In this document: positions 1 to 64,000 of the stretch, piece by piece | Layout of the letters: each line of letters starts with the position of its first letter | Numbering within the stretch: position 1 is the stretch's first letter | Source: Streptomyces sp. H39-S7 | GTDB taxonomy: Bacteria; Actinomycetota; Actinomycetes; Streptomycetales; Streptomycetaceae | DNA length: 64,000 bases | NCBI RefSeq assembly: GCF_027158205.1 | Contig: NZ_JAPVLU010000017.1 | Coordinates: forward strand, 62,001-126,000 | Reading direction: 5' to 3' | The notes under the pieces: generated by a model | What the model was told of the DNA's origin: nothing | What the model saw: the letters and a program-made list of their open reading frames with translations, nothing else | Database searches by the model: none | Program-made: the position numbers and the translations under genes

Positions 1-101
1 CAGGCCAGTCATCCGGCAACGACGACGTTCCCCTATCTCGCCGCTCCCAACCCGCGACCCCCCGAGCCGCCGGGCCACCACCACCTACCCCTGAAGGACC
101 A

Positions 102-1451
102 ATGAGCACGCCTTCAGCAGATGAGTACGTCGCACTGGAGTGGGACGACATCCAGAGCGGGGCGCTGCACGAGCGCCCGTCCCCGTACGTCGGCCGCTAC
201 GTGCTCATCCGCATCGACGACCCCGCAGCCGGTCGTGAACTGGTCCGGCGGCTGCTTCCCGCGATCGAAGCAGGCCATCCGACCGCCGATCCCGCCCGCG
301 ACGCCTGGATCACGGTCGCCTTCACCTACCAGGGCTTGCGCGCCCTGGGTGTCCCGTCCGACTCGCTCGACAGCTTCGCGCCCGAGTTCCGGGCGGGTAT
401 GGCCGCGCGGGCAGCAGAGTTGGGGGACGTCGGTGAGAGCGATCCCGGCAACTGGGAGCAGCCGCTCGGCACCCCGGCCGTGCACATCGCGCTGGCCGCG
501 CTGTCGCCCGACAGTGTGAGATTGACCAAGGTCATGGAACGGGCGCAGCAGGCTTACGGGCAGCTGCCGGGCATCGAGGTGATCTGGCGGCAGGACTGCT
601 ACCAACTGGAGACGGGGCGGACCTCGTTCGGTTTCCGTGACGGGATCGGTCAGCCCGCCGTGGAGGGGACCGGGAAGAACACCAACCCGCACGAGGCACC
701 CATCAAGGCCGGCGAGTTCCTCCTCGGCTATCCCGACGAGACGGGTGCGCTGCCGCCGATGCCCTCCCCGGACGTCCTAGGCCGGAACGGCACCTACCTG
801 GTCTTCCGGAAGTTGCACACGCGGGTCGCCGCCTACCGTCAGTACCTGCACGACCAGGCGTCCAGCCGTGCGGAAGAGCGCCTGCTCGCCGCGAAGACGG
901 TCGGCCGCTGGCCCAGCGGCGCGCCGCTGAGCCTGAGCCCGGACCAGGACGATCCAGAGCTCGGCGCGGATCCGGACCGCAACAACCGATTCAGTTACCA
1001 CGACGACCTGGACGGTTTCAAATGCCCGGCCGGTGCCCACGCGCGGCGCGCCAACCCGAGGGGCGCGCTGGACCATGAGAACAGCGTCAACGTCCGGCTG
1101 CACCGCATGATCCGTCGCAGCACCAGCTACGGACCCTCGCTCCCGGAAGGAGTGCGGGAGGACGACGGCGCCGACCGGGGCATCGTCTTCGTCTGCGTCG
1201 GCGCCCATCTCAAAAGGCAGTTCGAGTTCGTGAAGACGCAGTGGCTGAACGACGGAATCTTCATCGGCGCGCCGCAGGAGGCGGATCCGCTGGTCGGACG
1301 CTCCGACACCCCGGGCGTGTTCACCATCCCGCGGCGGCCGGTGCGAAGGAGGCTGCGGAACCTGCCGCCGTTCGTCGTCACGCGCGGTGGAGAGTACTTC
1401 TTCGTCCCCGGCCTGCGGGCCCTTCGCTGGCTCTCGGAACTCGACAGTTGA
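102..1451 (+). CDS. DyP-type (dye-decolourising) haem peroxidase
   Basis: This 449-residue protein belongs to the DyP peroxidase family, haem enzymes that use hydrogen peroxide to oxidise dyes and phenolics. The family GxxDG motif is seen as GFRDGIGQP near residue 178; its Asp is the distal acid. The CPAGAHARRANPR segment near residue 313 matches the proximal haem-His motif, followed by RMIRRSTSYG with the conserved Arg. No signal peptide is visible, so it is probably cytoplasmic. It is the first gene of an apparent three-gene operon (31-bp and about 50-bp gaps). The frame stays open to the window edge, so the ATG start, with a weak GAAGGA just upstream, is the least certain part. The physiological substrate is unknown. 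Confidence 0.9.
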   Translation: MSTPSADEYVALEWDDIQSGALHERPSPYVGRYVLIRIDDPAAGRELVRRLLPAIEAGHPTADPARDAWITVAFTYQGLRALGVPSDSLDSFAPEFRAGMAARAAELGDVGESDPGNWEQPLGTPAVHIALAALSPDSVRLTKVMERAQQAYGQLPGIEVIWRQDCYQLETGRTSFGFRDGIGQPAVEGTGKNTNPHEAPIKAGEFLLGYPDETGALPPMPSPDVLGRNGTYLVFRKLHTRVAAYRQYLHDQASSRAEERLLAAKTVGRWPSGAPLSLSPDQDDPELGADPDRNNRFSYHDDLDGFKCPAGAHARRANPRGALDHENSVNVRLHRMIRRSTSYGPSLPEGVREDDGADRGIVFVCVGAHLKRQFEFVKTQWLNDGIFIGAPQEADPLVGRSDTPGVFTIPRRPVRRRLRNLPPFVVTRGGEYFFVPGLRALRWLSELDS

Positions 1452-1481
1452 CCTGCGGTCGAACCGCACGAAGGAGCGACA

Positions 1482-2348
1482 GTGACCACGCAACCGAACC
1501 GTTCCGACCGGTGGGCCGCCATGGGTTTCACCCCGGCGGCAGCAGACGTCGACGAACCGGACCAGCCCGTCCTGGTCGAGTACCTCTCGGACGGAAAGAT
1601 CGCCCTGATCACCCTGAACCGGCCTGAGGCCGACAACGCGATCACGACCGCGATGGGTACCCGGCTGACCGAGATCCTGGAGACCGTCGCCGTCCGCGCT
1701 CAGGTCCGCGTCGCCGTCGTCACCGGCGCCGGCGACCGCGCGTTCTCCATCGGCAGCGACCTCAGTCAGCGCAAGCAGATGACCAAGGAGGACTGGCTGC
1801 GCCAACGTCAGGACTTCGACCGGGTCCTCTACACGCTGAGGCAACTGCGCAAACCGATCTTCGCCGCGGTCAACGGGCTGGCCTTCGGCGGCGGTTCCGA
1901 ACTCGCGCAGAGCACGGACTTCATCATCGCCGCCGACAACGCCGTGTTCGGCCAGCCGGAAGCGATGATCGGATTGTCCGCCGGCGGCGGCTCGCCGGTG
2001 CTGCTGCCCCGCGTCCTGCCCCGCGGCAAGGCCCTGCAAATGCTGATGACGGGCGAATCGGTCTCCGCGCAGGAGGCCTACCGGCTGGGGATGGCCAACG
2101 AGGTACACCCGCAAGCCGATCTCATGGCGGCGGCCCTCAAGATCGCCGAGAGGATCGCCAACAACTCACCCACAGCGGTGCAGGCGGTCAAACGGGCCGT
2201 CCGTATGAGTGACGGCGAACCGCTCGAGCAGGCGATCTCGATCATGATGGAGGCGCACTGGCGATCCGCGGTCCACCCCGACCGCGTCGAAGGGATCGCA
2301 GCGTTCATCGAAGACCGTGAGCCCCATTTCCAGGACCCGGACTACTGA
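1482..2348 (+). CDS. Enoyl-CoA hydratase/isomerase family protein
   Basis: This 288-residue protein has the crotonase fold: the oxyanion segment VTGAGDRAFSIGSDL, then GLAFGGGSELAQ and QPEAMIGLSAGGG, which carry both glutamates used by hydratases. It probably hydrates or isomerises an acyl-CoA thioester in the cytoplasm. The GTG start has an AAGGAGCGAC ribosome-binding site 31 bp after the peroxidase gene, which suggests co-transcription. An N-terminal extension of about 30 residues precedes the fold. The usual FSAG oxyanion motif reads FSIG here, so the substrate range may differ. The family also contains isomerases, dehalogenases and hydrolases, so the exact reaction is not assigned. Confidence 0.85.
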   Translation: MTTQPNRSDRWAAMGFTPAAADVDEPDQPVLVEYLSDGKIALITLNRPEADNAITTAMGTRLTEILETVAVRAQVRVAVVTGAGDRAFSIGSDLSQRKQMTKEDWLRQRQDFDRVLYTLRQLRKPIFAAVNGLAFGGGSELAQSTDFIIAADNAVFGQPEAMIGLSAGGGSPVLLPRVLPRGKALQMLMTGESVSAQEAYRLGMANEVHPQADLMAAALKIAERIANNSPTAVQAVKRAVRMSDGEPLEQAISIMMEAHWRSAVHPDRVEGIAAFIEDREPHFQDPDY

Positions 2349-2404
2349 CATGCCCTGCCTCGCGCGGGCGTGTTCCGACAGGTACCCCGAAGGAAGTGAC
2401 CAAC

Positions 2405-3460
2405 ATGGCCGCACCGCGAAGCCGTGAACAAGCACGCTCGGACCTCGTCATGATCCAACCCGAGCCGTTCAACGCCGAGGCCCCACGGCAGGGGCTGTCC
2501 TCGGACATCACCCCGGTCGGCCAGCACTACGTGCGCAGCAACTTCGCACTGCCCGCCCACGACGGCGTGCTGAGGATCGATGGCGCGGTCCGACACACGA
2601 GCGAGCTCACGCTCGACGACCTGCGCGCGATGCCCAGCATCCAACGAACCGTCACCCTGGAATGCGCCGGAAACGGACGCCTGGCGCAAAGTCCGCTACC
2701 GGTGGGCGAGCCCTGGGGCGGCTGGGCGGTGTCGACCGCCCGATGGACCGGCACCCTGCTCCACGAGGTACTGCGCCAGGCAGGCCCGGCCGACGACGCG
2801 GTCGAGGTCATCTTCCACGGCGCGGACCACGGTCCGTACTACCAGTTCGAGGACCTCAAGTACGCCCGGTCGCTTCCCTTCGCGCACACCATGGACCCGG
2901 ACGCCGAGATCCTCATCGCCTACGACATGAACGACGAACCGCTCAACGCCGACCACGGCGCACCGTTCCGGCTGATCGTCCCCAACTGGTACGGAGTCGC
3001 GTCGGTGAAGTGGCTCGACCGGATCGAGGTCGTGACCCGGCCTTACGAAGGCGAGTTCCAGACCGGCCACTACATGTACGAGTGGGCGGACCAACCGCAC
3101 GAACCGGTCACCTTGATGCGCGTACGGGCCCGCATCACCGACCCGGAACCAGGGCAGAACCTCCCTCTTGGCCCGTGCCGCGTCAAAGGCAAGGCATGGA
3201 GCGGCACTGGGCCGATCACCCGCGTCGAGGTCAGTCTGACCGGCGAGGGAGAGTGGTATCCCGCCCACGTCGAACCCGCAGACTCCCCCTACCAGTGGCA
3301 GGACTGGCACTTCGACTGGGTCCCCACCACAGTCGGGCGGCACACGCTGCGCGCCCGCGCGACCGACGCCGCCGGCAACGTCCAACCCGAAGTCCCGCCA
3401 TGGAACCGCCTGGGCTACGGCAACAACGGCGTCGAGGTTCAGTTCGTCCAGGTCGTGTGA
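2405..3460 (+). CDS. Sulfite-oxidase-family molybdopterin enzyme
   Basis: The protein (351 residues from ATG 2405) shows the sulfite oxidase fold: an N-terminal molybdopterin domain with the Mo-ligand cysteine in LECAGNGR near residue 86, GEPWGGWAVSTARWTG, FRLIVPNWYGVASVKWL, and a C-terminal Ig-like dimerisation domain from about residue 230. Known members oxidise sulfite or reduce sulfoxides. A GTG start 9 bp upstream is possible, but ATG 2405 lies at normal distance from GAAGGAAG. No Tat or Sec signal is visible, so it is probably cytoplasmic. It ends an operon with the peroxidase and crotonase genes, so the three may act in one oxidative pathway; this is inference from position only. Confidence 0.85.
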   Translation: MAAPRSREQARSDLVMIQPEPFNAEAPRQGLSSDITPVGQHYVRSNFALPAHDGVLRIDGAVRHTSELTLDDLRAMPSIQRTVTLECAGNGRLAQSPLPVGEPWGGWAVSTARWTGTLLHEVLRQAGPADDAVEVIFHGADHGPYYQFEDLKYARSLPFAHTMDPDAEILIAYDMNDEPLNADHGAPFRLIVPNWYGVASVKWLDRIEVVTRPYEGEFQTGHYMYEWADQPHEPVTLMRVRARITDPEPGQNLPLGPCRVKGKAWSGTGPITRVEVSLTGEGEWYPAHVEPADSPYQWQDWHFDWVPTTVGRHTLRARATDAAGNVQPEVPPWNRLGYGNNGVEVQFVQVV

Positions 3461-3489
3461 GACACGCCCCGTGACCCCGGTTTCATCGT

Positions 3490-3990
3490 TGGTGTGTGAC
3501 GGGTGCAGCGCGTCGCGGGTCCTTTGCGGGTGGTCGGCCGGGGCAGCGACGTTGTGCGGGAGTCATGCGGCCTGGGCGAAGGTGTCGGGGGCAGGTTGAT
3601 GGTGCTGGAGGTGTGGGAGGAGCCGTTTTCCATGACCCGGTGGATCCGCAGGGCCGGGTCGGTGCACTGGTCCAGTTGCCGGAGGAACGCGGTGAACGCT
3701 GGCGAGTTGTTGCGCTCGATGCGCTGGGTGAGCCCTGTCCGGTGGCCACGTCCATGGCCGCGACCATGGAGACCGTGCCGTGGCGGCGGTACTCGACCTC
3801 GCGGCGCTCCTGGCGTCCAGGGCGGGCGCGCACGGTCGGGTGGCGGCGGGACTTGGCCTCCCGGCCGTGCGAACCCTACGTGCGCCACACCGCGCGATGG
3901 TCGAGCACGACGGACAGGACGAGCACATCCCGCTGTGCCGCATCGAAGCCCTCGGCGAGCCCGGCCCGCCGCGCGGTGGGCAGAACGGCG
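3490..3990 (-). pseudogene. Decayed IS630-family transposase
   Basis: On the minus strand, fragments of an IS630-type DDE transposase sit in different frames. One frame reads RHGTVSMVAAMDVATGQ, the family's conserved second-Asp region. After a shift near 3740 a second frame continues with RIERNNSPAFTAFLRQLDQ and ends in the motif MENGSSHTSS. The N-terminal HTH region and the final catalytic Glu region are not recognisable, and the ends are unclear. It is therefore a broken relic, not an active element. It lies next to a second transposase fragment and a tRNA fragment, which marks this stretch as an insertion hot spot. Confidence 0.75.
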
Positions 3991-4049
3991 GATTACGTTG
4001 ACGGCACTGGGCACCCCCGGCGCGCGGCAGGCTCACGAGGTGAACTGAT

Positions 4050-4568
4050 ATGCACAGACTCTTTCCATGGCAGCGTGCATCGCATGCGGATCGTCGTGCC
4101 CTGCGTACGGATTACGCCGGGGCCGTCTACGGATCGCTCCTGGCCGCCTCCGTGATCGCCGCAGCAAGTAGCGTCGGCGAGTTTCCCCGCCTCGAGACTG
4201 TTGTGCTTCTGCTCGTCACCGGGCTGGTGTTCTGGGCCGTCCACGTCTACGCGCGCCTCACCGGCGAGCGGACGGTCGGCCGGAGCATCACCTGGTCCGA
4301 GACCTGGCGGATCGGACGCAGTGAGTGGTCCATGGTGGAGGCAGCCGTCCTGCCGAGCGCCGTCGTAGCTCTGAGCCCTGTGCTTGGACTGAGCCTGACG
4401 GCCACAGGGTGGACCGCACTCCTCGTCGCTGTGGCGCAGCAGGTGACGTGGAGCTATTTCGGCGCCCTGCACGCCAGTGGGTCTCGTCGCCGAGGGGCAA
4501 CGGAGGCCGCGGTGAACTTGGTGTTCGGTTTGATCATCGTCGCTGCGAAATCCCTTCTTGGTCACTGA
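4050..4568 (+). CDS. Small integral membrane protein, function unknown
   Basis: This 172-residue protein has about four hydrophobic segments (roughly residues 27-40, 48-68, 105-125 and 150-168), with a basic N-terminus and Arg-rich linkers between them. I recognise no enzyme or transporter motif; small hypothetical membrane proteins of this layout are common in Streptomyces. A GAGGTG ribosome-binding site precedes the ATG. It stands alone between two transposase relics in what looks like an integrated region, so it may be cargo of that element or a survivor between insertions. Confidence 0.6.
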   Translation: MHRLFPWQRASHADRRALRTDYAGAVYGSLLAASVIAAASSVGEFPRLETVVLLLVTGLVFWAVHVYARLTGERTVGRSITWSETWRIGRSEWSMVEAAVLPSAVVALSPVLGLSLTATGWTALLVAVAQQVTWSYFGALHASGSRRRGATEAAVNLVFGLIIVAAKSLLGH

Positions 4569-4641
4569 CCTCGATCGAGCTCTTCGGCGCTGGCCGGCAT
4601 CCGACCGCCCAGCGGTGGGCCAGCCGCTACCGCGAGCTATA

Positions 4642-4800
4642 GGGTCCGTTGCGAAAGTGGATCTTGATCGGTGATGATCATGGTGTGCCACGTGGAGAGC
4701 TGACGGATGCACGGTGGGCAAGACTGGAGCCGTTGCTGCCGGTAGGTGGCAACCCGGGGCGCGGTGCGGTGGAGTCCCGGCCGATCAGATCAGCGGCGGA
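4642..4800 (+). pseudogene. IS5-type transposase N-terminal fragment
   Basis: From about 4685 the plus strand reads RGELTDARWARLEPLLP, the characteristic N-terminus of IS5-group transposases (elt.e.w..iepLLP). The similarity stops after roughly 35 codons and nothing of the catalytic DDE domain follows. The sequence GGGTCCGTTGCGAAAGTGG just upstream (4642-4660) may be the terminal inverted repeat of the element, though no partner repeat is present. This is a truncated end of an insertion sequence, cut off close to the tRNA fragment. Confidence 0.6.
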
Positions 4801-4812
4801 CACCGCCCGCCT

Positions 4813-4830
4813 GGCCTGACGGGTCAGGCC
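4813..4830. repeat. Short inverted repeat beside the att-like site
   Basis: GGCCTGAC and GTCAGGCC form a perfect 8-bp inverted repeat with a 2-bp centre, 34 bp before the tRNA-derived fragment. It could be a protein-binding arm site of a former integrative element or a small hairpin; nothing in the sequence decides between these. Confidence 0.35.
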
Positions 4831-4864
4831 GCATCGCCGCCGTCGGGTGATCGCGGTGCCCTAA

Positions 4865-4912
4865 AGGACTCATAATCCGTCGGTCGTGGGTTCGAGTCCC
4901 ACCCGCCCCACC
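4865..4912 (+). other. 3' fragment of tRNA(CAU), probable att scar
   Basis: This stretch is the 3' half of a tRNA with anticodon CAU (elongator Met or Ile2): anticodon loop CTCATAA, 3' anticodon strand TCCGT, T-arm GTGGG-TTCGAGT-CCCAC and acceptor strand CCGCCCC followed by A. Upstream there is no matching acceptor strand GGGGCGG and no D-arm, and the 5' anticodon strand pairs imperfectly, so the gene is not intact. Site-specific integrases often recombine within the anticodon region and leave just such a displaced 3' end. The hrdA side is then the original chromosome and the left side the integrated DNA. Confidence 0.7.
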
Positions 4913-4995
4913 TTGGCCTGCTGGAGCAGAATCGTTCGGGCCAACGCCTGTCGCGTCAGGGCCTCGTCGGCCGTGGCGGCCGCGGGACGGGGCGA

Positions 4996-6222
<1,227 letters not shown>

Positions 6223-6363
6223 CGCCCTCAGTGTGTCGCACGACGCACCCCCGCCACGAGGGGCGTGCGGTGGATTTTTCGGGCCAATGTCACGGGTTGC
6301 GATCGTTCCGTCACGGCAACGGGGACACGCCCGCGAAGCGCTCGGGGAGGTCGACGACCCGGC

Positions 6364-8292
6364 TTACAGGGCCTCGGTGCCCTGTTCCCGCAGCCGCTGG
6401 CCGTACTGCTGCAGCGCCCACAACTCGCTCTGGACGGCGCCGAGCTCCTCGGCCCCCGCGCGCGGGCCGAGCCGGGTGAGATTGGCCCGGACCTCGCTGA
6501 TGCGCCGCTCGACGGCCTGCCGCCGGACGGCGACGAGCTGCATGCCCGCGTAGACCTCGTCGGGGGCCCGCCGGGTGTGGGTGGCCTCGACGGCCAGTTC
6601 GGTGACGAGGATCCGGACGGTGTCGTCCGGGGCCACCTCGCGGACGCGGGTGAGGTAGTTGTCGTCCGCGTGCTCGGTGCCGCCGGCCTCGGCGATGGCC
6701 CGCCGGACGGCGGCGTACGGCGGGGCGGTGAACTCGTCCTCGCCGTAGGCGTCGAAGGCCGGGGAGACCAGGTGCGGGTGCTGGAGGGCGAGCTTGAGCA
6801 GCTCGCGCTCCACCCGGTGGGAGGGGCTGCGCAGGTCCAGCCGCGGTCCGCGCGGCGGCTGCGGCCGGGTGACGCCCTGGCCGGCGCCACCGGAACCCTG
6901 GCCGCCCTGCCCCGGGCCCTGCTGGCGGTCGCGGCGCGGGTCCGGGCCGCGCTGGCCGCGGTCGCGGGCCCAGCGGGCGAGCTGGGAGACCCGGCGGACG
7001 ACGAACTGCTCGTCCAGGATGCCGAGCTTGGAGGCGAGCGACACCGCGTACTCGTGCTGGATGGACCCGTCCTTGATCCCGGCGACGATCGGTGCGGCTT
7101 CCTCCAGCGCGGCGGCGCGGCCCTCGGCGGTGTCGGTGTTGTGGCGGGCGACGGCGCTGTGGATGGCGAACTCGAAGAGCGGCGAGGAGTTCTCGACGAG
7201 GTTGCGCACGGCCGCGTCACCGTCGGCGAGCCGCAGCTCGCAGGGGTCCATGCCGCCGGGGCTGATCGCGATGGAGGTGCGGGCGGCGAACTTCTGGTCG
7301 TCCTCGAAGGCGCGCAGTGCGGCCCGCTGGCCGGCCGCGTCACCGTCGAAGGTGAAGACGACGTGCGAGCTGGAGTTGTCCATCAGCAGCCGGCGGAGGA
7401 TCTTGATGTGGTCCTCGGCGAAGGCGGTGCCGCAGGTGGCGATGGCGGTCGTGACGCCCGCGAGATGGCAGGCCATGACGTCGGTGTATCCCTCGACGAC
7501 GACGGCCTTGCCGGTCTTGGCGATCTCCTTCTTGGCGAGGTCGATGCCGTACAGCACATGGGACTTCTTGTAGAGCGGGGTCTCGGGGGTGTTCAGGTAC
7601 TTGGGCCCGTTGTCGTCCTCGCGGAGCTTGCGGGCGCCGAAGCCGATCACGTCACCGGTGATGTCGCGGATCGGCCAGATCAGCCGGCCGCGGAAGCGGT
7701 CGATCGCCCCGCGGCGGCCCTCGCTGGCCAGCCCGGACGTGAGCAGTTCCTTGTCGGTGAAGCCCTTGCCGCGCAGGAAGCGGATCAGGTGGTCCCACCC
7801 GGCGGGCGCGTAGCCGACGCCGAAGTGCTCGGCGGCGGCCTGGTCGAAGCCGCGCTCGGTGAGGAACTTGCGGCCGATCTCGGCCTCGGCGCTGCCGAGC
7901 TGCTCGACGAAGAACTGCGCGGCGACCTTGTGCGCCTCGATCAGCCGGATCTTCTCGCCCTGCTGGCGGCCGGGGTTGTACCCGCCCTCGTCGTACCGCA
8001 GCACGATGCCGGTCTTGGCGGCCAGCCGCTCGACGGCCTCGGAGAAGGAGAGGTGGTCGAGCTTCATGACGAAGTCGAGCGTGTCGCCGCCCTCTTGGCA
8101 GCCGAAGCAGTAGAAGAGCCCCTTCGAGGGACTCACCTGGAACGAAGGGGACTTTTCATCATGAAAGGGGCAGAGCCCTTTCAGGTTCCCCCCGCCCGCG
8201 TTCTTGAGCTGCAGGTACTCCGAGATGACGGCGTCGATCGGGACCGCGTCCCGGACCGCCTTGACGTCCTCATCCTTGATCCTGCCTGCCAC
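6364..8292 (-). CDS. dnaG: DNA primase
   Basis: This 642-residue primase synthesises RNA primers at the replication fork. The N-terminal CHC2 zinc finger is complete (Cys41, His44, Cys62, Cys65 in CPFHDEKSPSF...YCFGC). The RNA polymerase core follows, with GFGARKL and the TOPRIM motif VVEGYTDVMAC near residue 265, then FDGDAAGQRAALR. A Gly/Gln/Arg-rich linker (about residues 460-500) leads to the C-terminal helicase-binding domain. Length is normal for Streptomyces. The start at MAGRIKDED fits the family. It is transcribed toward hrdA and diverges from the GH9 gene. Confidence 0.97.
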   Translation of the reverse strand: MAGRIKDEDVKAVRDAVPIDAVISEYLQLKNAGGGNLKGLCPFHDEKSPSFQVSPSKGLFYCFGCQEGGDTLDFVMKLDHLSFSEAVERLAAKTGIVLRYDEGGYNPGRQQGEKIRLIEAHKVAAQFFVEQLGSAEAEIGRKFLTERGFDQAAAEHFGVGYAPAGWDHLIRFLRGKGFTDKELLTSGLASEGRRGAIDRFRGRLIWPIRDITGDVIGFGARKLREDDNGPKYLNTPETPLYKKSHVLYGIDLAKKEIAKTGKAVVVEGYTDVMACHLAGVTTAIATCGTAFAEDHIKILRRLLMDNSSSHVVFTFDGDAAGQRAALRAFEDDQKFAARTSIAISPGGMDPCELRLADGDAAVRNLVENSSPLFEFAIHSAVARHNTDTAEGRAAALEEAAPIVAGIKDGSIQHEYAVSLASKLGILDEQFVVRRVSQLARWARDRGQRGPDPRRDRQQGPGQGGQGSGGAGQGVTRPQPPRGPRLDLRSPSHRVERELLKLALQHPHLVSPAFDAYGEDEFTAPPYAAVRRAIAEAGGTEHADDNYLTRVREVAPDDTVRILVTELAVEATHTRRAPDEVYAGMQLVAVRRQAVERRISEVRANLTRLGPRAGAEELGAVQSELWALQQYGQRLREQGTEAL

Positions 8293-8325
8293 CCGTGAAG
8301 TCTAAGGCCCAGGTACGACAGACCC

Positions 8326-8355
8326 TTGACCTCCGCTGCGGGCACCCACTAGCTT
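8326..8355 (+). promoter_or_regulatory. Candidate promoter of the GH9 gene
   Basis: TTGACC (8326-8331) and TAGCTT (8350-8355) are separated by 18 bp and resemble -35 and -10 elements of a vegetative promoter. A start about 7 bp downstream would fall at the operator-like palindrome at 8364-8378. Confidence 0.4.
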
Positions 8356-8363
8356 CCCCAATT

Positions 8364-8378
8364 GTAAAGAATCTTTAC
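8364..8378. promoter_or_regulatory. Operator-like palindrome before GH9 gene
   Basis: GTAAAGA and TCTTTAC form a perfect 7-bp inverted repeat around one central base. It is AT-rich in a very GC-rich setting, lies 35 bp before the hydrolase start codon, and would cover the transcription start of the promoter proposed at 8326-8355. A repressor site is likely. It does not match the CebR or DasR consensus sequences that control many Streptomyces glycosidases, so the regulator is unknown. Confidence 0.55.
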
Positions 8379-8412
8379 TAATGGAGCCGGGTACCGACGG
8401 AGAGGTGGGCGC

Positions 8413-10323
8413 ATGCCCCACAAGCACAGTCGACGACGTGGAATCGGCCTGGCGGCAGGTGCGGCCACGGCCACCGCCGCCGTCGTCGCTACCCTCCTCA
8501 GCGGCGGCGCGGGCACCGCCGGCGCCGCCACCGCCGGACAGGTCAGGGTCAACCAGGTCGGCTACGACGGCAGCGGCGCCAAGGAGGCGTTCCTGCTGGC
8601 GAAGGGCACCGTCTCGGGCGCCACCTGGAAGCTGCTCGACAGCGCCGGCGCGACCGCCGCCTCCGGGAAGACCGGGGCCAGTGCGGGCAGCTGGAACGCC
8701 GCCTACCCGGCCGTGTACCTGATCGACTTCAGCTCCGTGAAGGCCGCCGGCAGCTACCACCTGGTGGTCAGCGGCGCGGCCACCGGCGCCTCGCCCACCT
8801 TCACCATCGGCACCGCCAAGGACGTCTTCGGCAAGCCCGCCGCCGATGCCACCACCTTCTTCCAGGCCCAGCGCGACGGCCGGAACGTCGTCCCCGGGTC
8901 GCTGAAGCGCCAGCCGTCCCACCTGAACGACGCGCACGCCGCCGTCTACGACTGGCCGAAGTTCACCAGCGGCGACGGCGACACCATCGCCAAGGCGCCG
9001 GCCAAGCTCGGCGGGACCGTCGACGCGGAGGGCGGCTGGTTCGACGCGGGCGACTACCTGAAGTTCACCGAGACCACGTCCTACGCCGCCGCCACGCTGC
9101 AGATCGCGGCCCGCGAGACCGGGGCCTCCCCCACGTCCGCGCTCGGCGCCGAGGCGCAGCACGGCCTGGACTGGCTCGACAAGATGTGGGACGGCGACAC
9201 CAAGACCCTCTACATCCAGGTCGGACTCGGCTCGGGAACCGACAGCGGCAGCGTCGTCGGCGACCACGACACCTGGCGGCTGCCGCAGAAGGACGACGCC
9301 GACACCGCCAACCCGTTCCTGCGCAACCGCCCGGTGTTCCGGGCCGGCGCCCCCGGCTCCAAGCTCAGCCCGAACCAGGCGGGCCGGCTCGCCGCCGACT
9401 TCGCACTCGGCGCGCAGCGCTACGCCGCCTCGGACCCCGCGAAGGCCAAGGGGTACCTGACGGCGGCGGCGCAGGTCTACGCCCTCGCGGACACCAAGCC
9501 CGGCAAGCTGGTCACGACCGTCCCGTACGCCTACTACCCCGAGACCAGCTGGCAGGACGACCTGGCCTTCGGCGGCGCCGAGCTGGCGCTGGCCGCGCAG
9601 AAGCTGGGCGACCCGCGAGCCGCCGGCTGGCTCCAGCAGTCGGCCACCTGGGCGAAGGCGTACGGCACGACCGGTGACACGCTCAACATGTACGACACCA
9701 GCGCGCTGGCGTACGTGGACCTGGCGCGTGCCATCAAGGCCGCGGGGAACCCGTCCGGCCTGCCGGTCTCGTACGACACGCTCATCGCGAACGTCAAGGC
9801 GCAGATCGCCTCCGGGCAGGCCCGCGCCGCGAAGGACCCGTTCCACGCCGGCGCGGTCTACAACGACTTCGACGCCGACTCGCACACCCTCGGCCTCGCG
9901 GCCACCGCCCGCCTGTACAAGGGGCTGACCGGCGACACGTCCGTCGACCGGTTCGCCGTGCAGCAGCTCGGCTGGCTGCTCGGCGCCAACGCCTGGGGCA
10001 CGTCCTTCATGGTCGGCTCGGGCACCACGTACCCCCACTGCACCGGCGGGCAGCTCGGCAACCTCGCCGGGAGCCTGGACGGCAAGGGGGCGGTGGACAC
10101 CGGAGCGATCGTCAACGGGCCCAACGGGACCGCGCAGTTCGCCGACGGACTCGGCGACTACCTGGACGACATGCGCAAGTGCCCGCCCGGCGGCGCGGAC
10201 CCGTTCGGCTCCTTCACCGGTCACGGAAGTCGCTATGTCGACGACGTCCGGTCCTGGCAGAGCTCCGAGCCCGCGCTCGACATGGACGCCTCCGGGCTGC
10301 TGGCCTTCTACCTGTCGAGCTGA
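8413..10323 (+). CDS. Secreted glycoside hydrolase family 9 protein
   Basis: The 636-residue protein begins with an export signal carrying an SRRRGIG twin-arginine-like motif and a hydrophobic Ala-rich stretch, cleaved near residue 38. An N-terminal Ig-like CelD domain (RVNQVGYDGSGAKEAFLL) spans about residues 42-135 and the (alpha/alpha)6 GH9 catalytic domain the rest. WFDAGDYLKF holds the catalytic base aspartates and SSEPALDMDASGLLAF the acid glutamate. GH9 enzymes are mostly inverting endo-beta-glucanases or exoglucosaminidases; no carbohydrate-binding module is seen, so the polymer attacked is uncertain. Its own promoter and a palindromic operator-like site precede it. Confidence 0.88.
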   Translation: MPHKHSRRRGIGLAAGAATATAAVVATLLSGGAGTAGAATAGQVRVNQVGYDGSGAKEAFLLAKGTVSGATWKLLDSAGATAASGKTGASAGSWNAAYPAVYLIDFSSVKAAGSYHLVVSGAATGASPTFTIGTAKDVFGKPAADATTFFQAQRDGRNVVPGSLKRQPSHLNDAHAAVYDWPKFTSGDGDTIAKAPAKLGGTVDAEGGWFDAGDYLKFTETTSYAAATLQIAARETGASPTSALGAEAQHGLDWLDKMWDGDTKTLYIQVGLGSGTDSGSVVGDHDTWRLPQKDDADTANPFLRNRPVFRAGAPGSKLSPNQAGRLAADFALGAQRYAASDPAKAKGYLTAAAQVYALADTKPGKLVTTVPYAYYPETSWQDDLAFGGAELALAAQKLGDPRAAGWLQQSATWAKAYGTTGDTLNMYDTSALAYVDLARAIKAAGNPSGLPVSYDTLIANVKAQIASGQARAAKDPFHAGAVYNDFDADSHTLGLAATARLYKGLTGDTSVDRFAVQQLGWLLGANAWGTSFMVGSGTTYPHCTGGQLGNLAGSLDGKGAVDTGAIVNGPNGTAQFADGLGDYLDDMRKCPPGGADPFGSFTGHGSRYVDDVRSWQSSEPALDMDASGLLAFYLSS

Positions 10324-10333
10324 CCGACGCGGA

Positions 10334-10368
10334 CCGGCTGGTCCCGGGACGGACCCGGGATCAGCCGG
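10334..10368. terminator. Bidirectional hairpin between convergent genes
   Basis: CCGGCTGGTCCCGGG and CCCGGGATCAGCCGG can form a 15-bp stem with one wobble pair and a 5-nt loop. It sits between the GH9 gene and the convergent acetyltransferase gene and overlaps the stop codon of the latter. Streptomyces terminators commonly lack a U-tract. Confidence 0.65.
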
Positions 10369-10804
10369 CCGACGTCTTGATCGCGAAGATGAAGTGCGGT
10401 CCGCTCGGTTCGACGGTGAACTCCTCGCCGGTCGCGGTGAACCCGAGGTGTTCGTAGAAGCCCCGGGCGGACGTGCGGCCGTTGCACCACACCAGCTCGG
10501 CGCCGCGGACCGTGGCCTCGGCGAGCCCGGCCTGGAGCACGGCCGCGCCGTACCCCTCACCGCGCACCTCGGGGGCGCTGCCCATGCCCCGGAACCGGTA
10601 GGCGGCGACGTCCTCACCGGGCATCGTGTCGGGGAAGAACGTGACGCACGCCCGGACAGCGCCCTCGTCGTCGTAGGCGGCGACGTGGAAGGTGGACTCG
10701 CGGGAGTCCTCCGGGTAGATCGCCGTCTCGCGCGGCAGGCCGGTGCGCAGCACCGCCCAGCGCAGCTCGAAGATCTCCTCGACGGGTACGACGGCCGTCC
10801 GCAT
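10361..10804 (-). CDS. GNAT family N-acetyltransferase
   Basis: This 147-residue protein has the GNAT acetyl-CoA-binding core: FRGMGSAPEVRGEGYGAAVLQ, containing the R/Q-x-x-G-x-G/A pyrophosphate loop, and the C-terminal RTSARGFYEHLGF segment typical of the fold. It probably acetylates an amine or protein N-terminus using acetyl-CoA; the substrate cannot be read from the sequence. The ATG at 10804 has a GGAGGAA ribosome-binding site, so the longer open frame upstream is not used. It stands between the GH9 gene (convergent) and a flavoprotein gene upstream on the same strand (35 bp apart), with which it may be co-transcribed. Confidence 0.85.
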   Translation of the reverse strand: MRTAVVPVEEIFELRWAVLRTGLPRETAIYPEDSRESTFHVAAYDDEGAVRACVTFFPDTMPGEDVAAYRFRGMGSAPEVRGEGYGAAVLQAGLAEATVRGAELVWCNGRTSARGFYEHLGFTATGEEFTVEPSGPHFIFAIKTSAG

Positions 10805-10839
10805 GACGTGTTCCTCCGCTGGTCTGTCCAGTGCTCCGG

Positions 10840-12102
10840 TCAATCCAGGAAGGAGGCTAGCGGCACGGTGGGGTCCGACAGCCGGTCGGGGTCCACACTG
10901 CGGCCGGACCGGATCAGCTGCTGGATCGGGTCGGTGACGTCCCAGACGTTGACGTTCATACCGGCCAGCACGCGTCCCTCGCTGAGCCAGAAGGCGATGA
11001 ACTCCCGCTTGCCGATGTCGCCCCGGCACACCACCTGGTCGTAGCTGCCGGGCGCGGCATGACCGGAGAACTCCATGCCCAGGTCGTACTGGTCGGAGAA
11101 GAAGTACGGGACCCGGTCGTAGCTGACGTCCCGGCCGAGCATGGCGCGGGCGGCGGCCGGACCGCTGTTGAGGGCGTTGGCCCAGTGCTCGACGCGCAGC
11201 CGGCCGCCCGACAGCGGGTGCTCGATGTTGGCGACGTCGCCGGCCGCGTAGATGTGCGGGTCGGAGGTGCGCAGCGAGGCGTCCACCGCGATGCCGCCGC
11301 CCGCCGACCGTTCGGCCAGGGTCAGCCCGGCGGCCTCGGCGAGCGCGGTGCGCGGGGCAGCGCCGATCGCGGCCAGCACGTCGTGGGCGGGGTGCTCCTC
11401 GCCGTCGTCGGTGAGGGCGGCCAGCACCATGCCGTCGTGGCCGGAGATCTCGGCGAGCCGCGCGCCGAAGTGGAACCGGACGCCGTGCTCGCGGTGCAGG
11501 TCGGTGAAGACCCCGCCGAGTTCGGGGCCGAGCACCGAGTACAGCGGCGTCGGCTCGGGCTCCACGATGGTGACCTCGGCGCCGTAGCCGCGCGCGGCGG
11601 CGGCGACCTCCAGGCCGATCCAGCCCGCGCCGGCGATGACGAGGTGGCCGTTCTCGCGGCCGAGCGACGTCAGGACGTGCTTGAGGCGCTCCGCGTGCGA
11701 GAGCCGCCGCAGGTGGTGGACACCGGCCAGTTCGGTACCGGGAACGTCCAGCCGGCGCGGCTCGGCGCCGGTGGCGAGCAGCAGCTTGTCGTAAGGGAGG
11801 ACGGTGCCGTCCCCGAGCCGCACGGTCTTCGCGGCGGGGTCGAGGTGCACGACGGGCTGGCCGAGGTGCAGCTCGATGTCGTGCTCGGCGTACCAGGCCG
11901 TCTGCTGGACGAAGACCGAGTCGCGTTCCGCGCTGCCGATCAGGAAGCCCTTGGACAGGGGTGGCCGCTCGTACGGGTGCTCGCGTTCGTCGCCGATCAG
12001 GATCACCCGCCCGGTGAAGCCCTCCGACCGGAGGGTCTCCGCCGCCTTGGCGCCGGCCAGTCCCGCTCCGACGATGACGATGGTCTGGTCTGCGTCCACC
12101 AC
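10840..12102 (-). CDS. FAD/NAD(P)-dependent ferredoxin reductase-like protein
   Basis: About 420 residues of the rubredoxin/ferredoxin reductase group. The FAD dinucleotide fold TIVIVGAGLAGAKAAETL is at the N-terminus, ERPPLSKGFLIG follows, the NAD-binding fold GAGWIGLEVAAAARGYGAEV is near residue 150, and IYAAGDVA marks the C-terminal FAD contact. Such enzymes pass electrons from NAD(P)H to ferredoxins serving P450s or dioxygenases; no ferredoxin or P450 gene is adjacent. The start is taken as GTG at 12102 or 12099 because GGGGAGG lies just upstream; the ATG at 12117 overlaps that site. Confidence 0.85.
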   Translation of the reverse strand: MVDADQTIVIVGAGLAGAKAAETLRSEGFTGRVILIGDEREHPYERPPLSKGFLIGSAERDSVFVQQTAWYAEHDIELHLGQPVVHLDPAAKTVRLGDGTVLPYDKLLLATGAEPRRLDVPGTELAGVHHLRRLSHAERLKHVLTSLGRENGHLVIAGAGWIGLEVAAAARGYGAEVTIVEPEPTPLYSVLGPELGGVFTDLHREHGVRFHFGARLAEISGHDGMVLAALTDDGEEHPAHDVLAAIGAAPRTALAEAAGLTLAERSAGGGIAVDASLRTSDPHIYAAGDVANIEHPLSGGRLRVEHWANALNSGPAAARAMLGRDVSYDRVPYFFSDQYDLGMEFSGHAAPGSYDQVVCRGDIGKREFIAFWLSEGRVLAGMNVNVWDVTDPIQQLIRSGRSVDPDRLSDPTVPLASFLD

Positions 12103-12147
12103 TGTGCGCCTCCCCAACAGATGCCGTACCTGCGAGCGTCCCTTACG

Positions 12148-12633
12148 TCACGCCTGGCGGGAAGAGCGCCGCGCCGAGTCGACAAAGCGCCCCTCGTATG
12201 CCTCGCGCTCCCGCAGTAGGGCGGACAGGTGCTCCCTGGCCCAGTCGCAGGTGGCCGCGATCGGAGCGAAAAGAGTACGTCCGAGGGCGGTCAGCTCGTA
12301 CTCGACGCGGGGCGGGTTCTCGTCGTACGCGGTGCGGGTCACGATGCCGTCGCGCTCCAGGGCGCGCAGCGACTCGGCGAGCACCTTCGGGGTGATGGCG
12401 TGCAGCGGGACCCTGAGTTCGGAGAAGCGGCGCGGGCCGTCCTCCAGGCACATCATGATCATCCCGGCCCACTTGTCGCCGACCCGGAAGGGGGTGGCAC
12501 GGCTGGGACACTCCGGGGCGAACATGTCGGGCCGCAGGGGCGCGAGGGCGGGACGCTGCCCGGGCGGCTGCGGGGTCTGGGAGGTCTGCGGGGTCTGCAC
12601 GTCCTGCGGGGTCTGTGCCGTCTGGGGGGTCAC
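12148..12633 (-). CDS. HxlR-family transcriptional regulator
   Basis: The protein is up to 161 residues with an HxlR winged helix: ECPSRATPFRVGDKWAGMI, RRFSELRVPLHAITPKVLAESLRALERDGIV and PPRVEYELTALGRTL. HxlR proteins often sense redox or reactive electrophiles through an N-terminal cysteine, here the Cys in ECPS. The first 35 residues are a Gln/Thr/Pro repeat (QTPQ units) absent from the family, so translation may instead start at Met37 (12525). The gene diverges from an NAD(P)-binding oxidoreductase, the usual HxlR arrangement, and an inverted repeat lies between them. Confidence 0.85.
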   Translation of the reverse strand: MTPQTAQTPQDVQTPQTSQTPQPPGQRPALAPLRPDMFAPECPSRATPFRVGDKWAGMIMMCLEDGPRRFSELRVPLHAITPKVLAESLRALERDGIVTRTAYDENPPRVEYELTALGRTLFAPIAATCDWAREHLSALLREREAYEGRFVDSARRSSRQA

Positions 12634-12663
12634 CTCTCCCAGCGTAGAGCCGGTTTCGTTGCG

Positions 12664-12686
12664 GTAACCGGCAGGTCGGCGGTTAC
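12664..12686. promoter_or_regulatory. Candidate HxlR operator
   Basis: GTAACCG and CGGTTAC form a perfect 7-bp inverted repeat with a 9-bp spacer (half-site centres 16 bp apart) in the 83-bp space between the divergent HxlR and NAD(P)-binding genes. The position suits control of both genes by the HxlR dimer; that link is inference. Confidence 0.5.
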
Positions 12687-12716
12687 GGTCCCCGCAGTCG
12701 ACAACGGGAGGCCGTT

Positions 12717-13277
12717 ATGAGCAGGATCGCGGTATTCGGTGCGGGTGGGCAGTTGGGGCGTCTGGTGGTGGCGCAGGCGGTCGGCCGCGGGCACCGGGTG
12801 ACGGCCGTGGTGCGGGATCCGGCGAAGTACGCGGATCTGGCCGGTGCCGGGGTGGCGCTCGTGGCCGGTGACATCACGGACGCGGGCAGCGTGGCGGCGG
12901 TCGCCGCGGACCACGACGTGGTCGTCGGCTCCGTCTACACGCCGCTGACCCCCGCCGACCAGCTGTACCCGGCGGCGGCGCGGGCGCTCCTCACGGGGGT
13001 GGGAGCGACGCGCCTGCTGGTGGTCGGTGTGGTCTCGACCCGGGAGGCCGCGCCGGGGGTGATGCTGCTGGACACCCCCGGATTCCCGACGGAGGGCCGC
13101 GAGTTCTCGCTGGCTCGGGCGGCGGAGCTCGAACTGCTGCGCGGCGCCGGGCCGGAGGTCGACTGGCTGCTGCTGATGCCGCCGATGGAGATCGACCGCG
13201 CACGGCTGGCCGTGGAGATCCTCGACGAGATCGAGACCCCGAAGCACCACCGCACGGCGGTCCCGGCCGGCGGCTGA
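12717..13277 (+). CDS. NAD(P)-binding protein, SDR-a5/NmrA-like, shortened
   Basis: This 186-residue protein has a Rossmann start (RIAVFGAGGQLGRLVVAQA) and the order of the NAD(P)H-binding group found beside HxlR regulators. Relatives of about 210 residues carry a segment after the DWLL region that binds substrate (…GERTGxYRxGxDxLL…). Here LLMPPMEIDRARLAVEILDEIETPKHHR joins the two halves directly, so about 20-25 residues appear to be missing without loss of frame. It may be functional with a smaller pocket or be decaying. The ATG is preceded by GGGAGG. The reaction is unknown. Confidence 0.75.
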   Translation: MSRIAVFGAGGQLGRLVVAQAVGRGHRVTAVVRDPAKYADLAGAGVALVAGDITDAGSVAAVAADHDVVVGSVYTPLTPADQLYPAAARALLTGVGATRLLVVGVVSTREAAPGVMLLDTPGFPTEGREFSLARAAELELLRGAGPEVDWLLLMPPMEIDRARLAVEILDEIETPKHHRTAVPAGG

Positions 13278-13349
13278 GCGGGGCCGCGGCGGCACGGCGC
13301 ACGACCGGCCGTCCGGACGCCCGCGCCGGTGCGGCGGTGTGCCGGTGCC

Positions 13350-14684
13350 TCACACGAGCCGGGCGGACCGTCCCGTCGTGAGGCGGGCGTGCAGCACAGT
13401 GGCCGTCGCGTCGGTGAGCGACGCAATCTGGTCGACGACGGCGCGCAGCCGCGCGCGGTCGTCCTCCGCCTCGTCGAAGATGCCGCGGAACTGCGGGTCC
13501 AGACCCTCGGGGGCGCGGGCCAGCAGCGCTTCGGCCAGCTCCGCGATGAGGATCCGCTGCTCGGCGCGGCGGCGCTCCTGCGCGGCGCGCTGCATGACGT
13601 ACCGGTCGGCGACCGCCTTGAGGACGGCGCACTCCAGGCGCTGTTCGCGCGGCACGACCAGCTCGGCGCGGTACCGCGTGAGCCGTCCGGTGCCGTAAGC
13701 CTCGCGGGTGGCGCGCTCGGCGGCCAGGCAGAACCGGCCGATGAGCTGCGAGGTGGCGTCCTTCAACCGCGCCTGGGAAATGGCCGAGCCGTCGTAGCCG
13801 TGCGGCCACCACGGCTGCTCCAGGAGCCGGTCGAGGGCCTCGGCCAGCTCGTCGGGGCCGGCGTCGGCCGCGTACCGCTCCCCCGCGCAGTCGAAGATGT
13901 CGGCCCGCTCGGCGTCGGCGAGCAGCAGGTTCGGGTCGAGGTGGCCGGCGTGCAGACCGTCCTCCACGTCGTGCACCGAGTACGCGACGTCGTCGGCCCA
14001 GTCCATGACCTGCGCCTCGAAGCACTGCCGGTCCTGGGGCGCACCGGCCCGCACCCAGTCGAAGACCGGCAGATCGTCCTCGTAGGCCCCGAACTTGGGG
14101 CTGTCGCGGTTCGTGGGGTGGCCGCCGCGCGGCCACGGGTACTTCGTGGCCGCGTCCAGGGCGGCACGGGTGAGGTTGAGGCCGACGCTCACCATCGTGC
14201 CGTCCGCGTCCCGCTGGAAGCGCTTCGGCTCGATCCGGGTCAGCAGCCGCAGCGACTGCGCGTTGCCCTCGAAACCGCCGCACGCCTCGGCGACCTCGGC
14301 CAGCACCTGCTCGCCGTTGTGCCCGAAGGGCGGGTGGCCGAGGTCGTGCGCCAGGCACGCCGTCTCGATGAGGTCGGGGTCGCTGCCGAGCGCGGCGCCC
14401 AGTTCCCGCCCCACCTGCGCGCACTCCAGCGAGTGCGTCAGGCGGGTGCGCGGGCTGGTGTTCATCAGGGCCGAGCCCGGGTCCACCACCTGGGTCTTGC
14501 CCGCCAGCCGCCGCAGCGCGGCCGAGTGCAGCACCCGCGCCCGGTCGCGCTGGAAGGCCGTGCGGCCCGGCCGCTTGTCGGGCTCGGTCACGTAACGGTC
14601 GGTATCGGCGTCCCCGTACGGCCCGTACCGCTCGTACGGCCCGAGGTGCGCGGCCGCCGCGTCGGTCCGGTAGTTCGCTTCCAT
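13350..14684 (-). CDS. dgt: Deoxyguanosinetriphosphate triphosphohydrolase
   Basis: About 444 residues of the HD-domain dNTPase family, which splits dGTP (and often other dNTPs) into deoxynucleoside and triphosphate. The metal-binding residues are visible as [15 protein letters not shown] (first His) and [19 protein letters not shown] (His-Asp pair), with [19 protein letters not shown] downstream. [19 protein letters not shown] is the typical N-terminal segment. I place the start at MEANYRTD (14684) because the preceding 13 residues look non-conserved. It follows dnaG in the same general region, as in other streptomycetes. Confidence 0.93.
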
Positions 14685-14746
14685 GCCTGTGACCGTAACG
14701 CTCCGCCGTGACGGACGCGCCATCGGTCCTGCCGCGCCGTACCGGG

Positions 14747-15655
14747 TTACGCGCTGGCGAGATGGAGCGGTGGGGCCAGGCCCGCGGCGGCCAGTGCCTG
14801 GTCGTAGCGGTGCAGCACCAGCCGGGCCATGGCGCTGTGCGCGCCCAGCGGCGCCGCCGCGATCCAGGGCGCCCCGGCGGAGGTCTGGGTGGCGAACCGC
14901 CCCGGGGCGGTGAAGTACGAGGCGACCGCGACCCGGTGGCCGCGCGCGGTCAGCGCGCCGGCCGCCTCCTCGACGGTGGGCCCCGCGCCGGAGGCGTAGG
15001 CGGGCAGCACGGGGGCGCCGCCCAGCCGGCGGCTGAGGAGTTCGGCGGTGCGGGCGGTGTCGGCGGGCCAGTCGGGGTCACGGGAGCCGGCGGCGGCGAG
15101 CACGACGCCCGCACGCCGTACGCCCTTGCGCCAGCCGGCCTCGGTGAGGCGCACGTGCAGCGTCTCGGCGAGCAGCGGATGCGGGCCGAGTGGCGCGGCG
15201 GTCAGCCCGCGCAGGTGCGGGGCGCGGGCCAGTGCCTGCGGTATGTCCTGCTTGACGTGGTCGCCGCGACCGAGCAGCAGCGGCACGAGCACCACGTCGC
15301 CGTGGAGCGCGGCGAGGGTGTCGTCGAGCAGCGGCTCGTTCAGCTCGATGTGCCCGAGGTGGACGGGCAGGCCGGGGCGCAGCGCCCGGATCCGGTCGAG
15401 GAGCGCGCGCACGGTGCGCCGCGCCTCGGGGTCGCGGCTGCCGTGCGCCACCGCGACCAGTGCGGGGCCGCGGGGGACCGCGGTGAGGGTGACACGGGCG
15501 AGCTGGCTGCTGAGCTGCGCGGTGATCCGGTTCATGAGCTGCGCCGTACTGTCGAAACTGGTGGACGGGCTGGGGCCGGCGGGCCGGTCGGAGCCGTCGG
15601 CCGGGGGCCGGCCGGACTCCGGGTGCGGTTGCGGGTGCGCTGTCGACGCCGTCAT
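14747..15655 (-). CDS. Sirohydrochlorin chelatase (CbiX/SirB-like)
   Basis: About 302 residues with two CbiX-like halves: [18 protein letters not shown] carries the metal-binding His in the N-terminal half, and [19 protein letters not shown] is the related second half, in which that His is replaced by Ala. The family inserts iron or cobalt into sirohydrochlorin to give sirohaem or a cobalamin precursor. Sirohaem is the cofactor of the NirB nitrite reductase encoded 10 kb away, so a role in nitrite assimilation is likely. The ATG at 15655 (MTASTAHP) is preferred over the ATG 51 bp upstream. The first 45 residues are a low-complexity Pro/Ser region. Confidence 0.82.
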
Positions 15656-15730
15656 GGACCGAGCCTGAAGGGCCGAGGTTGCGCCCGCGTTGCACAGTGG
15701 TGACAACTGTTTACCGCCACCTCACGGCCG

Positions 15731-16180
15731 TCAGGACCGCCTGTGAGGCCGCCGTGCACGGACCCAGTCGCCGCCGGGGATGACCCGCCCCGACGCCCGC
15801 AGGGCCGCCGCCGGCGCCTCCCCCGCCAGGTACACCCAGGCGTCGCACGGCAGGCCGTCGCAGAACACGCGCAGCGCCGACCGCTCGTACAGGTTCCCGC
15901 GCGCGCCCGGAACGTGCTCCTCCAGCCGGTCGAGGTCGGCGAGGACGCGGTCGTAGTGACCGGGAAGGACGGACAGCAGCTCACCGTGGACACGGTCGGT
16001 GACGCCGTCGTCCGCGAGGGCGGCGTACGGGTAGCCGGGCCCTTCGTACAGCAGCGCGCCGGGCAGCACGGCGGGGCGCGGGGGCGCGGTGCGGCCCGCC
16101 ACCAGGACGTGGTTGGCCTGGCCGGGACGCAGCGTCCCGTAGACGAAGAACGGCAGGCGGAGCCGGGGTGGCAGGGGCAA
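15731..16180 (-). CDS. Gamma-glutamylcyclotransferase-like (AIG2) protein
   Basis: This 149-residue protein has the signature FFVYGTLRPGQ at its N-terminus, LPGALLYEGPGYPYAAL, and a body matching the AIG2/GGCT fold. Characterised relatives release 5-oxoproline from gamma-glutamyl amines or act on related small molecules, but most bacterial members are uncharacterised. It lies 76 bp upstream of the chelatase gene on the same strand, so they may be co-transcribed, although no functional link is evident. Confidence 0.82.
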   Translation of the reverse strand: MPLPPRLRLPFFVYGTLRPGQANHVLVAGRTAPPRPAVLPGALLYEGPGYPYAALADDGVTDRVHGELLSVLPGHYDRVLADLDRLEEHVPGARGNLYERSALRVFCDGLPCDAWVYLAGEAPAAALRASGRVIPGGDWVRARRPHRRS

Positions 16181-16294
16181 GGCGGCAGTCCTCTCGTTCC
16201 TCGCCGGGCGCGGCTGAGTCCATCGTGTCCGGAACCGTACCGGCGCCGTAAGCGTCGATCCGGACGACAGGGTCGATCGACGGGAGGGCGCCGC

Positions 16295-17059
16295 ATGAAG
16301 CCGGGCCGGATACGCGCGGCGGCGCCCACCGTGCTGCGGGGGCTACGTGGGTTGCGCGTGCTGCGCGGGTTGCGCGTGCTGCGCGGGTTGCGCGCGTTGC
16401 GCCTGCCCAGGACCCGGCGCGGCCGGCGGCTGCTCGTGCAGGCCGTGATGGCCTGCTGCGTACTGGCGCTGCTGCCCGCGACCTGGCTGCAGGCCTCGGC
16501 GGACGGGCGGGTGCGGGCGGTCGCGGACGTGCCGTCGGAGCCGGTGGCGGTGGTGTTCGGCGCGGGGCTGGTGGACGGGAAGCCGTCGCCGTACCTCGCG
16601 CACCGGCTGGACGCGGGCGCCGAGCTGTACCGGACGCACAAGGTGCGGGCGATCCTGGTGACCGGCGACAACAGCCGCACCGACTACGACGAGCCGGGCG
16701 CGATGCTCGGCTACCTCGAGAAACAGGGCGTGCCCGCGTCGAAGGTCGTGCTGGACTACGCCGGCTTCGACACGTGGGACTCGTGCAGCCGCGCCAAGCG
16801 GATCTTCGGGGTGGACCGGGCGATCCTCGTCAGCCAGGGCTTCCACATCCGGCGGGCGCTGGCGCTGTGCGACGCGGCGGGCGTCCAGGGGTACGGCGTC
16901 GGGGTCGACGAGCCGCACGACGTGACGTGGTTCTACGGCGGCGGGCGCGAGCTCGTCGCGGCGGCCAAGGCGGCGCTGGACGTGGTGGTCGAACCCGACC
17001 CCGTCTTCCTCGGGCCGAAGGAGCCCGGTGTGACGCGGGCCCTCACGGAAACGCGCTGA
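16295..17059 (+). CDS. SanA/YdcF-type (DUF218) membrane protein
   Basis: This 254-residue protein has a highly basic N-terminal tail, one transmembrane helix (about residues 50-67: LLVQAVMACCVLALLPATW) and an extracytoplasmic DUF218 domain with VAVVFGAGLVDGKPSPYLAHRLDA, ILVTGDNSR and ILVSQGFHIRRAL. SanA proteins affect envelope barrier function and vancomycin sensitivity in enterics, where the mechanism is not known. The ATG is preceded by GGGAGGGC. The tail is unusual: tandem 18-bp units encode RGLRVL repeats (residues about 16-32), so its length may vary between strains. Confidence 0.85.
   Translation: MKPGRIRAAAPTVLRGLRGLRVLRGLRVLRGLRALRLPRTRRGRRLLVQAVMACCVLALLPATWLQASADGRVRAVADVPSEPVAVVFGAGLVDGKPSPYLAHRLDAGAELYRTHKVRAILVTGDNSRTDYDEPGAMLGYLEKQGVPASKVVLDYAGFDTWDSCSRAKRIFGVDRAILVSQGFHIRRALALCDAAGVQGYGVGVDEPHDVTWFYGGGRELVAAAKAALDVVVEPDPVFLGPKEPGVTRALTETR
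16342..16404 (+). repeat. 18-bp tandem repeat coding for RGLRVL units
   Basis: About three imperfect copies of an 18-bp unit (core GGTTGCGCGTGCTGCGCG) encode repeated Arg-Gly-Leu-Arg-Val-Leu in the cytoplasmic tail of the SanA-like protein. Slippage in 18-bp steps would keep the frame. The repeat gives a strongly positive tail directly before the membrane helix. Confidence 0.75.
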
Positions 17060-17120
17060 CGTGCGCCCTCTCCGGAATCCGCCGTCCTCACACCGGGGAA
17101 CGTGGCGCGCTGAGGTGCGC

Positions 17121-17159
17121 GTACCGGTCGCGTAACCGCGTCGCGTACGGGGGCGAAAC
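17121..17159. promoter_or_regulatory. Possible GlnR-binding region before narB
   Basis: GTACC-N6-GTAAC (17121-17136) fits the GlnR half-box gTnAc-N6-GaAAc with one mismatch per part, and a GAAAC at 17155-17159 preceded by CGTAC suggests a second, slightly mis-spaced half-box. It ends 22 bp before the nitrate reductase start codon. Spacing of the second half deviates from the consensus by one or two bases. Confidence 0.35.
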
Positions 17160-17181
17160 ACGTACGGCGCAGGCTGGGCGC

Positions 17182-19302
17182 ATGAGCCCGAGCACCGTTG
17201 ACACACACTGTCCCTACTGTGCCCTGCAGTGCGGCATGGGACTGGTGGCGCTGCCCGCGGGCGGCGTCGAGGTCGTGGAGCGGACCGCGTTCCCGGTGAA
17301 CAGGGGAGCGCTGTGCGGCAAGGGGCGCACCGCGCCCGAGGTGCTGGCGCGCGGCGCGCGGCTGACCGGGCCGCTGGTCCGCGGCGCCGGCGGCGCGCTG
17401 GAGCCGGCCGGCTGGGACGAGGCGCTCGACCGGGTCGCCGAGGGGCTGCTGCGGACGCGGGCCGCGCACGGCCGGGACGCCGTCGGCGTCTTCGGCGGGG
17501 GCGGGCTGACGAACGAGAAGGCGTACGCGCTCGGCAAGTTCGCGCGGGTGGTGCTGCGCACCTCGCAGATCGACTACAACGGCCGCTTCTGCATGTCCTC
17601 GGCGGCCGCCGCCCACCAGCGGGCCTTCGGGCTCGACCGGGGCCTGCCCTTCCCGCTGGAGGACATCGCCCGCACCGGCTGCGTGATCCTCGTCGGTTCC
17701 AACCTCGCCGAGACGATGCCGCCCGCGCTGCGCTATCTGACGGAGCTGCGCGAGCGGGGCGGCAAGCTGATCGTCGTCGACCCGCGCCGCACCCGCACCG
17801 CGGAGCAGGCCGATCTGCATCTGCAGCCCCGGCCCGGAACCGATCTGGCGCTCGCGCTCGGACTGCTGCACCTGGCCCTCGCCGAGGGGTACCTGGACGA
17901 GGAGTTCATCGCGGAGCGCACGAACGGCTGGGCGGAGGCGCGGCCGGGCGTCATGGCGCACTGGCCGGAGCTGGTGGAGCGCATCACCGGGGTGCCGGTG
18001 CCGCAACTGCGGGAAGCGGTGCGGCTGTTCTGCTCGTCTGGGGGCACCTCCCGGACGGAGTCTGGGGGAGGAATGGTGCTGACCGCGCGCGGTCCCGAGC
18101 AGCAGTCCAAGGGCACCGACACCGTCAGCGCCTGGATCAACCTGTGCCTCGCCACCGGCCGCGCCGGTCGGCCGCTCTCCGGCTACGGCTGCCTCACCGG
18201 GCAGGGCAACGGGCAGGGCGGGCGCGAGCACGGCCAGAAGGCCGACCAGCTCCCCGGCTACCGCAAGTTGGACGACCCGGCGGCGCGCGCACACGTGGCG
18301 GCGGTGTGGGGCGTCGATCCCGACGACCTGCCGGCGCCCGGACGCAGCGCGTACGAACTGCTGGACGCCCTCGGCGTGGACGTGCACGCGCTGCTCCTGA
18401 TGGGCTCCAACCCGGTCGTCTCGGCGCCGCGCGCCGCGCACATCACCGAGCGGATCGCGTCGCTCGGCTTCCTCGCGGTCTGCGACGTCGTTCTGTCGGA
18501 GACCGCCGAGCTGGCGGATGTCGTCCTGCCCGTCACCCAGTGGGCGGAGGAGACCGGCACGACGACCAACCTGGAAGGCCGGGTGATCCTGCGCCGCAAG
18601 GCGATCGACCCGCCGCCGGAGGTCCGCACGGACCTGGAGGTCCTGCACGGGCTCGCCGCCCGCCTCGGCTGGGAGAAGGGCTTCCCGACCGACCCCGAGG
18701 AGGTCTTCGACGAGCTGCGCCGCGCGTCGGCGGGCGGCCCGGCGGACTACTCGGGCATCACGTACCGGCGGATCGCGGAGGAGGACGGCGTCTTCTGGCC
18801 CTGCCCGGAGACGTCGTCGCCGGCCGAGCACCCCGGGACGCCCCGTCTCTTCCTCGACCGGTTCGCGACGCCCGACGGCCGGGCCCGCTTCGTCCCGGTC
18901 CTGCACCGGCCCTCCGCGGAGGAGCCGTCCGCGGAGTACCCGCTCTACCTGACGACGGGCCGGGTCCTGGCGCAGTACCAGTCCGGCGCCCAGACCCGCC
19001 GCGTCCGTGAGCTCAACGCCGCCTCCCCCGGCCCCTTCGTGCAGCTCCATCCGCAGCTCGCCGAGCGGCTGGGCGTCGCCGAGGGGGACGCCCTCGCCGT
19101 CACGAGCCGCCGCGGCCGCGCCGTCGCCCCGGCGATGGTCAGCTCCGCGATCCGCCCCGACACCGTCTTCATGCCGTTCCACTGGCCGGGAGAGGGCCGC
19201 GCCAACAACCTGACCAACCCGGCCCTCGACCCGACGTCCCGCATGCCGGAGTTCAAGGTCTGCGCGGTGCGGGTGGAGCGAGCCGCGGCTGTCGGGGGCT
19301 GA
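17182..19302 (+). CDS. narB: Assimilatory nitrate reductase, catalytic subunit
   Basis: The 706-residue molybdopterin oxidoreductase reduces nitrate to nitrite in the cytoplasm. An N-terminal [4Fe-4S] site is formed by Cys10, Cys13, Cys17 and Cys45 (CPYCALQC...ALC). The bis-MGD domains follow, with IDYNGRFCMSSAAAAHQ, GSNLAETMPP and LMGSNPVVSAPRA, and the C-terminal cap has YLTTGRVLAQYQSGAQTRR. It lacks the C-terminal [2Fe-2S] domain of NasA types. Around residues 286-297 a Gly/Ser-rich insert (SSGGTSRTESGGG) is encoded by a dispersed-repeat element rather than by family sequence. Nitrite would pass to NirB/NirD downstream. Confidence 0.9.
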   Translation: MSPSTVDTHCPYCALQCGMGLVALPAGGVEVVERTAFPVNRGALCGKGRTAPEVLARGARLTGPLVRGAGGALEPAGWDEALDRVAEGLLRTRAAHGRDAVGVFGGGGLTNEKAYALGKFARVVLRTSQIDYNGRFCMSSAAAAHQRAFGLDRGLPFPLEDIARTGCVILVGSNLAETMPPALRYLTELRERGGKLIVVDPRRTRTAEQADLHLQPRPGTDLALALGLLHLALAEGYLDEEFIAERTNGWAEARPGVMAHWPELVERITGVPVPQLREAVRLFCSSGGTSRTESGGGMVLTARGPEQQSKGTDTVSAWINLCLATGRAGRPLSGYGCLTGQGNGQGGREHGQKADQLPGYRKLDDPAARAHVAAVWGVDPDDLPAPGRSAYELLDALGVDVHALLLMGSNPVVSAPRAAHITERIASLGFLAVCDVVLSETAELADVVLPVTQWAEETGTTTNLEGRVILRRKAIDPPPEVRTDLEVLHGLAARLGWEKGFPTDPEEVFDELRRASAGGPADYSGITYRRIAEEDGVFWPCPETSSPAEHPGTPRLFLDRFATPDGRARFVPVLHRPSAEEPSAEYPLYLTTGRVLAQYQSGAQTRRVRELNAASPGPFVQLHPQLAERLGVAEGDALAVTSRRGRAVAPAMVSSAIRPDTVFMPFHWPGEGRANNLTNPALDPTSRMPEFKVCAVRVERAAAVGG
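18037..18071. repeat. Dispersed GC-rich repeat inside narB
   Basis: TCTGGGGG-CACCTCCCGGACGGAG-TCTGGGGGAGG lies in frame inside narB and adds about 12 residues not expected in the family. The same core (CCCGGAC, then TCTGGGGGAGG, then ATG) occurs upstream of ppdK at 47739-47770. CTCCC and GGGAG can pair as a small hairpin, as in the dispersed palindromic elements common in Streptomyces intergenic DNA. Confidence 0.65.
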
Positions 19303-19352
19303 ACGTACGCTGGGGGCACATCCGGCGGATCAACCGAGGAGCGGCCGCGCCC

Positions 19353-19823
19353 ATGTCCCACACCTATGACACGAAGGTCACCTGGACCGGCAACCTCGGT
19401 ACCGGGACGAGCACTTACCGCGCCTACGACCGCTCCCACGAGGTCTCCGCCGCGGGCCTCCCCACCATCCTGGGCAGCTCCGACCCGACCTTCCGCGGCG
19501 ACGCGACCCGCTGGAACCCCGAGCAGCTGCTCCTCGCCGCGCTGTCGCAGTGCCACATGCTCGCCTACCTGCACGTCTGCGCCGTCGGCGGCGTCACCGT
19601 CACCGCCTACACGGACAACGCGCACGGCACGATGGAAACCACCCCGTCCGGCGGCCACTTCACGGAGGCCATCCTCCGCCCCCAGGTGGAAGTCGCCTCC
19701 GAGGAGATGGCCGCCAAGGCCATCTCCCTCCACGACGACGCCCACCGCACGTGCTTCATCGCCGCCTCGGTCAAGTTCCCGGTCCGCCACGAGCCGGTCG
19801 TGACGGTCCGCACGTCCGGCTGA
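19353..19823 (+). CDS. OsmC-family peroxiredoxin-like protein
   Basis: This 156-residue protein has the OsmC fold: WNPEQLLLAALSQCHMLAYLH carries the Glu and the first catalytic cysteine, and HDDAHRTCFIAASVKFPV carries the second. The pair reduces organic hydroperoxides in characterised relatives. The start is ATG after a GAGGAGCGG-like site, 50 bp after narB, so it may be read from the narB transcript. It is cytoplasmic with no signal peptide. Confidence 0.9.
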   Translation: MSHTYDTKVTWTGNLGTGTSTYRAYDRSHEVSAAGLPTILGSSDPTFRGDATRWNPEQLLLAALSQCHMLAYLHVCAVGGVTVTAYTDNAHGTMETTPSGGHFTEAILRPQVEVASEEMAAKAISLHDDAHRTCFIAASVKFPVRHEPVVTVRTSG

Positions 19824-20335
19824 CGCCGGGCCGGTGGCTCAGGTGCGGACAGTCCGGAGTGGTACGTCTGCGGCGGGGCGGGACGCTGCGCGCCCGGTTG
19901 GTCGCTGAGGTTGGAACATCGCGGAGCGGTGCGTCTGCGCGCGGAGGGGGGAGGGCCCCGGCGCTGCGCGCCTGGCAGTGAGACCGGTCCGCTGCGCTTC
20001 CCTGGCGGGGCCCGGGGGTTGGCCGGGCGGGTGGCGCAGCGCAGAGATGTCGGCGGGTAGGGACCGGATGATCAGCCTGAGGGGCCGGAGCCTCGCCAAG
20101 TGAAGCTCTGGACACACACGGTGATCAACATCTCCCAGAACATCGCCTCACGGGACCCACCAGACATCGCCAGTCACACCAGCCCCACATTCGGCGCAGA
20201 AGGAAGGACCAAACGCCGGTCCCCGCACGGGCGCCGCCCAGGCCGCATCTCCCCGCGCAACCACCCCGCCGCGCCGCGACGGGCCGCGCAGCGGGCCGAC
20301 CCACAGGCGCGCAGCGGCGGGCCCCCTCCCCCCGG
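19824..20335. other. 512-bp gap without a recognisable gene
   Basis: This space separates the convergent OsmC and XRE genes. I find no convincing gene on either strand. Two diverged copies of a pattern (GGTACGTCTGCGGCGGGG / GGTGCGTCTGCGCGCGGA, each followed by GCTGCGCGCC) at about 19860-19970 suggest an old duplication. On the minus strand around 20150-20200 a short open stretch reads CAECGAGVTGDVWW, a zinc-ribbon-like pair of cysteines that could be the tail of a lost gene; the truncated XRE gene next to it supports decay here. Confidence 0.4.
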
Positions 20336-20611
20336 TCAAGGTGCGCAGCACCGCAGAAGAACCGCTCCGCACTGCTCGGACCCCAGCAGGGTCGGCCCGG
20401 CGTCTCCGCTCTCGATGGCGGAGATCTGCGACTGCGTCATGCCGGCCCGCTGGGCCATCTCGGCCTGGGACAGGCCCAGTTCCATGCGCCGGTCGTAGAC
20501 CGCCTGGCCGAGCGCGAAGGCGTACCCGGCCTGGAGGTAGGCCGCGGACTCCTCGACCATCTCCCCCAGCAGCTTCCTGGTGCGGGTCGTCTTCCACTGG
20601 GAGTGATTCAC
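20336..20611 (-). CDS. XRE-family regulator, C-terminus truncated
   Basis: This 91-residue protein has a helix-turn-helix of the antitoxin-like XRE group: DRRMELGLSQAEMAQRAGMTQSQISAIESGD. Relatives continue with a leucine-rich helix after GDAxPTL (for example LLRRLAxALxxxL), but here the sequence turns into GSEQCGAVLLRCCAP and stops, so the last 15-20 residues have probably been lost by frameshift or deletion. The DNA-binding part is intact. Its start overlaps the stop of the upstream ATPase gene (ATGA), so the two are translationally coupled. Confidence 0.7.
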   Translation of the reverse strand: MNHSQWKTTRTRKLLGEMVEESAAYLQAGYAFALGQAVYDRRMELGLSQAEMAQRAGMTQSQISAIESGDAGPTLLGSEQCGAVLLRCCAP

Positions 20612-21087
20612 GACCTCTCCTCCTTGTTCCGGTCATCGATGCGCTCAGCCGTCGCCAGATCCAACTCGCACCACACCTCCTTACCGCCAGGCCCCGGCCG
20701 CACGCCCCAGCGCGCCGCCAACGCCTGCACCAGGAGCAACCCGCGCCCGAACTGATCATCCGGCCCCGGACAGCGCGAGCGCGGGTGCGCGTTCTCCCGG
20801 CCATCCCTGACCGACACCCGCAGCACGCGCGCGGACAGCGCGAGACGCACCTCGAAGAGCCGTTCGGCCACGCACCCGTGCAATATCGCGTTCGTCGCGA
20901 GCTCTGACAGCAACAGGGCCGCATCACCGGCCAGTTCGGGATACCCCCACTCCGCGACCAGCCGCGCGGTCCGACGGCGGGCGAGCGTCACACTGCCCGG
21001 ATACGGGGTGTAGTGGAGGGTGTCCTCACGGAGGACGAGTTCGTCGGAATCCTGCGGATCGGGTGGCTCTTGGGGGGCGATCAACAT
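20608..21087 (-). CDS. AbaA/RsbW-like ATP-binding regulatory protein
   Basis: This 159-residue protein has a GHKL (HATPase_c) fold of the anti-sigma type: the N-box is LLLSELATNAILHG, the G1 region VRDGRENAH and the G2 region DQFGRGLLLVQALAARWGV, ending in KEVWCELDL. Streptomyces carries dozens of these beside DUF397 and WhiJ-like genes; some affect development and antibiotic production, most are unstudied. Whether this one has kinase activity or binds a sigma factor is not known. It diverges from the WhiJ-like gene at 21314 and overlaps the truncated XRE gene. Confidence 0.85.
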   Translation of the reverse strand: MLIAPQEPPDPQDSDELVLREDTLHYTPYPGSVTLARRRTARLVAEWGYPELAGDAALLLSELATNAILHGCVAERLFEVRLALSARVLRVSVRDGRENAHPRSRCPGPDDQFGRGLLLVQALAARWGVRPGPGGKEVWCELDLATAERIDDRNKEERS

Positions 21088-21313
21088 CGCTCATCTCCAG
21101 GTGGGATGGGTTCGGTGGCATTGCCACCCCGAGGCATGCCGGGGGCGGTGCACTTCCGTCACTCGACGCCGCTGTGCGAGCGGCTCATCACCGAGAGTAG
21201 TGGCGACATGGCAAACGAATCAACCTCTTCCCGAGAAATATCTATCCAACTGAGTTGCGTGGCCGGGCCGTACAACACCAGACTGGACGGGCATCACCCC
21301 GAAGGAGCCGCAC
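21088..21313. promoter_or_regulatory. Divergent promoter region of WhiJ-type module
   Basis: The 226 bp between the divergent ATPase and WhiJ-like genes contains a stretch richer in A and T (about 21205-21260) than the surrounding DNA, as expected for promoters. I could not identify a clear -35/-10 pair or operator. A GAAGGAG ribosome-binding site precedes the GTG start of the right-hand gene. Confidence 0.35.
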
Positions 21314-22195
21314 GTGACAACCGGCCAGGCCACGCAGGGCAACAGCACATCGACCGTTCTGGGCCGTCGGCTCGGAGGCGAACTTCTCAGGCTCCGCGTC
21401 GCAGCCGGGATGACGCAGCCACAGGCCGCAACGGTGCTCAGCGCATCCACTGCGAAAGTCGCGAAGATGGAACGCGGCTGGGTGCCGATACGGGATCCCG
21501 ACATCCGTGCGCTGTGCGACCTGTACGGGGTCAGCGACCTCTCAACTACCGCCGGCCTTCTGGAGCTGGCCGCCGCCGACCGCGGACGCAGGAAAGCGAA
21601 GGGCTGGTGGAACCAGTACCCGGAGCTCCGCTCGCTGGTCGAGTACGTAGCACTCGAGGATGTCGCCACCTCGGTCCGGACCTGGCAGTTGGCCTTCGTT
21701 CCCGGCCTCTTCCAGACCCCCGACTACGCACGGGCCCTCGCGGTCGGCAGCGCCGCCTGGGAAGAGCCGGACGAGATCGAGCGCTTCGTGGAAGCCAAGA
21801 TCGCCCGACAGGGCAGACTCGGCGACGACCCGCCGCTGCGAGTCTGGGCCATCGTTTCGGAGGGGGCCCTGCGGCAGTTGGTGGGAGGCCGTGACGTGAT
21901 GCGCGCCCAACTCGATCACTTGCTCCGGCTGTCGCACCTGTCCCAGGTCAACCTGCAGGTCCTCCCCTTCCGGGCCGGAGCGCACCCAGGAATGACCAGC
22001 GCGTTCAACATCGTCTCGTTCACCGAAACTGGCGCGATGGACGTGGTCTACATGGACACCACGTCATCTACGCTGTGGCTGGAGAGCCCGACGGACGCGG
22101 CACGCCACGCGGCACTCTTTGACCGGACCGCGCGACTCTCCCTTGCGCAGCACGACTCACGCGTCCTGATCGAGAGCATCCGCGAGGAGCAGTAG
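21314..22195 (+). CDS. WhiJ-like XRE regulator (HTH plus DUF5753)
   Basis: This 293-residue protein has an N-terminal helix-turn-helix (LRVAAGMTQPQAATVLSAS, about residues 26-45) and a C-terminal DUF5753 domain that includes FVPGLFQTPDYARAL, RVWAIVSEGALRQLVGG and LPFRAGAHPGMTSAFNIVSF. In WhiJ-type systems such a regulator works with a DUF397 partner and sometimes an AbaA-like ATPase to hold back development; some pairs behave as toxin-antitoxin systems. All three parts are present here, with the DUF397 gene 3 bp downstream and the ATPase divergent. The GTG start has a strong ribosome-binding site. Confidence 0.88.
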   Translation: MTTGQATQGNSTSTVLGRRLGGELLRLRVAAGMTQPQAATVLSASTAKVAKMERGWVPIRDPDIRALCDLYGVSDLSTTAGLLELAAADRGRRKAKGWWNQYPELRSLVEYVALEDVATSVRTWQLAFVPGLFQTPDYARALAVGSAAWEEPDEIERFVEAKIARQGRLGDDPPLRVWAIVSEGALRQLVGGRDVMRAQLDHLLRLSHLSQVNLQVLPFRAGAHPGMTSAFNIVSFTETGAMDVVYMDTTSSTLWLESPTDAARHAALFDRTARLSLAQHDSRVLIESIREEQ

Positions 22196-22198
22196 CAC

Positions 22199-22390
22199 GT
22201 GCCTAACTTCGAGTTCGTGAAGTCCAGCTACAGCAGCGGCAACGGCGAATGCGTCGAAGTGGCGACCAACATCCCCGCAACCGTCGCCGTCCGCGACTCC
22301 AAGGACCCGCACGGTCCGGTTCTGATGTTCTCTCCCGAGGCCTGGGGCGCCTTTCACAGCGCCCTGACCACGGGCGAGTTCGACCACTGA
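22199..22390 (+). CDS. DUF397 small protein, partner of WhiJ-like regulator
   Basis: This 63-residue protein carries the DUF397 hallmarks: FVKSSYSSGNGECVEVA at the N-terminus, VAVRDSKDPHGPVLMFSPEAW in the middle and a terminal GEFDH. It starts with GTG 3 bp after the WhiJ-like gene and is surely co-transcribed. In studied pairs the DUF397 protein binds its cognate HTH regulator and modulates its DNA binding, or serves as the toxic partner. Size and sequence are normal for the family. Confidence 0.9.
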   Translation: MPNFEFVKSSYSSGNGECVEVATNIPATVAVRDSKDPHGPVLMFSPEAWGAFHSALTTGEFDH

Positions 22391-22393
22391 CCG

Positions 22394-23299
22394 TCAGCTG
22401 CGCGCGCGCAAGCGGCGGAGCATTCGGGCGTCTTCGAAGCCTACGGTTCGGGCCGCGGATTCGATGGTGGAGCCGTGGGAGATGAGGTGTTCGGCGCGCT
22501 CGACGCGGAGGAGCTGCTGGTAGCGGAGCGGGGTGAGGCCGGTGGCCTCGCCGAAGCGGCGGGTCAGGGTGCGTTCGCTGACGCCGGACGTGGCCGCGAG
22601 GTCGGCGAGGGCCAGGTGGTCGGAGAAGCGGGCGTCGATGAGGTCCTGGACGCGGTGGACGGCGTCGCTGAGGTGGGCGCGGTGCCGGAGCATCGCGCTG
22701 GCCTGCTGTTCGTCGCCGTTGCGGCGGGCGTAGACGACCATGTTGCGGGCGACGCGGGCGGCGGCGCCCGGCCCGTGCCGGCCCGCGACGAGGTGCAGCG
22801 CGAGGTCGATGCCGCTGGCGATGCCGGCGGAGGTGACGACGCGGTCGTCGACCACGTAGAGGACGTCGCGCACGACGGTGGCCCGCGGGTGGCGCAGGGC
22901 GAGTTCGTCCTGCACGTCGTGGTGGGTGGTGCAGCGGCGGCCGTCGAGGAGGCCGGCCCGGCCGAGGGCGTCGGCGCCCGCGCAGATGCTGGCGACGACG
23001 CCGCCCGCGGCGTGGTGGTCGCGCAGCCGCTGGAGCGTGGACTCCTCCAGCCGCCCGTTCTGGGTGAGGGTGCGGGACCGCCAGCCGGGGACGATCACCA
23101 GGTCTTCGGCGGTGAGTTCGGGCCAGCTGGTGGCTGCCCTGAGCGGGACGCCCTGGGCGGTGGGGATGTCCTCCTGCTCGGCGACGTAGCCGGTCTCGTA
23201 GTCGTGGCCGAAGTCGGCCGCGGTCGAGAACACCTGCGCCGGACCCGCGAGATCCAGCAGGTGCAGGTGCGGGACGAGCAGGAAGACGACCCGGGTCAC
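22394..23299 (-). CDS. GlxA-family transcriptional regulator
   Basis: This 301-residue protein joins an N-terminal DJ-1/PfpI-like domain (VVFLLVPHLHLLDLAGPAQVF; nucleophile-elbow cysteine in VASICAGADALG) with a C-terminal AraC-type DNA-binding domain (SDHLALADLAATSGVSERTLTRRF, TPLRYQQLLRVERAEHLI). Such regulators sense small amines or amino-acid derivatives. The GTG at 23299 overlaps the stop codon of the isochorismatase gene by four bases (GTGA), so it is translated after that gene, and a role in controlling it is likely. Confidence 0.88.
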   Translation of the reverse strand: MTRVVFLLVPHLHLLDLAGPAQVFSTAADFGHDYETGYVAEQEDIPTAQGVPLRAATSWPELTAEDLVIVPGWRSRTLTQNGRLEESTLQRLRDHHAAGGVVASICAGADALGRAGLLDGRRCTTHHDVQDELALRHPRATVVRDVLYVVDDRVVTSAGIASGIDLALHLVAGRHGPGAAARVARNMVVYARRNGDEQQASAMLRHRAHLSDAVHRVQDLIDARFSDHLALADLAATSGVSERTLTRRFGEATGLTPLRYQQLLRVERAEHLISHGSTIESAARTVGFEDARMLRRLRARS

Positions 23300-23880
23300 G
23301 ATCCGGTCAGCCCCTTGACGGTGGTCACCCGCGCGAAGCGGCCGGCGAGCGCGTACTCGGTGCGGGCGAGGATGTCGTCGGTCTGCAGGGTGCGGGGGTC
23401 GGCGAGGATCTCCTCGACCGGGCGGCCGGCCGGTGCGTCCCAGTGCTCGATGGGGGTGGTGGCGGTCGCGTCGGTGACGAAGGTGACCTCGTAGCCGAGG
23501 TCGGAGGCGAGCCGGGTCGTCGTCTCGACGCACTGCTCGGTGCGGATGCCGCTGGTGACGACCTCGGTGACCCCGCGCGAGGTGAGGAGGAGCTGGAGGT
23601 TGGTGGTGGTGAAGGCGTTGTGCGCGGTCTTGGTGAGCACCGGCTCTCCGTCGAGCGGCTCCAGGCCCTCCATCAGGCGGACGTGGCCGCTCTCCGGGTC
23701 GAAGGGGCCACCGGTGCCGGGCTCGCTGTGCAGCACCCAGACGACGAGGTCGCCCTCGGCGCGGGCGTGCGCCACGAGGCGGTTCACCTGGCCGACGATG
23801 CCGGGGTTGGACGTGGCCGCCCACAGCGGACGCTGGAGGAAGGACTGCTGGACGTCGATGACGATCAGTGCTCGGTTCAT
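23296..23880 (-). CDS. Isochorismatase-family cysteine hydrolase
   Basis: This 194-residue protein has the family fold: ALIVIDVQQSFLQRPL with the catalytic Asp, the Lys in VLTKTAHNAF and the nucleophilic cysteine in VVTSGIRTEQCVETTTRLA. Members hydrolyse N-carbamoyl amides, nicotinamide or isochorismate; the substrate here is not evident. It is translationally coupled to the GlxA-type regulator, a frequent pairing. The MarR gene lies 81 bp downstream of its start region in the same orientation. Confidence 0.88.
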   Translation of the reverse strand: MNRALIVIDVQQSFLQRPLWAATSNPGIVGQVNRLVAHARAEGDLVVWVLHSEPGTGGPFDPESGHVRLMEGLEPLDGEPVLTKTAHNAFTTTNLQLLLTSRGVTEVVTSGIRTEQCVETTTRLASDLGYEVTFVTDATATTPIEHWDAPAGRPVEEILADPRTLQTDDILARTEYALAGRFARVTTVKGLTGS

Positions 23881-23960
23881 GCCTCGATCCTCGCCCTCGG
23901 CGGGGCCCGCGGGACAGACACCATCATGCCTCGAAGCGGACCGATCCGGTCACGAGCGCG

Positions 23961-24398
23961 TCAGACGTCATGGGCCGGCGGCACCGCCAGGGTCCGCAGC
24001 GCGACGAGCAGCGCCTCCTGGTCGGGCACCGCCCCGAAGAACGCCGCGTCGGTCGACTCGACGGCCGCGACCGCCTTCGCGGCGAGCCGGGCGCCCACGG
24101 GGGTGATGCCGAGCCGCTTGGCCCGGGTGTCGCTCGGATCGGTCACCCGGGTGAGCAGCCCCTTGTCCTCCAGCCGCCGCAGCACCTGGGACGTCATCTT
24201 CACGTCCGTACCGCTGTGCCGGGCCAGTTGCAGCTGGTTGGGCTGCTCGCCCTGGCCGTCGAGCCACCACAATCCGGCCAGCAGGACGAACTGGGCGTGG
24301 GTGAGGTCGAGCGGGGCCAGGGCCGCCGCGATGGCGCGCTGCCAGTGGAGGGACGTGCGCCAGAAAAGGAAACCGGGGCTGTCGTCGGGTTCTTCCAT
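23961..24398 (-). CDS. MarR-family transcriptional regulator
   Basis: This 145-residue winged-helix protein shows the MarR layout: LDLTHAQFVLLAGLWWL, then NQLQLARHSGTDVKMTSQVLRRLEDKGLLTRVTDPSDTRAKRLGITPVG, which contains the recognition helix and the wing with the conserved D-x-R. The start is taken at MEEPDD (24398) rather than at the upstream ATG. The ligand and target are unknown; the gene faces away from the nitrite reductase operon, 210 bp distant, and could regulate either side. Confidence 0.87.
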   Translation of the reverse strand: MEEPDDSPGFLFWRTSLHWQRAIAAALAPLDLTHAQFVLLAGLWWLDGQGEQPNQLQLARHSGTDVKMTSQVLRRLEDKGLLTRVTDPSDTRAKRLGITPVGARLAAKAVAAVESTDAAFFGAVPDQEALLVALRTLAVPPAHDV

Positions 24399-24547
24399 CG
24401 TCCGACCGTACCCGTCCGCGACGGCCGTACACGGCCCTCCGGGCAATTAATCTACGCAACGATCATCTTCGTGCAGATCACAGTGTGGAGCGCGACGCAG
24501 TGATGACATCCGTCTCACAGCCCCCGCCGTCCCGCGCTGAGGGCACC

Positions 24548-24585
24548 GTTCCCTCGGGGAAACGGATGCGATGCGGACGGGTAAC
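24548..24585 (+). promoter_or_regulatory. GlnR box upstream of the nitrite reductase operon
   Basis: GTTCC-N6-GAAAC-N6-GATGC-N6-GTAAC follows the spacing of the GlnR consensus gTnAc-N6-GaAAc-N6-gTnAc-N6-GaAAc exactly; the first and last quarters have one mismatch each, the second is perfect, the third is poor. It ends 23 bp before the start of the first nir gene. GlnR is the Streptomyces nitrogen regulator and nirB is a known target in S. coelicolor. Confidence 0.6.
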
Positions 24586-24608
24586 AGCCGCGCCGCAGGC
24601 TGACGGGC

Positions 24609-25907
24609 ATGGACATCGAGGCGGGCACCGAGATCGTGGTGGTGGGTGGCGGGATGGCCGGCGCGCGCCTGGCGCAGCAGCTCGCGCCCGCCGCCCCGGA
24701 CGTCAGGGTGACGCTGTTCGGCGAGGAGCGGCACGCCCCGTACAACCGGGTGCTGCTCGCGGAGGTCCTCGCCGGGCGGTACGAGCCGGACGTCATCCGG
24801 CTGCCGGACACCGTCTGCACGGAACGCCGGGTGGTGCGGGTGGACCGCGCCGAACAGCTCGTGATCTGCGACGACGGCTCCGCCACCCACTACGACCGGC
24901 TGGTGCTGGCCACCGGCTCCAACCCGGTGCTGCCGCCGCTGCGCGGCCTGTTCGAGGCCGGGCGCGGCGAGCTGCCGCTGGGGGTGCACGCCTTCCGCAC
25001 CATGGACGACTGCCTGGCGCTGTCCGGGGCGGTGAGCCCCGGTGTACGGGCCGTGGTCGTCGGGGGCGGGCTGCTCGGCGTCTCCGCGGCGCGGGCGCTC
25101 GCCGCCCGCGGCGCCCATGTGGTCCTGCTCCAGCAGGGCGAGTACCTCATGGAGCGGCAGCTGGACGAGCAGTCCGGCAAAGTGCTGCGCGCGCATCTGG
25201 AGTCGATGGGGATCGAGGTCCACACCGAGTGCCGGGTGCGCGGGCTGCGGACCGAGCCGGACGGCACGTCACGGGCCGTCCGGTCCGTCGAACTCGCCGA
25301 CGGCTACTGCCTCGGCACCGACCTGGTCGTCCTCGCCTGCGGCGTGCGGCCCCGTACCGGGCTGGCGCAGGCGGCGGGGCTCGAGGTCGCCAAGGGCATC
25401 GTCGTGGACGACGAGCTGCGGACGTCCGACCCGCTCATCCACGCGATCGGCGACTGCTCGCAGCACGGCGGGGTCGTGTACGGCCTGGCCAATGCCGCCC
25501 GTGAGCAGGCCGACGCGCTGGCGCTGCTGCTCATCGGGGCGGCGCGGGCAGCGCACCCCGCGGCCGCGCCGCGCTACACGGGCACCCGCGCCCTGACCCG
25601 GCTGACCCTGGGCGGGTCGCACCCGAAGGAATCGACGCCCGTCGGCGCCACCGGCATCGCCCCCTTCGACCTCGCCGCCTTCGGCGACCCGCAGCCGGTC
25701 CCCGGCGACGACGTACTGCGCCTCACCGACGCGACCCGCGGCGCCTACCGGAAGGTCGTCATACGGGACGACCGGCTGGTCGGCGGGATCCTGCTCGGCG
25801 ATCTCGCCGCGGTGGGCACGCTCGCCCGCACCTGGGAGGCCGACGAGCCGCTCCCGGCCACATCCGCTCCGCTGCTCCACCTGCTCACCAACGACGGAGG
25901 TTCCTGA
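24609..25907 (+). CDS. NirB-like FAD/NAD(P) oxidoreductase subunit
   Basis: This 432-residue flavoprotein resembles the N-terminal reductase half of NirB: EIVVVGGGMAGARLAQQL (FAD), ATGSNPVLPPL, VVVGGGLLGVSAARALAARGAHV (NAD), and HAIGDCSQHGG. It has no sirohaem or iron-sulfur domain. It precedes nirB by 2 bp and is co-transcribed with nirB and nirD; S. coelicolor has, as I recall, a similar tandem nirB arrangement. It may supply electrons to nitrite or nitrate reductase (NarB here has no reductase partner of its own), but the acceptor is not proven. Confidence 0.85.
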   Translation: MDIEAGTEIVVVGGGMAGARLAQQLAPAAPDVRVTLFGEERHAPYNRVLLAEVLAGRYEPDVIRLPDTVCTERRVVRVDRAEQLVICDDGSATHYDRLVLATGSNPVLPPLRGLFEAGRGELPLGVHAFRTMDDCLALSGAVSPGVRAVVVGGGLLGVSAARALAARGAHVVLLQQGEYLMERQLDEQSGKVLRAHLESMGIEVHTECRVRGLRTEPDGTSRAVRSVELADGYCLGTDLVVLACGVRPRTGLAQAAGLEVAKGIVVDDELRTSDPLIHAIGDCSQHGGVVYGLANAAREQADALALLLIGAARAAHPAAAPRYTGTRALTRLTLGGSHPKESTPVGATGIAPFDLAAFGDPQPVPGDDVLRLTDATRGAYRKVVIRDDRLVGGILLGDLAAVGTLARTWEADEPLPATSAPLLHLLTNDGGS

Positions 25908-25909
25908 CC

Positions 25910-28516
25910 ATGGCTGTTGACACGATGGACGCTGCCACGACGCCCACGATCGTGCTGGTCGGCCACGGCATGGTCGGACAGCGGTTCCTGGAGGCGCTGG
26001 CCGACCGCGGCGTCACCGAGCGCTCGCGGGTGGTCGTGCTGTGCGAGGAACCCCGCGCGGCGTACGACCGGGTACACCTGACCTCGTACTTCTCCGGGAC
26101 GACGCCGGACGAGCTCGCCCTCGCCGAGGACGGCTTCATGGAGAAGCACGGCATCGAGCTGCGGCTGGGCGATCCCGCGGTCACCATCGACCGCGCCACC
26201 CGGACCGTGACGGCCCGCTCCGGGCTGGCCTTCGCCTACGACACGCTGGTGCTGGCCACCGGCTCCTTCCCGTTCGTGCCGCCGGTCCCGGGCAAGGACG
26301 CCGAGGGCTGTTTCGTGTACCGCACCATCGAGGACCTGCTGGCGATCGAGGAGTACGCCGCGTCCGGCGGCACCGGCACGGTCGTCGGCGGCGGTCTGCT
26401 CGGCCTGGAGGCGGCGGGCGCGCTGAAGGGGCTCGGACTGGACACGCACGTCGTGGAGTTCGCGCCGCGCCTGATGCCGGTGCAGGTCGACGAGGGCGGC
26501 GGTGAGGCGCTGCGGCGCACCATCGAGGAGATGGGCGTCACCGTCCACACCGGGGTCGGCACGCAGGCGATCGTCGCGGGCGAGGACGGCCGGGTCGCCG
26601 CGATGTCGCTGTCGGACGGCTCGACCCTCTCGACCGGCCTGGTGGTCTTCTCGGCCGGCGTCCGCCCCCGCGACCAGCTGGCCCGGGAGTGCGGGCTGCC
26701 CGTCGGCGAGCGCGGCGGGATCGTCGTGGACGAGCAGTGCCGTACCGAGGACGAGGCGGTCTACGCGATCGGCGAGTGCGCGCTGGCCTCCGACGGCCGG
26801 GTGTACGGGCTGGTCGCCCCCGGTTACGAGATGGCGGAGACGGCCGCGAAGATGATCGCGGGCGACGCCGGCTCCTTCAAGGGCGCGGACCTGTCGACGA
26901 AGCTGAAGCTGCTCGGCGTGGACGTGGCGAGCTTCGGTGACGCGCACGGCGCCACCCCCGGCTGCCTGGACGTGCTGTACTCCGACTCGCGCTCCGGTGT
27001 GTACAAGAAGCTCGTGGTCTCCCGCGAGGGCGTGCTGCTGGGCGGCATCCTGGTCGGCGACGCCGACTCGTACGGCATGCTGCGCCCGATGACCGGCTCG
27101 GTGCCGCCGGTGCCGCCCGAGCGGCTGGTCCTGCCGGCGGGCGCCGGCGGCCCGGTCGAGCTCGGCCCGTCGTCGCTGCCCGACACGGCGGTGATCTGCA
27201 GCTGCCACAACGTCACCAAGGGCGCGATACTCGACGCCGTCACCGAGCACTCCTGCACCACCGTGCCGGAGATCAAGAAGTGCACCAAGGCCGGTACCGG
27301 CTGCGGCAGTTGCCTGAAGGTGCTGGGGCAGCTGCTGCCCCCCGCCGAGGACCAGGGCCTGTGCGGCGACTTCGCGCACACCCGCCAGGAGCTGTACGAG
27401 ATCGTGCGCGCGCTGCGGGTCACCTCGTTCGCCGCGCTGCTCGACAGCCACGGGCGCGAGGCGGCCAAGGGCGGCGAGGGCTGCGAGATCTGCAAGCCCG
27501 CGGTGGCCTCGGTCATCGCCTCGCTCGCGCCGTCCATCGGCGCTCCGGTGCACGTACTGGACGGCGGCCAGGCCGCGCTCCAGGACACCAACGACCACTT
27601 CCTCGCCAACCTGCAGCGCAACGGCTCGTACTCGATCGTGCCGCGCATCCCCGGCGGTGAGATCACCCCCGAGAAGCTGATCGTGATCGGCGAGGTGGCC
27701 CGGGACTTCGGCCTCTACACGAAGATCACCGGCGGTCAGCGGATCGACCTCTTCGGCGCCCGCGTCGACCAACTGCCGCTGATCTGGACGCGGCTGGTGG
27801 ACGCCGGGTTCGAGTCGGGGCACGCGTACGGCAAGTCGCTGCGCACCGTGAAGTCGTGCGTGGGCAGCACCTGGTGCCGCTACGGGGTCCAGGACAGCGT
27901 GAAGATGGCCATCGACCTGGAGCTGCGGTACCGGGGGCTGCGCTCGCCGCACAAGCTCAAGTCGGCCGTCTCGGGGTGCGCGCGCGAGTGCGCGGAGGCC
28001 CGCGGCAAGGACTTCGGGATCATCGCCACCGCGTCGGGCTGGAACCTGTACGTCGGCGGCAACGGCGGCGCCACCCCGCGCCACGCGGACCTGCTGGCGC
28101 AGGACCTCAGCGACGCGGAACTGGTCCGGCTCATCGACCGCTTCCTGATGTTCTACATCCGCACCGCGGACCGCCTGGAGCGCACCTCCACCTGGCTGGA
28201 CCGGATCGAGGGCGGCCTGGACCACGTCCGCGACGTCGTCGTGCACGACTCGCTGGGCATCTGCGACGAGCTGGAGTCGCTGATGTCCGCGCACGTCGCG
28301 GGGTACCGCGACGAGTGGGCCGACACCATCAACGACCCCGAGCGGCTGAGCCGCTTCGTCTCCTTCGTCAACGCCCCGGACGTGCCCGACCCCAGCGTCC
28401 GGTTCGTCGAGGAGCGCGACCAGGTCAAGCCCGACCTGGACCTCCTGGCCGGCCCGGTGCTGCTCGCCGGACCCACCCTCGCCATCCGCACCCTCGAAGG
28501 GACGGTCACCGCATGA
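25910..28516 (+). CDS. nirB: Nitrite reductase [NAD(P)H], large subunit
   Basis: The 868-residue enzyme reduces nitrite to ammonium. In order: FAD domain (VLVGHGMVGQRFLEAL), NAD domain (TVVGGGLLGLEAAGAL, about residues 155-185), BFD-like [2Fe-2S] domain with cysteines in ICSCHNVT and KCTKAGTGCGSC (about 428-468), and the C-terminal sulfite/nitrite reductase repeats with sirohaem/[4Fe-4S] ligands in SCVGSTWCRYG (about 650) and SGCARECAEA (about 690). Length is normal. Its stop codon overlaps the nirD start (ATGA). Confidence 0.96.
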   Translation: MAVDTMDAATTPTIVLVGHGMVGQRFLEALADRGVTERSRVVVLCEEPRAAYDRVHLTSYFSGTTPDELALAEDGFMEKHGIELRLGDPAVTIDRATRTVTARSGLAFAYDTLVLATGSFPFVPPVPGKDAEGCFVYRTIEDLLAIEEYAASGGTGTVVGGGLLGLEAAGALKGLGLDTHVVEFAPRLMPVQVDEGGGEALRRTIEEMGVTVHTGVGTQAIVAGEDGRVAAMSLSDGSTLSTGLVVFSAGVRPRDQLARECGLPVGERGGIVVDEQCRTEDEAVYAIGECALASDGRVYGLVAPGYEMAETAAKMIAGDAGSFKGADLSTKLKLLGVDVASFGDAHGATPGCLDVLYSDSRSGVYKKLVVSREGVLLGGILVGDADSYGMLRPMTGSVPPVPPERLVLPAGAGGPVELGPSSLPDTAVICSCHNVTKGAILDAVTEHSCTTVPEIKKCTKAGTGCGSCLKVLGQLLPPAEDQGLCGDFAHTRQELYEIVRALRVTSFAALLDSHGREAAKGGEGCEICKPAVASVIASLAPSIGAPVHVLDGGQAALQDTNDHFLANLQRNGSYSIVPRIPGGEITPEKLIVIGEVARDFGLYTKITGGQRIDLFGARVDQLPLIWTRLVDAGFESGHAYGKSLRTVKSCVGSTWCRYGVQDSVKMAIDLELRYRGLRSPHKLKSAVSGCARECAEARGKDFGIIATASGWNLYVGGNGGATPRHADLLAQDLSDAELVRLIDRFLMFYIRTADRLERTSTWLDRIEGGLDHVRDVVVHDSLGICDELESLMSAHVAGYRDEWADTINDPERLSRFVSFVNAPDVPDPSVRFVEERDQVKPDLDLLAGPVLLAGPTLAIRTLEGTVTA

Positions 28517-28836
28517 CCATCGAACTCCTCCTGGACGACACGTGGTTCCCGGTCTGCGACGACACGCAGCTGACGCCGGGCCGGGGCGTCGCCGCCCTGC
28601 TGCCCGACGGCTCGCAGGCGGCCCTCTTCCAGGACCGGCACGGCGCCCTGTACGCGATCGGCAACCGGGACCCGTTCACCGGCGCCTACGTCCTGTCCCG
28701 CGGCCTGATCGGGTCGGACGCGGGACGGGCGTACGTCGCCTCCCCGCTGCTCAAGCAGCGCTTCGATCTGGCGACCGGAACCTGCCTGGACGACGAAACG
28801 GTCAGTACCGCCTCGTATGCCGTCAGATCCCTGTAA
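28513..28836 (+). CDS. nirD: Nitrite reductase [NAD(P)H], small subunit
   Basis: This 107-residue protein is the Rieske-like small subunit of assimilatory nitrite reductase: WFPVCDDTQLTPGRGVAALL, AALFQDRHGALYAIGNRDPFTGAYVLSRGLIG and YVASPLLKQRFDLATGTCLDD. As in other NirD proteins the Rieske cluster ligands are absent, so it is structural rather than redox-active. Translation is coupled to nirB by the ATGA overlap. It closes the nir operon; the iron-regulated promoter of the siderophore operon begins about 50 bp downstream. Confidence 0.93.
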   Translation: MTIELLLDDTWFPVCDDTQLTPGRGVAALLPDGSQAALFQDRHGALYAIGNRDPFTGAYVLSRGLIGSDAGRAYVASPLLKQRFDLATGTCLDDETVSTASYAVRSL

Positions 28837-28887
28837 TCGCCCCCGCCGCCGGATCCACGTCCCGCAACGTGGCGCATACACAGCGAG

Positions 28888-28918
28888 TTGACAAGGTTAG
28901 GTTTACCTAACCTAAGAT
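28888..28918 (+). promoter_or_regulatory. Promoter of the siderophore operon
   Basis: A perfect TTGACA -35 (28888-28893) and TAAGAT -10 (28913-28918) are separated by 19 bp, the iron box filling the spacer. Initiation 6-7 bp after the -10 would coincide with the GTG start codon at 28925, so the mRNA would be leaderless. Confidence 0.6.
28897..28915. promoter_or_regulatory. Iron box (DmdR1/IdeR operator)
   Basis: Read on the minus strand, the 19 bp TTAGGTTAGGTAAACCTAA match the actinobacterial iron box TTAGGTTAGGCTAACCTAA at 17 positions. The site fills the space between the -35 and -10 elements, so Fe(II)-loaded DmdR1 should block polymerase. It is the only clear iron box seen in the window and would control all genes from 28925 to at least 40320. 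Confidence 0.85.
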
Positions 28919-28924
28919 CGACGG

Positions 28925-29950
28925 GTGCTCAAGAACCAGCGGACGGCCGTAGCCGGTCGGCTTCCCTCCCCGGCTCGGCGGATACCGCTGTTCCTGCTCG
29001 GCGCACTCGCTCTGACGCTGTGCGGCGCCGCGAGCCTCGCGCTCGGCTCGCGGCCGGTGCCCCTCGGCACCGTGTTCGACGCCCTGTTCCACCACGCGCA
29101 CAGCCGTGACGCCGTGGTGGTCACCGGACTGCGCGTACCGCGCACCCTCATCGGGCTCGCGGTCGGCGCCGCGCTCGGGGTGGCGGGCGCCGTCGCCCAG
29201 GGCGTCACCCGCAACGCGCTGGCCTCACCGACCACGCTGGGGATCAACGCGGGCGCGGGCTTCGCCGTCGTCACGGCCATCTACGCCCTGCATCTGACGC
29301 ACCCCGCCCAGTACCTGTGGTTCGCGTTCGCCGGAGCGGCGGCCGCCGCGCTCTTCGCCCAGACGCTCGCCCGCCGGGCGGGCGACCTGGACCCGGTGCG
29401 CCTCGCGCTCGGCGGCACGGTACTGACGGCCGTCCTGGTCTCCTGGACCTCTGCCGTGATGCTGGCGAGCAACCGCACCCTGGACGAGGCCCGCTTCTGG
29501 CTCGCGGGCTCCCTGTCCGGGCGGACGCTCGACGTCCTCTACCCCGTACTCCCGCTCATCGCCGCCGGGTTGGTCATCGCCCTGGCCATCACCCCGGCCC
29601 TCAACGCCCTGGCCCTCGGCGACGAGACCGCGCAGGCGCTGGGCGTGCCGGTGGCGCGGATCCGGGTCGCCGGCGGCCTCGCCGTGGTGCTGCTCGCCGG
29701 CTCCGCCGTCGCGGTGGCGGGACCGGTCGCGTTCGTCGGGCTGGCCGCCCCGCACCTGGTGCGCCTGGTGTCCGGCAACGACCACCGGCTGCTGGTCCCC
29801 GGCTGCCTGATCGCCGGCCCCCTGCTGCTGCTCGGCGCCGACGTCCTGGGCCGCGTCGTGATCGCGCCCTCCGAACTGGAGGTCGGCATCGTCACCGCCT
29901 TCCTCGGCGCGCCGCTGCTCGCGGTGCTGGCCCGGAAGGTGGCCCGATGA
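28925..29950 (+). CDS. FecCD-family siderophore ABC permease (first)
   Basis: This 341-residue inner-membrane permease has about ten hydrophobic helices and the family motifs RVPRTLIGLAVGAALGVAGA, NALASPTTLGINAGAGF and, near the C-terminus, GPVAFVGLAAPHLVRL, the loop that contacts the ATPase. It forms a heterodimer with the next permease to import a ferric siderophore. GTG at 28925 is chosen because the -10 element ends 7 bp upstream, which suggests a leaderless message; no ribosome-binding site is present. Its stop overlaps the next start (ATGA). Confidence 0.93.
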   Translation: MLKNQRTAVAGRLPSPARRIPLFLLGALALTLCGAASLALGSRPVPLGTVFDALFHHAHSRDAVVVTGLRVPRTLIGLAVGAALGVAGAVAQGVTRNALASPTTLGINAGAGFAVVTAIYALHLTHPAQYLWFAFAGAAAAALFAQTLARRAGDLDPVRLALGGTVLTAVLVSWTSAVMLASNRTLDEARFWLAGSLSGRTLDVLYPVLPLIAAGLVIALAITPALNALALGDETAQALGVPVARIRVAGGLAVVLLAGSAVAVAGPVAFVGLAAPHLVRLVSGNDHRLLVPGCLIAGPLLLLGADVLGRVVIAPSELEVGIVTAFLGAPLLAVLARKVAR

Positions 29951-31002
29951 CCGCCCCTACCGTGCCCAGGCCTCGCCCCGCCACTCCGACGCGGCGTCCC
30001 TCACGCGGCCGCCGCACCGCCCTACTGGCCGCCGGCGCGGTGGCGGCGATCCTCGTGCTCGCCACCACCGCGCTCACCACCGGCCAGATCCCGATGCCCC
30101 CGCTCACCGCGCTGCGCGCCCTGATCGGCCTCGGCGACTCCGGCGACGTGTTGGTGGTCCAGGAGTTCCGGGCGCCCCGGGTGGCGGCGGCCCTCGTCGC
30201 CGGAGCCGGCCTCGCCGTCGCCGGGGCGCTGCTGCAGCGGCTGTTCCGCAACCCGCTCGCCTCCCCCGACGTCATGGGCGTGACCGGCGGCGCCTCGCTC
30301 GGCGCCGTCTCGCTGCTCGCCACCGGCGCCTCACAGACGCTCATCCCGCTGGCGGCCCTCGGCGGCGGGCTGCTCGCCGCCGTCCTGCTCGGCGCGTTCG
30401 CGTGGCGGTCGGGACTCGGCGTCACCCGGCTCGTCCTGGTGGGGCTGGCCGTGCAGGCCGGGCTGGCCGCCGCCGTCAACCTGATGGTGGTGCGCTTCCC
30501 CGCCGAACTCGCCAACTCGGCGCTGCAGTGGACGACGGGGTCACTCTACGGACGGACCTGGACCGAGGTGTCCGCCGCGGGCGGGGCCATGGCCGCGGCG
30601 ATGGCCGCCGCGTTCGTCCTGCACCGGCGCCTCGCCGTCCTCGACCTGGGTGACGACTCGGCGGGCGGGCTCGGCCTGGCGCCGTCCGCGGCGCGCCTGC
30701 AACTGCTGCTCACCGCCATCGTGCTGGCGTCGCTGGCCGCCGCCCTCACCGGCCCGGTCGCGTTCGTCGCACTCGCCGTACCGCACGTGGTCCGCTTCCT
30801 CGCCGGCCCGCCGACCGCGGGAACGCTCGCCCTGTCGGCGCTGACCGGCGCCGTCCTGCTGCTCGGCTCCGACCTGGTCGTCCAGCATCTGCTGCCGGTG
30901 CACGGACTGCCCGTCGGCGTGGTCACCGCGACTCTCGGCGCCCCCTGGCTCCTCGCCTTGATGATCCGTCAGAGCAGGCCCACGCACAGGAGTTTCGGAT
31001 GA
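29947..31002 (+). CDS. FecCD-family siderophore ABC permease (second)
   Basis: The 351-residue partner permease shows RAPRVAAALVAGAGLAVAGALLQ, NPLASPDVMGVTGGASLGAV and GPVAFVALAVPHVVRFLAGP. It begins with an Arg/Pro-rich cytoplasmic tail of about 25 residues before the first helix. The ATG lies inside the stop region of the first permease (ATGA overlap), and the ATPase gene overlaps its own stop in the same way, so the three transporter core genes are tightly coupled. Confidence 0.93.
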   Translation: MTAPTVPRPRPATPTRRPSRGRRTALLAAGAVAAILVLATTALTTGQIPMPPLTALRALIGLGDSGDVLVVQEFRAPRVAAALVAGAGLAVAGALLQRLFRNPLASPDVMGVTGGASLGAVSLLATGASQTLIPLAALGGGLLAAVLLGAFAWRSGLGVTRLVLVGLAVQAGLAAAVNLMVVRFPAELANSALQWTTGSLYGRTWTEVSAAGGAMAAAMAAAFVLHRRLAVLDLGDDSAGGLGLAPSAARLQLLLTAIVLASLAAALTGPVAFVALAVPHVVRFLAGPPTAGTLALSALTGAVLLLGSDLVVQHLLPVHGLPVGVVTATLGAPWLLALMIRQSRPTHRSFG

Positions 31003-31898
31003 CCGCCCGCGCCGACCGGCCGCCGCCCACCCAGCCGCGCATCAAGCCACCCACCCAGCCACCCGCCAGGCCCCGCACCGCGCCGCACACCAACCAGCTC
31101 TCCACCCACGGCCTGGACCTGCGCTACGGCGACCGCACGGTGATCGGCGGCCTGGACCTCGTCCTGCCCGGCGGCGCCGTCACCGCCATCGTCGGCCCCA
31201 ACGCCTGCGGGAAGTCGACGCTGCTGCGCGGGCTGACCCGGCTGCTCCCTCCCGCCGCCGGCAGCGTCGCCCTGGACGGCGCGGACATCCACCGGATGCC
31301 CGCCCGCGCGCTGGCCCGCCGGATGGGGCTGCTGCCGCAGCAGCCGGTAACCCCCGACGCGATCACCGTCGAGGCCCTGGTCCGGCTCGGCCGCTACCCG
31401 CACCAGCGGCTGCTCAGCCCCTGGTCGGCCACCGACCAGGCCGCCGTCGACGAGGCCCTGGACCGCACCGGCACCACGGAACTGCGCAACCAGCACGTCG
31501 ACCAGCTCTCCGGCGGCCAGCGGCAGCGCGCCTGGATCGCGCTGGCCCTCGCGCAGGACACCGAGCTGCTGCTCCTCGACGAGCCCACCACCTTCCTCGA
31601 CCTGCGCCACCAGCTCGACGTGCTCGACCTGGTCTCGGACCTGCACGCCGAGTCCGGGCGCACCGTCGTCATGGTGCTGCACGACCTCGGCCAGGCCGCC
31701 CGGTACGCCGACCATCTCGTCGTCCTCCAGGACGGCCGGCTGGCCGCGGCCGGCCCGCCCTCCGAGGTGCTCGACGCCGCGCTGGTGAAGTCCGTGTTCG
31801 ACGTGGAGTGCCAGGTCATCCCCGACCCCGAGACCGGCACCCCGCTCGTCGTCCCGCGCGGACGCGCCAGACGCCACACCGCCGTCGTCACCAGCTGA
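30999..31898 (+). CDS. Siderophore ABC transporter ATP-binding protein
   Basis: This 299-residue ATPase has Walker A GPNACGKST, the Q-loop, signature LSGGQRQRAWIALALAQ, Walker B LLLLDEPTTFLD and the switch His in MVLHDLGQAARYADH. It is a FepC/FecE-type subunit that energises ferric-siderophore import with the two permeases. The first 33 residues are a Pro/Arg-rich extension not usual in the family; internal starts are possible, but the ATG overlaps the preceding stop codon. A C-terminal PRGRARRHT tail follows the core. Confidence 0.94.
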   Translation: MTARADRPPPTQPRIKPPTQPPARPRTAPHTNQLSTHGLDLRYGDRTVIGGLDLVLPGGAVTAIVGPNACGKSTLLRGLTRLLPPAAGSVALDGADIHRMPARALARRMGLLPQQPVTPDAITVEALVRLGRYPHQRLLSPWSATDQAAVDEALDRTGTTELRNQHVDQLSGGQRQRAWIALALAQDTELLLLDEPTTFLDLRHQLDVLDLVSDLHAESGRTVVMVLHDLGQAARYADHLVVLQDGRLAAAGPPSEVLDAALVKSVFDVECQVIPDPETGTPLVVPRGRARRHTAVVTS

Positions 31899-31946
31899 CC
31901 CTCCCCCGTCCCCCCTTCTGCTCCAACGGCAAGGACCCCCACCCTC

Positions 31947-32954
31947 ATGAACACCAGAGCCCCGCTCCGCCGGCGCCTCGTCCGGCTGATCGCCGCGCCC
32001 GTCGCCCTCGTCATCGGCGTGGGCGCGCTCGCCGCCTGCGGCAGCGAAACCGGGACCAAGGACGGCAAGGCGAACGCCGCGGCCACCGCCGACGGCTTCC
32101 CGCGCACCCTCACGCACGCCATGGGCAGCACCACGATCCCCGCGAAGCCGCAGCGCGTGGTCGTGCTCGACACCGGCGAGCTGGACGACGTGACGATGCT
32201 CGGCATCACCCCGGTCGGCGCGGTCGCGCCGCACCTGAAGTCCGAGGGCGGCTTCCCCGCGTACCTGAAGGGCAGGACGGACGGCACCAAGGACGTCGGC
32301 CCGTCCGCGGAGCCCAACCTGGAGCTGATCGCGTCCCTCAAGCCGGACCTGATCCTGTCCTCGAAGGTCCGCCACGAGAAGGTCTACGACAAGCTCAAGG
32401 CCATCGCGCCGACCGTCTTCACCGCGACCACCGGCTTCCCGTGGAAGGCGAACCTGGCCGTCCACGCCAAGGCCCTCGGCCTGGAGAAGGAAGCCGCCAC
32501 GGCGCTGACGTCCTACGAGGCCCGCGCGAAGAAGCTCGGCGAGGCCATCAAGGCCAGGAACGGCGGCAAGGAGCCGACCGCGTCGGTCGTCCGCTTCGTC
32601 GCCGGCCCGACCCGGCTCTACCAGCTGGACTCGTTCAGCGGCGTCGTGCTCACCGACATCGGCCTGCGCCGCCCGGCCTCGCAGAACGTCCACAGCGCGA
32701 TGCTGGAGGTCGGTCCCGAGCAGATCGACAAGGCCGACGCGGACCTCGTCTTCGTCACCGTCTCCGACGACCCTGCCAAGACGCAGCAGAGCGTCGTCGA
32801 GTCCAACCCGGTCTGGAAGGACCTGGACGCGGTCAGGAACCACAAGGTCGTCAACGTGACCGACGAGACCTGGATGTCCGGCATCGGCGTGCAGGCCGCG
32901 ATCAGCATGCTCGGCGACGTGGCCAAGGCCGCGGGCGTCGACCTGCCGAAGTAA
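31947..32954 (+). CDS. Iron-siderophore substrate-binding lipoprotein
   Basis: This 335-residue lipoprotein has a basic N-terminus, a hydrophobic signal and a lipobox LAAC with the lipidated Cys31. The mature part is a class III periplasmic-binding fold: PQRVVVLDTGELDDVTMLGI, EPNLELIASLKPDLILSS and VETWMS-like C-terminal elements. It captures the ferric siderophore at the outer face of the membrane and delivers it to the permeases encoded upstream. It is 48 bp after the ATPase gene and followed by a strong stem-loop before the biosynthetic genes. Confidence 0.93.
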   Translation: MNTRAPLRRRLVRLIAAPVALVIGVGALAACGSETGTKDGKANAAATADGFPRTLTHAMGSTTIPAKPQRVVVLDTGELDDVTMLGITPVGAVAPHLKSEGGFPAYLKGRTDGTKDVGPSAEPNLELIASLKPDLILSSKVRHEKVYDKLKAIAPTVFTATTGFPWKANLAVHAKALGLEKEAATALTSYEARAKKLGEAIKARNGGKEPTASVVRFVAGPTRLYQLDSFSGVVLTDIGLRRPASQNVHSAMLEVGPEQIDKADADLVFVTVSDDPAKTQQSVVESNPVWKDLDAVRNHKVVNVTDETWMSGIGVQAAISMLGDVAKAAGVDLPK

Positions 32955-32970
32955 CGCGCTCCGTGTGAGA

Positions 32971-33001
32971 GGGGGCGGGCCTCCTCCGCCGGCCCGCCCC
33001 C
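32971..33001 (+). terminator. Stem-loop between import and synthesis genes
   Basis: GGGGGCGGGCC and GGCCCGCCCCC form a perfect 11-bp stem with a 9-nt loop, 17 bp after the binding-protein gene and 36 bp before the ATP-grasp gene. It can act as a partial terminator or RNA-stabilising processing site, lowering the synthetic genes relative to the transporter genes. No separate promoter is obvious downstream, so complete termination is unlikely. Confidence 0.6.
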
Positions 33002-33037
33002 TCCCCCTCCACACGTTCCAGAACAGGACCACCGGCC

Positions 33038-34231
33038 ATGCGGCTGTATCTGCTCGCGCTCAACCCCACGGACTCCGTCACCGAGGGCTTCCTGCCCGCC
33101 GCCTCACGGCTCGGCCTGGACGTCACCCTGCTCACCGACTCCCCCACCGCTCACCAGGAGCTGTACGGCGACCGGGTGGACGTCGTGGAGTGCGACGTAC
33201 GCGACTTCCGTGCCGTCATCACCCGGATCGCCACCGGCCCCGCCCCCCACGCGGTCTTCACCAACAGCGACCACCTGCAGACCCAGGCCGCCCTCGCCGC
33301 CGCGTACTTCGACCTGCCCGCCAAGCCCTGGCAGGCGGCCCTGCGCGCCAAGGACAAGGCGCAACTGCGCCGCCACCTGGCCGCCACCGGCGCCGACACC
33401 GTGTGGTCCGCCGAACTCCCCGCCGGCGAGGACCCCGCGACCCTGCTGGAACTGCCGGTCCCCTACCCGTGCGTGGTGAAACCGCGCGAAGGCGTGGCCA
33501 GCGAGGACGTGGTCCTGGTCGGGGGTCCGGAGGAGCTGGTGCGGCGCTGCAAGGAGATCCAGGCGCGCCGCCCGCGGGCGGCGCTCGTGGCGGAGGAGTA
33601 CCTGACCGGCGAGCTGTACACGCTGGAAACGCTCGGCGACGGCCGCACCCGGCACGTCCTGGGCGGGTTCCACACCGAGCTCTCGGCACTGCCCCACTTC
33701 ATCGAGGAGCGCCTCACCTTCGTCCCCGCGCACCCCGAGCCGGTCGTCGCGCAGGTCCTCGCGCAACTGGACGCCCTCGGCGTCGGGTTCGGCGCCTGCC
33801 ACACCGAGTTCGTGGTCCAGGACGGCCACGCGCGCATCATCGAGGTCAACTACCGGGCCATCGGCGACCAGTGCGACCTGCTGCTCGCCGGGCTGCTCGG
33901 CATCCCGCTCTTCGAGCTCATCCTCGGCGTCCACCTCGGTCAACCGCTCCCCGCCGACCTCGGTGCCCGCGACGACGGCCGCGCCCGGCTGGATTACCCG
34001 TGCGCGGAACGGGCGGGCACGCTCACCGCCGCGCCCGCCGCCACCGAGCGCACGGTGGACGGCGTCCGGCTCGTCTACCGCCCGCTGCGCGCGACCGGTG
34101 AACGCCACGAACTGCACCACACCAACCGCGACTACCTCGGCGTCCTGCGCGCCACCGGCACCGACCAGGACGCGGTGGACCGCGTCGTGACGGAGTTCCT
34201 CGGGGCGCAGCGCTGGGAGATCACCTCGTGA
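33038..34231 (+). CDS. ATP-grasp ligase, PvsA-like, siderophore synthesis
   Basis: This 397-residue ATP-grasp enzyme has YPCVVKPREGVASEDVVLV (nucleotide-binding Lys), LVAEEYLTGELYTLETL (hinge Glu), and IIEVNYRAIGDQCD (Mg-binding Glu/Asn). Such enzymes form an amide or ester between a carboxylate and an amine. Its place directly before two NIS synthetases, an exporter and a decarboxylase equals the place of PvsA in the vibrioferrin operon of Vibrio. By that analogy it would couple one small building block; the actual substrates cannot be read from the sequence. Its stop overlaps the next start (GTGA). Confidence 0.82.
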   Translation: MRLYLLALNPTDSVTEGFLPAASRLGLDVTLLTDSPTAHQELYGDRVDVVECDVRDFRAVITRIATGPAPHAVFTNSDHLQTQAALAAAYFDLPAKPWQAALRAKDKAQLRRHLAATGADTVWSAELPAGEDPATLLELPVPYPCVVKPREGVASEDVVLVGGPEELVRRCKEIQARRPRAALVAEEYLTGELYTLETLGDGRTRHVLGGFHTELSALPHFIEERLTFVPAHPEPVVAQVLAQLDALGVGFGACHTEFVVQDGHARIIEVNYRAIGDQCDLLLAGLLGIPLFELILGVHLGQPLPADLGARDDGRARLDYPCAERAGTLTAAPAATERTVDGVRLVYRPLRATGERHELHHTNRDYLGVLRATGTDQDAVDRVVTEFLGAQRWEITS

Positions 34232-36093
34232 CGGGCACCGGAACGGGCACCGATGCCGGGGTGGGGACCGACACCGACACGGAGCTGACACTGCGCGTGC
34301 TCAGCGCCCTGCTGCGCGAGGACGTCGTCGGCCTGCGCACGCGCTCCACCCTCATCGAGGAGTCCGACGGGCACTGGCTGCGGCTGCCCTACTCGTACGG
34401 TGGTGACGGGAACGGCGGTGACGGGACCGGCGGCTTCGAGGACGCGCTGCTGCTCCCGGTGACCGAGGACGGCTTCCAGTGCGAGTACGCGGCACGGCTG
34501 CCGCTGCTGCGACGCGCCTCCGACGGCCGCGAACTCACCGGCACCGACGCCGTACTGCGGGCACTGCGCGCCCTCGCCGACCCCGTCGACCGGGCCGGGT
34601 TCGACGCGTTCGCCGAGGAGTGCCGGCAGACCGCCGAGACCCTGCGGCTGCACGACCGGGAGCGCGGCGCGGTGACCACCCGGCTCGCCGAGCGGTACGG
34701 CTCCGACACCGCCTACTGGACGTACGCCCGCGGCCTGGGCTTCGACGCGCTGGCCGCCTTCCACGACCACCCGGTGTATCCGACCTCGCGCGGGCGCAGC
34801 GGCCTCGGCGAGGCGGAACTGCGCGCCTACGCACCGGAGTTCCACGAAGACGTCGCACCGCGCTGGCTCGTGCTGCCCCGCGAGGCCGTGACGGAGTCCG
34901 GCGGCGGTCCCGCCGAGCCGTACGCGTACCTGTGGCCGACGCCCGTCTCCCTCGGCATGCCGGAGCTGCGCGACACCCACACCGTACTTCCGCTGCACCC
35001 GCTGACCGTCGGGGAACCGCTGGACGCCGCGCTGCGCACCGCCGGCCTGGAGGGGCGCGCGTTCCTGGCGGAGCAGCGGCCCCTCACCCTCCTCCCCACC
35101 CTGTCCATGCGCACGCTCGCGGACCGCACGTACCCACTGCTGCACCTGAAACTGCCGCTGGCCACCGCGACCCTCGGCCTGCGCAACCGGCGGACCATCA
35201 AGCCCGGCACCCTCGCGGACGGGGCCGCCTGCCAGCTCCTGCTGAGCCAGGTGATCGCCCGCGAACCGCGGTTCCGCGACACCGTGCTGCTCGCCGACGA
35301 GCGCCGCTACGCGCACGCCGGGCACGAACTCCTCGCCGTTCTGCTGCGCCGGTACCCGGAGCACCTGCAGAACTCCGTGCTGGTCCCGATGGCCGCACTG
35401 CTCGCCGGCGCCCCCGACGGCCGGCTGGTGATCGACCAGCTCGCGGACCGCTTCTACGACGGCGACCCCGTCGCCCTCCTGGACGCCTGCCTGACGCTGC
35501 TGTTCGACTGGCAGACCACGCTCTTCGGCTACGGCATCGCCCTGGAGTCGCATCAGCAGAACGTCTCGCTCGCCCTGGACCGGGACCGCGCGACGGGCGC
35601 CACCCGGCTGCGGCTGGTCCTGAAGGACAACGACGGACCGCGGATCAACACGGCGCGGCTGAGCCGGGCCCTGGGTGAAACGCCGGCCCGCATCGACGAG
35701 TTCGACGACGAGCGCATCTTCTGCGTCTCCGACGACCCGCTCGTCGACCTGTTCACGACCATCACCGTCCACCTCTGCGCGGGCTCGTACGCCTTCGGAC
35801 TCGCCGACCACGGCCGGGCACCGCTGGACGAGCTGCTGCGGCTGGTCCGCGACCGGCTCTCCGAGGCCATCGACCGCCTGGGCGGCGCGCCGGCCGAACT
35901 GCTGCGCGCGCGGGTGCTGGACGCCGAGCGGCTCCCGGTCAAGGCGATGGTCAGCGCGGGGACGCTGCTCAGCAAGGAGCGCTCCGGCGCGGCCGACATC
36001 AACAAGCACTACACGACGGGCCCCAACTACCTGCGGGCCGAGTCGACCGAGCCGACCGGGTCGACCGGACCGGCCGGGACCGGTCCGAGGTGA
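34228..36093 (+). CDS. IucA/IucC-type NIS synthetase (PvsB-like)
   Basis: The 621-residue NIS synthetase adenylates a carboxylate, often citrate, and condenses it with an amine or alcohol. The ATP-binding motif is seen as DHPVYPTSRGRSGLG (usually GHPxHPxxKxRxG), then LHPLTVGEPL in place of HPWQ, and KLPLATATLGLRNRRTIKPG. The C-terminal FhuF-like region reads YGIALESHQQNVSLALD and LVLKDNDGPRIN. The variant motifs set it apart from the second synthetase, as PvsB differs from PvsD. A Gly/Thr-rich stretch and the GTG start overlap the ATP-grasp gene; the end overlaps the MFS gene (GTGA). Confidence 0.9.
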   Translation: MTGTGTGTDAGVGTDTDTELTLRVLSALLREDVVGLRTRSTLIEESDGHWLRLPYSYGGDGNGGDGTGGFEDALLLPVTEDGFQCEYAARLPLLRRASDGRELTGTDAVLRALRALADPVDRAGFDAFAEECRQTAETLRLHDRERGAVTTRLAERYGSDTAYWTYARGLGFDALAAFHDHPVYPTSRGRSGLGEAELRAYAPEFHEDVAPRWLVLPREAVTESGGGPAEPYAYLWPTPVSLGMPELRDTHTVLPLHPLTVGEPLDAALRTAGLEGRAFLAEQRPLTLLPTLSMRTLADRTYPLLHLKLPLATATLGLRNRRTIKPGTLADGAACQLLLSQVIAREPRFRDTVLLADERRYAHAGHELLAVLLRRYPEHLQNSVLVPMAALLAGAPDGRLVIDQLADRFYDGDPVALLDACLTLLFDWQTTLFGYGIALESHQQNVSLALDRDRATGATRLRLVLKDNDGPRINTARLSRALGETPARIDEFDDERIFCVSDDPLVDLFTTITVHLCAGSYAFGLADHGRAPLDELLRLVRDRLSEAIDRLGGAPAELLRARVLDAERLPVKAMVSAGTLLSKERSGAADINKHYTTGPNYLRAESTEPTGSTGPAGTGPR

Positions 36094-37286
36094 GCGCGGA
36101 AGCGGCGACGCTGGCCGGCGCTCCGGCCCCCGCCCTGGGGCGCCGCCAGGTGCACGCGGTGGCGGCCTGCTACTTCGTCGCCTCGTTCGCCGCGCTCGGC
36201 CTGCCCCCGTACCTGACGTCGATCCTGCCGGAACTGGGCGACACGACCGCGCACTGGGCCGGGCTGCTCTACATCGTCCCGACGGTCTTCGGCGGCCTCG
36301 CCGCCCCGCTCTGGGGGCGGCTGGCCGACCGCTACGGCCGCAAACGGCTGCTGCTGCGCGCCCAGCTCGGGCTGGCGCTGTCGTTCCTGCTGGCCGGAGC
36401 CGCCGACTCGCTGCCCACGTTCACCGCCGCCCTCGTCCTGCAGGGCATCCTCGGCGGCACGTTCGCCGCCACCAACGGCTATCTCGCCGCGGGTCTCGAC
36501 GGCACCCGGCTGTCCTGGGCCCTGACCCTGATGCAGGGCAGCGCCCGCGCCGCCCTCGTCGCCGCACCCATCGTGGTCGGCTCCCTGTCCCCATGGCTCT
36601 CGCCACACCGCCAGTACGCGCTGCTCGCCCTCCTCCCCCTGGGCGCCGCCGCGATGCTGCTGGCTCTGCCGGAACCACGGGAGAGCGTCGCGCTCCCGCC
36701 GGTGCGGCTGCAGGAGACGCGGCCCGGCACCGCGCAGCGCCGGCTGCTGCGGGAGCTGTACGTCTTCGAGTTCGCGTTCGTCTTCTCGACCGTCATCTCC
36801 TTCCCCTACCTCATCGCCCTGCTCGGCGACCGAATATCGGGGATCTCCGCGGTCGTCTCCGGGTCGCTCTTCGCCCTGCCGCACCTGTGCTACCTGCTCT
36901 TCGCCGCGCCCGTGCACTCCGCCTTCCGCAACCGCCCCCGGCTCGGCATCGCCCTCGGTTTCACGGCGGTGGCCGCGGGCCTCGCGGGGCACGCCACCGC
37001 CGGTTCGCTGATCACGTTCACGGCCGTCCGGCTGCTGCTCGGGGCCGGCCTCACCCTCGGCCTGGTCGGTCTCTCCCTGCTCGCCGCCGACGCGGTGCAA
37101 GGCCGTTCGCCGGGAAGGATGTTCGGCTCCCTGGAGTTCGTCTCCAAGGGCGGGGCCGTCGCCGCCGGAGTGGTCGCCGCACTCGGCAACAGCGCCTTCG
37201 GACCGACCGCGCCCGTGGTCGCGGGCACCGCGGTCGCCCTGATCACCGTCGCAGCCGCCGTACACGCTCTCTTCTCGCACCCTTGA
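36090..37286 (+). CDS. MFS siderophore exporter (PvsC-like)
   Basis: This 398-residue major facilitator protein has 12 predicted helices and the loop 2-3 motif GRLADRYGRKRLLLRAQ, with GRSPGRMFGSLEFVSKGGAV before helix 11. Enclosed between two NIS synthetase genes with overlaps at both ends, it is almost certainly the exporter of the siderophore made by its neighbours, the position held by PvsC in vibrioferrin operons. Start GTG 36090 overlaps the previous stop. Confidence 0.88.
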   Translation: MSAEAATLAGAPAPALGRRQVHAVAACYFVASFAALGLPPYLTSILPELGDTTAHWAGLLYIVPTVFGGLAAPLWGRLADRYGRKRLLLRAQLGLALSFLLAGAADSLPTFTAALVLQGILGGTFAATNGYLAAGLDGTRLSWALTLMQGSARAALVAAPIVVGSLSPWLSPHRQYALLALLPLGAAAMLLALPEPRESVALPPVRLQETRPGTAQRRLLRELYVFEFAFVFSTVISFPYLIALLGDRISGISAVVSGSLFALPHLCYLLFAAPVHSAFRNRPRLGIALGFTAVAAGLAGHATAGSLITFTAVRLLLGAGLTLGLVGLSLLAADAVQGRSPGRMFGSLEFVSKGGAVAAGVVAALGNSAFGPTAPVVAGTAVALITVAAAVHALFSHP

Positions 37287-37297
37287 TGGAGCCGTTG

Positions 37298-39103
37298 ATG
37301 ACGCTTCCCCTGCACCTCGCGCAGCCCTCCCCCTCACCCTCCTCCTCCACCACCGCCGGCGACCTCGCCGCGGGCCTTCCGGCCGCCGATGACGTCGTGG
37401 CGCACACCCTGCTCAACTGCCTGCTCCGCGAGGTCTCGGGACCCGAGCACCAGACGGCGGTCGCGGACGGCCACCTGCTGCTGCGGCTGCCCCGCGCGGG
37501 CGCGCTGCTGCGGGTCGCGCTGCGCCGCACGTCACTGATCGGCGCCCACCGGTTCTCCGGCCCCGTCGCGGAGCGGCACGCGGACACGTGGAAGGAGTTG
37601 GACTGGTACCGCCTCGCCGAGCACGTGCACGACGAGCTGTCGCTGCGGACCGGGGTGCGCAACGACGAGTTCCTGGACCAGATCGTCTCCAGCCACCGGG
37701 GCGTCACCGCCGCCCTGTCGCTCCCCCGCGAGCTGCCCGGCGACCACACCGGATCCCCCGGGACGGGTGACCTCGACTACCTGGAGTCCGAGCAGTCCCT
37801 GCTCTTCGGCCACCGCTTCCACCCCACCCCCAAGGCGCGCACCGGCGACCCCGCGTCGTGGGCCGCGTACGCCCCCGAGGCGGGCGCGACGTTCCCGCTG
37901 CGCCACTTCGCCGTCCGCGAGCACCTGATCGCGGAGGAGCGCAGCGAACCCGGCGCCGCCGACCCGCTGGACCGGCTGCGGCCGGTGCCCGCCGGCTACC
38001 GGCTGCTGCCCGCGCACCCGTGGCAGTACGGTCTGCTGCACGAGCACCCGGCGCTGCGCGCGGCCCTGGCCTGCGGCGACATCCTCGACCTGGGCACCGG
38101 CGACGTGCCCGCGACGCCGACCGCGTCGGTCCGCACCCTGTACGACGGTGAGACGTTCCTGAAGTTCAGCCTCAACATCAGGATCACCAACTGCCTCCGG
38201 AAGAACGCCGCTTACGAGCTCTCCGGCGCGGTCGCGCTCACCCGCCTGCTGCAACCGGTCTTCGCCGACCTGGCAGAACGCTTCCCGGCTGTGGCCATGC
38301 TGCGGGAGCCCGCGTACCGCAGCCTCGCGCTGCCCGGCCCCGACGGGCGACCGGACCTCGGCCTGCTGGAGGGCTTCGGCGTCATCGTCCGCGACGGCCT
38401 GGACGCGCACCTGCGCCCCGGTGTCACCCCGCTGCTGGCCGCCGCCGTCGCCGACGAGTACCCGACCGGCGCCGCGCACATCTCGCGGCTCCTCGCCGGA
38501 ACGGGACCGCAGGCCGCCCTCGACTGGTGGACGGCGTATCTGCGGCTGCTGCTGCCGCCGGTGCTCGCCGCCTACTTCGACCACGGCGTCGTGCTGGAAC
38601 CGCATCTGCAGAACGTGCTGATCGGGGTGGACGGCGAGGGCTTCCCCGTCCAGGTCCTCCTCCGCGACCTGGAGGGCACCAAACTCATCCCCGAGCACCA
38701 CACCGCCACCCTCGCCGCCCTGCCGGCCGATGTCGCCGCCCCGATGACGTACGACGCGGAACGCGGCTGGGACCGCGTCATCTACTGCCTGCTCGTCAAC
38801 CACGTCTCGGAACTCCTGGCGGCACTCGCCGACCTGCATCCGCAGACGGAGACGGTCCTGTGGGCGCGGGTCCGCACCGTGCTGCGCGAGTACGCGGACG
38901 GCCACGGCTGCCCGCCCCGCCTCAGCGCCCTGCTCGCCGGGGTCCCGCTGCCGGCCAAGGCCAACCTCCTCACCCGCTGGGAACGCAAGGCCGACCGCGA
39001 GGCCGGCTACGTACGGCTGCCCTCGCCGCTGGCCGAGGACGTGCTGGACGACGCGGACGACGCGGACGACAGCGACCGCACCGAGCCCTGGAGCGCCCGA
39101 TGA
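37298..39103 (+). CDS. IucA/IucC-type NIS synthetase (PvsD-like)
   Basis: The second NIS synthetase (about 601 residues) has near-canonical motifs: LLFGHRFHPTPKARTG (one Pro-to-Arg change), LLPAHPWQYGLLHEHP, FLKFSLNIRITNCLRKNA, and the C-terminal YFDHGVVLEPHLQNVLI with LLRDLEGTKL. These resemble citrate-activating synthetases. ATG 37298 is preferred because GGAG lies 6 bp upstream, though ATG 37286, overlapping the MFS stop, is also possible. The end overlaps the decarboxylase gene (ATGA). In vibrioferrin synthesis the PvsD-type enzyme joins serine to citrate; whether this one does so is inference. Confidence 0.9.
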   Translation: MTLPLHLAQPSPSPSSSTTAGDLAAGLPAADDVVAHTLLNCLLREVSGPEHQTAVADGHLLLRLPRAGALLRVALRRTSLIGAHRFSGPVAERHADTWKELDWYRLAEHVHDELSLRTGVRNDEFLDQIVSSHRGVTAALSLPRELPGDHTGSPGTGDLDYLESEQSLLFGHRFHPTPKARTGDPASWAAYAPEAGATFPLRHFAVREHLIAEERSEPGAADPLDRLRPVPAGYRLLPAHPWQYGLLHEHPALRAALACGDILDLGTGDVPATPTASVRTLYDGETFLKFSLNIRITNCLRKNAAYELSGAVALTRLLQPVFADLAERFPAVAMLREPAYRSLALPGPDGRPDLGLLEGFGVIVRDGLDAHLRPGVTPLLAAAVADEYPTGAAHISRLLAGTGPQAALDWWTAYLRLLLPPVLAAYFDHGVVLEPHLQNVLIGVDGEGFPVQVLLRDLEGTKLIPEHHTATLAALPADVAAPMTYDAERGWDRVIYCLLVNHVSELLAALADLHPQTETVLWARVRTVLREYADGHGCPPRLSALLAGVPLPAKANLLTRWERKADREAGYVRLPSPLAEDVLDDADDADDSDRTEPWSAR

Positions 39104-40320
39104 CCCCGCCACCCGTCGTGCCCCCGCTCACCGGGGCGGTCCGTGAACGGGCCGCGTACCTCGCCTCCGACGACCTGCCCGCCTACGTCTACGACCTGGC
39201 GGAGCTGCGCGCGCACGCCGCCGCCGTACGGGCCGCTCTCCCCGAGCGCGTCGAGCTCTACTACGCCGCCAAGGCCAACCCCGAGCCGGAGATCCTGGCC
39301 GCGCTCGCCCCGCACGTCGACGGGTTCGAGGTCTCCTCCGGCGGCGAACTGGCCCATGTGCGCAAGGCCGTCCGCAACCGTCCGCTGGCCTTCGGCGGCC
39401 CCGGCAAGACCCCGGCCGAGCTCGCGACCGCGCTGGACCTGGGCGTGGAGCGCTTCCACGTGGAGAGCGAGTACGAGCTGCGCATGCTCGGACACCTCGC
39501 CGCACGGCTGGCCCCCGGCCGGACCGTCCCCGTCCTGCTGCGCTTCAACCTGCCGGTGCCGGGCGCGGCCCTGGAGGGCAGCTCGCTGGCGATGGGTGGC
39601 CGCCCGACGCCGTTCGGCCTCGACCCCACCCAGGCCGACAACGCCGTACGGCTGCTCGCCGATCACCCGCAGCTGGAGCTGCGCGGCCTCCACGCCCACC
39701 TCGCCAGCGGCCTCGACGCGGCGGCGCAGCTCGCCGTGGCCGGCGAAGTGGTCGCGTTCGCGGTGGCCCTGGCCGCCCGGTACGGCGTCGCGCTGCCCGA
39801 GGTGAACGTCGGCGGCGGCATGAACGTGGACTACACCGACCCGGGCGTCCGCTTCGACTGGACCGCGTACGGCGAAGGTCTCGCGCGCCTCACCGCCGCC
39901 CACCCCTCCCTGCTGCTGCGCATCGAACCGGGTCGCGCCCTCACCGCGTACTGCGGCTGGTACGCCACCGAGGTCCTGGACGTGAAGCCCAGCCACGGCG
40001 AGGAGTTCGCCGTGCTGCGCGGCGGCACCCACCATCTGCGCACCCCGGCGACCAAGGGCCACGACCAGCCCTGCACGGTCCTGCCCGTCGACCGCTGGCC
40101 CCACCCCTGGCCGCGCCCGGCCGCCCGGCAGGACCACATCACCCTCACCGGGCAGCTCTGCACACCAAAGGATGTGCTGGCCCGCCGGGTTCCGGCGGGC
40201 GGTCTACGGGCCGGGGACCGGGTGGTGTTCGCGCTGGCGGGGGCATACGCGTGGAACATCTCGCACCACGATTTCCTGATGCACCCCCGGCCGGGCTTCC
40301 ACTTCCTGGGCGGTGCTTGA
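39100..40320 (+). CDS. PLP-dependent decarboxylase (PvsE/SbnH/LysA-like)
   Basis: This 406-residue fold-type III decarboxylase has the PLP lysine in ELYYAAKANPEPEIL, a GLHAHLASGLD segment, the phosphate-binding EVNVGGGMNVDY and the C-terminal cysteine region AYCGWYATEVLDV. It belongs to the diaminopimelate/ornithine decarboxylase superfamily. In siderophore operons such enzymes (PvsE, SbnH) decarboxylate an amino acid after it is joined to citrate. It is not the housekeeping lysA, given its place as the last coupled gene of the operon. ATG 39100 overlaps the preceding stop. Confidence 0.9.
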   Translation: MTPPPVVPPLTGAVRERAAYLASDDLPAYVYDLAELRAHAAAVRAALPERVELYYAAKANPEPEILAALAPHVDGFEVSSGGELAHVRKAVRNRPLAFGGPGKTPAELATALDLGVERFHVESEYELRMLGHLAARLAPGRTVPVLLRFNLPVPGAALEGSSLAMGGRPTPFGLDPTQADNAVRLLADHPQLELRGLHAHLASGLDAAAQLAVAGEVVAFAVALAARYGVALPEVNVGGGMNVDYTDPGVRFDWTAYGEGLARLTAAHPSLLLRIEPGRALTAYCGWYATEVLDVKPSHGEEFAVLRGGTHHLRTPATKGHDQPCTVLPVDRWPHPWPRPAARQDHITLTGQLCTPKDVLARRVPAGGLRAGDRVVFALAGAYAWNISHHDFLMHPRPGFHFLGGA

Positions 40321-40329
40321 ATCGCACCC

Positions 40330-40971
40330 ATGACCGATCATGAAGTGCTGCGGGTCTTCATCGGCCCGGACGGCCGGGGCGGCAACCCCCTGGGCGTGGT
40401 GACCGCCGACTCCTCCGACGCGGCCGGCCGGCAGGCCATCGCCGCCGAACTCGGCTACAGCGAAACGGTCTTCATCGACGACGCGGAACGCGGGGGCGTA
40501 CGGATCTTCACCCCGAGCGTGGAGCTTCCCTTCGCCGGCCACCCCCTCGTCGGCACCGCCTGGCTCCTCCAGACAGGCCTGCTGCGCCCCCCGGCCGGCG
40601 ACGTCCCGGCCTGGACGGAGGGCGACATCACCTGGATCCGCGGCCGCGCCGCCTGGGCCCCCGGCCGCCGCACCGAGCAGTACACGACGGTCGCCGAGGT
40701 CAACGCCCTGCCCTCGCCGCCGCCCGGTGAGGGCTGGCTCTACGCCTGGGCCTGGGCGGACGAAACCGCCGGCCGCGTCCGGGCCCGCGGGTTCCCCCGC
40801 CGCGGCGACGCCATCACCGAGGACGAGGCGACCGGCGCCTCCGCGATGGTCCTCGCCGCCGAACTCGCCCGCCCCCTCGACATCCGCCAGGGCACCGCCT
40901 CCCAAATCCTGACCCGCCCGGGCCCTGACGGCACGATCGACGTGGGCGGCCGGGTGGCAAGCTCCCGCTGA
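40330..40971 (+). CDS. PhzF-family isomerase-like protein, short
   Basis: This 213-residue protein has the PhzF start ([16 protein letters not shown]), the proposed catalytic Glu in LGYSETVFI and [20 protein letters not shown], with [14 protein letters not shown] in the second half. Family members of about 280 residues are isomerases or epimerases; this one is shorter because the second domain is reduced, a form common in actinobacteria. It begins 9 bp after the siderophore decarboxylase, so it may be transcribed from the iron-regulated operon, but no role in siderophore synthesis is known for the family. Confidence 0.82.
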
Positions 40972-40990
40972 GGCACTCGCCGAGCTGTCG

Positions 40991-41420
40991 TCAGACCGCC
41001 TGCACCGGCGTGTCCAGCTCGAACCACACCCCCCCAGCGATCCGCCGCCCCACACCGGTCGGCCAGCGCCGCGACCAGGAACAACCCACGCCTGCTCACC
41101 GCCTCGTCCGCCGCCCCGCCCACCCCGAACCGAACCGCGCTCCCGTCGACGACGGTCACCCGCACCTGCCCGGGCGCCACTCGAACCCGCAGCAGTAAAT
41201 GCGCCCCACCGGCATGCAGATAGGTGTTCGTCACCAACTCCGACGTACACACCGCCGCCGAGTCGGCAAGATCCCCCCACCCGACCGCCCGAACCACCCC
41301 CGCCACGAAGTCCCGGCAGATCTTGGGAGCGGTGACGACGCGGGCGCTGCGAAGCGTGAACGAATGGGGAACGTGGGCCGCGAGGGGCGGCTGGACGGGG
41401 ATGCGGGCTTCGGGGTCCAT
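40991..41420 (-). pseudogene. AbaA/RsbW-like ATP-binding protein, frameshifted
   Basis: From ATG 41420 the frame encodes a GHKL-type regulator like that at 20608: AAVCTSELVTNTYLHA (N-box), VTVVDGSAVRFG (G1) and RRGLFLVAALADRCG (G2). At a run of seven G on the coding strand (C on plus, 41029-41035) the frame shifts; removing one G restores RWGVWFELDTPVQAV and a stop at 40991, the normal end (142 residues). As written, the protein runs on into unrelated sequence. This is either a real homopolymer mutation or a sequencing error. It diverges from the WhiJ-like gene at 41578. Confidence 0.75.
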
Positions 41421-41513
41421 GGACCAACTCCCCTGTTGGATACGCCACGTGTCGGATGCAGCACCTACCGTAGTCAATGATGGTTATCTAGTTCAACGTA
41501 ATCGCGTATTTTC

Positions 41514-41532
41514 ATCACTCGCTGGTAGTGAT
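41514..41532. promoter_or_regulatory. Operator-like inverted repeat before WhiJ-like gene
   Basis: ATCACT and AGTGAT form a perfect 6-bp inverted repeat with a 7-bp spacer in the AT-rich space between the divergent ATPase and WhiJ-like genes. Its position 45 bp before the regulator start suits autoregulation. Confidence 0.4.
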
Positions 41533-41577
41533 CGCGTGAACACGGCAGACCTGCAACGACCGATGAGGAAGGGGCAC

Positions 41578-42429
41578 ATGGCCCACCGGACGTTCATCAC
41601 GGCTCGCCAGCGCCGCCTGGGGGCGGAACTGCGCCGCATGCGGGAGCACGCGGGGTTCGCCATCCAGGAGGCGGCGGACCTCATGGGCGTCACCCGTTCG
41701 CACATCACCAACATGGAACTGGCCCGCTTCGGCGTCAGTGAAGACCGTCTGCGCGCCCTCGCCGCCAACTACACCTGCGCGGATGGCGCCTACGTCGACG
41801 CGCTGGTCACTATGGCAGCCGAACGCAAGCCGGGTTGGTGGGAGGACTATCGCGGCATCCTGCCTGCGGGAGCACTGGACCTGGCGGAACTTGAGCACTG
41901 CGCATCAGCGCTCCAGGTGGTGCAGATCATGCACGTGCCGGGATTGCTGCAGACCGAGGAGTACGCACGAGCGGTCCTGCGTGAAGCGGTCCCCACCCGA
42001 TCACCGGCAGAACTTCGCCGTACCCTCGCGCACCGATTGCGGCGACGCGAGATCCTGGACCGCGACGCTTCTCCCGGGTGCGCCTTCCTCATCCATGAAG
42101 CGGCGCTGCGCATGCGGTTCGGAGATCAACACGTTCTCCGAGCGCAGCTCGCAGCCCTCCTTGAAGCCTCCGAGCGGAAGAACATCACTGTCCGCGTCAT
42201 CCCCTTCGAGGCGGGAGGCTTCCACATCGCCGGACTCACGGTCACCTATGCCTCCGGCGCGGTCCCACAACTGGACACGGTGCAACTCGACACCGCACAC
42301 AAGGCGCTCTTTCTGGAGGCGGAGACTCAACTGGAGAATCACCGAGCGATTCTCCAGCGCACCGAGGAAGCGGCCCTGCCCGCCGGGGACTCGCGTGATT
42401 TCATTCGCAGCATCGCCCACCACATGTGA
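41578..42429 (+). CDS. WhiJ-like XRE regulator (HTH plus DUF5753)
   Basis: This 283-residue protein has an N-terminal helix-turn-helix (LRRMREHAGFAIQEAADLMGVTRSHITNME) and a DUF5753 domain with WWEDYRGILP, IMHVPGLLQTEEYARAVL, FLIHEAALRMRFGD and VIPFEAGGFHIAGLTVTYA. It is a second WhiJ-type regulator in this window, about 40% alike by eye to the first in overall layout. GAGGAAGGGG precedes the ATG at 41578; the frame is open further upstream but without conserved sequence. The DUF397 gene follows after 10 bp. Confidence 0.88.
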   Translation: MAHRTFITARQRRLGAELRRMREHAGFAIQEAADLMGVTRSHITNMELARFGVSEDRLRALAANYTCADGAYVDALVTMAAERKPGWWEDYRGILPAGALDLAELEHCASALQVVQIMHVPGLLQTEEYARAVLREAVPTRSPAELRRTLAHRLRRREILDRDASPGCAFLIHEAALRMRFGDQHVLRAQLAALLEASERKNITVRVIPFEAGGFHIAGLTVTYASGAVPQLDTVQLDTAHKALFLEAETQLENHRAILQRTEEAALPAGDSRDFIRSIAHHM

Positions 42430-42439
42430 AGGCAAGCAA

Positions 42440-42640
42440 ATGACGTCCAGGATAATTTGGCAGAAGTCCTCCTACTCCGGCTCGGGAGACGAGAACGCGT
42501 GCGTCGAACTCGCGGTCGTCGGCGGAACGATCCGCCTGCGCGAGAGCGACGAACCCGAGGCCGTCCTCACCACCACCCCGGCCCAGCTCGAGGCCTTCCT
42601 CCGAGGCGTACGAGCCGGCCGGTTCGACCACCTCGCCTAG
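42440..42640 (+). CDS. DUF397 small protein, partner of WhiJ-like regulator
   Basis: This 66-residue DUF397 protein reads IIWQKSSYSGSGDENACVELAV at the start, IRLRESDEPEAVLTTTPAQLEAFLRGVRAG in the middle and ends in RFDHLA, all typical. It starts 10 bp after the WhiJ-like gene and is certainly co-transcribed. It is longer in its central part than the copy at 22199 and has different charged residues, in keeping with pair-specific recognition of its own regulator. Confidence 0.88.
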   Translation: MTSRIIWQKSSYSGSGDENACVELAVVGGTIRLRESDEPEAVLTTTPAQLEAFLRGVRAGRFDHLA

Positions 42641-42649
42641 GTCCGGCCG

Positions 42650-42985
42650 ATGGGGATCGAACTGCAGCTGCACTCCGAGCGGCCCGGCGCGCGCAAGCGC
42701 GCGGCCGGCGCCACCCTGCTCCGCGAGTCCCACCAGCACGGTGAAGCCCTGGCGCAGGCGCTGGCCACGCTGGAGCTGGACCCTTCCGGCAAGCTCTGCT
42801 GGATCGATCCGTACGGCGACATCCTGTTCAATGAACAGGAAGCGCAACTGGTCCGCGGAGAAGCTGCCGCGCTGGCCCAGCGCTGCACCGACGAGCGGCA
42901 GAAAGCCGCCCTGTTCGACCTCGCGGCCCTCCTCGACGAGTGCGCGGCGACGCCGGGCAGCTACGTGTGGTGCGCGGGCGACTAG
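42650..42985 (+). CDS. Hypothetical protein
   Basis: This 111-residue soluble protein follows the DUF397 gene by 9 bp in the same direction. It is acidic and helix-rich, with a Trp-containing segment (KLCWIDPYGDILFNEQEAQL) and a closing SYVWCAGD. I recognise no family with confidence. Codon use (G or C at most third positions) and the tight spacing support a real gene. It may be a third member of the regulator module or an unrelated passenger. Confidence 0.6.
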   Translation: MGIELQLHSERPGARKRAAGATLLRESHQHGEALAQALATLELDPSGKLCWIDPYGDILFNEQEAQLVRGEAAALAQRCTDERQKAALFDLAALLDECAATPGSYVWCAGD

Positions 42986-43122
42986 CCTCCGCACGCCGGC
43001 GCCGCGCGCCCGCGGTAACTAGCCGGTTGCGCGCACATGCCTCGTGCATCCGCCGCACGCTCTCTAAGCTGACCGCCGGGGGGATCCGGATTTCGGCCAG
43101 CGACACGAGGAGAACCGGTCAC

Positions 43123-44037
43123 ATGGGCTGGACTGCGAACGACATCCCCGACCAGACCGGACGCATCGCCGTGGTGACGGGCGCCAACAGCGGTATCGGG
43201 TACTGCGCCGCGAAGGAGCTGGCGCGGCACGGCGCGCTGGTGGTCATGGCGTGCCGCAGTGAGGAGCGCGGGCAGGCCGCGGCGGATCGGTTGGTGGCCG
43301 AGGTGCCGCAGGCGCGGGCGGTGTTCCAGCGGCTGGACCTGGGCGATCTGAGCTCCGTGCGGGCCTTCGCGGACGAGTTCGACGGCGACCGGCTCGACCT
43401 GCTGGTGAACAACGCGGGCGTGATGGCGCTGCCGTACACGCAGACCGCCGACGGGTTCGAGACGCAGTTCGGTGTCAACCACCTCGGGCACTTCGCCCTG
43501 ACGGGGCTGCTGATGCCGCGGCTGCTCGCGACACCCGGGGCCCGGGTCGTCACCGTCTCCAGCGGGATGCACGCGGTCGCCAACGTGGACCTGGGGGACC
43601 TGAACAGCGAGCGCCGCTACCGGCGCTGGATCGCCTACGGCCGCTCCAAGAGCGCCAATCTGCTGTTCATCCACGAGCTGGCGCGGCAGTTGGAGGCGAC
43701 GGACGTGGACCTCGTGGCCGCCGCCGCGCACCCCGGCTACGCCGAAACCAATCTCCAGACGGCGGGCGCCAAGCTGGAGGGCCGCAAGCGCGCCGAACGC
43801 GTCATCCACCTGGGCAACCGGATCGTCGGCCAGTCGCCCGAGGCGGGCGCGCTGCCCACGCTCTACGCGGCCACCGCGCCGGACGTGGCCCCCGACTCGT
43901 TCACCGGCCCCCGGTTCCTGGGCTGGCGCGGCACGCCCAGCGGCTCCTGGCGCGCCTCCTGGACCAAGGACGACCGGGCGGGCGAAATGCTGTGGACGGC
44001 GTCCGAGCAACTGACGGGCGTCAGCTACAAGTTCTGA
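43123..44037 (+). CDS. Short-chain dehydrogenase/reductase
   Basis: This 304-residue SDR has the NAD(P)-binding motif VTGANSGIG (residues 19-27), NNAGVM near residue 90, catalytic Ser in VTVSSGMHA and the YxxxK pair in AYGRSKSAN. The extended C-terminus and QFGVNHLGHFALTGLL place it with the retinol-dehydrogenase/WWOX-like group of oxidoreductases; NADP(H) preference is likely from CRSEERGQ after the second strand. CGAGGAGAA precedes the ATG. It stands alone; the substrate is unknown. Confidence 0.9.
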   Translation: MGWTANDIPDQTGRIAVVTGANSGIGYCAAKELARHGALVVMACRSEERGQAAADRLVAEVPQARAVFQRLDLGDLSSVRAFADEFDGDRLDLLVNNAGVMALPYTQTADGFETQFGVNHLGHFALTGLLMPRLLATPGARVVTVSSGMHAVANVDLGDLNSERRYRRWIAYGRSKSANLLFIHELARQLEATDVDLVAAAAHPGYAETNLQTAGAKLEGRKRAERVIHLGNRIVGQSPEAGALPTLYAATAPDVAPDSFTGPRFLGWRGTPSGSWRASWTKDDRAGEMLWTASEQLTGVSYKF

Positions 44038-44050
44038 CCACCGGACGACG

Positions 44051-44863
44051 CTACGCGCCGTACAGCCGCTCCAGTACCCGCGCCACCCCGTCGTCGTTGT
44101 TCGTGGCCGCCCGCAGCGGCGTCGCGGCCAGGACGTCGGGGTGCGCGTTGCCCATCGCGTAGCCCGCTCCGGCCCAGGTCAGGGTGGACAGGTCGTTCGG
44201 CATGTCTCCGAAGGAGACGACTTCGGAGGCGCCGATCCCGCGGGCCGCGCACCACAGGGCGAGCGCGCCGGCCTTCGTCACGCCGGGCGAGCTGATCTCC
44301 AGCATGCCGGAGCCGCCCGAGTGCGTGACCTCGACGTCGGCGAGCGCGGCGTCGTGAGCCGCCGTCATCATCACGTCCGCGTGGTGCCGCTCGGAGTGCA
44401 CGAGGAGCTTGACGATGTCCTCGTCCGACTCCCACAGCTCGGCCGCGGTCTCCACGATCACTTCCTGGAAGTCCTTCTTGCCGAAGTCCCGCTCACTGAT
44501 CAGGCGGTGTCCGGTCTCCAGGGCGAGCGTCGAGCCGGGCAGCGCCGCGACGAGCACCTCCGCGGCCTTGCGCGCGACGGACACCGGCATCCGCCGCGCG
44601 TCGAGGAGCTGCCGGCTGGGGACGTCGTAGACGATCGCGCCGTTGCAGCAGATCGCGGTCCCCTGGTGGCCCGCGCCCTCGGCGATGGAGTCCACGTAGC
44701 GCGGCGGCCGCGCCGTCACGAAGACGACCTCGGCGCCCGTCGCCTCCACCATCCGCAGCGCCCGCCGGGTCCGCTCCGAGACCGTTCCGTCGCTGCGCAG
44801 CAGCGTGCCGTCGAGGTCGGTGGCCACCAGTCGGGGAGGGGTCCGGAAGGGAGTAGCAGTCAT
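44051..44863 (-). CDS. HAD-superfamily (Cof-type) hydrolase
   Basis: This 270-residue phosphatase has the HAD motif I VATDLDGTLL (nucleophile Asp16, acid Asp18), motif II VFVTARPPR, the Lys in SPGVTKAGALALW and motif IV VVSFGDMPNDLSTL. The central cap belongs to the Cof type, which acts on sugar phosphates, FMN or other small phosphates. The ATG at 44863 replaces a longer open frame. It converges with the SDR gene and lies downstream of ppdK, separated from it by a strong terminator. Confidence 0.9.
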   Translation of the reverse strand: MTATPFRTPPRLVATDLDGTLLRSDGTVSERTRRALRMVEATGAEVVFVTARPPRYVDSIAEGAGHQGTAICCNGAIVYDVPSRQLLDARRMPVSVARKAAEVLVAALPGSTLALETGHRLISERDFGKKDFQEVIVETAAELWESDEDIVKLLVHSERHHADVMMTAAHDAALADVEVTHSGGSGMLEISSPGVTKAGALALWCAARGIGASEVVSFGDMPNDLSTLTWAGAGYAMGNAHPDVLAATPLRAATNNDDGVARVLERLYGA

Positions 44864-44946
44864 GTTCGGATCATGGCAGATACGCCGGATAAGTATGGAG
44901 ACGGGAGGTGGAGCCAGGGCGACCTGCGGTGAAACGACCCAAAGGA

Positions 44947-44979
44947 GGGGGCGGCGTCTCCGCACGAGACGCCGCCCCC
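44947..44979 (-). terminator. Terminator downstream of ppdK
   Basis: GGGGGCGGCGTCTC and GAGACGCCGCCCCC form a perfect 14-bp stem with a 5-nt loop, 30 bp after the ppdK stop codon on the minus strand. It should end ppdK transcription before the HAD gene. Confidence 0.8.
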
Positions 44980-45008
44980 GGTGAGGGTGGAGAGATGGTT
45001 CTAGGGGG

Positions 45009-47720
45009 TCACCGGCTGTCGTTGCCGGTCGGGGCCGCCGCCGCGCGGCCCGCTTCGAGGCGGGCGACGGGGATGCGGAACGGGGAGCAGGAGACGTAGT
45101 CGAGTCCGACCTCGTGGAAGAAGTGGACGGACTCGGGGTCGCCGCCGTGCTCGCCGCAGACGCCGAGCTTGAGGCCGGGGCGCGCCGCGCGGCCGGCTTC
45201 GCAGGCGGAGCGGATGAGGGCGCCGACGCCGTCCCGGTCGATGGTCTCGAACGGGGAGACGCCGAAGATGCCCTTCTCCAGGTAGGCGGTGAAGAACGAC
45301 GCTTCCACGTCGTCGCGGGAGAAGCCCCACACCGTCTGCGTCAGGTCGTTGGTGCCGAAGGAGAAGAACTCCGCGGCCTCCGCGATCTGGCCCGCGGTCA
45401 GCGCGGCGCGCGGCAGTTCGATCATCGTGCCGAGCGTCAGCTTGAGGTTTATGCCGGTGGCGGCCTCCACCTCGGCAATGACCTTCTCGGCCTCCTCGCG
45501 GACGATCTCCAGCTCCTGGACGGTGCCCACGAGCGGGATCATGATCTCCGGACGCGGGTCGCCCTTCATGTCCTTGCGGTGCGCGGCGGCTTCGGCGATC
45601 GCCCGTACCTGCATGGAGAACAGACCGGGGATGACGAGGCCGAGGCGCACACCGCGCAGGCCGAGCATCGGGTTCTGCTCGTGCAGTTTGTGGACGGCCT
45701 GCAGCAGCCGCAGGTCGTTCTCGTTGGCGTCCTTGCGGGACTCCGCGAGCGCGACGCGCACCGACAGCTCGGTGATGTCCGGCAGGAACTCGTGCAGCGG
45801 CGGGTCGAGGAGCCGCACCGTCACCGGCAGGCCGTCCATCGACTCGAAGAGCTCGATGAAGTCGGCCTTCTGCAGCGGCAGCAAGGCACCCAGTGCCTCG
45901 TCGCGCTCGCTGTCGGTGTCGGCGAGGATCAGCCGCTCGACCAGCTCGCGCCGCTCGCCGAGGAACATGTGCTCGGTACGGCACAGGCCGATGCCCTGGG
46001 CGCCGAAGCGCCGCGCGCGGTTGGCGTCCTCGGCGTTGTCGGCGTTGGCCCGTACCCGCAGGCGGCGGACGCGGTCGGCGTAGGCCATGATCCGGTGGAC
46101 GGCCTGGACGAGCTCGTCGGCGTCGTCGGCGCCCGCGTGCATCCGGCCCTCGAAGTACTCGACGACCGGGGACGGGACGACGGGCACCTCACCGAGGTAG
46201 ACCTTGCCGGAGGAGCCGTCGATGGAGACGACGTCGCCCTCCTCGATGACGATCCCGCCCGGGGCGGTCATCCGGCGCCGCTTGGTGTCGACCTCCAGCT
46301 CCTCGGCGCCGCACACACAGGTCTTGCCCATGCCGCGGGCGACGACGGCGGCGTGCGAGGTCTTGCCGCCGCGCGAGGTCAGGATGCCCTCGGCGGCGAT
46401 CATGCCGTTGAGGTCGTCCGGGTTGGTCTCGCGGCGGATCAGGATGACCTTCTCGCCGGAGCGCGACCACTTGACGGCGGTGTACGAGTCGAAGACGGCC
46501 TTGCCGACGGCCGCGCCCGGGGAGGCGGCGATGCCCCAGCCGAGCCGCTTGCTCGACGCGGCCTCCTCGAAGCGCGGGAACATCAGCTGCGCGAGCTGCG
46601 CCCCGTTGACCCGCTGCAGCGCCTCTGCCTCGTCGATCAGGCCCTGGTCGACGAGCTGGGTGGCGATCCGGAAGGCGGCCGCCGCCGTGCGCTTGCCGAC
46701 GCGGGTCTGCAGCATCCACAGGTGGCCGCGCTCGATGGTGAACTCGATGTCGCACAGGTCCTTGTAGTGCGTCTCGAGGGTTTCCATAATCTGCATGAGC
46801 TGGTCGTACGAGGCCTTGTCGAGGCCTTCGAGATCGGCGAGCGGCACGGTGTTGCGGATGCCCGCGACGACGTCCTCGCCCTGCGCGTTCTGCAGGTAGT
46901 CGCCGTAGACGCCCTGGTGGCCGGTGGCCGGGTCCCGGGTGAAGGCGACGCCGGTGCCCGAGTCGGGGCCGAGGTTGCCGAAGACCATGGAGCAGATGTT
47001 GACGGCCGTGCCGAGGTCGCCCGGGATGCGCTCCTGGCGGCGGTAGAGCTTGGCGCGGTCGGTGTTCCACGATTCGAAGACCGCGCGCACGGCGAGGTCC
47101 ATCTGCTCGCGCGGCTCCTGCGGGAACTCGCGGCCGGCCTCCTTGAGCACGATGGCCTTGAACGACTCCACGATCTGCTGGAGGTCGGCCGCGTCGAGGC
47201 CGAGGTCGCTCTCGGCGCCCTTGGCGCGCTTGACCTCGTCGAGGGCCTCCTCGAAGAGCTCGCCGTCGACGCCCATGACGGTCTTGCCGAACATCTGCAG
47301 CAGTCGGCGGTAGGAGTCCCACGCGAAGCGCTCGTCCCCGGCCTGGGCGGCGAGCCCGGCCACGGAGGCGTCGGAGAGGCCGATGTTCAGGACCGTGTCC
47401 ATCATGCCGGGCATGGAGAACTTGGCGCCGGACCGCACCGAGACCAGCAGCGGGTCGTCCGGCTGCCCGAGCTTCTTGCCCATCTTCTGCTCGAGGACGT
47501 CGAGGTGCGCACTCACCTCGTCGCGAAGCTCCGCCGGTTCGTCGCCGGAGTCCAGGTAGACCTTGCACGCCTCGGTCGTGATGACGAAGCCCGGAGGGAC
47601 GGGCAGACCGAGGTTGGTCATCTCGGCGAGGTTCGCACCTTTCCCGCCGAGCAGGTCTTTGAGTTCCTTGTTGCCCTCAGTGAAGTCGTAGACGAACTTC
47701 TGCGATACCTGTTCCGACAC
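45009..47720 (-). CDS. ppdK: Pyruvate, phosphate dikinase
   Basis: This 903-residue enzyme interconverts pyruvate, ATP and Pi with PEP, AMP and PPi. The N-terminal ATP-grasp domain begins GGKGANLAEMTNLGLPVPPGF, the swivelling domain carries the phospho-histidine in TSRGGKTSHAAVVARGMGK, and the C-terminal TIM barrel ends with LKLGVCGEHGGDPES, which holds the catalytic cysteine. Length is typical. The start GTG/ATG lies after GAGGAG. In Streptomyces it feeds PEP for gluconeogenesis or glycolytic recycling. It is monocistronic, with its own terminator and a long upstream region. Confidence 0.97.
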   Translation of the reverse strand: MSEQVSQKFVYDFTEGNKELKDLLGGKGANLAEMTNLGLPVPPGFVITTEACKVYLDSGDEPAELRDEVSAHLDVLEQKMGKKLGQPDDPLLVSVRSGAKFSMPGMMDTVLNIGLSDASVAGLAAQAGDERFAWDSYRRLLQMFGKTVMGVDGELFEEALDEVKRAKGAESDLGLDAADLQQIVESFKAIVLKEAGREFPQEPREQMDLAVRAVFESWNTDRAKLYRRQERIPGDLGTAVNICSMVFGNLGPDSGTGVAFTRDPATGHQGVYGDYLQNAQGEDVVAGIRNTVPLADLEGLDKASYDQLMQIMETLETHYKDLCDIEFTIERGHLWMLQTRVGKRTAAAAFRIATQLVDQGLIDEAEALQRVNGAQLAQLMFPRFEEAASSKRLGWGIAASPGAAVGKAVFDSYTAVKWSRSGEKVILIRRETNPDDLNGMIAAEGILTSRGGKTSHAAVVARGMGKTCVCGAEELEVDTKRRRMTAPGGIVIEEGDVVSIDGSSGKVYLGEVPVVPSPVVEYFEGRMHAGADDADELVQAVHRIMAYADRVRRLRVRANADNAEDANRARRFGAQGIGLCRTEHMFLGERRELVERLILADTDSERDEALGALLPLQKADFIELFESMDGLPVTVRLLDPPLHEFLPDITELSVRVALAESRKDANENDLRLLQAVHKLHEQNPMLGLRGVRLGLVIPGLFSMQVRAIAEAAAHRKDMKGDPRPEIMIPLVGTVQELEIVREEAEKVIAEVEAATGINLKLTLGTMIELPRAALTAGQIAEAAEFFSFGTNDLTQTVWGFSRDDVEASFFTAYLEKGIFGVSPFETIDRDGVGALIRSACEAGRAARPGLKLGVCGEHGGDPESVHFFHEVGLDYVSCSPFRIPVARLEAGRAAAAPTGNDSR

Positions 47721-48140
47721 GGGACTCGACTCCTCGTGAGGTCCCCCCGGACAGGGTCTGGGGGAGGGATGCCCTGACGGGCCGGAGCGTACCCATTCCC
47801 AAGGCTTTGCAGTACGTCCATCACCACATCAGACGGCCGTAACCACCCGTCTGCCACTAGATCGAAAGTAACGCGCCTGAGTGGCCCGCCGCCGATTCCG
47901 TTCACTAGTCGAACCGACGACCGCGCAGCGTGCCGCGATCACGGATCCGAACTCACTCTGCGTGAGAAATCGTTGATCAAGTGGAGGAACCGAGGTGGCA
48001 CTGAGTGCCATCCCTTGGAGAGGTGCAAGCAGCGCCTCGCGCTCATCTGAGCGCAACCCCCATCAAACGTGGCGTGAATCACGCGGTCGCGAGGACCTCG
48101 TCGGACGCCCGATCTCACCTTTCGGACATCCGACGAAGAG
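47721..48140. other. 420-bp upstream region of ppdK
   Basis: No convincing gene is present between ppdK and dusB. It holds a dispersed-repeat copy (47739-47770), an inverted repeat CTCAC-N5-GTGAG (47952-47966) and a perfect 15-bp palindrome TGGCACTGAGTGCCA with one central base (47996-48010). A GTG after GGAGGAA at 47995 opens a plus-strand frame, but its codon pattern and continuation antisense to dusB make a real gene unlikely. The ppdK promoter must lie here. Confidence 0.5.
47739..47770. repeat. Dispersed GC-rich repeat before ppdK
   Basis: The core CCCCCGGACAGGG-TCTGGGGGAGG followed by GATG matches the element inside narB (18037-18071) with few changes. CCCCC and GGGGG can form a hairpin in the ppdK leader, 19-50 bp before the start codon. 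Confidence 0.6.
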
Positions 48141-49283
48141 TCAGCCGCCCGACGTGTCCAGCTCGGCTTCCGGGCTGACGGCGGCGCAGTCGTACGGGTC
48201 GTTCAGCCAGCCGTCCGGGAGCACGACACGGTTGTTGCCGGCGGTGCGTCCGCGCGGGCCCTCGGCGCCCTCGGGCCAGGCCTGGCCGAGGTCGACCGCG
48301 GCCAGGTGTTCGTCCAGTTCGGCGAGCGAGGAGGAAACGGCCAGGCTGCGGCGCAGCTGGGAGCCGACCGAGAAGCCCTTGGTGTACCAGGCGACGTGCT
48401 TGCGGAAGTCGATCACGCCGCGCGCCTCGTCGCCGATCCACTCGCCGAGCAGCTCGGCGTGGCGGCGCATGACGACGGCGACCTCCCGGAAGGTCGGCCG
48501 CGCCTGGGCGTTGCCGCCCTCCATCGCGCTGACCAGGTCGCCGAAGATCCAGGGGCGGCCGAGGCAGCCGCGGCCGACCACGACGCCGTCGGCGCCGGTC
48601 TCGCGCATCATGCGCAGGGCGTCGTCGGCGCGCCAGATGTCGCCGTTGCCGAGCACCGGGATCTCCGGGACGTGCTCCTTGAGGCGGGCGATGGCGTCCC
48701 AGTCGGCGGTGCCGCCGTAGTGCTGGGCGGCGGTGCGGCCGTGCAGGGCGACCGCGGTGATGCCCTCCTCGACGGCGATCCGGCCCGCGTCGAGGTACGT
48801 CAGGTGGTCGTCGTCGATGCCCTTGCGCATCTTGATCGTGACCGGCAGGGCGCCCGCGTTGCCGACCGCCTCGCGCAGGATCGAGCGCAGCAGGTTCCGC
48901 TTGTACGGGAGGGCCGAGCCGCCGCCCTTGCGGGTCACCTTGGGCACCGGGCAGCCGAAGTTGAGGTCGATGTGGTCGGCCAGGCCCTCGTCCGCGATCA
49001 TGCGGACGGCCTTGCCGACGGTCACCGGGTCGACGCCGTAGAGCTGGATGGAGCGCGGCTTCTCGGTCGCGTCGAAGCGGATCAGCCGCAGCGTCTTGGA
49101 GTCCCGCTCGACCAGCGCGCGGGTGGTGATCATCTCGCTGACGAACAGCCCCTTGCCGCCGGAGAACTCACGGCACAGCGTGCGGAAGGGCGCGTTGGTG
49201 ATGCCGGCCATGGGGGCGAGCACCACGGGCGGCCACACGGTGTGCGGGCCGATCTGGAGTGGCATGGTGGCGTCAGCGGTCAT
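48141..49283 (-). CDS. dusB: tRNA-dihydrouridine synthase
   Basis: This 380-residue flavoenzyme reduces uridines in tRNA D-loops. The FMN-binding TIM barrel starts with VLAPMAGITNAPFRTLCREF; SIQLYGVDP, HIDLNFGCPVPKVTRKGGGSAL (catalytic Cys in NFGCP), VTIKMRKGID, ALHGRTAAQHY and VVVGRGCLGRPWIF follow. The C-terminal helical domain includes FRKHVAWYTKGF. ATG 49283 is chosen since the frame upstream is not conserved. It is transcribed away from an MFS exporter gene across a 105-bp divergent space. Confidence 0.94.
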   Translation of the reverse strand: MTADATMPLQIGPHTVWPPVVLAPMAGITNAPFRTLCREFSGGKGLFVSEMITTRALVERDSKTLRLIRFDATEKPRSIQLYGVDPVTVGKAVRMIADEGLADHIDLNFGCPVPKVTRKGGGSALPYKRNLLRSILREAVGNAGALPVTIKMRKGIDDDHLTYLDAGRIAVEEGITAVALHGRTAAQHYGGTADWDAIARLKEHVPEIPVLGNGDIWRADDALRMMRETGADGVVVGRGCLGRPWIFGDLVSAMEGGNAQARPTFREVAVVMRRHAELLGEWIGDEARGVIDFRKHVAWYTKGFSVGSQLRRSLAVSSSLAELDEHLAAVDLGQAWPEGAEGPRGRTAGNNRVVLPDGWLNDPYDCAAVSPEAELDTSGG

Positions 49284-49388
49284 GGCCCCATTGTCGCGTA
49301 CGCCGGACGGGGATGTGGATGTACCGTTCACGCATCTGTGTGCCCTTGACCACGAGGCCGGAGAACGGCTGATCCCTGGAGGTCCGAC

Positions 49389-50807
49389 GTGCCGGAACTG
49401 AGCTCCCGGCGGCGCATGCTCGTGCTGGCGATCTGCTGCATGAGCCTGCTCATGGTCAGCCTCGACAACACCATCCTCAACGTGGCACTGCCCTCCATGC
49501 AGAAGGAGCTGCACGCCTCGGTCGCCGGGCTGCAGTGGACGATCGACGCGTACACGCTGGTGCTGGCCTCGCTGCTGATGCTCGCCGGCTCGACGGCCGA
49601 CCGGATCGGCCGCCGCCGGGTCTTCCAGACCGGGTTGGTGCTGTTCACCGCGGGCTCGGTGCTCTGCAGCCTCGCGCCGAGCCTCAACTGGCTGATCGCC
49701 TTCCGCATGGTGCAGGCGGTCGGCGGCTCGATGCTCAACCCCGTCGCGATGTCGATCATCACCAACACCTTCACCGAGCCACGCGAGCGCGCCCGTGCGA
49801 TCGGGGTGTGGGGCGGCGTCGTCGGCGTCAGCATGGCGGCCGGCCCGGTGCTCGGCGGGCTGCTCGTCCAGACCGTCGGCTGGCGCTCCATCTTCTGGAT
49901 CAACCTCCCGGTCGGGCTGCTCGCCCTCGTCCTGACCGCCCGCTACGTTCCCGAATCGCGCGCCGCCAAGGCGCGCCGGGTGGACCCGGTCGGCCAGCTC
50001 TTCGTCATCGCCCTGCTCGGCTCGCTCACGTACGCGATCATCGAGGCGCCGGCCGCGGGCTGGACGTCGGCGCTGATCCTCGGCTGCCTGGCGGTCGCGA
50101 TCGGCTCGCTCGCCGGGCTGCTGACCTACGAGCGGCGCCGGGTGGACCCGCTGATCGAGCTCGGCTTCTTCCGCAGCGCGCCCTTCAGCGGCGCCACGGT
50201 CATAGCGGTGAGCGCCTTCGCGGCGCTCGGCGGCTTCCTCTTCCTCAACACCCTGTACCTGCAGAACACCCGCGGGCTCTCCGCCCTCGACGCCGGGCTC
50301 TACATGCTGCCCATGGCCGTCATGTGCCTGGTCTTCGCCCCGCTGTCCGGGCGGCTGGTCGCCAACCGGGGACCGCGGCTGTCGCTGGTGCTCGCGGGCA
50401 CCGCGATGACGATCAGCGGCGTGCTGTTCGCGGCGCTGGACGCCGAGTCCTCCAACACGCTGCTCTTCACCTCGTACGTGATCTTCGGCATCGGGTTCGG
50501 TCTGGTCAACGCGCCGATCACCAACACCGCCGTGTCCGGGATGCCGCGGTCGCAGGCCGGGGTGGCCGCGGCCGTCGCCTCCACCAGCCGCCAGGTCGGG
50601 CAGTCGCTCGGGGTCGCCGTGATCGGCGCCGCCGTCGCCGCGGAGCTGCACACCGCGGCCTGGTGGATCATCGCGGGCTGCGGCGCGCTCGTCCTGCTCC
50701 TCGGCGCGCTCACCACCGGCCGCTGGGCGGCCGGGACCGCGGAACGGGCCGCGGAGCGGCTGCGGGAACCCGCGGCCAGGCCCGCCGGGGCGCTGGCGAA
50801 GAACTGA
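49389..50807 (+). CDS. MFS exporter, DHA2 (14-helix) type
   Basis: This 472-residue drug:proton antiporter has motif D LVSLDNTILNVALP in the first helix, motif A GSTADRIGRRRVFQTGLVLF in loop 2-3, motif B RMVQAVGGSMLNP and motif C GPVLGGLLVQTVGW. These define the DHA2 family (EmrB/QacA), which exports drugs or secondary metabolites. GGAGG lies 7 bp before the GTG start. Its end converges with an XRE regulator gene. No ligand can be predicted. Confidence 0.92.
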   Translation: MPELSSRRRMLVLAICCMSLLMVSLDNTILNVALPSMQKELHASVAGLQWTIDAYTLVLASLLMLAGSTADRIGRRRVFQTGLVLFTAGSVLCSLAPSLNWLIAFRMVQAVGGSMLNPVAMSIITNTFTEPRERARAIGVWGGVVGVSMAAGPVLGGLLVQTVGWRSIFWINLPVGLLALVLTARYVPESRAAKARRVDPVGQLFVIALLGSLTYAIIEAPAAGWTSALILGCLAVAIGSLAGLLTYERRRVDPLIELGFFRSAPFSGATVIAVSAFAALGGFLFLNTLYLQNTRGLSALDAGLYMLPMAVMCLVFAPLSGRLVANRGPRLSLVLAGTAMTISGVLFAALDAESSNTLLFTSYVIFGIGFGLVNAPITNTAVSGMPRSQAGVAAAVASTSRQVGQSLGVAVIGAAVAAELHTAAWWIIAGCGALVLLLGALTTGRWAAGTAERAAERLREPAARPAGALAKN

Positions 50808-50822
50808 CAGCGAAGAACTGAC
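50796..50822 (+). repeat. 13-bp tandem duplication at an MFS stop codon
   Basis: GCGAAGAACTGAC occurs twice, separated by one base, at the end of the DHA2 exporter gene. The first copy contains the stop codon, the second repeats it in another register. A 14-bp duplication (GACCGCGGGAAGGG / GGCCGCGGGAAGGG) follows directly. These are slippage products of no clear function. Confidence 0.6.
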
Positions 50823-50873
50823 GGCGCAGGACCGCGGGAAGGGCCGCGGGAAGGGCCGATGGAGGGCCCGCTG

Positions 50874-51782
50874 CTACCGCCCGGCCGCCGCGAGCACCGG
50901 TCGCGCCTCGTCCGCCGGGGAGGCGCAGAGCTCGTACAGCCGCTGCAGCCGGGTGCGCGTCACCTCGTCCGCCGGGGTGTACGTCACGAGCCGCGGGCCG
51001 GAGCGCGGGCCGAGCCACAGGTGGGTGAAGTCGAACGTGAGCAGCCCGACCTGCGGGTTGAGATAACGCTTGGAGCGGTTGTCCGGCTGGAGCACCTCAT
51101 GGCGGTCCCATGCCTCGCAGAACTCCGGTGACGCCTGCTGGAGGCGCTTGAGGAGCGACTTCCAGGCCGGCTCGGCAAGGTGCTCGGCCATGCCGGACCG
51201 GAACTTGGCGGCCATCAGCCGGATCACCTCCTCGCGGTCGATCAGCGCCTCGCGCCACGCGGGGTCGGTGAAGGCGAGCCACATGATGTTGCGGTCCTCG
51301 AAGGGCCGCGCGTCCAGGTCGTCGATCAGCCGGTTGTACGTGCGGTTGTACGCGATCACGTCGTGCCGGCTGTTGGCGACGAAGGCGGGCAGCGGTTCCA
51401 GCTGCCGCAGCATCAGGCGGATCTGGTCCGACATGCCGGGGCAGTCGGCGAACGGGCTGGGGTCGGCGACACCGGCGAGGGTGAACAGGTGCACCCGCTC
51501 GTTTCGATCGAGCATCAGCGCGCGGGCGATGGCGTCGGCGACCTGCGCGGACACCTGGATCTCCCTCGCCTGCTCCAGCCACGTGTACCAGGTCACGCCG
51601 ACCGCGGCGAGCTGCGCGACCTCCTCGCGGCGCAGCCCCGGCGTCCGGCGCCGCCGCCCCGCGGGCAGCCCGACCTGCTCGGGAGCGATGCGCTCGCGGC
51701 GGCTGCGCAGGAACGAGGCGAGCTCGCGCCGCTTGATGTCGGCACCCGACTCGTACTGCGCGGTGGTCGTCGTCGTAGGCAT
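50874..51782 (-). CDS. XRE regulator with MmyB-type ligand domain
   Basis: This 302-residue regulator starts with IKRRELASFLRSRRERIAPEQVGLPAGRRRRTPGLRREEVAQLAAVGVTWYTWLEQ-type sequence (helix-turn-helix about residues 40-65) followed by an MmyB-like PAS-fold domain (LPAFVANSRHDVIAYNRTYNRLI, LNPQVGLLTFDFTHLWL) that binds fatty-acid-like ligands in one known structure. It commonly sits next to an oxidoreductase or transporter it controls; here a DHA2 exporter gene diverges from it. An inverted repeat covers its start codon. Confidence 0.88.
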   Translation of the reverse strand: MPTTTTTAQYESGADIKRRELASFLRSRRERIAPEQVGLPAGRRRRTPGLRREEVAQLAAVGVTWYTWLEQAREIQVSAQVADAIARALMLDRNERVHLFTLAGVADPSPFADCPGMSDQIRLMLRQLEPLPAFVANSRHDVIAYNRTYNRLIDDLDARPFEDRNIMWLAFTDPAWREALIDREEVIRLMAAKFRSGMAEHLAEPAWKSLLKRLQQASPEFCEAWDRHEVLQPDNRSKRYLNPQVGLLTFDFTHLWLGPRSGPRLVTYTPADEVTRTRLQRLYELCASPADEARPVLAAAGR

Positions 51783-51797
51783 GCTTTCAGCATGCCT
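51777..51797. promoter_or_regulatory. Inverted repeat over the XRE start codon
   Basis: AGGCATGC and GCATGCCT form a perfect 8-bp inverted repeat with a TTTCA spacer, overlapping the start codon of the XRE/MmyB regulator and lying about 75 bp before the divergent exporter gene. A binding site for the regulator itself is the likely role. Confidence 0.55.
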
Positions 51798-51871
51798 GAT
51801 CGCGCAGACAGTTGCGTGGTGGTTCTTATACCTGGATAAACGCTCTCTGGTACCACCCTGAAAACGGGCGC

Positions 51872-53365
51872 ATGGTGGCTCACGTGACCCCAATGGAACG
51901 CACTCCCGTCCTTCCCTCCCGTGCCGCGGTCCTCCCCCGCGTGACCCGCATCGGGACTCCCCCGGCCGCCGGGCGCCCCGCCGGTCCGGTCCTGACCGCG
52001 CTCGGCCTGTTCACCGTGCTGCTCGGCGCGGCCCTGCCGCTGATCGACTTCTTCATCGTCAACGTCGCCCTGCCGACCATCGACCGCGACCTCGCCGCGG
52101 GGCCGGCCCTGCTGGAGCTGGTGGTGGCCGGCTACGGGACCGCGTACGCCGTGCTCCTGGTGCTCGGCGGGCGGCTCGGCGACATGTTCGGCCGCCGCCG
52201 GCTCTTCCTCGCCGGGATGGCCGCCTTCGGCCTGACCTCGCTGGCCTGCGGCCTCGCGCCGGACGCCTGGACGCTGGTCGGCGCCCGGGTCGCGCAGGGC
52301 GCCGCGGCCGCGCTGATGCTCCCCCAGGTGCTCGCCACCATCCAGTCCACCACCGCCGGGACCCGGCGCGCCCGCGCGCTGAGCCTGTACGGCGCCACGG
52401 CCGGCCTGTCGATGGTCGCCGGGCAGATCCTCGGCGGCGTGCTGGTGGCCGCCGACATCGCCGGCACCGGCTGGCGCGCGGTGTTCCTGGTGAACGTGCC
52501 GGTCGCGCTGATCGGCCTGGTCCTGGCGGCCCGCACCCTCCCCGAGACCCGCTCCGAGCGCCCCGCCCCGATCGATGTCCCGGGCACCGTGCTGCTGGCC
52601 GTCTCCCTGATCACGCTGCTGGCGCCGCTGACCGAGGGCCGCGCCTCCGGCTGGCCGCTGTGGACCTGGATCTCCCTCGCCGCCTTCCCCTTCACGGCCT
52701 GCGCGTTCTACGCCGTCGAGCGCCGCGCGGACCGGCAGGGCCGCACCCCGCTGGTGCCGCCGAGCCTGTTCGAACTCCCCGGCATCCGGCGCGGTCTGCC
52801 GCTCGTCGTGCCGTTCTCCATCGGCTTCGGCGGCTTCATGCTCGTGATGGCCGTCGCCCTGCAGCAGGGCCTGGCCTTCGGCCCGATCGCGGCCGGCGCG
52901 GCGATGGCCCCGCTGGCCGTCACCTTCTTCGCCGCGTCGCTGATGGGCCCGCGCCTGGTCGCGCGGTACGGCAGCCGGGTGGTCACCGTCGGCGGCCTGA
53001 TCCAGGCCCTCGGCCTACTCCTCCTGGTCGCCGCCGCCCTGCACGACTGGCAGCACCTGAGCCTTCTCCTCCTCGCCCCGGGCATGGCGGTGGCCGGCTT
53101 CGGCCAGGGCCTGCAGCTCCCGGTGCTCTTCCGCATCGTGCTCGCGGAGGTGCCCGCAGAGCGGGCGGGCGTCGGCAGCGGCGTCATGGTCACCACACAG
53201 CAGTCCGCGCTCGCGCTCGGCGTGGCGACCCTCGGCACCCTCTTCCTGGCCCTGATCACCTCGGCCGGCATGCGGAACGCCCTGGTCATCACCCTGCTCG
53301 TCCAGCTCGGCGCCGTCGCTCTGACGATCCTGCTCAGCCTGCGGCTCCCGCGTCACGTCTCCTGA
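51872..53365 (+). CDS. MFS exporter, DHA2 (14-helix) type
   Basis: About 497 residues. Motif D is ALPLIDFFIVNVALPTI, motif A GGRLGDMFGRRRLFLAGMAAF, motif B RVAQGAAAALMLPQVLA and motif C GQILGGVLVAADI, defining a DHA2-type proton-coupled multidrug exporter. Start choice is uncertain: ATG 51872 and ATG 51893 are both in frame, and neither has a clear ribosome-binding site. It diverges from the XRE/MmyB regulator, which probably controls it. Confidence 0.9.
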   Translation: MVAHVTPMERTPVLPSRAAVLPRVTRIGTPPAAGRPAGPVLTALGLFTVLLGAALPLIDFFIVNVALPTIDRDLAAGPALLELVVAGYGTAYAVLLVLGGRLGDMFGRRRLFLAGMAAFGLTSLACGLAPDAWTLVGARVAQGAAAALMLPQVLATIQSTTAGTRRARALSLYGATAGLSMVAGQILGGVLVAADIAGTGWRAVFLVNVPVALIGLVLAARTLPETRSERPAPIDVPGTVLLAVSLITLLAPLTEGRASGWPLWTWISLAAFPFTACAFYAVERRADRQGRTPLVPPSLFELPGIRRGLPLVVPFSIGFGGFMLVMAVALQQGLAFGPIAAGAAMAPLAVTFFAASLMGPRLVARYGSRVVTVGGLIQALGLLLLVAAALHDWQHLSLLLLAPGMAVAGFGQGLQLPVLFRIVLAEVPAERAGVGSGVMVTTQQSALALGVATLGTLFLALITSAGMRNALVITLLVQLGAVALTILLSLRLPRHVS

Positions 53366-53453
53366 GTGGAATGACCCCTGAATGAAATGACAACAATTGA
53401 AATCTGTCACTCCATCTGCCATGCTTCGGTTACCCCCTCCCAAGGAGCACCCC

Positions 53454-54464
53454 GTGCTGAAGCGCACCCTCGGATCCACCGGCCCCTCCGTCTCCGCCCT
53501 CGGCCTCGGCGCCATGGGCATGTCGGCCCTCTACGGCGGCACTGACGAGGCCGAGTCGACCGCCACCGTCCACGCCGCACTCGACGCCGGCGTCACCCTC
53601 ATCGACACCGGCGACTTCTACGGCATGGGCCACAACGAACTCCTCCTCCGCGACGCCCTGCGCAGCAGCTCCCAGGGCCGCGACCAGGCCGTGCTCAGCG
53701 TCAAGTTCGGCGCACTGCGCGACATCGACGGCGGCTGGTCCGGCATGGACGGCCGGCCCGCCGCGGTGAAGAACTTCCTCGCCTACTCCCTCAACCGCCT
53801 CGGCACCGACCACATCGACGTCTACCGGATCGCCCGCGTCGACCCCGACGTGCCGATCGAGGAGACGGTCGGCGCCATCGCCGACCAGGTCCAGGCCGGC
53901 CACGTCCGCCACATCGGTCTCTCCGAGGTCGGCGCGGACGCCCTGCGCCGGGCCGCGGCCACCGCCCCGATCGCGGACCTGCAGATCGAGTACTCCCTCT
54001 TCTCCCGCGGCATCGAGGCCGACATCCTGCCCACCGCCCGCGAGCTGGGCATCGGCATCACCGCGTACGGCGTCCTCTCCCGCGGCCTGCTCAGCGGCCA
54101 CTGGACCCGCGAGCGCTCCGAGCAGAGCGGCGCCAACGGCGACTTCCGCGGCATGAGCCCGCGCTTCTCCGGCGACAACCTGGACCGCAACCTCGCCCTC
54201 GTGGAGGCACTCCGCAAGATCGCCGAAGGCAAGGGCGTGAGCGTCGCGCAGGCCGCGATCGGCTGGGTCCTCGCCCAGGGCCCGGACATCGTCCCGATCA
54301 TCGGCGCCCGCCGCCGCGACCGCCTCGCCGAGGCGCTCGGCGCCCTCGACATCACCCTCGGCGCGGCCGACCTCGCGGCCATCGAAGCGGCGGTCCCCGC
54401 CGGAGCGGCAGCGGGCGCGCGCTACCCGGAAGCGCAGATGGCCCACCTCGACAGCGAGCGCTGA
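53454..54464 (+). CDS. Aldo/keto reductase
   Basis: This 336-residue NADPH-dependent reductase has the AKR barrel: GLGAMGMSALYGG, TLIDTGDFYGMGHNE (catalytic Asp and Tyr), LSVKFG (Lys), GLSEVGADALRRA and VPIIGARRRDRLAEALGA for the cofactor. The catalytic His segment, usually YLHR, reads YRIARVDPDVPIE, so His is replaced by Ala as in a subgroup of actinobacterial AKRs. GTG 53454 follows AAGGAG. A TetR gene starts 122 bp downstream in the same direction. Confidence 0.9.
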   Translation: MLKRTLGSTGPSVSALGLGAMGMSALYGGTDEAESTATVHAALDAGVTLIDTGDFYGMGHNELLLRDALRSSSQGRDQAVLSVKFGALRDIDGGWSGMDGRPAAVKNFLAYSLNRLGTDHIDVYRIARVDPDVPIEETVGAIADQVQAGHVRHIGLSEVGADALRRAAATAPIADLQIEYSLFSRGIEADILPTARELGIGITAYGVLSRGLLSGHWTRERSEQSGANGDFRGMSPRFSGDNLDRNLALVEALRKIAEGKGVSVAQAAIGWVLAQGPDIVPIIGARRRDRLAEALGALDITLGAADLAAIEAAVPAGAAAGARYPEAQMAHLDSER

Positions 54465-54586
54465 CGCTCCCGGCGGGTCAGGGAGGCAACGGCCTCGGGC
54501 GCGGGCCGCTGGAACGGGGTCCGGCACGGGTCCGGTCCCCGACCCAGCACACTGGGGACGTACGACCCCGCTGCGAGAGGCCCCCC

Positions 54587-55183
54587 ATGCCCACCCTGAC
54601 CACCGACCGCATCCTCGAAGCCACCGAGGAGGTCCTCCGCCGCTTCGGCCCCGCCAAGGCCACCGTCGTGGACGTGGCGCGAGCCCTCGGCGTCAGTCAC
54701 GGCACCGTCTACCGGCACTTCGCCAGCAAGGCCGCGCTCCGCGAAGCCGTCACCCAGCGCTGGCTCGACCAGTCCCACGCCACGCTCTCCGCCATCGCGG
54801 CCGGGCCGCAGCCCGCCCCCGAGCGGCTGCGGCAGTGGCTGGTGGAGCTGTTCGCGGCGAAGCGACGCAAGGCCGGCGGCGACCCGGAGCTGTTCGCGAC
54901 GTACCTGGCGCTCGCGGCCGAGGCCAGCGCCGTGGTGGCCCAGCACGTCGGGGACCTGGTCGGCCAGCTCACCCGCATCATCGAGGACGGGACCACGCGC
55001 GGCGAGTTCACCCTCCCCGAAGCGTCCGACCCGGCCCGCGCGGCGCGCGCCGTCTGGGACGCCACCGGCCGCTTCCACGACCCGGCCTACGCGGCCGAGT
55101 GGTCGGCGCCCGACATCGACGCCGCCTTCGAGGCGGTCTGCGACCTCCTCCTGAACGGACTCCGCGCTCAGGGCGCCTCGTAG
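54587..55183 (+). CDS. TetR-family transcriptional regulator
   Basis: This 198-residue repressor has the N-terminal DNA-binding domain ILEATEEVLRRFGPAKATVVDVARALGVSHGTVYRHFASKAAL and a helical ligand domain. The C-terminal part with DPARAARAVWDATGRFHDP resembles the group of TetR_C regulators controlling exporters or reductases. Target and inducer are unknown; the aldo/keto reductase upstream is a candidate. Its 3' end overlaps the end of the convergent DUF4097 gene by 16 bp. Confidence 0.9.
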   Translation: MPTLTTDRILEATEEVLRRFGPAKATVVDVARALGVSHGTVYRHFASKAALREAVTQRWLDQSHATLSAIAAGPQPAPERLRQWLVELFAAKRRKAGGDPELFATYLALAAEASAVVAQHVGDLVGQLTRIIEDGTTRGEFTLPEASDPARAARAVWDATGRFHDPAYAAEWSAPDIDAAFEAVCDLLLNGLRAQGAS

Positions 55184-55986
55184 ACCACGTCCACCGACCC
55201 GGACCCCGCCGTCGCGTCGATGACCCGCCGCGACGTGCCGTCCTCCAGCCCCGCCGCGTACTCCCGCGACCCGCTCCCGCTGCGCCCGACCACCTGGTAG
55301 CGGGAACCCGGCGGGACGCCGATCCGCACGGAGCCGGAGCCCACCTTCCCCGTCACCTTCTCCGGGGCCGAGCGGAACGCGAGGTCCAGCGAACCCGAGT
55401 TCGCCCCCACGTTCGCCGTCCGGGACGAGAGCCCGGTGCCCTCGATGGTGCCCGAGCCGGTGCGGGCCCAGATGGTGCCGCCGACGTCGGTCAGGGTCGT
55501 GGAGCCCGACGTGCTCGTCAGGTCCAGGCGGCCGGTGGTGCCGTGCACGTCCGTGGACCCGGAGCTGCCCACGATCTGGATCTCGATCTCCGGCGGGACG
55601 TCGAACTCCAGCTTCACCGAGCAGCCGAGGCCGGCCGGCGACCACCACTCGGAGCACACCGCCTGCACCTTCAGCACACCGCCGTCCCACACCTTCCTGA
55701 CCTGCGGCTTCTTCATCGACCAGGTCAGCTTCTGCGTGACGCGCACCTGGCCGGCCGGCCCCGGGCGCACCGTGACCGACGCGCTCCCCGCGTCGACCTG
55801 CAAGCGCTGGACCCGTCCCCCGGGCGCGAGTTCGATCGACTGGGAGGGCTCCGGCCGGTGCGCGCCGAAGTACGCCCAGGTCTCCACCGCCATCGGCGAC
55901 ACGATGAGCAGCGCACTGATCACCGCGACCACCAGCCAGGCCGCGCGGTGCTTCCGCCGCGCCCCAGCGGCGGCGGTGCCGCTCAC
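55168..55986 (-). CDS. DUF4097-type membrane-anchored beta-helix protein
   Basis: About 272 residues: one N-terminal transmembrane helix (AWLVVAVISALLIVSPMAV) and an extracytoplasmic domain rich in Gly, Ser and Thr repeats (SSGSTDVHGTTGRLDLTSTSGSTTLTDVGG), which fits the DUF4097 putative adhesin beta-helix. Two cysteines (VCSEWW, LGCSV) may form a disulfide. The GTG start overlaps the stop of the response regulator gene (GTGA), so the three genes form one operon and the protein may act in signal perception or be a system output. Function unknown. Confidence 0.75.
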   Translation of the reverse strand: MSGTAAAGARRKHRAAWLVVAVISALLIVSPMAVETWAYFGAHRPEPSQSIELAPGGRVQRLQVDAGSASVTVRPGPAGQVRVTQKLTWSMKKPQVRKVWDGGVLKVQAVCSEWWSPAGLGCSVKLEFDVPPEIEIQIVGSSGSTDVHGTTGRLDLTSTSGSTTLTDVGGTIWARTGSGTIEGTGLSSRTANVGANSGSLDLAFRSAPEKVTGKVGSGSVRIGVPPGSRYQVVGRSGSGSREYAAGLEDGTSRRVIDATAGSGSVDVVYEAP

Positions 55987-56627
55987 GCCCCCTCCAGGAA
56001 GCGCAGCACCGCGAGCACCCGCCGGTGGTCCCCGTCCGCCTGTGGCAGGTCGAGCTTCGCGAAGATGTTGTTGATGTGCTTGGCGACCGCGCTCTCGCTG
56101 ACCACCAGCTGCTCCGCGATGCCCGCGTTGGAGCGTCCCTCCGCCATCAGCGAGAGGACTTCGCGCTCGCGCGGCGTCAGCCGCTCCAGCGGGTCGGAGT
56201 TGCGGCGCAGCAGCAGCTGGGCGACCACCTGCGGGTCGAGGGCGGTGCCGCCGTTCGCGACGCGGCGCAGCGCGTCGATGAACTCCTCGACGTCCGCGAC
56301 GCGTTGCTTGAGCAGGTACCCGATGCCGCCGCCGTGCGCCGACAGCAGGTCGGCCGCGTACCGCTCCTCCACGAACTGCGAGAGCAGCAGGACGGCGGTG
56401 TCCGGCCACTGCCTGCGGATCATCAGGGCGGCCCGTACGCCCTCGTCGGTGTAGCCGGGCGGCATCCTGACGTCGAGCAGGGCCAGTTGGGGCCGGTGCT
56501 CGTCGACGGCGGCCAGCGCGGCCTCGGCGTCGCCCACTTCGGCGGCGACCTCGAAGCCCGCGGTCTCCAGGACCTTGACCAGTCCGATGCGCAACAGGAC
56601 CGAGTCCTCGGCGATTACAGCCCGCAC
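55983..56627 (-). CDS. NarL/LuxR-type response regulator
   Basis: This 214-residue regulator has a receiver domain (VIAEDSVLLRIGL acidic pair, phospho-Asp in LALLDVRMPPGYTDEG, Lys in YLLKQRV) and a C-terminal LuxR helix-turn-helix (LTPREREVLSLMAEGRSNAGIAEQLVVSESAVAKHI). GTG 56627 follows GGAG and overlaps the 3' end of the kinase gene by 13 bp. It is the partner of that kinase and the regulator of unknown targets, perhaps its own operon. Confidence 0.92.
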   Translation of the reverse strand: MRAVIAEDSVLLRIGLVKVLETAGFEVAAEVGDAEAALAAVDEHRPQLALLDVRMPPGYTDEGVRAALMIRRQWPDTAVLLLSQFVEERYAADLLSAHGGGIGYLLKQRVADVEEFIDALRRVANGGTALDPQVVAQLLLRRNSDPLERLTPREREVLSLMAEGRSNAGIAEQLVVSESAVAKHINNIFAKLDLPQADGDHRRVLAVLRFLEGA

Positions 56628-57859
56628 GGCAACTCCACGTTGATGATGGTCGGGCCCCCGGCGGGGCTGCTGATACTGATCGCTCCGTCGACGGAGCCGA
56701 CGCGCTGCGCGAGCCCGGCCAGGCCGGTGCCGCCCGCCACGTCCGCACCGCCGATCCCGTCGTCGGTGACGGTCACCCGCAGCACGTCCCCGCGCGAGCG
56801 CACCGCGACGTCCACCCGCTCCGCGCGGGCGTGCTTGGCGACGTTGGCGAGTGCCTCGGAGACCACGAAGTACGCGACGGCCTCGACGGTGGGCGCCGCC
56901 CGCCGCTCCAGGTCCACCTTCAGGTGGACCGGCAGCGGCGCCCGCGCGGCGACGCCGGACAGCGCGGCGTCCAGGCCCCGGTCGTCCAGGACGGCCGGGT
57001 GCAGGCCACGCACCAGGTTGTTGAGCTCCTCGATGGCTTCCTTCGCCTCGCGGTGCGCCTCGTCGATCACCCGGCGCGCCTCGGGCGGCAGGTCCTTGAG
57101 GGTGGCGCGGGCCAGGCCGAGGTTCATCGCGAGGGAGACGAGCCGCTGCTGGGCGCCGTCGTGCAGGTCGCGTTCGATCCGGCGGCGTTCGGCGTCCGCC
57201 GCGTCCACGACGCCCGCCCGGCTCTCGGCGAGGTCCTCGACGCGGCGCCGCAGTTCCTTGGCCCGGTTGGGTCCCAGCAGGGCGGCGGCCGCCGAGGTGT
57301 CGAGCCGGGTGACGGCGGCGGCCAGGAAGGGCGTCGCGAGCAGCAGCAGGACCCCGGCGACGGTGACGAGCGTGTACCGCTGGGTCCAGCCGGGCAGTCG
57401 ATCCTCGACGGGCAGCGCCCACACCCAGGAGAAGACCAGTGTGCCGAAGATCCCCGCGACCCAGGAGCAGACGACGAGCACCGCTCCGGCCGCCACGAGC
57501 GGGGCGGCCACCAGGTGATAGCCGCACTGCCGCCACGTCGCCTCGGAGCGCAGCCACTGCGCGGCGCCGCGCGGGGTGTACCAGGGGCGCGGGCGGGGCA
57601 CCCGGGGGACGTTCAGCCCCAGCAGCGACCAGAACCGGCTGCGCTGCAGCATCGTCAGCGGGCCGCACACCAGGGGCACCGCGGGCAGCAGGATCACCGA
57701 GCGCCAGTCCGTCACGAGGTCGAGGACCAGCAGCGCGCTCACGCCGGCGAGCGGTACGCCCGCCGTGACGAACGCCGTGTTCCGCCATGCCCAGGCCGAC
57801 CACGGGGCGTATGCGGCGGCTTGCCGGAGTGCACGCCGCAGCGGCCCTGTTGATGCCAT
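56615..57859 (-). CDS. NarL-group sensor histidine kinase
   Basis: This 414-residue kinase has four to five transmembrane helices in the first 200 residues with little extracytoplasmic sequence, then a HisKA_3 domain with the phospho-His in RRRIERDLHDGAQQRL, and a C-terminal HATPase (VVSEALANVAKHARAE, VTDDGIGGADVAGGTGLAGL). The lack of a sensor loop suggests it senses membrane or envelope state, perhaps together with the DUF4097 protein of the same operon. The ATG at 57859 is supported by the conserved start of the first cytoplasmic region. Confidence 0.9.
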   Translation of the reverse strand: MASTGPLRRALRQAAAYAPWSAWAWRNTAFVTAGVPLAGVSALLVLDLVTDWRSVILLPAVPLVCGPLTMLQRSRFWSLLGLNVPRVPRPRPWYTPRGAAQWLRSEATWRQCGYHLVAAPLVAAGAVLVVCSWVAGIFGTLVFSWVWALPVEDRLPGWTQRYTLVTVAGVLLLLATPFLAAAVTRLDTSAAAALLGPNRAKELRRRVEDLAESRAGVVDAADAERRRIERDLHDGAQQRLVSLAMNLGLARATLKDLPPEARRVIDEAHREAKEAIEELNNLVRGLHPAVLDDRGLDAALSGVAARAPLPVHLKVDLERRAAPTVEAVAYFVVSEALANVAKHARAERVDVAVRSRGDVLRVTVTDDGIGGADVAGGTGLAGLAQRVGSVDGAISISSPAGGPTIINVELPCGL

Positions 57860-58028
57860 GCGCTCACCGTAGAGGCCCAGGTGGGGCGCCGTGCATCCCG
57901 TAGGGGTCCGCTCTCGGGGTGTAGCCAGCACCACCACAGGTCGGACCCGGGCGTTACTGACCTTCGGGAGCCCGGCGACGAGGCTTGTTCCCGTACCCGA
58001 CCGACGGGTCCGGAAGGAGTTCACCACC

Positions 58029-58529
58029 ATGTCCGTCCTGGAGATTCCGCCCCACCGGATCCGTCCGACCGCCGACACTCTCGCGTCCGGAGCCTGCGCC
58101 GAGGTCATCGAGTTGTACGCGGTACCGAAGCCGGAGCCGCGCCGCCCCAGACCGCTCGGCTACGTCCTGATCGCACTCGGAGTCGCGTTGATTCCCTGGC
58201 TCTTCGTCCTCGCGACCTCGCTGCCGGACACCGCGCAGGCGTCCCACTGGTCGACCGCCTGGGTGGGCCTGGACGCCCTGGAGGCCGTCGGTCTCATCGG
58301 CACCGGCGTGCTGCTGCGCCGCCGCGACCACCGGCTCGGCCTCGCGGCCGCCGCCACCGCGATGCTGCTGGTGGTCGACGCCTGGTTCGACGTCACGACG
58401 GCCGCCCCCGGAGCGGACTTCGCGTCCGCGCTCCTGATGGCCCTCTGCCTCGAACTCCCCCTGGCCGCGCTGTGCGCGGTACTCGCCGTACGGACGTCCG
58501 GACGCGCGAACGCCGGCGGTGCTGGATAG
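58029..58529 (+). CDS. Small integral membrane protein, function unknown
   Basis: This 166-residue protein has a soluble N-terminus of about 40 residues and four hydrophobic helices (PLGYVLIALGVALIPWLFVLA; the segment about 75-95; LGLAAAATAMLLVVDAWFDV; LLMALCLELPLAALCAVLAV). The DAWFDVTTA segment occurs in hypothetical membrane proteins of Streptomyces. No function can be given. Its stop codon forms the loop of a long hairpin. It converges with glyS. Confidence 0.72.
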   Translation: MSVLEIPPHRIRPTADTLASGACAEVIELYAVPKPEPRRPRPLGYVLIALGVALIPWLFVLATSLPDTAQASHWSTAWVGLDALEAVGLIGTGVLLRRRDHRLGLAAAATAMLLVVDAWFDVTTAAPGADFASALLMALCLELPLAALCAVLAVRTSGRANAGGAG

Positions 58530-58548
58530 TCCAGCCCCGCCGGCGTTC
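58508..58548. terminator. 19-bp hairpin with the stop codon in its loop
   Basis: Two 19-nt arms (58508-58526 and 58530-58548) pair with a single mismatch, and the 3-nt loop is the TAG stop codon of the membrane-protein gene. The first arm encodes its last six residues. It should terminate both that gene and the convergent glyS, whose stop is 28 bp away. Confidence 0.75.
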
Positions 58549-58575
58549 ACATCCCGCGACCCGCCGTTAAGGCGG

Positions 58576-59958
58576 TCAGCAGCCGAGGAGCCGGCCGCCG
58601 AGGTACGCCTGGATCTGGTCCAGCGACACGCGCTCCTGCTTCATGGTGTCGCGCTCGCGCACCGTCACCGCGTTGTCGTCGAGGGTGTCGAAGTCGACGG
58701 TGACGCAGAACGGCGTGCCGATCTCGTCCTGACGACGGTAGCGGCGGCCGATGGCGCCCGCGTCGTCGAACTCGATGTTCCAGTTCTTCCGCAGGTCCTC
58801 CGCCAGGCCCTTGGCCTTCGGCGACAGCTGCGCGTTGCGGGACAGCGGCAGCACGGCGACCTTGACCGGCGCCAGGCGCGGGTCGAGGCGCATGACCGTG
58901 CGCTTCTCCATGACGCCCTTGGCGTTGGGCGCCTCGTCCTCGTTGTACGCGTCGAGCATGAAGGCGAGCATGGCGCGGTTGACGCCCGCCGCCGGCTCGA
59001 TGACGTACGGGAACCAGCGCTCGCCGGCTTCCTGGTCGAAGAAGGACAGGTCCTGGCCCGAGGCCTCGGAGTGCGCCTTGAGGTCAAAGTCGGTGCGGTT
59101 GGCCACGCCTTCGAGCTCGGAGAACTCGTTGCCACCGAAGTTGAAGCGGTACTCGATGTCAGTGGTGCGCTTCGAGTAGTGGGACAGCTTCTCCTTGGCG
59201 TGCTCGAACCAGCGCATGTTGTCCGGGTTGAGGCCCAGGCCGGTGTACCAGTTCCAGCGCTGCTCCATCCAGTACTCGTGCCACTGCTCGTCCTCGCCCG
59301 GCTTGACGAAGAACTCCATCTCCATCTGCTCGAACTCGCGGGTCCGGAAGATGAAGTTGCCGGGGGTGATCTCGTTGCGGAAGCTCTTGCCGGTCTGGGC
59401 GATGCCGAACGGCGGCTTCTTGCGCGAAGTGACCTGCACCTGGGCGAAGTTGGTGAAGATGCCCTGGGCGGTCTCCGGCCGCAGGTACGCGACGGAGCCC
59501 GCGTCCTGGGTCGGGCCGAGGTGCGTCTGCAGCATGCCGGAGAACTGCTTGGGCTCGGTGAAGGCGCCCTTGTTGCCGCAGTTCGGGCAGTTGATGTCGG
59601 CGAGACCGTTGGCCGGCGGACGGTTGTGCTTGGACTCGTACGCCTCCTCCAGGTGGTCCGCGCGGTAGCGCTTGTGACAGGAGGTGCACTCGGTCAGCGG
59701 GTCCGAGAACGTCGCGACGTGGCCGGACGCCTCCCACACCTCGCGCGCCAGGATGACCGACGAGTCGAGTCCGACAACGTCGTCGCGCGAGGTGACCATG
59801 GAGCGCCACCACTGGCGCTTGATGTTCTCCTTGAGCTCGACGCCGAGCGGCCCGTAGTCCCAGGCGGCTCGCGAGCCGCCGTAGATCTCACTGCACGGGA
59901 AAACGAAGCCTCGGCGCTTGCTCAGGCTGACGATGGTGTCGATCTTGTCGGCGGCCAC
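58576..59958 (-). CDS. glyS: Glycyl-tRNA synthetase (class II, single chain)
   Basis: This 460-residue synthetase charges tRNA-Gly. Class II motif 1 appears in the N-terminal region ([27 protein letters not shown]), motif 2 as [26 protein letters not shown] and motif 3 as [14 protein letters not shown] zinc-ribbon-like insertion has CTSCHKRY and [10 protein letters not shown]. The C-terminal anticodon-binding domain covers about residues 350-460. Length fits the alpha2-type enzyme of actinobacteria. It diverges from the zinc-uptake operon. Confidence 0.96.
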
Positions 59959-60062
59959 GATGCTCTCTTCAGTACGACGAAGCGGTCAGTTGCCCCAGGT
60001 TACCGGCGGGCACTGCCCCGGTATCAAATCGGTTCCGGCGGAACCCCGGACTTCGAAGGCAA

Positions 60063-60092
60063 TTGACAATCGTTTCCACTTCAGATGAAAAT
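60063..60092 (+). promoter_or_regulatory. Promoter of the zinc-uptake operon
   Basis: TTGACA (60063-60068) and GAAAAT (60087-60092) with an 18-bp spacer. Initiation would fall at about 60100, the ATG of znuA, implying a leaderless message. Both Zur-box-like sequences overlap these elements. Confidence 0.5.
60064..60078. promoter_or_regulatory. Zur box 1 (weaker)
   Basis: TGACAATCGTTTCCA matches the Streptomyces Zur box TGAAAATGATTTTCA at 11 of 15 positions and covers most of the -35 element of the zinc operon promoter. Confidence 0.55.
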
Positions 60093-60100
60093 GAGTGTCA
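60086..60100. promoter_or_regulatory. Zur box 2 (strong)
   Basis: TGAAAATGAGTGTCA matches the Zur box TGAAAATGATTTTCA at 13 of 15 positions and spans the -10 element and the transcription start. Zinc-loaded Zur bound here would block the operon. Its centre is 22 bp, about two helical turns, from that of box 1. Confidence 0.75.
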
Positions 60101-61065
60101 TGAACAAACGCCACCGTCTGATACCCGCAGCCGTCGCCGGAACCGCCGCCCTGGGCCTTCTCACCCTGAGCGCCTGCTCGGCGTCCGACGCCGCGGACGG
60201 TGCGGGCGGCAGCGGGAACCTGAAGGTCACGGCGTCCTTCTACCCCATGGAGTTCCTGGCGAAGGAGATCGGCGGGAAGAACGTGGACGTGACGGCGCTC
60301 ACCAAGCCGGGCGTCGAGCCGCACGATCTGGAGCTCACCCCGCGGCAGACCGCCGCCCTCGGCAAGGCCGACGTGATCGTCTACCTCAAGGGCCTGCAGC
60401 CCGCCGTCGACGAGGCCGTCAAGCAGTCCGGCGTGAAGAACACCGCCGACGCCGCCTCCCTGACGAAGCTGGAAGAGCACGGCACCGAGGTCGACGGCCA
60501 CGCCCACACCACCGGCGACAACCGCTCCGGCGAGGGCGAGGCCGGCGCCGACCCGCACATCTGGCTCGACCCGGTGAAGTACGCCGAGGTCGCCAAGGGC
60601 GTCAACACGGTGCTCGCCAAGGCCGACCCCGACCACGCCGCCGCATACCAGAAGAACACGGACGAACTGGTCAAGAAGCTGGACGGGCTGAACACCGAGT
60701 TCACGAACGGTCTCAAGAACCGCGCCTCCGACACGTTCATCACCACCCACGCGGCCTTCGGCTACCTCGCCGAGCGCTACGGCCTGGTCGAGGAGGCCAT
60801 CGGCGGCATCGACCCCGAGGCCGAGCCCAGCGGCGCCCGCATCAAGGCCCTGCAGCAGCTCTCCGCGAAGCACCACGTCACGACGGTCTTCTTCGAGACG
60901 CTCGCCAGCAACGCCACCGCCAAGACCCTGGCCGGCGACCTGAAGCTCAAGACCGACGTACTGGATCCCCTCGAGGGGATCACCGACAAGTCCCAGGGCA
61001 CCGACTACTTCGCGGTGCAGCGGAGCAACCTCAAGGCCCTGCAGACGGCGCTCGGCAGCAAGTGA
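60100..61065 (+). CDS. znuA: Zinc ABC transporter substrate-binding lipoprotein
   Basis: This 321-residue lipoprotein has a signal MNKRHRLIPAAVAG, lipobox LSAC with Cys26, and a cluster A-I binding fold with zinc-ligand histidines in PGVEPHDLEL, GADPHIWLDP and FITTHAAFGYLAERYG. A His/Asp/Glu-rich loop (EEHGTEVDGHAHTTGD) typical of zinc-binding members lies near residue 135. I place the start at ATG 60100: the ATGs at 60085 and 60091 fall inside the Zur box and -10 element. It captures Zn for ZnuB/ZnuC under zinc shortage. Confidence 0.93.
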   Translation: MNKRHRLIPAAVAGTAALGLLTLSACSASDAADGAGGSGNLKVTASFYPMEFLAKEIGGKNVDVTALTKPGVEPHDLELTPRQTAALGKADVIVYLKGLQPAVDEAVKQSGVKNTADAASLTKLEEHGTEVDGHAHTTGDNRSGEGEAGADPHIWLDPVKYAEVAKGVNTVLAKADPDHAAAYQKNTDELVKKLDGLNTEFTNGLKNRASDTFITTHAAFGYLAERYGLVEEAIGGIDPEAEPSGARIKALQQLSAKHHVTTVFFETLASNATAKTLAGDLKLKTDVLDPLEGITDKSQGTDYFAVQRSNLKALQTALGSK

Positions 61066-61072
61066 GGAATCC

Positions 61073-61891
61073 ATGCAAGAGCAACCAGAGCACGCGGAGC
61101 ACGCGGTGACGGAGGTAGGCATGCGGCCGGTCCCGGTCATTTCCCTGCGCGGGGCGACGGCCTCGCTCGGATCACGGCCCGTACTGCGCGGGGTGGACCT
61201 GACGGTCGGCGGCGGCGAGGTCGTCGCCCTGCTCGGTGCCAACGGCTCCGGCAAGTCGACCGCGGTCCGGGCCGTCGTCGGCCAGGTACCGCTCAGCGAA
61301 GGCCGCCTCGAACTGTTCGGCACCCCGCTCAAGCGCTTCCGCGACTGGGCCAGGATCGGCTACGTCCCGCAGCGCACCACCGCCGCGAGCGGTGTGCCGG
61401 CGACCGTCCGCGAGGTCGTCTCCGCCGGCCGGCTGGCCCGCAGCCGCCTGCGGCCGCTCGGCCGGGGCGACCGCGCGGCGGTCGACCGGGCGCTGGAGAT
61501 GGTCGGCATGGCCGACCGCGCCAAGGACTCCGTCGACGCGCTCTCCGGCGGCCAGCACCAGCGGGTGCTCATCGCCCGCGCGCTGGCCGTCCAGCCCGAA
61601 CTGCTGATCATGGACGAGCCGATGGCGGGGGTCGACGTCGCCAGCCAGGAGATCCTGGCCGGCACCCTGCGCGAGCAGGTCGCGTGCGGCGCCACCGTGC
61701 TCCTCGTCCTGCACGAGCTCGGGCCGCTGGAGCCGCTGATCGACCGCGCGGTGGTGCTGCGCGACGGCTGCGTCGTCCACGACGGACCGCCGCCGCGCGC
61801 CGTCGGGCAGCACGCGCTGCCCGGCCACGACCATGTGCATCCGCACGCCGCACACAATGCCGAACCGCTCAGGACGGGGCTGCTCAGCTGA
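61073..61891 (+). CDS. znuC: Zinc ABC transporter ATP-binding protein
   Basis: This 272-residue ATPase has Walker A GANGSGKST, Q-loop YVPQRTTAA, signature LSGGQHQRVLIARALA, Walker B LLIMDEPMAGVD and the switch His in LVLHELGPLEP. The C-terminus is His-rich (GQHALPGHDHVHPHAAH), a feature of some zinc or manganese ATPases. The gene starts 8 bp after znuA and its stop shares one base with the znuB start. A later ATG (MRPVPVISL, residue 17) is an alternative start. Confidence 0.93.
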   Translation: MQEQPEHAEHAVTEVGMRPVPVISLRGATASLGSRPVLRGVDLTVGGGEVVALLGANGSGKSTAVRAVVGQVPLSEGRLELFGTPLKRFRDWARIGYVPQRTTAASGVPATVREVVSAGRLARSRLRPLGRGDRAAVDRALEMVGMADRAKDSVDALSGGQHQRVLIARALAVQPELLIMDEPMAGVDVASQEILAGTLREQVACGATVLLVLHELGPLEPLIDRAVVLRDGCVVHDGPPPRAVGQHALPGHDHVHPHAAHNAEPLRTGLLS

Positions 61892-62832
61892 TGGACATCC
61901 TCGACTACGCCTTCATGCAGCGGGCCCTGATCGCGGCCGTCCTGGTCGGCATCACCGCCCCCGCCATCGGCATCTACCTCGTCCAGCGCCGCCAGGCGCT
62001 GATGGGCGACGGCATCGGCCACGTCGCGATGACCGGCGTCGGCCTGGGCTTCCTGCTCAACACCAGCCCGATCTGGATGGCCACCGCCGTCGCCGTCGTC
62101 GGCTCCGTCGCCATCGAGCTGATCCGCTGGTACGGCAGGACGCACGGCGACATCGCGCTCGCGATGCTCTTCTACGGCGGCATGGCCGGCGGCGTGATGC
62201 TGATGAGCATGTCCGACACGGGGTCCAACGCCAACCTCGTCACGTACCTCTTCGGCTCCCTGAACACGGTCTCGCCGGAGGACGTCACGACCATCTGCGT
62301 GCTCGCCGCGTTTGTGGTGCTCGTCACAGTCGGGCTGCGGCGGCAGCTCTTCGCGATCTGCCAGGACGAGGAGTTCGCCCGCGTCACCGGGCTGCCGGTC
62401 CGGCTGCTGAACCTGCTCGTGGCGGTCACCGCCGCCGTCACCGTCACCGTCGCGATGCGCGTCGTCGGCCTGCTGCTCGTCAGCGCCCTCATGGTCGTCC
62501 CGGTCGCCGCGGCCCAGCAGCTGTCCCGCAGCTTCGCGATGACGTTCGCGCTGGCCGTCCTGATCGGGGTCACGGTCTCGCTCTCCGGAGCGGTCACGTC
62601 GTTCTACGTGGACGTGCCGTCCGGGCCGACGATCGTTCTGCTGGCCATCGCCATCTTCGTCGTGCTGGCGGTGCTGGCCGGTCCGCTGGCAAGAAAACGG
62701 GCCCGCGGTTCCGCCACCGCCGCCGAACGGTGCACCCTGGAGGTACCCGGCGCGCGCGTCCCCCAGGACGACGTTCGGGTGCAGAGCCCGCGGCCTGACA
62801 CAATGACGACCGACCGGACATCTGGACGGTGA
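61891..62832 (+). CDS. znuB: Zinc ABC transporter permease
   Basis: This 313-residue ABC-3 family permease has eight or nine helices and the motifs QRRQALMGDGIGHVAMTGVGLG, YLFGSLNTVSPEDV, QDEEFARVTGLPV and MRVVGLLLVSALMVVPVAAAQQ. It forms the zinc channel with ZnuC. A hydrophilic C-terminal tail of about 45 residues (from residue 268) exceeds the usual length. Its ATG overlaps the znuC stop (TGATG). Confidence 0.93.
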   Translation: MDILDYAFMQRALIAAVLVGITAPAIGIYLVQRRQALMGDGIGHVAMTGVGLGFLLNTSPIWMATAVAVVGSVAIELIRWYGRTHGDIALAMLFYGGMAGGVMLMSMSDTGSNANLVTYLFGSLNTVSPEDVTTICVLAAFVVLVTVGLRRQLFAICQDEEFARVTGLPVRLLNLLVAVTAAVTVTVAMRVVGLLLVSALMVVPVAAAQQLSRSFAMTFALAVLIGVTVSLSGAVTSFYVDVPSGPTIVLLAIAIFVVLAVLAGPLARKRARGSATAAERCTLEVPGARVPQDDVRVQSPRPDTMTTDRTSGR

Positions 62833-62858
62833 CGGTTACGACCGAGAAGGAGGCACCG

Positions 62859-63275
62859 GTGACGACCGCCAAGCCCCCCGTGCAGGGCCGATCGACCCGG
62901 CAGCGCGCTGCCGTCGCCGCCGCGCTCGACGAGGTCGAGGAATTCCGCAGCGCGCAGGACCTGCACGACCTCCTCAAGCACCGCGGCGACTCCGTCGGCC
63001 TCACCACCGTCTACCGCACGCTGCAGTCCCTCGCCGACGCCGGCGAGGTCGACGTGCTGCGCACCGACGACGGCGAGTCCGTCTACCGCCGCTGCTCCGA
63101 CGGCCACCACCACCACCTCGTCTGCCGCATGTGCGGCAAGGCCGTCGAGGTCGAGGGCCCGGCCGTCGAGAAGTGGGCCGAGGCGATCGCCACCGACCAC
63201 GGCTTCGTCAACGTCGCCCACACCGTAGAAATCTTCGGCACGTGCGCCGAGTGCGCCACCGCGGAAAAGGCCTGA
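62859..63275 (+). CDS. zur: Zinc uptake repressor, Fur family
   Basis: This 138-residue Fur-family protein has an N-terminal winged helix (STRQRAAVAAALDEVEEFRSAQDL, GLTTVYRTLQSLADAGEV) and a C-terminal metal domain with DGHHHHLVC, the structural zinc cysteines in CRMCGK and GTCAEC. With zinc it represses znuACB. GTG 62859 is chosen because AAGGAGG lies 5-6 bp upstream and the length then matches S. coelicolor Zur; a GTG at 62829 overlapping the znuB stop lacks a comparable site. Placement as last gene means that it represses its own synthesis. Confidence 0.94.
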   Translation: MTTAKPPVQGRSTRQRAAVAAALDEVEEFRSAQDLHDLLKHRGDSVGLTTVYRTLQSLADAGEVDVLRTDDGESVYRRCSDGHHHHLVCRMCGKAVEVEGPAVEKWAEAIATDHGFVNVAHTVEIFGTCAECATAEKA

Positions 63276-63329
63276 CGGCCGCCCCCAGCCCACGCGCCAC
63301 GGCGCCCACCCGCTGATCGCCTCCCGCGC

Positions 63330-63866
63330 TCACGCGCGCGGCACGTGGCCATCGAGCAGGGCGCGGAGCCGGTCCAGGTCGGCCGGGGCGGTCGCGGCCC
63401 GCTTGGGGAGGATGTTCAGGCAGGTGCCGTTCCTGTCCGGGCTGAGCAGGATGAAGGCGGTGTCGGTCTCCACGTAGCGTCCGAACCGCTGCCAGGACAC
63501 CGTGCTGCTGCTGGTCTCCGTCGCGACCAGCAGGCCCGACCCGTCCACCGTGGTCCGCACCTCGCCGTTGCGCCGTGCCCCCTTCGCCAGGGTCCGCCCG
63601 ATGAGCAGGGGCTGCCAGAAGACGACAGCCGCCGGCACGCCGAGGATCCACAGCAGCGGCCAGGGCACCGCATCGCGGCCCGCCGCCCAGAGGACCAGCA
63701 CCAGTGCGCACGCCCCGGCGCCGAGGAGGACGAATGCCTGGAGGAAGCGGCCTTGCAGGGTCTTGCGCCGCCGGGCGCGCAGCGCCCCCGCGAAGTCGTC
63801 GGCGGTGAGGGTGAAGTCGAGGACCACCGGTTCGGGTCCTGCCTCCGTACGGGGCGTCGCTTCCAC
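63330..63866 (-). CDS. YcxB-like membrane protein
   Basis: This 178-residue protein begins with VLDFTLTADDFAGALRA, has two adjacent transmembrane helices (about residues 42-62 and 68-84) and ends in a soluble domain (VDGSGLLVATETSSSTVSWQRFGRYVETDTAFILL, LNILPKRA) that matches the YcxB-like C-terminal domain. The family has no known function. It converges with zur across a 54-bp gap. An upstream frame extension to 63951 exists only in a different register and is not used. Confidence 0.75.
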   Translation of the reverse strand: MEATPRTEAGPEPVVLDFTLTADDFAGALRARRRKTLQGRFLQAFVLLGAGACALVLVLWAAGRDAVPWPLLWILGVPAAVVFWQPLLIGRTLAKGARRNGEVRTTVDGSGLLVATETSSSTVSWQRFGRYVETDTAFILLSPDRNGTCLNILPKRAATAPADLDRLRALLDGHVPRA

Positions 63867-63953
63867 GTGTCTGCCTGTTCTGATCGTCCCGGCGATCCCC
63901 GGAAGCTCCCGGAGTCGCCGGACCGTACCGACCGGACGGGCAGACCGTCAACG

Positions 63954-64000
63954 TCAGGGCCGCTTGTCGGTCGGGGCCAGGTCGTTGGGGAGGGCGCCTC
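63954..64000 (-). CDS. C-terminal end of a gene running off the window
   Basis: The last 47 bases read on the minus strand as GALPNDLAPTDKRP followed by a stop, with strong GC at third positions. Only 14 residues are visible, so the product cannot be named from sequence. In S. coelicolor, as I recall, the gene beyond zur encodes an undecaprenyl diphosphate synthase, which is a possibility by synteny only. Confidence 0.4.
   Translation of the reverse strand, partial: GALPNDLAPTDKRP

Follow-up and report, generated by a model that had tools for sequence, protein, structure and literature searches.

A tRNA(CAU) gene fragment beside a sigma-70 gene in Streptomyces sp. H39-S7 as the probable far end of a decayed genomic island

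A tRNA gene reduced to its 3' part could be the scar of a site-specific integration or the by-product of an ordinary rearrangement, and we asked which of these accounts for the tRNA(CAU) fragment that lies beside a sigma-70 gene in Streptomyces sp. H39-S7. The window analysed is a stretch of 64,000 nucleotides (positions 62001-126000 of contig C55 of this genome, G000), and its features are collected in Table 1. As the first-pass annotation had recognised, a tRNA(CAU) gene on the forward strand survives only as its 3' part and lacks the 5' half; the fragment, with the anticodon CAT, starts with the three final bases of the 5' strand of the anticodon stem and ends one base past the discriminator, and ARAGORN predicts no tRNA in the window. 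The CAU anticodon is common to tRNA Met and Ile2. That annotation also anticipated an intact CAU tRNA upstream with an identical 48-bp end, and such a gene (anticodon CAT) indeed lies outside the window at C55:55396-55470, on the same contig and strand and preceded by two tRNA-Asn genes; the two agree exactly over 46 bp, the fragment being a perfect copy of the last 46 bp of the intact gene, with about 11.4 kb between the copies. When window positions 4801-4920 were searched against the whole genome, three places were found: the query itself, the exact 46 bp at C55:55425-55470, and a match of 86% over 37 bp on contig C119 in a region of ARAGORN-called tRNA-Lys genes. Since this last is the sole third match, a chance origin of the 46-bp repeat is excluded. 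The locus thus has the two ends of a tRNA-site genomic island remnant, an intact tRNA gene at one end and an identical 3' fragment at the other. A crossover in the anticodon loop, as first proposed, is possible only; the 46-bp identity contains the T loop as well, and the exact crossover point is not resolvable inside it. We think it very probable that an 11-kb foreign block was inserted at the tRNA(CAU) gene and has since decayed, and that the fragment marks its far end.

Table 1. Features of the window around the tRNA(CAU) fragment (coordinates are window positions).
Feature	Position	Strand	Remark
Right part of island	1..4865		Continues upstream to C55:55471 (whole ~11.4 kb)
DUF4331 gene	1..105	+	3' end only in window; start upstream at C55:60951
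DyP-type peroxidase	102..1451	+	Island cargo
Enoyl-CoA hydratase/isomerase family gene	1482..2348	+	Island cargo
Molybdopterin oxidoreductase	2396..3460	+	Island cargo; resembles SorA/SoxC sulfite dehydrogenases but scores under the cut-offs of those models
IS630-family transposase relic	~3598..3830	-	Two frames; NCBIfam E 0.0021 and 0.0018
172-aa ORF	4050..4568	+	No Pfam or NCBIfam match; G027 DNA 99.2% identical
IS4/IS5-family transposase relic	~4700..4789	+	Pfam DUF4096 E 0.00043; NCBIfam IS5 model E 0.018
Junction	4858..4859	.	1,073 bp of G027 absent in own genome
CCCTAAA, last 7 bp of element-end arm	4859..4865	+	Full arm beside G027 fragment (..GCCAAGATCCCTAAA)
tRNA(CAU) 3' fragment, putative distal attachment-site copy (attR-like)	4866..4911	+	46-bp identity to intact tRNA
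Probable left-end arm of second, lost element	4912..4943	+	Resembles DNA after G017 copies c and d
Sigma-70 gene	4996..6222	-	Conserved flank
dnaG	6364..8292	-	Conserved flank

The block between the two tRNA copies carries cargo and relics. Its left end consists of about 0.4 kb and an RHS-gene relic, pieces of which match the relative G017 at 92-97%, and from C55:56920 onward its DNA is shared with a second relative, G027, at 95-98%. After the RHS relic come, in order, a SfLAP-family gene, a DUF2254 gene, a 180-aa ORF, the DUF4331 gene, the DyP-type peroxidase, the enoyl-CoA hydratase family gene, the SorA/SoxC-like oxidoreductase, the IS630-like relic, the 172-aa ORF and the IS4/IS5-like relic. 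The two transposase relics described earlier to the left of the fragment are both present, though short, and all their scores fall under the curated cut-offs. A Pfam scan of nine island ORFs gave no integrase, excisionase, relaxase, FtsK-like or phage protein, and no conjugation or replication gene was found among them; these ORFs include no integrase gene such as an intact tRNA-site island would have, none of the integrase, rep and FtsK-like traB genes of an actinomycete integrative and conjugative element (AICE), and none of the structural genes of a prophage. The first-pass suggestion of an integrase or excisionase gene beside the intact tRNA was not borne out in this genome, as the Pfam integrase (29 matches genome-wide at E<=1) and resolvase (8 matches) models gave none on contig C55. 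An HMM of integrases found beside this tRNA in relatives has a single match in the island, namely the tail encoded by the tRNA fragment itself.

The site can be compared in two states. Native DNA (CCTGAGGTCTTGCC...) comes after the tRNA in G033, with the sigma gene about 2 kb farther on; in G027 the same native DNA directly follows an identical 46-bp fragment, and the cargo of our window lies to the left of that fragment. The native flanks of the two agree at 94-96% over the first blocks and 87% over the last, so that G033 set against G027 provides the unoccupied site. The G027 island is split over two contigs, and the continuity of its middle is not proven. We considered whether its right end could be the 3' end of an integrase gene and rejected this, as its open frames gave no match by tblastn or HMM beyond the tRNA tail.

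Gene orientation in the relatives bears on the other origin, that the fragment is no attachment site and arose as a partial tRNA duplication by ordinary rearrangement, for example together with an inversion. Twenty of the 24 nearest congeners have the tRNA and the sigma gene (which we take to be hrdA) on one contig, ~6-21 kb apart and with the tRNA pointing away; only in G017 does it face the sigma gene, and three could not be judged (G004 and G016, with separate contigs, and G015, without a good tRNA match). G033 and our genome are arranged like G017. Compared with those 20 relatives, all three carry an inversion, relative to the sigma gene, of a block (C55:~49268-55470 in our genome) that includes the tRNA cluster as well as an ABC transporter and a sugar kinase; direct matches to the inverted block were obtained in four genomes, namely G019, G024, G006 and G010. 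The outer flank, too, runs the opposite way in G009 and G014 from G018 and G003, and therefore more than one inversion happened. If the majority order is ancestral, as we infer, the tRNA came to face the sigma gene only after inversion. No tRNA lies within 1.5 kb of the sigma gene in the loci of 29 relatives, because the tRNA cluster is farther off and mostly points the other way; this lack, which might be held against the site, is thus explained by distance and orientation. The inversions do lend something to a rearrangement origin, but it leaves unexplained why G027 and G033 are occupied and unoccupied forms that share their native border sequence, and why copies of the tRNA 3' end lie beside integrase genes or their remains in G005, G006, G010 and G017; we regard it as highly improbable.

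The integrase genes in question were sought in the DNA 3' of the tRNA in 24 relatives, by tblastn or by an HMM that was built from four of the tRNA-side integrases and covers one family only. A substantial tyrosine recombinase match lies directly at the tRNA in seven of them (G005, G006, G007, G009, G010, G017 and G021), split over frames in G007, G009 and G017; G023 and G024 retain short integrase remains that score scarcely above the tail encoded by the tRNA. In intact integrases the frame runs antisense into the tRNA, and at four loci (L070, L114, L116 and L119) it passes through the tRNA 3' half to a protein end in GGTRTHDRRIMS(PLL). The copies of the tRNA 3' end in G005, G006, G010 and G017 stand at distances from the gene. 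Between the tRNA of G017 and its sigma gene, 114 kb off, stand three further copies of the tRNA end, one of them carrying a single mismatch. This tandem array of ~114 kb spans L071-L077 (C1:2391034-2504802) with a broken-frame integrase adjoining the tRNA, and in its interior, annotated for integrases only, a truncated integrase-like stretch was found at L076:5720-6823 (HMM E 7.7e-05; tblastn 23% identity). Cargo at the tRNA varies: G006 has an AMP-binding enzyme, an FAD oxidoreductase and a P450, and the island at the same tRNA in G005 has Cas3, CT1975-like and Cas1 genes (L115, 6879-16885). HINT-domain (PT-HINT) genes occur at this tRNA at L076:8006-9997 (G017, RHS-like) and L114:11178-14069 (G006), and the RHS relic at C55:55856-56920 is all that our genome keeps of a gene of this type. 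Among the genes tested in the islands of G006, G010 and G005, which look intact, there was no tra or rep gene.

Is the block between the tRNA copies foreign? The proposal that the first 4.8 kb, including the peroxidase operon, is acquired DNA is borne out by the distribution of the cargo, its fourfold divergence and its lower GC. The 3460-bp cargo stretch is present whole at high identity (98%) in only one of 34 other congeners searched, G027, so the same gene order is not found in all close relatives; a DyP-like gene occurs elsewhere at 69% in two more (G028 and G010), and other cargo matches are short. GC is 66.7% in the island, 70.3% in the left flank and 73.1% in the right flank, and third-position GC is 0.72-0.87 in island genes compared with 0.90-0.96 on its sides. 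Between our genome and G027, fourfold sites differ at 71/1473 positions (4.8%) in island genes (4/143, 3/280, 12/93, 20/219, 17/254, 8/165, 4/202 and 3/117 per gene) and at 187/1418 (13.2%) in neighbouring core genes (44/369, 53/323, 25/195, 40/364 and 25/167), so that island divergence is about one third of that of the core neighbours. The island was therefore exchanged after the core diverged. Since the 180-aa gene (12/93, 12.9%) is core-like and DUF4331 (9.1%) intermediate, the island is a mosaic; over the compared loci (L082/L113) fourfold divergence ranges from 1% to 13%, a sign of mosaic exchange. A native block, lost in the relatives, would suit cargo that includes no mobility gene and its presence at the same place in G027, but it is hard to square with fourfold divergence at about a third of the core level, lower GC, absence from 33 of the 34 other congeners, and a border with a tRNA fragment and an arm; we give it almost no credence. 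These findings all indicate cargo of foreign origin. The cargo has moved between lineages, and integrase genes of one family occupy the same tRNA in relatives.

The borders of the fragment indicate how far the inserted block has been altered. To its left, an arm (GCCAAGATCCCYAAA) is common to G027 and three G017 copies, the latter with CCCCAAA in place of CCCTAAA, and our genome has its last seven bases; these plus the core have exact matches in a named genome collection (from which our own or very near records may be absent) in three stretches of two records only, G027 and G017. The DNA missing here relative to G027 lies between the second IS relic and those seven bases and comprises a transposase-like ORF and the element-end arm. 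To the right, 30 bp are 90% identical to sequence after G017 copy c (E 2e-4) and 24 bp are 92% identical to sequence after copy d (E 7e-4), and positions 4912-4943 do not resemble the native sequence that flanks the site in G033 and G027. Because copy c is inside the G017 array, these positions are probably an element end. Native-like DNA resumes ~67 bp right of the fragment, just before the sigma gene, and the ~2 kb of native flank shared by G033 and G027 was not found in our genome or in the compared G017 stretches. With that flank missing, the sequence at this edge suggests that stacked elements probably meet at the fragment, which would then be no clean edge of the conserved block. The conserved block reported to begin right of the fragment is there, with the sigma-70 gene and dnaG, though it is probably set off by ~32 bp resembling an element end. 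The simpler arrangement, a single element whose right border with native chromosome lies cleanly at the fragment, is exactly what G027 shows; in our genome those ~32 bp match DNA after two stacked G017 copies (one of them internal to the array) rather than the native flank of G033 and G027, and native-like DNA comes only ~67 bp on. As the match is short (E ~2e-4) and hence uncertain, we hold a clean border to be unlikely but well short of negligible.

An integration followed by decay would account for these observations as follows. A mobile element, or several in succession, would have integrated site-specifically into the 3' part of the tRNA(CAU) gene, a tyrosine recombinase recombining the gene with an element attachment site that copies the tRNA end. 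The element's own 46-bp copy would keep the tRNA gene at C55:55396-55470 intact, and the displaced 46 bp would remain as the fragment. Later history would be decay through IS insertion and deletion, with the right end trimmed by a 1.07-kb loss left of the fragment and loss of the ~2 kb native flank right of it. By analogy with the relatives, a tyrosine recombinase of their type probably made the insertion; the order of the losses is inferred.

A decayed tRNA-site island with accretion is an ordinary, well-understood genomic scar of a kind already described. PMC9513070 describes elements stacked at Streptomyces tRNA genes, sites left empty and remnants that have no integrase; its defective or decayed actinomycete integrative elements resemble ours in having tRNA 3'-end direct repeats, cargo only and a lost integrase, with empty sites in sister strains and several elements stacked at one tRNA (accretion). 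Our island differs in lying at a CAU tRNA with a sigma gene as neighbour, in having no partial integrase and in lacking traB, there the mark of a defective AICE. PMC3218068 likewise describes actinomycete elements integrating at tRNA 3' ends, one Frankia element in a tRNA-Met gene, and tandem arrays; AICEs with a tyrosine recombinase share this 3'-end integration, whereas no tra or rep gene was found in our island, and the intact-looking islands of G006, G010 and G005 carry other cargo. TIGER/Islander islands (PMC12424338) similarly have an intact tRNA at one end and a fragment at the other, and a common peak in their sizes is at ~10 kb; as only islands with an integrase gene enter that catalogue, our integrase-less remnant would go unlisted. 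No literature title on a CAU tRNA beside hrdA was found, which is not proof of absence in print.

These results place the left border of the window's conserved block, and the peroxidase operon is seen to be recent, exchangeable cargo. They also point to an integration hotspot at the CAU tRNA, one that catalogues requiring an integrase would miss in our genome. Repeated exchange of a block that lacks an integrase fits the low fourfold divergence from G027, and one might suppose that the remnant is mobile in cis, its attachment ends and arm pieces being usable by the integrase of a later-stacking element; we judge this quite doubtful. If true, peroxidase and sulfite-oxidase-like cargo would be carried between species in this way.
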